Positions 1 to 14,115 of a stretch of DNA of 14,115 bases are shown one piece after another. The number at the start of each line of letters is the position of its first letter. The first letter of the stretch is position 1. Made by a program: the position numbers and the translations under genes. The DNA lies in assembly GCA_947643685.1 (NCBI GenBank), contig CANRXD010000009.1:1-14115 (forward strand), given 5' to 3'. This DNA comes from an uncultured Clostridium sp. Lineage in GTDB: Bacteria; Bacillota; Clostridia; Lachnospirales; Lachnospiraceae. The notes below the pieces were generated by a model. The model worked only from the letters and a program-made list of their open reading frames with translations. It was not told where the DNA came from and made no database searches.

Positions 1-1
1 G

Positions 2-1348
2 CTTTTGAAGAACAGCGGAATCGGGCCGGAAAAGATTAAGGCTGTCGGTGCAAGCACCTTAGGAAGCGACTGCCTTCCGGTCGATGAAGACTGCCGCCCC
101 TTGAGAAAAGCAATTCTTTACGGAATTGATGCCCGATGCATGGATGAGATTGACGAACTGACAAAGTATTACGGAGAAGAGCGGACGAGAGAGCTGTTTG
201 GGCGGCCCATGGTTTCCGGCGATGTGGCGGCCAAGATATTATGGGTAAAAAACCATGAGCCGGAGGTTTATAAAAATACCTATAAGTTTCTGACGGGCTC
301 GTCTTATATGGCGGCGAAGCTGACAGGAAATTATGTCATGGACCGTTTCCTTGGAATTGCCTCATTCCGTCCGTTCTACCGGGCGGATGGCTCTGTTATT
401 GAGGAAATGTGCGAGCCGGTCTGCCGTCCGGATCAGTTGGCAAAGGGACAGATTGTCACGGAGCTCGCGGGAACCGTGACCAAAAAGGCGGCAGAGGAAA
501 CCGGTCTTCTTGAAGGCACGCCTGTGATTACGGGAACCGGGGATTCTTCTGCAGAATCCATCAGCACCGGAGTTTTAAGCCCCGGAGATCTCATGGTTCA
601 GTTCGGTTCCTCCCTGTTTTTTTTCTGCTGTACGGACCATCTGGTGAAGGACGACAGAGTCCGTGGAAATAACTTCCTGATTCCCGGCACATTCAGCGTG
701 GCAGCCGGAACCAACAACGGAGGAACGCTTCAGAACTGGTATCGGGATCAGATTCTGGAGACCTGCGTGGAAGAAGAGAAGCGGACGGGCGAGAATGCCT
801 TTTCCCTGATGATGGAGGGAATCGATAAGATTGCACCGGGAAGCGACGGCCTGATTACACTGCCGTATTTTGCCGGAGAGAGGACGCCGATCAATGACCC
901 GAAGGCCAGGGGCATGGTGTTTGGACTCAATTTAAACCATACGAAAAAGCACTTATACCGTTCCGCGCTGGAAGGAATCGGCTATGGTGTGGGACAGCAT
1001 CTCGATATTTTCCATGAGAACGGCCTGTTCCCGGAGCGGATTCTGGCAGCGGGAGGCGGAACAAAGAATTTAGTCTGGATGCAGATGATCGCTGACATTA
1101 CCGGAATCCCGGTGGTGATTGCCAGGGAAACGGCAGGCGCCTCCTATGGGGATGCCCTGATGGCGGCCATCGGCGTCGGCCATTATAAGGATTTCCAGGC
1201 ATTACGGGATGTTATCGCTTTAGAAACAACCCTGACACCGGACGAAAAGGCCCATGAGGCTTACAAGCCGTACCGGAAGATGTTTGACAGGCTTTATGAA
1301 AAGAATAAAGAGGATATGCATCTTCTGTATCAAATGCAGAAAAAGTAA
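2..1348 (+). CDS. FGGY-family carbohydrate kinase (xylulokinase-like), 5' end outside window
   Basis: ATP-dependent sugar kinase of the FGGY (xylulose/glycerol/ribulose kinase) family, cytoplasmic, phosphorylating a pentose-type sugar or polyol. The frame is open to the window edge, and the N-terminal ATP-binding segment usual in the family (roughly 60 residues before the GASTLGSDCLPVD stretch) is missing, so the TTG at position 5 is an internal codon. Visible landmarks are the TGTGDSSAES stretch carrying the expected catalytic Asp, the LPYFAGERTPINDPKARG signature and the C-terminal AAGGGTKNLVWMQMIAD signature. It ends 20 nt before the next gene, which has its own ribosome binding site, so this is an operon with two sugar isomerase/epimerases. 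The family is clear; the exact substrate cannot be read from sequence. Confidence 0.9.
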   Translation, partial: LLKNSGIGPEKIKAVGASTLGSDCLPVDEDCRPLRKAILYGIDARCMDEIDELTKYYGEERTRELFGRPMVSGDVAAKILWVKNHEPEVYKNTYKFLTGSSYMAAKLTGNYVMDRFLGIASFRPFYRADGSVIEEMCEPVCRPDQLAKGQIVTELAGTVTKKAAEETGLLEGTPVITGTGDSSAESISTGVLSPGDLMVQFGSSLFFFCCTDHLVKDDRVRGNNFLIPGTFSVAAGTNNGGTLQNWYRDQILETCVEEEKRTGENAFSLMMEGIDKIAPGSDGLITLPYFAGERTPINDPKARGMVFGLNLNHTKKHLYRSALEGIGYGVGQHLDIFHENGLFPERILAAGGGTKNLVWMQMIADITGIPVVIARETAGASYGDALMAAIGVGHYKDFQALRDVIALETTLTPDEKAHEAYKPYRKMFDRLYEKNKEDMHLLYQMQKK

Positions 1349-1368
1349 AGAGGCAGGAGGAAAAACGT

Positions 1369-2202
1369 ATGCCGTCAATAAAGAGAGAGCAGCTTGCCGG
1401 AATGGGAATGCACTACAAATTCCGGACATTGGACTATTTCCTTAAGGCACAGGCAGAGCTGGGGCTTAAGAACATCGAAGTATGGTGTGCAAGACCGCAT
1501 TTTCTGCTGGATGATTATGGATACCAGGATGCTGTTGCGTGGAGAGAAAAGGTGGAGAGCTATGGCCTTCATATAGGAGCGTTTTCACCGGAGTGTACCG
1601 TTTACAATTATAATCTGTGTGCCTGGGAGGATACTGCCGCGCGTCATTCCATGGGATATTTTATCAATGGAATTAAGGCGGCAGGAGAAACGGGCACAAA
1701 GCTCATGGTAATAAACTGCTGCGGCGGTGCCAGGGACGAAGAACCGGAGCGTATTTTCGACAGAGCAGCAGAAAGACTCAGCATACTGGCACCTATCGCA
1801 GCCGACAACGGTGTGACGCTGGCTGTGGAGACGGTGCGTCCGGATGATTCCGTAATCATGAACACACTCCCGGAGCTTCAAAAGCTTTTAAAGGCCGTAT
1901 CACATGAGAACGTGAAGGCCTGTCTGGATTTGACTGCAGCCGGACTTGCCGGGGAGACCATGGAAGACTGGTTTCAAGCATTGGGTGGAGATTTGCGGCA
2001 TATTCGGTTCGTGGACGGAAGACCCCAGGGACGTCTCGTATGGGGAGACGGACTGCGGCCGCTGGAAGACCAGTTGGAGGTGCTTGAGAATTACGGATAC
2101 GATGGCTATTTAAGCCTGGCGCTCAACGATGCCCGGTACCTGGATGACCCGAAGGAAGCTGACAGAAGAAATATGGCTGCGCTGGCGCCGTTTATTGTAT
2201 AA
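1369..2202 (+). CDS. Sugar phosphate isomerase/epimerase (xylose isomerase-like TIM barrel), variant metal site
   Basis: 277-residue protein of the AP endonuclease 2/xylose isomerase-like TIM-barrel superfamily, expected to isomerise or epimerise a sugar at a divalent metal centre. AGGAGG sits 8 nt before the ATG. By alignment with its downstream paralogue the metal-site positions are Glu154 (AVETVRP), Asp187 (CLDLTAA), His211 (RHIRFVD) and position 251. Position 251 is Ala (LSLALND), where the paralogue has Glu (FTQELTD). The usual four-ligand site is therefore incomplete, pointing to changed chemistry, a substituted ligand, or a non-catalytic partner of the neighbour. It lies between the FGGY kinase and the paralogue with very short gaps, consistent with one catabolic operon. 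Family confident, substrate unknown. Confidence 0.88.
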   Translation: MPSIKREQLAGMGMHYKFRTLDYFLKAQAELGLKNIEVWCARPHFLLDDYGYQDAVAWREKVESYGLHIGAFSPECTVYNYNLCAWEDTAARHSMGYFINGIKAAGETGTKLMVINCCGGARDEEPERIFDRAAERLSILAPIAADNGVTLAVETVRPDDSVIMNTLPELQKLLKAVSHENVKACLDLTAAGLAGETMEDWFQALGGDLRHIRFVDGRPQGRLVWGDGLRPLEDQLEVLENYGYDGYLSLALNDARYLDDPKEADRRNMAALAPFIV

Positions 2203-2216
2203 GGGGGATGGAATTA

Positions 2217-3056
2217 ATGAAATTGGTGGATTTTTCACGTTTATCTGTTTTAAATCTTCATTACTGCCAATACACCCTGGATTATTTCCTGGACTGTATG
2301 TTAAAGCTGGGAATTAAAAATGTGGAGCTTCTTGGCGGACATCAGGGACTCTGGCTGGACCCAGACGAATACCAGGACCCGGCTCCGGTATTGGAAAAAC
2401 TCGAATCCCGCGGAATGAAGTGTCCGGTGTTCACGCCCCAGAACTGCCGCTTTGGATATCAGTTTGGGGTAAAGGAGCCGGAACTTCGGGAAAAAACCTT
2501 TGGATTTTTTTCTAACGGAATCCGTCTGGCAGCCGCTTTGGGAGCCCGGTATATGGAGGCCAATTCCGGCTGGGGCTATTGGGATGAGCCGGAGGAGGAA
2601 GGCTTAAAGCGGGCCATCGAGATGCACCAGAGACTTTCGGAGGTGGCGGCGGAGAATGGAATCACCATTGTGGCAGAATCCCTGCGCCCCCAGGAATCCA
2701 GAATCGGATATCGTCTGGACCAGATGAAGAAGCTCTTCGATGGGGTAAATCATCCGAATTTTAAGGTGATGATTGACCTTACCGCCATGTCTGTGGCAGG
2801 AGAGAGCATCCAGGAGTGGTTTGATGTTTTTGGAAAGGAAAATATTGCCCACGCTCATTTCCAGGACTGCAATCCCTATGGCCATTATATCTGGGGAGAC
2901 GGAAACAGAAGCTTAAGGAACGATTTGGAGACCATGGTGAAAAACGGCTATGAGGGCTATTTTACTCAGGAGCTGACGGACCCAGCCTACTATCTGAATC
3001 CGTTCTATTATGATAAGAAAAATGTACAGAATCTCCGGATGTACATGGGAGACTGA
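2217..3056 (+). CDS. Sugar phosphate isomerase/epimerase (xylose isomerase-like TIM barrel)
   Basis: 279-residue paralogue of the preceding gene (shared patterns include EYQD/GYQD, FFSNGI/YFINGI, IDLTA/LDLTA and WGDG), so a local gene duplication is likely. It retains all four expected metal ligands: Glu154 (VAESLRP), Asp187 (MIDLTAM), His212 (AHAHFQD) and Glu252 (TQELTD). An in-frame ATG at 2208 directly abuts the AGGGGG motif, whereas the ATG at 2217 has proper Shine-Dalgarno spacing, so 2217 is preferred. The gap to the upstream gene is 14 nt, so the two are almost certainly cotranscribed. Expected role: interconversion of ketose or aldose intermediates feeding or following the kinase. The exact sugar cannot be inferred. 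Confidence 0.88.
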   Translation: MKLVDFSRLSVLNLHYCQYTLDYFLDCMLKLGIKNVELLGGHQGLWLDPDEYQDPAPVLEKLESRGMKCPVFTPQNCRFGYQFGVKEPELREKTFGFFSNGIRLAAALGARYMEANSGWGYWDEPEEEGLKRAIEMHQRLSEVAAENGITIVAESLRPQESRIGYRLDQMKKLFDGVNHPNFKVMIDLTAMSVAGESIQEWFDVFGKENIAHAHFQDCNPYGHYIWGDGNRSLRNDLETMVKNGYEGYFTQELTDPAYYLNPFYYDKKNVQNLRMYMGD

Positions 3057-3064
3057 TCAGGGGG

Positions 3065-3093
3065 TTGTAAAAATCCGGGAAATCGGGTATGAT
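3065..3093 (+). promoter_or_regulatory. Sigma-70/SigA-type promoter for the yitT-like gene
   Basis: TTGTAA (3065-3070), a 17-nt spacer, then TATGAT (3088-3093), starting 9 nt after the upstream stop codon. It predicts transcription start near 3100 and a leader of about 130 nt. No good promoter fits between the terminator that follows and the start codon. Prediction from sequence only. Confidence 0.6.
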
Positions 3094-3111
3094 ACAGATA
3101 ACTGAAAAGAC

Positions 3112-3159
3112 GTGCTGTGCACGGAATCATAACGAAAGTTATAATTGCGGACACAGTGC
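3112..3159 (+). promoter_or_regulatory. Structured 5' leader hairpin ahead of the yitT-like gene
   Basis: An outer helix GTGCTGTG (3112-3119) with CACAGTGC (3152-3159, two G-U pairs) encloses a 5x5 internal loop (CACGG/GCGGA). Inside is a stem built on ATAAC (3129-3133) and GTTAT (3138-3142), extended by AAT/ATT, capped by a GAAA tetraloop. A competing small hairpin, CGTGC-TGT-GCACG (3111-3123), uses the same 5' strand. A terminator follows 5 nt later. The arrangement suggests attenuation control, but I do not recognise a known riboswitch class. Confidence 0.45.
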
Positions 3160-3164
3160 AGGAG

Positions 3165-3197
3165 AAAAGGCAGGTGCATCGGTCCCCTGCCTTTTTT
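3165..3197 (+). terminator. Intrinsic terminator between the sugar operon and the yitT-like gene
   Basis: Perfect 10-bp stem AAAAGGCAGG (3165-3174) / CCTGCCTTTT (3186-3195), 11-nt loop, run of six T (3192-3197). It lies 35 nt before the yitT-like start. It could end the upstream sugar operon, act as an attenuator of the gene's own transcript, or both. Confidence 0.85.
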
Positions 3198-3232
3198 GTT
3201 GGAAAAATTTAAAAACTGGAGGAATGATAACG

Positions 3233-4114
3233 ATGAAACGGAACTGGAAGGAGAAGGGAAAGGACTTTGCTTACGATTTTCTCGGAGCGTTTTTGCAGGG
3301 CCTGGGGACCTGGTGCTTTATCGAGCCATGCCGCATTGCTCCCGGCGGCGTATCCGGTATTGCGCTTTTAATTAATTTTATGACCGGACTTCCGGTGGGG
3401 ACCATGACCTTTTTATTGAACGTTCCGCTTTTAATCAGCGCATGGCTTTTGCTGGACCGGAAAATGGCTCTTAAAACCATCCAGACAGTGGTCATCATGA
3501 CTGTGGTTCTGGACTGTATGGTGGCTCCCTTCTTCCCGCAGTATGTGGGGGACCGCCTGATTTCATCGGCCTTCGGCGGAATCCTTGTGGGCGTGGGTAT
3601 GGCTCTCATTTTCATGAGAAACTCCACCACAGGCGGCGGCGACATCATCGCAAAGCTTTTGCAGAGACGGTTTCCCTACATGCATACAGGATATGCGCTG
3701 ATGCTCATTGATATGGTGGTCATTGGGCTTTCCATTCTGGTGTTCCGCGGGCTGGAGGCAGCTCTTTACGGCTTAATTTCCATGGTCTGCACTACCCAGA
3801 CCATCGATGCGCTGCTTTACGGAATGAACAAGGGCACCATGGTCATGATTCATTCCTCAAAAAATCGGGAAATTGCCGATGCGATCATGGTCAGAATGGA
3901 CCGAGGAACCACATTTTTTAAGAGCATGGGCGGCTTCAGCAGGCAGGAGGGCGAAACTCTGATGTGTGTGGTGGACAGAAAGCAGTTTTATCTGGTAAAG
4001 GCGATCATTGACGCCTATGATGAACATGCTTTTGTGGTGGTGATGGAGACGAAGGAGGCCTACGGAGAGGGCTTCCTAAACGATCCGAGAAAACGGGGAA
4101 CGGAAGGCATATAA
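3233..4114 (+). CDS. YitT family membrane protein (DUF2179 C-terminal domain)
   Basis: 293-residue protein of the YitT family: several hydrophobic membrane segments over about residues 14-195, followed by a soluble C-terminal DUF2179-type domain from about residue 205 (TMVMIHSSKNREIADAI, then FSRQEGETLMCVVDRKQ). Family landmarks include APGGVSGIA and TTGGGDIIAK. It is an integral membrane protein; its physiological role, possibly transport, is not established for most members. The ATG at 3233 has GGAGG 10 nt upstream. A longer frame from 3089 would translate through the terminator hairpin, and the ATG at 3224 is too close to the ribosome binding site, so both are rejected. It has its own promoter and leader and is not tightly coupled to the sugar operon. 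Confidence 0.9.
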   Translation: MKRNWKEKGKDFAYDFLGAFLQGLGTWCFIEPCRIAPGGVSGIALLINFMTGLPVGTMTFLLNVPLLISAWLLLDRKMALKTIQTVVIMTVVLDCMVAPFFPQYVGDRLISSAFGGILVGVGMALIFMRNSTTGGGDIIAKLLQRRFPYMHTGYALMLIDMVVIGLSILVFRGLEAALYGLISMVCTTQTIDALLYGMNKGTMVMIHSSKNREIADAIMVRMDRGTTFFKSMGGFSRQEGETLMCVVDRKQFYLVKAIIDAYDEHAFVVVMETKEAYGEGFLNDPRKRGTEGI

Positions 4115-4139
4115 AAGGATGGCACGGCGGGAGATTCAA

Positions 4140-4148
4140 TGGTATAAT
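4140..4148 (+). promoter_or_regulatory. Extended -10 promoter for the EFR1 gene
   Basis: TGGTATAAT (4140-4148) is an ideal extended -10 element (TGn-TATAAT). The -35 region 17 nt upstream (TGGCAC, 4120-4125) is poor, as expected for extended -10 promoters. The predicted leader is about 90 nt. The leader shows no structure I am confident in. Confidence 0.6.
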
Positions 4149-4243
4149 ATGGTTGAATATTCTGCCTGTGCATCCGGTTTTTTGCGTCTGCCGCAGAAAG
4201 CCGGGCGCCGAGGTATTTGAGAGAAGAAAGGGGACAGATAAAA

Positions 4244-4987
4244 ATGAGAGTAGCAGCCGTTTATTTTTCTCCCACAGGGAACACGAAAAAGAGCGTGGAA
4301 GCCATGGCGGCAGCCATTGACCCGGGGTATGAGACCGTGGATTTAACACTCCCGGCAAACCGGAATACGGTCTGTCAGTTCGGGCCGGAGGACCTGGTTA
4401 TCATCGGTATGCCGGTGTATGCGGGAAGAATTCCCATGGCAGCAGCACCGAGGCTGGATGGAATCTGCGGCCAAAAGACGCCGTGCATTTTGGTGGCCAC
4501 ATACGGAAACAGACATTACGATGATGCCCTGGTGGAAATGGAGGACATTGCAAAGAAACAGGGATTTGTTGTGAAGGGGGCAGCAGCCCTTGTGGGCCGC
4601 CACACATACGGCGCCATCCAGGTGGAGCGGCCGGATGCAGATGATTTGGCCGCTGATGCCGAGTTTGCCAAAAAGGCAGCAGCCAGCGGAGGCCTCACAT
4701 GCGTGATTCCCGGAAACCGTCCGTATAAGGAAGGAATCCCGGGAGGAAAGTTTAAACCTCTGACCTCCGAAGCCTGTGTGGGCTGCGGTGTCTGTAAGAG
4801 GGGATGTCCGGTGGGAGCCATCGGAGAGGATTTTCAGGTAAATCCGGAAATCTGCATTTCCTGCTTCCGCTGCATCAGGAAATGCCCGGTTCACGCGAAA
4901 AACATGAACGTGGACGCATACAATGCCTTTGCGGCAGACTTTTCTGCGAAGCTGGCAGAAAGACGGGAAAATGAATATTTTCTGTAA
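4244..4987 (+). CDS. EFR1 family ferrodoxin (flavodoxin domain plus two [4Fe-4S] clusters)
   Basis: 247-residue cytoplasmic redox protein. The N-terminal half is a flavodoxin-like domain with the FMN phosphate loop SPTGNTKK (residues 9-16), MPVYAGRIP (56-64) and ATYGNRHYDDA (85-95). The C-terminal part carries two CxxCxxCxxxCP motifs: Cys178/181/184/188 and Cys204/207/210/214. This order matches the EFR1 family common in clostridia, thought to move electrons between flavin and iron-sulfur partners; its partner here is unknown. The ATG at 4244 is chosen because AAAGGGG lies about 9 nt upstream; an in-frame TTG at 4217 precedes that site. The gene is monocistronic, with its own promoter and a terminator hairpin 9 nt after the stop codon. 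Confidence 0.9.
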   Translation: MRVAAVYFSPTGNTKKSVEAMAAAIDPGYETVDLTLPANRNTVCQFGPEDLVIIGMPVYAGRIPMAAAPRLDGICGQKTPCILVATYGNRHYDDALVEMEDIAKKQGFVVKGAAALVGRHTYGAIQVERPDADDLAADAEFAKKAAASGGLTCVIPGNRPYKEGIPGGKFKPLTSEACVGCGVCKRGCPVGAIGEDFQVNPEICISCFRCIRKCPVHAKNMNVDAYNAFAADFSAKLAERRENEYFL

Positions 4988-4996
4988 GTGATAAAA

Positions 4997-5031
4997 CGGG
5001 CCGGGATCCCAGTGTACAGGATCCCGGCCCG
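4997..5031. terminator. Bidirectional terminator hairpin between convergent genes
   Basis: Perfect 13-bp inverted repeat CGGGCCGGGATCC (4997-5009) / GGATCCCGGCCCG (5019-5031) with a 9-nt loop. On the minus strand it is followed by TTTTATCACT, so it suits the amidohydrolase gene well. On the plus strand the following AAATTTATTC is weaker but serves the EFR1 gene. Confidence 0.85.
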
Positions 5032-5046
5032 GAAATTTATTCTGTG

Positions 5047-6408
5047 TTATTTCAGGAAATCCAGAACAACGGTTCCGTCTTCCTTGCGGACAACGGCCTC
5101 TTTTGTCATGTTCAAGTCTTCCAGAGCCTTTATGTACTCTTCCTTGGAAGCAAAACGCGGCTTGGATTCGGCGAGGACCTTCTTTGCCAGGGCGGCATCG
5201 TCAGCGAGAAGTCTGTCAGCCATGATCAGCAGGCACTTGGCAGGAGCCACGCAGGCTCTTTCCGGGTCTGCAATGTAGTAGTCCATCCCGTGTCCGGTTC
5301 CGATGGCTCCGGCGCCGTAAGGATGAACGGCCGGCATGATGGAGGAAACGTCGCCCATGTCGGTACTTCCTGTATCCCAGTGGTCTGTTTCTACAACACA
5401 TCCGGGGCCGCCAACGGCTTCCATGGCCTCTTTTGCAAGCTGGTTGAGATTTTTATCGTTGTTTAACGGGAAATAGCCGGGACGGTCTTCAATGAGCACT
5501 CCGGCGCCCATGGCGGCAGCGGAACCGGCCATGGCCTGGTTGATTTTTTTATTGTATTCTGTAATGGCTTCATAGGAAGCGCCGCGTACATAGGTCTCCA
5601 CCTTTGTCTTTTCCGGAATGGCGTTTACGGCAACGCCGCCTTCGGTGATGATGGGATGGAACCGGATATGTTCATTGTCTAAGAAGGTTTCACGGAGCGC
5701 ATTGGCAGCGTTCATGGCGTTGGTGGCAGCATAAAGCGCATTTACTCCCTTTTCCGGAGAGCCTCCGGCATGGGAAGCGACACCTTCAAAGGTGAGATTC
5801 TTTACCACGCAGCCGTTGCAGCCGGGGTTGATGGTCAGGTATTTTCCCTCTTCCATATTTCCGGCATGGATCATCATTGCCATGTCTACACCGTCAAAAT
5901 AGCCGCGGTAGATGAACTCCACCTTGCCGCCGTAGAAGTGGATCGTGCCGTTCTTTCTTAAACTTTCGCGGTAACCAAGCTGAATCAGTTCCTCAGCCGG
6001 AACTGCCATTAAGCGGATAGAGCCGCACATACCATCCAGAGCGCCCGGCTGTTTCAGGGCAGCGGCAATACCTGCAAGGGTTGCACACTGAGCGTTGTGT
6101 CCACAGGCATGAACTGCCTTTGTTTCCGGATCCGCATCGGGGTGATTTCCGCAGATCAGAGAATCCAGTTCGCCGAGGATTGCCACTTTGGGACCAGGTT
6201 TTCCAGTGTCCAGATCCGTGTAAAAGCCAGGAATATCTCCGGCTTTTGTGAGGGAATAGCCCAGATCCTCAAAAATCTTTTCCATATAGGCATTGGTGGC
6301 CCATTCATGGTATCCGGTTTCTGGTTTGGCCCAAATGTCACGCTCTGTTTTTAAAATCAGGTCACGACAATTGTCTACAAGAGATTTTAATTGTTCCGTT
6401 CTGTCCAT
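5047..6408 (-). CDS. M20 family metallo-amidohydrolase (AbgB/aminoacylase-like)
   Basis: 453-residue zinc or manganese amidohydrolase of the M20 peptidase family, similar in pattern to p-aminobenzoyl-glutamate hydrolase subunit B and related aminoacylases; it should hydrolyse an N-acyl amino acid, amide or short peptide. Metal and catalytic positions visible are the HACGH motif (residues 100-104), PAEE (137-140), MIHAG (His181) and TGHGMDYY (His373). The dimerisation-domain segment GVASHAGGSPEKGVNAL starts at residue 209. Start at 6408: GGAGGA (6415-6420 on the + strand) gives 6-nt spacing, whereas the ATG at 6414 directly abuts it. It is a single gene on the minus strand with its own promoter. 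No transporter or AbgA partner is adjacent, so the substrate stays open. Confidence 0.87.
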   Translation of the reverse strand: MDRTEQLKSLVDNCRDLILKTERDIWAKPETGYHEWATNAYMEKIFEDLGYSLTKAGDIPGFYTDLDTGKPGPKVAILGELDSLICGNHPDADPETKAVHACGHNAQCATLAGIAAALKQPGALDGMCGSIRLMAVPAEELIQLGYRESLRKNGTIHFYGGKVEFIYRGYFDGVDMAMMIHAGNMEEGKYLTINPGCNGCVVKNLTFEGVASHAGGSPEKGVNALYAATNAMNAANALRETFLDNEHIRFHPIITEGGVAVNAIPEKTKVETYVRGASYEAITEYNKKINQAMAGSAAAMGAGVLIEDRPGYFPLNNDKNLNQLAKEAMEAVGGPGCVVETDHWDTGSTDMGDVSSIMPAVHPYGAGAIGTGHGMDYYIADPERACVAPAKCLLIMADRLLADDAALAKKVLAESKPRFASKEEYIKALEDLNMTKEAVVRKEDGTVVLDFLK

Positions 6409-6441
6409 TTTCATTCCTCCTGAATGTTTTTTCTAATAAAC

Positions 6442-6470
6442 AGTATACATGTTTACAGATGTTTTGTCTA
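6442..6470 (-). promoter_or_regulatory. Promoter of the M20 amidohydrolase gene
   Basis: On the minus strand: TAGACA (6465-6470), 17-nt spacer, TATACT (6442-6447), start predicted near 6435. A near-palindrome GTATACATGTTTAC (6443-6456, 12 of 14 positions symmetric) overlaps the -10 and could be an operator; this part is speculative. Confidence 0.65.
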
Positions 6471-6485
6471 TTTTATTTAATTATA

Positions 6486-6515
6486 TTGACAATTCTTTCT
6501 CAAGAATGATATAAT
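6486..6515 (+). promoter_or_regulatory. Consensus promoter of the tRNA-Leu/riboswitch-mntP transcript
   Basis: TTGACA (6486-6491), 18-nt spacer, TATAAT (6510-6515): both hexamers match consensus exactly, giving a start near 6522, about 15 nt before the tRNA. It is divergent from the amidohydrolase promoter. No separate promoter is evident between the tRNA and the riboswitch. Confidence 0.85.
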
Positions 6516-6536
6516 CATCCATGCGTATTTACGTAT

Positions 6537-6616
6537 GCGGATGTGGCGGAATTGGCAGACGCACCAGCCTTAGGAGCTGGCGGGCAACCGTGGGGGTTCA
6601 AGTCCCTTCATCCGCA
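6537..6616 (+). tRNA. tRNA-Leu, anticodon UAG
   Basis: 80-nt cloverleaf. Acceptor GCGGATG pairs with CATCCGC (6609-6615), with discriminator A6616. The D arm is GCGGAATTGGCAGACGC; the anticodon stem CCAGC/GCTGG holds the loop CTTAGGA, giving anticodon TAG. There is a class II variable arm CGG-GCAA-CCG and a T loop TTCAAGT. The CCA end is not encoded, so it must be added after transcription. The D arm and long variable arm are typical of leucine tRNA. Confidence 0.95.
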
Positions 6617-6630
6617 TGATAATTGTTTAT

Positions 6631-6745
6631 CAGTATAAGGGAGTAGTCGGCGCGGTTTGGCGCAGCGTGGTCAACATACTGGAATTATCCTGGCTTCGCT
6701 TGAAATGATGAGACTTATCTGTCCTGGAACAGATGGGTCTTTTTT
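6631..6745 (+). promoter_or_regulatory. yybP-ykoY (Mn2+) riboswitch upstream of mntP
   Basis: Conserved family elements are present: AAGGGAGTAG (6637-6646), GTCAACATACTGG (6670-6682) and the ATGATGAGACTTAT L3-type segment (6705-6718). P1 forms between CAGTATAAG (6631-6639, one bulged T) and CTTATCTG (6714-6721). The P1 3' strand lies inside the 5' arm of the following terminator (6711-6722), so the two folds exclude each other. Metal-bound aptamer should therefore prevent termination and switch mntP on when Mn2+ is high. Family and gene context agree well. Recognised by eye, not by a covariance model. Confidence 0.85.
6711..6745 (+). terminator. Riboswitch expression-platform terminator
   Basis: 12-bp stem AGACTTATCTGT (6711-6722) / ACAGATGGGTCT (6729-6740, two U-G pairs), loop CCTGGA, T run 6740-6745. 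It shares its 5' arm with riboswitch P1 and lies 35 nt before the mntP start. Confidence 0.88.
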
Positions 6746-6780
6746 GTTACTGGAAAACTTAATCGGGAGGAAATATTCAC

Positions 6781-7347
6781 ATGAATCTGGTGGAACTTTT
6801 TATTATCGCGGTGGGATTATCTATGGATGCATTTGCGGTTTCTGTCTGTAAAGGCTTATCGGTGCAGAAAATGAAAGCGAGCCATGCACTGACCTGCGGC
6901 GTTTATTTCGGTGGTTTTCAGGCGCTGATGCCTTTTATAGGATATCTCATGGGAAGCCAGTTTGAAACGATGATTACAAAGATAGACCACTGGGTGGCGT
7001 TTATTCTTCTGGGGATTATTGGAATTAACATGATAAAAGAGTCCCGGGAGAAGGAGGAAGAATATCTTGACTGTTCTTTTGGAATAAAGGCCATGTTGCC
7101 TTTAGCCATAGCTACCAGCATTGATGCACTGGCGGTGGGAGTGACTTTTGCATTTCTTAAGGTGGATATTTTCTGGGCAGTAACCTTTATTGGAACAGTG
7201 ACTTTTGCATTGTCGGCAGTGGGAGTAAAAGCCGGGAACGTGTTTGGGATGCGTTATAAGGCGAAGGCGGAGCTTGCAGGAGGTGTGATTTTAGTGCTCA
7301 TGGGAACTAAAATTCTTTTAGAGCACCTGGGGTTCATAGGGTTTTAA
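6781..7347 (+). CDS. mntP: Manganese efflux pump MntP
   Basis: 188-residue integral membrane protein, normal length for MntP (DUF204 family), exporting Mn2+ across the cytoplasmic membrane. The typical duplicated acidic motifs are seen: [16 protein letters not shown] (Asp16) and [15 protein letters not shown] (Asp115), with [13 protein letters not shown] between them and about six hydrophobic segments. GGGAGG lies 10 nt before the ATG. The Mn2+ riboswitch directly upstream supports the function independently of the protein sequence. The downstream purine nucleoside phosphorylase gene has its own promoter, so the two need not be co-regulated. Confidence 0.93.
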
Positions 7348-7360
7348 AGACGAAAAGGAC

Positions 7361-7389
7361 TTGCAGCGCTCCTCTGAATCCGATATAAT
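7361..7389 (+). promoter_or_regulatory. Promoter of the purine nucleoside phosphorylase gene
   Basis: TTGCAG (7361-7366), 17-nt spacer, TATAAT (7384-7389), starting 13 nt after the mntP stop codon. It predicts a leader of about 30 nt ending in the AGAAGGAGGG ribosome binding site. Confidence 0.75.
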
Positions 7390-7426
7390 TTTCTTATAAA
7401 ATTTTCATATAGAAGGAGGGCCAATT

Positions 7427-8263
7427 ATGAACAGTGAACTTCAAAAGGTATATGAAAGTGTAAAGAAAAAAGTGACCTTTAAGCCGGAAGCCGCCCTGAT
7501 TCTGGGGTCAGGTCTGGGGAATTTCGCGGAAACGATTAGGGTTGCGGAAACGTTGGATTACAGGGACATCGAAGGTTTTCCTGTATCCACGGTGCCGGGA
7601 CATAAGGGAAGATTTATTTTCGGATATGTGGAGGACGTGCCTGTGGTTATCATGCAGGGGCGTGTTCATTATTATGAGGGTTATTCCATGAAGGAAGTAA
7701 CGCTTCCCATCCGGCTCATGAAGCTTATGGGAGCTAAGCTTTTATTTCTGACCAATGCGTCTGGCGGTGTCAATGCAGGATACAAGGCCGGAGATTTTAT
7801 GCTGATGTCTGACCATATCAGCAGCTTCATTCCGTCTCCGCTCATTGGAGCCAATGAAGAAGATCTTGGACCACGGTTTCCGGATATGAGTGATGTGTAT
7901 AAAAAAGAAATCCGGTCTATTATACGGCATGTGGCGGAGGAAGAAAAGATTCCTCTTCAGGAAGGCGTATATATCCAGTTTACAGGGCCAGCCTATGAAA
8001 GTCCGGCGGAAATCCGCATGGCGAGAGCTCTGGGGGCGGATGCTGTGGGGATGAGTACGGTCTGTGAAGCTATTGTTGCAAACCATATGGGCATGGATAT
8101 ATGCGGGATTTCCTGTATTACCAATATGGCCAGCGGAATTCTTTCACAGCCCTTAAGTCACAAGGAGGTTCAGGAGACGGCAGACCGGGTGGCGCCGTTA
8201 TTTGAACGCCTGGTGAAAAAGTCGCTGGCGGCTATTTATCATGAATATCTTTGCAGAGAGTAA
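7427..8263 (+). CDS. Purine nucleoside phosphorylase (trimeric, PNP I / PunA type)
   Basis: 278-residue cytoplasmic enzyme of the trimeric (PNP/MTAP family 2) type that splits purine nucleosides with phosphate into free base and (deoxy)ribose 1-phosphate, for purine salvage. Visible motifs: phosphate-binding LILGSGLGNFAE (residues 25-35), VPGHKGRF (56-63), QGRVHYYEGYS (77-87), LTNASGGVNAGYKAGD (108-123), the base-pocket TGPAYESPAEIR (186-197), GMSTVCEA (208-215) and the Asn233 motif ITNMASG typical of 6-oxopurine-specific enzymes. The length fits the family. It has its own promoter and ends at a strong terminator. punA or pnp would both be reasonable symbols. Confidence 0.94.
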   Translation: MNSELQKVYESVKKKVTFKPEAALILGSGLGNFAETIRVAETLDYRDIEGFPVSTVPGHKGRFIFGYVEDVPVVIMQGRVHYYEGYSMKEVTLPIRLMKLMGAKLLFLTNASGGVNAGYKAGDFMLMSDHISSFIPSPLIGANEEDLGPRFPDMSDVYKKEIRSIIRHVAEEEKIPLQEGVYIQFTGPAYESPAEIRMARALGADAVGMSTVCEAIVANHMGMDICGISCITNMASGILSQPLSHKEVQETADRVAPLFERLVKKSLAAIYHEYLCRE

Positions 8264-8276
8264 ATATAGAATATAT

Positions 8277-8305
8277 ATCCCCGTCTTTTTGGCGGGGATG
8301 TTTTT
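8277..8305 (+). terminator. Intrinsic terminator after purine nucleoside phosphorylase
   Basis: Stem ATCCCCG (8277-8283) / CGGGGAT (8293-8299), followed by GTTTTT (T run 8301-8305). In the opposite sense the hairpin is followed by ATATATTCTATTTA, so it may also weakly stop the convergent ABC operon, whose last gene ends 20 nt away. Confidence 0.85.
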
Positions 8306-8319
8306 ATGGTGCGATTTGA

Positions 8320-8907
8320 TTACAGGTGGATTAAACGGGCTTCAAGGAGAGACACATCTTCTTCCAGATGAGTAGAAATCAGAAAAATTTTCCCCTTCGT
8401 ATATTCTTTGATTAAACCTATGGTCTTAAGGCGTGTCTCATAATCCAGTCCGGTGAAGGGTTCGTCCATGATAAGAAAGCTGGAGGGGGCTAAGAGGGCA
8501 CGCAGAATGGCTGTGCGCCGTTTCATGCCGCCGGAGAATTCACAGATGGGCTTTTTCAGTGCATCTTCCGGGAAAAGGGTTAAGAGAATATTCGCCAGTT
8601 CCGTGTTTGTGTACTGGCGCCCGGTTACAAGGCGAAGATTCTGAAGAGCCGTATATCCCTCAAGAAGGCGGTCCTCCTGAAAAACAGCAGAAATCTGATG
8701 GCCGGAGAGGCCGCGGATGGTTCCGGAGTCCGGGGGTTCCAGTCCGAGAAGAATGCGGAATAAGGTGGTTTTTCCGGCGCCAGAGGGGGCCATGAGGCAA
8801 TAGGTGCGGCCGGGCTTTAAGGTGAGGCTGAAATCCCTGATGACTGCGTTCCCTCCATAGAATTTACAAAGCTTATCAATTATGATTTCATCCCCGCTTT
8901 TCTTCAT
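8320..8907 (-). CDS. ABC transporter ATP-binding protein (NitT/TauT/SsuB-like)
   Basis: 195-residue ATPase subunit, short for the family (about 240 or more), powering the importer encoded just upstream. Walker A is APSGAGKTT (residues 40-48), with Ala in place of the usual first Gly. The Q-loop is AVFQEDRLL, the signature FSGGM instead of LSGGQ, Walker B with D-loop LIMDEPFTGLD, and the H-loop STH. The ATG at 8907 is preferred (AAAGGAG 12 nt upstream); an in-frame TTG at 8919 abuts that site. The start overlaps the permease end by 20 nt, so translation is probably coupled. Last gene of the TM1266-ABC operon. Substrate unknown. Confidence 0.9.
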   Translation of the reverse strand: MKKSGDEIIIDKLCKFYGGNAVIRDFSLTLKPGRTYCLMAPSGAGKTTLFRILLGLEPPDSGTIRGLSGHQISAVFQEDRLLEGYTALQNLRLVTGRQYTNTELANILLTLFPEDALKKPICEFSGGMKRRTAILRALLAPSSFLIMDEPFTGLDYETRLKTIGLIKEYTKGKIFLISTHLEEDVSLLEARLIHL

Positions 8908-9664
8908 TTTGGACCACAACTCCTTTCCCGGCCAGTTTTTTCAATATCAGAAGAACTCCCTTTTCAAACAATGTGCTGATGATAATAATGGTAAAAGTCC
9001 AGGCAAACAGGTCTGCTGTGCTTAAGTAGATTTTTGCCATATAAAGTCCCTCGCCGACAGAGCCGTCCGGAACACCGATGACCTCTGCTGCGATTCCGGA
9101 CTTAAACCCCATTCCCAAAACCGTTTGGAGGGCGCTTTCCAGATAAGGATAGAGGGAAATGCGATAGATGGAGACGGCTTGTCTCCACAAGGGAATCTGA
9201 AAAACCTGCGCCATTTCCAAAAGCTTTTTATCAGCGTTGGAGAGTCCCGCCAGGGTATTTACATGGATCACAGGATATACCACAATGAAGGAAATAAAAA
9301 TCGAGAGATTTTTGGAACCAGTCCAGATGAGGGCCAGAATTACAAAGGAGGCCACAGGAACGGATTTCATAAACTGGATAGCAGGAGTCAGAAATTCTCT
9401 TATAAGGGGGTTCAGGAATGCCAGGGTGCCGGTGAGAAGCCCTGTCAGAAAAGCAATGAGAAGCCCCAGACTGATTCTCCCGAAAGAAAACCACAGGGCT
9501 TTCCAGAAATCGGGAGAGATCATTTGTGCAGACCACGCTTTTATGGCATCCAGCGGCCCCACAAGTAAAATCTGGTTGTGGACGAGAAGAGAAAGTCCAT
9601 GCCAGAGGATGAGCCAGAACAAAAGAATGGCGGCCTTTCGGGACCAGTCCGGGAAATTGAACAT
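8888..9664 (-). CDS. ABC transporter permease (NitT/TauT/SsuC-like, BPD_transp_1)
   Basis: 258-residue inner-membrane permease with about six hydrophobic segments. The cytoplasmic coupling region, expected to contact the ATPase, reads KLLEMAQVFQIPLWRQAV, and a family-typical AAEVIGVPDGSVGEGLYMAK follows. The ATG at 9664 is chosen because AAAGGAG precedes it (13 nt, somewhat long) and the protein then starts just before the first membrane segment, as usual. An in-frame ATG at 9739 would add 25 residues without a ribosome binding site, over a stretch that holds a stable intercistronic hairpin. It could still be used through coupling to the upstream stop codon at 9749. The gene lies between the lipoprotein and ATPase genes of the same importer. 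Confidence 0.88.
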   Translation of the reverse strand: MFNFPDWSRKAAILLFWLILWHGLSLLVHNQILLVGPLDAIKAWSAQMISPDFWKALWFSFGRISLGLLIAFLTGLLTGTLAFLNPLIREFLTPAIQFMKSVPVASFVILALIWTGSKNLSIFISFIVVYPVIHVNTLAGLSNADKKLLEMAQVFQIPLWRQAVSIYRISLYPYLESALQTVLGMGFKSGIAAEVIGVPDGSVGEGLYMAKIYLSTADLFAWTFTIIIISTLFEKGVLLILKKLAGKGVVVQNEEKRG

Positions 9665-9701
9665 AAGGGTAAACTTGCTCCTTTGTGGATATATCGTGAT
9701 G

Positions 9702-9728
9702 CCGGGAACAAAAGATACTTTGTTCCGG
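9702..9728 (-). other. Intercistronic hairpin between lipoprotein and permease genes
   Basis: Stem GGAACAAA (9705-9712) / TTTGTTCC (9719-9726), extended by CC (9702-9703) / GG (9727-9728) around a bulged G, with a 6-nt loop. It lies in the 84-nt gap after the binding-protein gene. Such hairpins often stabilise upstream binding-protein mRNA or lower downstream expression; that role is inference here. Confidence 0.55.
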
Positions 9729-9748
9729 TATTTTATCATAGCATAATG

Positions 9749-10855
9749 CTATTGCATGTAGTAGAAAGCATCATCCGGGAGGGAACCGCCCACGGATGCG
9801 GCATTCTGCTCAAACAGAACTTCAAGGTAGCCGGATAAGGCAGTCTTCATTTCCGCACCGGAGAGGAACTTAATATTACAGAAAGGAAGAGCTTTCTTAG
9901 CCAGGGGTGCCTTGGGGATAATTCCAGCCTCTGCGATCAGCTCCGCCGCAGTATCGGTATCGGATTCGGTGAAGAGAATAGAGGCCTCGTGTTCCTCTAA
10001 GAAGGTATTCACAGAATCAGTATGGGCATCCAGGAACTCGTTGTTTACAATGGTCACGCCTGTTACAAGGCGGCTTGCCCCGCCCTCTGACTGGAATTCA
10101 TCCCATACCCTGGTAAGGTCCATGACGATGGAGAGTTTATCGTTCTGGGCCAGAGCCGATGTTACAAAAGGCTGGGGCAGAAGGCCGATGGCAGTGGGAT
10201 CCTCAGCCAGAATGGAGGCAACTTCAGAGGCCTCGGACTTGAACTCAAGAATCACATCGTCCCCGGAAAGCCCGGAGGCGGAAATCAGATAGCGGAGAGC
10301 ATACTCCGGTGTGGTCCCCTTTCCGGGAAGATAAACAGTTTTGCCCTTTAGCTGGTCCACAGTCTCAATGGAAGTATCAGAGGATACCAGGTAAAGGACG
10401 CCCAGGGTATTGATATCAATGACGGAAATACCACCGTTTGTTTTATGATAGAGAACACTGGCCAGGTTTGCAGGAAGCAGGGCAATGTCAATCTTTCCTG
10501 CTGCAATCAGTGCAGTCAGCTCATCGGCAGCGGTTACCATGGTAAACTCGTAGTTGTTTTTGGCAGTCCCGTTTGCCGCATCATCCATGAGCTTTACAAG
10601 TCCCATGGTAGTGGGGCCCTTGAGCCCGCCGACGCGGACAACGGTTTCGCCGGAAACGGCCTCGCTGGAAGCGGCGACGGTTTTGGCGGCAGTGGTCTCA
10701 GAGACAGTGGTTTCAGAGGCAGTGGACTCAGCGACAGTAGTCTCAGCCGCTGTGGCGGTTGTTGTTTCAGCAGCCGTCCTGCTTCCTGAAGAACAGCCTG
10801 TCAGCGCAAAAAGGCCAAGGGCAGCAGCGGCCATCATTGGAATTAATTTTCTCAT
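9749..10855 (-). CDS. ABC transporter substrate-binding lipoprotein (NitT/TauT/SsuA-like)
   Basis: 368-residue solute-binding lipoprotein. A signal peptide ends in the lipobox LTGC (Cys21), so it should be lipid-anchored outside the membrane. Residues about 22-70 form a Thr/Ala/Glu/Ser-rich low-complexity linker. The two-lobed binding domain follows: VVRVGGLKGPTTMGLVKLMDD at its start, then AAGKIDIALLPANLASVLYH and LKGKTVYLPGKGTTPEYALR, patterns typical of NMT1/SsuA-like proteins. The ATG at 10855 is preferred, with AGGAGGAG 9 nt upstream; the TTG at 10864 abuts that site. Only 2 nt separate it from the TM1266-like gene, so they are cotranscribed and probably translationally coupled. Substrate cannot be read from sequence. 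Confidence 0.9.
   Translation of the reverse strand: MRKLIPMMAAAALGLFALTGCSSGSRTAAETTTATAAETTVAESTASETTVSETTAAKTVAASSEAVSGETVVRVGGLKGPTTMGLVKLMDDAANGTAKNNYEFTMVTAADELTALIAAGKIDIALLPANLASVLYHKTNGGISVIDINTLGVLYLVSSDTSIETVDQLKGKTVYLPGKGTTPEYALRYLISASGLSGDDVILEFKSEASEVASILAEDPTAIGLLPQPFVTSALAQNDKLSIVMDLTRVWDEFQSEGGASRLVTGVTIVNNEFLDAHTDSVNTFLEEHEASILFTESDTDTAAELIAEAGIIPKAPLAKKALPFCNIKFLSGAEMKTALSGYLEVLFEQNAASVGGSLPDDAFYYMQ
10688..10747 (-). repeat. Imperfect 15-bp tandem repeat encoding the lipoprotein linker
   Basis: Four 5-residue units, AETTV-AESTA-SETTV-SETTA (residues 37-56), correspond to four diverged 15-bp copies. Such Thr/Ser/Glu-rich linkers often tether the binding domain to the lipid anchor. 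Copy number may vary between strains by slippage. Confidence 0.7.
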
Positions 10856-10857
10856 AA

Positions 10858-11109
10858 TTAGCAACTCCTCCTGGAATAGATGGTTTTTGTGCTGACACCA
10901 TTAAGCATACCCAGTTTCCCGGAGAGGCTGCTGATTTTGTCCATGGGAGCGTCTATGACTATGCTGATAATGGAGATTCCCTTATTACGATATGGAACCC
11001 CCATACGGCCGATGATGTAGGAGCTGTATTCGTGAAGCAGAGTGTTCATCTGCGCGACGGAATCCGGCTGTTCGACGATGATCCCAATGAGAGCGACCCG
11101 TGTTTCCAT
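10858..11109 (-). CDS. TM1266 family iron-only hydrogenase system putative regulator
   Basis: 83-residue small alpha/beta (ACT/ferredoxin-like fold) protein matching the TM1266 family, annotated as a putative regulator of the iron-only hydrogenase system. Typical segments are RVALIGIIVEQPDSV at the N-terminus, YIIGRMGVPYRNKGISIISI in the middle and LSGKLGMLNGVSTKTIYS at the C-terminus. The ATG at 11109 is chosen because AAGGAGGAAA lies about 7 nt upstream; a longer frame from 11178 would run through the terminator. It is the first gene of an operon with the ABC importer, 2 nt before the lipoprotein gene, and is divergent from an [FeFe] hydrogenase, which supports the family label. The biochemical role of TM1266 proteins is not settled. 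Confidence 0.87.
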   Translation of the reverse strand: METRVALIGIIVEQPDSVAQMNTLLHEYSSYIIGRMGVPYRNKGISIISIVIDAPMDKISSLSGKLGMLNGVSTKTIYSRRSC

Positions 11110-11130
11110 AAAATTTCCTCCTTCGGCCCT

Positions 11131-11174
11131 AAAATAAAAAGACCCGATACGCGCCAAAAAAGAGCATACCGGTC
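11131..11174 (-). terminator. Leader terminator before the TM1266-like gene
   Basis: On the minus strand: GACCGGTATGC (11164-11174) pairs with GCGTATCGGGTC (11141-11152, one bulged G, G-U pairs), followed by TTTTTATTTT (11131-11140). It lies about 22 nt before the start codon, with the ribosome binding site between. Confidence 0.8.
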
Positions 11175-11252
11175 CCAACCATATACCTGTACAAAATCTC
11201 TCCGCCTTCTCCCGCAGGAACCGGAAATATGCCCTTTGGGGTTAGCACGAAC
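11131..11252 (-). promoter_or_regulatory. Candidate riboswitch/attenuator leader of the TM1266-ABC operon
   Basis: The leader of about 140 nt folds two exclusive ways. Antiterminator: the segment 11217-11237 (CCGGTTCC and AAAGGGCATA arms on the transcript, separated by a UUU bulge) pairs with 11159-11176 (GGGACCGGTATGCTCTTT), giving about 18 bp with two G-U pairs. Terminator: the 3' strand of that helix (GACCGGTATGC) pairs instead with GCGTATCGGGTC. The antiterminator encloses about 40 purine-rich nt (11177-11216) that could hold a ligand or protein site. It does not match the TPP, FMN, SAM, purine, glycine, T-box or ykkC patterns I checked by memory. Confidence 0.6.
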
Positions 11253-11258
11253 ATGTTC

Positions 11259-11287
11259 AATATAACATAAGATTTTTTGATTGTCAA
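11259..11287 (-). promoter_or_regulatory. Promoter of the TM1266-ABC operon
   Basis: On the minus strand: TTGACA (11282-11287), 17-nt spacer, TATATT (11259-11264), start predicted near 11252. A perfect 10-bp palindrome GAACATGTTC (11249-11258) directly follows the -10 and covers the predicted start, a possible operator. Confidence 0.8.
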
Positions 11288-11300
11288 AGACCAATTAATT

Positions 11301-11388
11301 TACTGCCTTGCGGAAATGTAACAGTTCCGCCTTGCTTCTGACACAAAAATCAGGCACTGTTATTCACCGCTATTTCCGCAGGGCAGTA
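11301..11388. repeat. 88-bp nested palindromic element upstream of the hydrogenase
   Basis: 17-bp arms TACTGCCTTGCGGAAAT (11301-11317) and ATTTCCGCAGGGCAGTA (11372-11388), complementary but for one G-T pair. Nested inside are TAACAGT (11319-11325) / ACTGTTA (from about 11356) and CTGA/TCAG. It contains AAATGTAACAGTTC (11314-11327), repeated exactly after the hydrogenase gene. It resembles a small intergenic palindromic repeat or MITE-like element. It is the main content of the 462-nt intergenic region besides the promoters and the leader. Confidence 0.7.
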
Positions 11389-11480
11389 CTGGCAAAAGGC
11401 AAATATTTTTGTCGTTTGCTGAAACTTAAAAAAATAAAGGGGAATCTGAAAATTTCGTTAAAAAAAAAACAAAAAGGATA

Positions 11481-11509
11481 TTGCGGATGGGGGACCTATG
11501 TGCGATAAT
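11481..11509 (+). promoter_or_regulatory. Probable promoter of the [FeFe] hydrogenase gene
   Basis: TTGCGG (11481-11486), 17-nt spacer, GATAAT (11504-11509) preceded by TGC, which makes an extended -10. An A-rich tract at 11459-11478 resembles an UP element. It predicts a leader of about 55 nt ending in the CAGGAGG ribosome binding site. Confidence 0.65.
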
Positions 11510-11571
11510 ATATTAACGAAAATAAGTTTAGAAATGTATAAATTCAGGAAAGAATTTCAGGAGGAAAAAAC

Positions 11572-13038
11572 ATGAGAACCAATGATGAGGCGCTGCTGAA
11601 AATCAAGTATAATGTTTTGCATGAAGTGGCAAAACTGGCCTTTTCTGGTGAGCTTGAGGAGAAAAGAGATGAGATCCCGTTTAAACTGATTCCGGGCCCC
11701 AAAGCACAGTTCCGCTGCTGCGTTTATAAAGAGAGAGAAATCATCCGGCAGAGAATCCGCCTTGCAGAAGGCAAATGCCCCAGCGATAAGCACAGTGATA
11801 ACATGGTTCAGGTTATCTCTTCTGCATGTGAGGAGTGCCCGATTACACGTTTTGTTGTTACTGATAACTGCCAGAAATGTATGGGGAAGGCATGTCAGAA
11901 CGCCTGTAATTTCGGAGCTATTACCATTGGCCGTGACCGTGCCCATATTGACCCGGGAAAGTGTAAAGAATGTGGTAAGTGTTCCCAGGCCTGCCCATAT
12001 AATGCAATTGCAGAGCTTATCCGCCCATGCCGCCGTGCGTGTCCTGTTGACGCCATTAAGATGGATCTGGATACCGGTATCTGTCAGATTGATGAGTCCA
12101 AATGTATTCAGTGTGGTGCCTGTGTAAGAAGCTGCCCCTTTGGAGCCATTACCACTAAGGTATTCATTGTACAGGTAATCGAAGCCATCAAAGCGGGGAA
12201 GAAAGTGGTTGCCATGGTAGCTCCCGCGGCCGAGGGTGAATTTGGTCCGGATATCACAATGGGAAGCTGGAGAACCGCGCTTAAAAAGGTTGGCTTTGCC
12301 GATATGGTTGAAGTTGGCGTTGGCGGAGATATGACCGCTGCTTATGAGGCGCTGGAGTGGGCCGAGGCTTACAAGGAAGGTAAGAAAATGACCACATCCT
12401 GTTGTCCGGCCTTTGTAAATATGATTAAGAAGCACTACCCGACGTTAATTGATAATATGTCTACGACCGTTTCCCCCATGTGCGCCGTGTCCAGAATGCT
12501 GAAGGCAAAGGACCCGGAAACGGTAACCGTATTCATTGGACCGTGCATGGCAAAGAAGAGTGAGGCTGCAGATAAGTCCATCGAGGGAAATGCAGATTTT
12601 GTTCTTACCTTTGGCGAGGCCATTGAGCTGATCCGTGCCAAAGATGTAGAACTGGAGCCGGAGGAGTACAGGGACCAGGAAGCCAGCGTATTCGGAAAGC
12701 GGTTCGGAAACGGCGGCGGTGTAACAAACGCAGTCATCCAGTGCCTGAAAGAACAGGGAGAGAACACCGACATCAAGGTTGCAAAGTGCAGTGGTCCGGC
12801 AGATGTGAAGAAGGCTCTGCTCCTCATGAAGGTGGGGAGGCTTCCGGAGGACTTTATCGAGGGTATGATGTGTCCGGGAGGATGTGTCGGTGGTCCCAGC
12901 AACTTAAAGCAGGAAATGGATTGGAAGAAGGACAGAGATAATCTGATTGCCAGGGCGGACGACAGAGGTGTCTGGGAGAATTTAAAAAATTATGATATGG
13001 ATTCCTTCTCTATGCACAGAACCCACGAAAAGGAATAA
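11572..13038 (+). CDS. [FeFe] hydrogenase, monomeric, group B-like
   Basis: 488-residue iron-only hydrogenase that reduces protons or oxidises H2 at an H-cluster. The C-terminal H-cluster domain has L1 TSCCPAF (275-281), L2 IGPCMAKKSE (322-331) and L3 MMCPGGCVGGP (432-442). The four ligands of the cubane should be Cys278, Cys325, Cys434 and Cys438, with Cys277 the proton-relay Cys. Upstream lie ferredoxin-like clusters: Cys100/103/108/112, Cys131/134/137/141, Cys153/157 and Cys178/181/184/188. TSCCPA in L1 and Gly323 in place of the Met of typical group A L2 fit a group B-type enzyme. AGGAGG precedes the ATG. It is divergent from a TM1266 regulator-ABC operon; no HydE, HydF or HydG maturase is in the window. 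Group assignment is from motifs only. Confidence 0.93.
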   Translation: MRTNDEALLKIKYNVLHEVAKLAFSGELEEKRDEIPFKLIPGPKAQFRCCVYKEREIIRQRIRLAEGKCPSDKHSDNMVQVISSACEECPITRFVVTDNCQKCMGKACQNACNFGAITIGRDRAHIDPGKCKECGKCSQACPYNAIAELIRPCRRACPVDAIKMDLDTGICQIDESKCIQCGACVRSCPFGAITTKVFIVQVIEAIKAGKKVVAMVAPAAEGEFGPDITMGSWRTALKKVGFADMVEVGVGGDMTAAYEALEWAEAYKEGKKMTTSCCPAFVNMIKKHYPTLIDNMSTTVSPMCAVSRMLKAKDPETVTVFIGPCMAKKSEAADKSIEGNADFVLTFGEAIELIRAKDVELEPEEYRDQEASVFGKRFGNGGGVTNAVIQCLKEQGENTDIKVAKCSGPADVKKALLLMKVGRLPEDFIEGMMCPGGCVGGPSNLKQEMDWKKDRDNLIARADDRGVWENLKNYDMDSFSMHRTHEKE

Positions 13039-13039
13039 C

Positions 13040-13093
13040 AAATGTAACAGTTCAGCGGTACGCGGGCAAGAAGATGCAAGGCTGAACCGTTAC
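13040..13093. repeat. Palindromic element after the hydrogenase gene
   Basis: Arms GTAACAGTTCAGC (13044-13056) and GCTGAACCGTTAC (13081-13093) are complementary with one mismatch around a 24-nt loop. It begins with AAATGTAACAGTTC (13040-13053), identical to 11314-11327 upstream of the gene. No T run follows, so it is not a simple terminator. Confidence 0.7.
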
Positions 13094-13117
13094 TGACAAA
13101 TACATAAAAATTTCAGG

Positions 13118-13150
13118 GCCGCTTTGGAATATCCGGAGCGGCTTTTTCTT
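13118..13150 (+). terminator. Intrinsic terminator of the hydrogenase gene
   Basis: 10-bp stem GCCGCTTTGG (13118-13127) / CCGGAGCGGC (13133-13142, two G-U pairs), loop AATAT, then TTTTTCTT. Its T run overlaps the -35 of the next promoter. Confidence 0.88.
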
Positions 13151-13177
13151 GACGAAAAATTTACCTGGGGGTATCAT
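13149..13177 (+). promoter_or_regulatory. Promoter of the MATE efflux gene
   Basis: TTGACG (13149-13154), 17-nt spacer, TATCAT (13172-13177). The start is predicted near 13184, about 50 nt before the ATG. It directly overlaps the end of the hydrogenase terminator. Confidence 0.7.
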
Positions 13178-13234
13178 TGATTGGAGAAGCGGAATTATTA
13201 TATGGCTGGAAGGCATTGAGAAAGGAAGAGTAAA

Positions 13235-14115
13235 ATGGCAGAACAGAAAAATAAACTGGAAGAGGGAAATATCTGGCATTTGATGGTGTCGCTGTCTATT
13301 CCCTCCATTATTGCACAGCTTGTGGGGATTTTATACAACATGGTGGATCGGATGTTTATCGGGAGAATTGAGGATGGCGTAACGGCTATGGCGGCTTTAA
13401 GTGTGTCCCTGCCTCTGATCACCTGTATTACGGCCTTTACAAGACTTGTGGGAATCGGCGGGGCACCCACCTGTGCCATTAAAATGGGGCAGAAGGACCA
13501 GGATGGAGCGGAGGAGATTCTGGGGGTCAGTTTCGCATCCCTGATTGCTGTGGGCGTTGTCATCACAGCAGTGATTCTTCTCTTCCAAAGGCCGATCCTG
13601 ACACTATTCGGGGCAGATGAAACCACATTAAAAATGGCATGCGAATATATGACCATCTACGGCCTGGGAACCATTTTCGTTATGATTGCTCTGGGAATGA
13701 ATTCCTATATCACTACGCAGGGATTCGCCCGCACAGGAATGTTCACAGTTTTAATCGGGGCTGTGCTAAATATTTTTTTTGATGCGTTCTTCATTAATAT
13801 CCTTCATATGGGGGTGCGGGGGGCTGCCATAGCCACAGTTATTGCCCAGGGAATATCCTGTGTATGGGCACTGTCGTTTTTGTTTGGAAAGAAGAGTCTG
13901 CTGAGAATACGGAAAAAATATTTTCGGGTAAAATGGAAGGTACTGGTTCCCATTATGGCCCTTGGGATTTCCCCTTTTACCATGAGTATTACGGAGAGTC
14001 TGATTCAGATTTCCTTTAACAACCAGCTTGCCAAATATGGAGGAACCATGGCGGTGAGTACAGTAGCCATTATGTTCAGTCTCTGGCAGTTTGTAACACT
14101 TCCCACCCAGGGTCT
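13235..14115 (+). CDS. MATE family efflux transporter, 3' end outside window
   Basis: The first 293 codons of a multidrug and toxic compound extrusion (MATE/NorM/DinF superfamily) membrane transporter, open to the window edge; full proteins are usually about 450 residues. The N-terminal pattern is typical: GNIWHLMVSLSIPSIIAQLVGILYNMVDRMFIG, with Asn and Asp in TM1, then MAALSVSLPLI and FTRLVGIGGAP. The next segments include ALGMNSYITTQGFARTGM and GAVLNIFFDAFFI, giving about seven membrane segments so far. The ATG is at 13235 with AAAGGAAGAG just upstream. It has its own promoter. It probably exports cationic compounds with Na+ or H+ antiport; substrate unknown. Confidence 0.92.
   Translation, partial: MAEQKNKLEEGNIWHLMVSLSIPSIIAQLVGILYNMVDRMFIGRIEDGVTAMAALSVSLPLITCITAFTRLVGIGGAPTCAIKMGQKDQDGAEEILGVSFASLIAVGVVITAVILLFQRPILTLFGADETTLKMACEYMTIYGLGTIFVMIALGMNSYITTQGFARTGMFTVLIGAVLNIFFDAFFINILHMGVRGAAIATVIAQGISCVWALSFLFGKKSLLRIRKKYFRVKWKVLVPIMALGISPFTMSITESLIQISFNNQLAKYGGTMAVSTVAIMFSLWQFVTLPTQG

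Follow-up and report, generated by a model that had tools for sequence, protein, structure and literature searches.

Transcription-attenuating OFF riboswitches such as SAM-I and TPP carry a 5′ sensor and a strand shared by an antiterminator and a terminator, control both the biosynthesis and the import genes of one cofactor, and occasionally sequester the ribosome site or occur as tandem copies. The leader described here has these features in common with them; it differs in matching no Rfam model, in having a single hairpin of ~48 nt as its sensor and in its putative ligand. The Xanthine-I riboswitch (NMT1 motif) is also a small hairpin. It is named after NMT1-type transporters (passages of PMC7373994), a transporter type present here too, but its regulon concerns purine oxidation, whereas that of the present leader concerns H-cluster supply, and its Rfam model, like all others, finds no match here. 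BglG/LicT RAT and PyrR-type leaders likewise consist of a hairpin with internal loops that overlaps a terminator arm. They differ in that no such RNA-binding protein is encoded in the operon studied here, and in that the hairpin here would exclude the antiterminator, giving OFF when bound. The circuit of NikR, nickel importer and [NiFe]-hydrogenase differs in three respects: TM1266, the regulator-like protein encoded here, has no DNA-binding domain, control here would act via an RNA leader, and the hydrogenase is of the [FeFe] type.

The hyd operon (HydE, HydF, HydG and AspA) contains the same genes as the regulon described below, and passages of PMC11736057 link aspartate ammonia-lyase (AspA) to the synthesis of the H-cluster dithiomethylamine. 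Neither ‘TM1266’ nor ‘regulator’ occurs in the main text of that paper, and the leader and the link to an importer are absent from those passages. Protein control of one maturase is described in passages of PMC6391272 (Rex and HydG in Caldicellulosiruptor). In the open-licence literature we found no RNA control of hydrogenase maturases, no paper on [FeFe]-hydrogenase genomes without maturases and no description of this leader. A 2017 survey reportedly lists 224 RNA candidates, and these could include this leader. Gut and environmental Clostridia depend on the H-cluster to produce hydrogen, and a dedicated RNA switch would give access to the signal and could serve as a reporter of H-cluster precursors.

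The window, that is, the whole stretch of 14,115 nucleotides that was analysed, encodes a TM1266–importer operon on the minus strand and a divergent hydrogenase on the plus strand:

10858–11109, minus strand: TM1266 family protein with a NikR C-terminal-like fold (TIGR03959, 118.8 bits against a cut-off of 60.8; PF21699, 114.4 against 27)
9749–10855, minus strand: SsuA/NMT1-type solute-binding lipoprotein (PF09084 above cut-off, TIGR01728 below cut-off; domain searches run on 9749–10846, start at 10855 read from the sequence)
8888–9739, minus strand: ABC permease (PF00528)
8320–8919, minus strand: ABC ATPase (PF00005)
11572–13038, plus strand: monomeric group-B [FeFe]-hydrogenase (TIGR04105, 5e-178)

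The three H-cluster cysteine motifs of the hydrogenase are intact, as judged by pattern matching. The window also holds a tRNA gene (RF00005; 6537–6616, plus strand). Upstream of TM1266 lies a leader of ~140 nt, counted from the promoter start to the TM1266 ATG at 11109 (minus strand), with the following elements:

11282–11287, minus strand: −35 box TTGACA (from the sequence)
11259–11264, minus strand: −10 box TATATT, separated from the −35 box by a 17-nt spacer (from the sequence)
11217–11237, minus strand: antiterminator 5′ strand AAAGGGCAUAUUUCCGGUUCC, overlapping stem P2 of the sensor hairpin and the P2 loop (folding, duplex energy)
11159–11176, minus strand: antiterminator 3′ strand GGGACCGGUAUGCUCUUU, which is the terminator 5′ arm plus part of the terminator loop (folding, duplex energy)
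11131–11174, minus strand: intrinsic terminator, with a U-rich tail to 11131 (terminator scan, folding)

The RNA start is predicted near 11252 (minus strand). A first-pass annotation of this region had proposed a consensus promoter, an antiterminator of ~18 bp and a terminator sharing its 3′ strand, and all three are present at the positions listed. The 18-bp antiterminator, which shares the terminator 5′ arm, is the best duplex between the conserved motif and the terminator arm in the window (−26.2 kcal/mol), and the same helix is present in the minimum free energy (MFE) fold. The terminator arms GACCGGUAUGC (11174–11164) and GCGUAUCGGGUC (11152–11141) form a hairpin of −16.8 kcal/mol.

To characterize the leader comparatively, TM1266 was searched in 61 relatives, 26 of which were positive, and in contigs of named genomes, from which 80 loci were kept of 578. 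The upstream regions have a common pattern, in which a short stem is preceded by CUGA or CUAA and followed by AA or GA; a second stem comes next, then GA or GC and finally AAG. A strict descriptor of this pattern matches 23 of 106 upstream regions (L005 and L088 being one locus, and L002 the window) compared with 6 of 2,120 shuffles that preserve mononucleotide content only. In the window, the pattern corresponds to a single hairpin of ~48 nt with three stems, P0, P1 and P2, and two purine-rich internal loops:

11250–11202, minus strand: core of the conserved sensor hairpin (covariance-model match 11199–11255; model R1 34 bits, E 2.6e-6; model R2 37.9 bits; covariation)
11244–11250, minus strand: P0 5′ strand UCGU(G)CU, with bulged G at 11246 (consensus structure)
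11238–11240, minus strand: P1 5′ strand CCC, followed by internal-loop AA at 11237–11236 (consensus structure)
11232–11235, minus strand: P2 5′ strand AGGG (consensus structure)
11216–11219, minus strand: P2 3′ strand UCCU (consensus structure)
11211–11213, minus strand: P1 3′ strand GGG, preceded by internal-loop GC at 11215–11214 (consensus structure)
11202–11207, minus strand: P0 3′ strand AGGCGG (consensus structure)

Covariation was assessed on a MAFFT alignment of 25 sites that had not been fitted to the structure. Changes on both sides are seen in 10 of the 13 pairs; 81.6% of the cells are paired, compared with 66.2% after shuffling, and the covariation score is 0.478, compared with 0.192 for shuffled alignments and at most 0.141 for slid partners, controls that model phylogeny incompletely. 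RNAalifold, run on the same alignment, independently recovered eight of the 13 pairs, six of them doubly changed; the pairs it found unaided belong to P1, P2 and inner P0. P0 is poorly kept beyond its two inner pairs, and these are GU/AC rather than CU/AG in L041, L042 and L061. Two covariance models were used in the searches, R1 and a second, R2, built from 88 matches; on these 88 sites, which are fitted to the model, the covariation score is 0.529 against 0.203. Homologous leaders thus exist and their helices covary, which on comparative grounds identifies a conserved structured domain, the putative sensor, in the 5′ leader. The first-pass annotation had placed a sensor in the purine-rich ~40 nt enclosed by the antiterminator. 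The conserved domain is shifted 5′ from there, to 11250–11202, and includes the antiterminator 5′ strand and only the 5′ part of the enclosed 40 nt.

Seven of 100 leaders carry a second, upstream copy of the motif (the letters of L073 and L166 being identical), compared with 1 of 500 mononucleotide shuffles, by a descriptor that recovers only 35 of the 100 main copies; some species therefore do have tandem sensors. The tandem hairpins are found at L061:3808–3904 and L073:693–789, and in L041, L042, L166, L185 and L080.

A known RNA class was considered and rejected, since Rfam gave no match on the motif either in the window or in the loci of 20 relatives. In Rfam 15, positions 11131–11255 match no covariance model at E up to 5, in line with the earlier description of the leader as an unrecognised class. 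In the loci of 20 relatives, most of which had the motif by eye or by model, the search (E up to 2) gave three matches, all of them outside the motif. Two below-threshold matches to mir-4679 lie downstream of the motif in L016. A skipping-rope RNA (RF02924; L009:1965–2045) scores above the gathering threshold upstream of a TM1266 leader.

We then examined the expression platform in 100 leaders, a set from which duplicates, contig-end cuts, weak sites and sites between hyd genes were left out. An intrinsic-terminator-like hairpin lies within 220 nt in 85 of the 100, compared with 14 of 300 mononucleotide shuffles. In 84 leaders, the terminator 5′ arm pairs with the motif of its own leader at a mean of −14.4 kcal/mol, compared with −11.2 when arms are swapped between leaders (P = 5e-15) and −10.2 when they are shuffled. 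The search was confined to the motif, which fixes the location of the partner by construction, and the result is therefore the difference between own and swapped arms. The motif strand that pairs varies by lineage: P0′ and P1′ in many leaders, CUGAC in L037, and P2 with its loop in the window. As the partner strands are part of the hairpin, hairpin and antiterminator would be mutually exclusive, and the models thus describe an expression platform that is mutually exclusive with the sensor fold. At 12 inspected sites (L127, L136, L145, L146, L156, L173, L187, L188, L192, L208, L209 and L217, with L145 a copy of L146 in one genome), the homology-based estimate of the coding start falls within ~12 nt of the motif end or just inside the motif, so that the ribosome site would be hidden by the hairpin. 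Either layout implies OFF when the hairpin is held. Conserved terminators, the preference for the own arm and the computed mutually exclusive folds bear out the layout of a transcription-attenuating switch that had been suggested for the window.

Which genes stand behind the motif was determined by tblastn within 2 kb downstream of each site, using reference proteins taken from the loci (TM1266, HydA, HydE, HydF, HydG, AspA, importer and FecCD). Among 391 Clostridia genomes, R2 (E up to 0.001) matches 44, once each, although some of these may be of the same species as model loci, and the letters of the L180 and L073 sites are identical. All 44 sites precede H-cluster genes or the importer: the first gene encodes TM1266 in 27 (including the window), HydG in 11, HydE in three, aspartate ammonia-lyase in two and an importer permease in one (L207, in which permease and ATPase come first and the NMT1-type protein after). 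In 250 genomes of the window’s own family, R1 (E up to 0.01) marks 54 places in 49 genomes, of which 50 were inspected and four left out. The first gene lies in the pathway in 42 of the 50: TM1266 in 21 (including L181 and L182), an SsuA/NMT1-type binding protein in ten, HydE in seven, HydG in two, and HydF and FecCD in one each; the importer is first in L156. One site is at a contig end (L132), and seven matches (L137, L150, L151, L153, L154, L155 and L157), all with E values of 1.2e-4 or worse, are unrelated: neither a hyd nor an NMT1-importer gene follows within 2 kb or within the available sequence. One example each of HydE, HydG and HydF scored above its NCBIfam cut-off, and one ammonia-lyase scored above the NF008909 cut-off and below the aspA equivalog cut-off. 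By this gene content, the genes under the motif share one pathway, H-cluster supply, and the leader is best described as belonging to a new and well-supported RNA family whose regulon covers a single pathway. Inside two hyd operons, the motif lies just 3′ of HydE and before HydG (L149:3550–3597 and L173:1501–1547); these copies may act as internal attenuators. Downstream of TM1266, weaker matches are found at L049:5303–5352 and L099:5326–5375.

Hairpin, alternative pairings and regulon, as they emerge from comparison, make it very probable that the leader is a conserved OFF attenuator of H-cluster supply, with feedback attenuation as the most likely mechanism. In the window, the predicted MFE structure holds the antiterminator and not the sensor hairpin: the antiterminator state has −37.2 kcal/mol, the state with the terminator enforced −33.7, and the sensor core with the terminator −28.5. 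The difference between the first and last values predicts a default ON state, and the OFF state would need extra binding energy. As transcribed, the leader would adopt the antiterminator fold and TM1266 and the importer would be expressed. With enough signal, the 5′ hairpin P0/P1/P2, presumably the OFF state, would be stabilized and lock up the antiterminator strand; the terminator could then form and transcription would stop. In some relatives, the hairpin at the start codon would mask the ribosome site instead. On balance, we favour a new class of cis-acting OFF switch in which the RNA itself senses the H-cluster precursor pool as a small molecule. The signal would be a compound fed by both the maturases and the importer, probably a precursor of the H-cluster or an iron complex close to it, bound directly by the RNA. 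A signal linked to the importer substrate or the H-cluster, as guessed in the first-pass annotation, agrees with this regulon.

A serious rival, which we consider possible but clearly less probable, is a protein switch in which the hairpin is a binding site for TM1266: TM1266 would sense the state of the H-cluster and, once charged, bind its own, hyd and importer leaders, causing termination. Of 80 motif genomes, 78 encode TM1266, which is what a protein-dependent switch should show; the two others are G287, in which a HydG–HydF cluster is cut by the contig end, and G463, which is 93% complete. The co-occurrence is compatible with direct ligand binding and with TM1266-mediated control alike, and may merely mirror common operons. 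When the count is restricted to genomes with strong HydE (E up to 1e-80), the motif occurs in 39 of 207 with TM1266 and in 2 of 49 without, G287 being one of these two (P = 0.009, ignoring shared ancestry), yet this leaves 168 genomes with strong HydE and TM1266 in which strict filters detect no motif. TM1266 comes first at 27 of the 44 class sites and at 21 of the 50 family sites, and its fold is that of the NikR ligand-sensing domain. Small hairpins with purine-rich internal loops often serve as protein sites. However, no RNA-binding domain is known in TM1266, whose fold is similar to ACT domains as well, and its fusion to importer ATPases in some species suggests a transport sensor.

Sensing of a metal ion, most likely Fe2+, rather than of an organometallic or organic precursor seems unlikely. 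The regulon does include two importer types, one of the FecCD/Peripla_BP_2 class that handles iron and other metal complexes, and the NikR-like fold of TM1266 would suit a metal. All hydrogenase maturases require iron. However, apart from the FecCD-type importer, no general iron gene comes first at the 44 class sites or the 42 gene-identified family sites, and the aspartate ammonia-lyase in the regulon points to the dithiomethylamine part and not to iron.

A neutral, unregulated leader, made of an ordinary terminator and chance pairing, is very improbable. It would agree with the single-sequence fold, in which the whole leader gains only moderately over dinucleotide shuffles (z = −1.99; 7 of 200 shuffles equally good), so that energy by itself is no proof of an element. 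Comparative evidence from covariation, conserved terminators and gene context establishes the element where folding energy was too weak, and the 44/44 regulon specificity, the own-versus-swapped pairing and the tandem copies likewise speak against neutrality. Least probable of all is attenuation by ribosome stalling on a leader peptide: an ATG at 11254–11252 opens a 41-codon frame, and TTG, GTG or CTG stands at its position in 8 of 10 near relatives, but the ATG sits at the predicted RNA start without a ribosome site, and the reading was rejected because no short frame is conserved across the 10 relatives, in which the frame ranges from 0 to 66 codons, shares a peptide only where it overlaps conserved RNA and is stopped in two.

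The importer may bring in an H-cluster precursor. Operons that join importer and maturases include importer–TM1266–HydE–HydG in L215 and motif–HydF–HydE–importer in L140 (importer gene order by eye). At E below 0.01, the motif is matched in only five of 57 further importer loci, and the importer is therefore often under other control. In 26 genomes chosen, not at random, for the importer, the motif, or TM1266 with HydE missing, HydA (PF02906) was found in all 26, HydG above cut-off in 4 and HydF above cut-off in 9. Eleven genomes have the motif and the importer with both HydG and HydF below cut-off, and all have HydA (G000, 60% complete, G001, G031, G069, G087, G156, G159, G173, G185, G214 and G271). 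The HydG model gave no match in them at E up to 0.001. As this model detects HydE at ~1e-17 in genomes known to encode it (G052 and G412), HydE is probably absent from the 11 genomes too. The 11 genomes imply that the signal cannot depend on HydG and HydF in the same cell.

The pattern recurs in 178 family genomes drawn without regard to importer or HydG. The importer-binding protein (E up to 1e-20) is present in 71 and HydG (above cut-off) in 88; 17 have both, 54 the importer only, 71 HydG only and 36 neither, an anticorrelation with an odds ratio of 0.16 (P = 2.6e-8, shared ancestry ignored). Thus 54 of the 71 importer genomes have no HydG above cut-off, with HydA checked in part of the 178 only. 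The importer adjoins HydA in L244, L264, L266, L273 and L278, and these HydA proteins keep their cysteine motifs; the genome of L264 (G096) does have HydG. Together, the importer and maturase patterns suggest salvage of an H-cluster precursor, although another maturation route or a cofactor-free HydA is possible in importer genomes without maturases. The anticorrelation, with HydA kept in the checked genomes, makes import of a cofactor precursor directly testable.

A second arrangement under or beside the motif comprises TM1266, FecCD, an ATPase, a NifH-like protein and a nitrogenase-component-1-like protein (L212–L214 and L223). The ATPase is fused to TM1266 in L212, L214 and L223, and L214 contains a HydE fragment. 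In L212, Pfam identifies NifH and a Peripla_BP_2 protein together with two component-1-like proteins; it also identifies one component-1-like protein in L213, and NifH in L197, which belongs to the genome of L223. The remainder was assigned by eye. We read this arrangement as a putative alternative supply of H-cluster precursor. A broader proposal, which we put forward as speculative and rather doubtful in its entirety, is that the riboswitch (RNA, or RNA with TM1266) measures a diiron or Fe–CO–CN precursor pool, that HydE, HydF and HydG have been lost from many Lachnospiraceae, which acquire the precursor from neighbours through the SsuA/NMT1-type importer, and that elsewhere a FecCD importer and a nitrogenase-like complex replace HydG. 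If true, this would amount to cross-feeding of a hydrogenase active-site cofactor. Three of the genomes with the second arrangement, G158 (L213), G251 (L214) and G412 (L223), have HydF but lack HydG above cut-off, and G199 (L212) has neither above cut-off.
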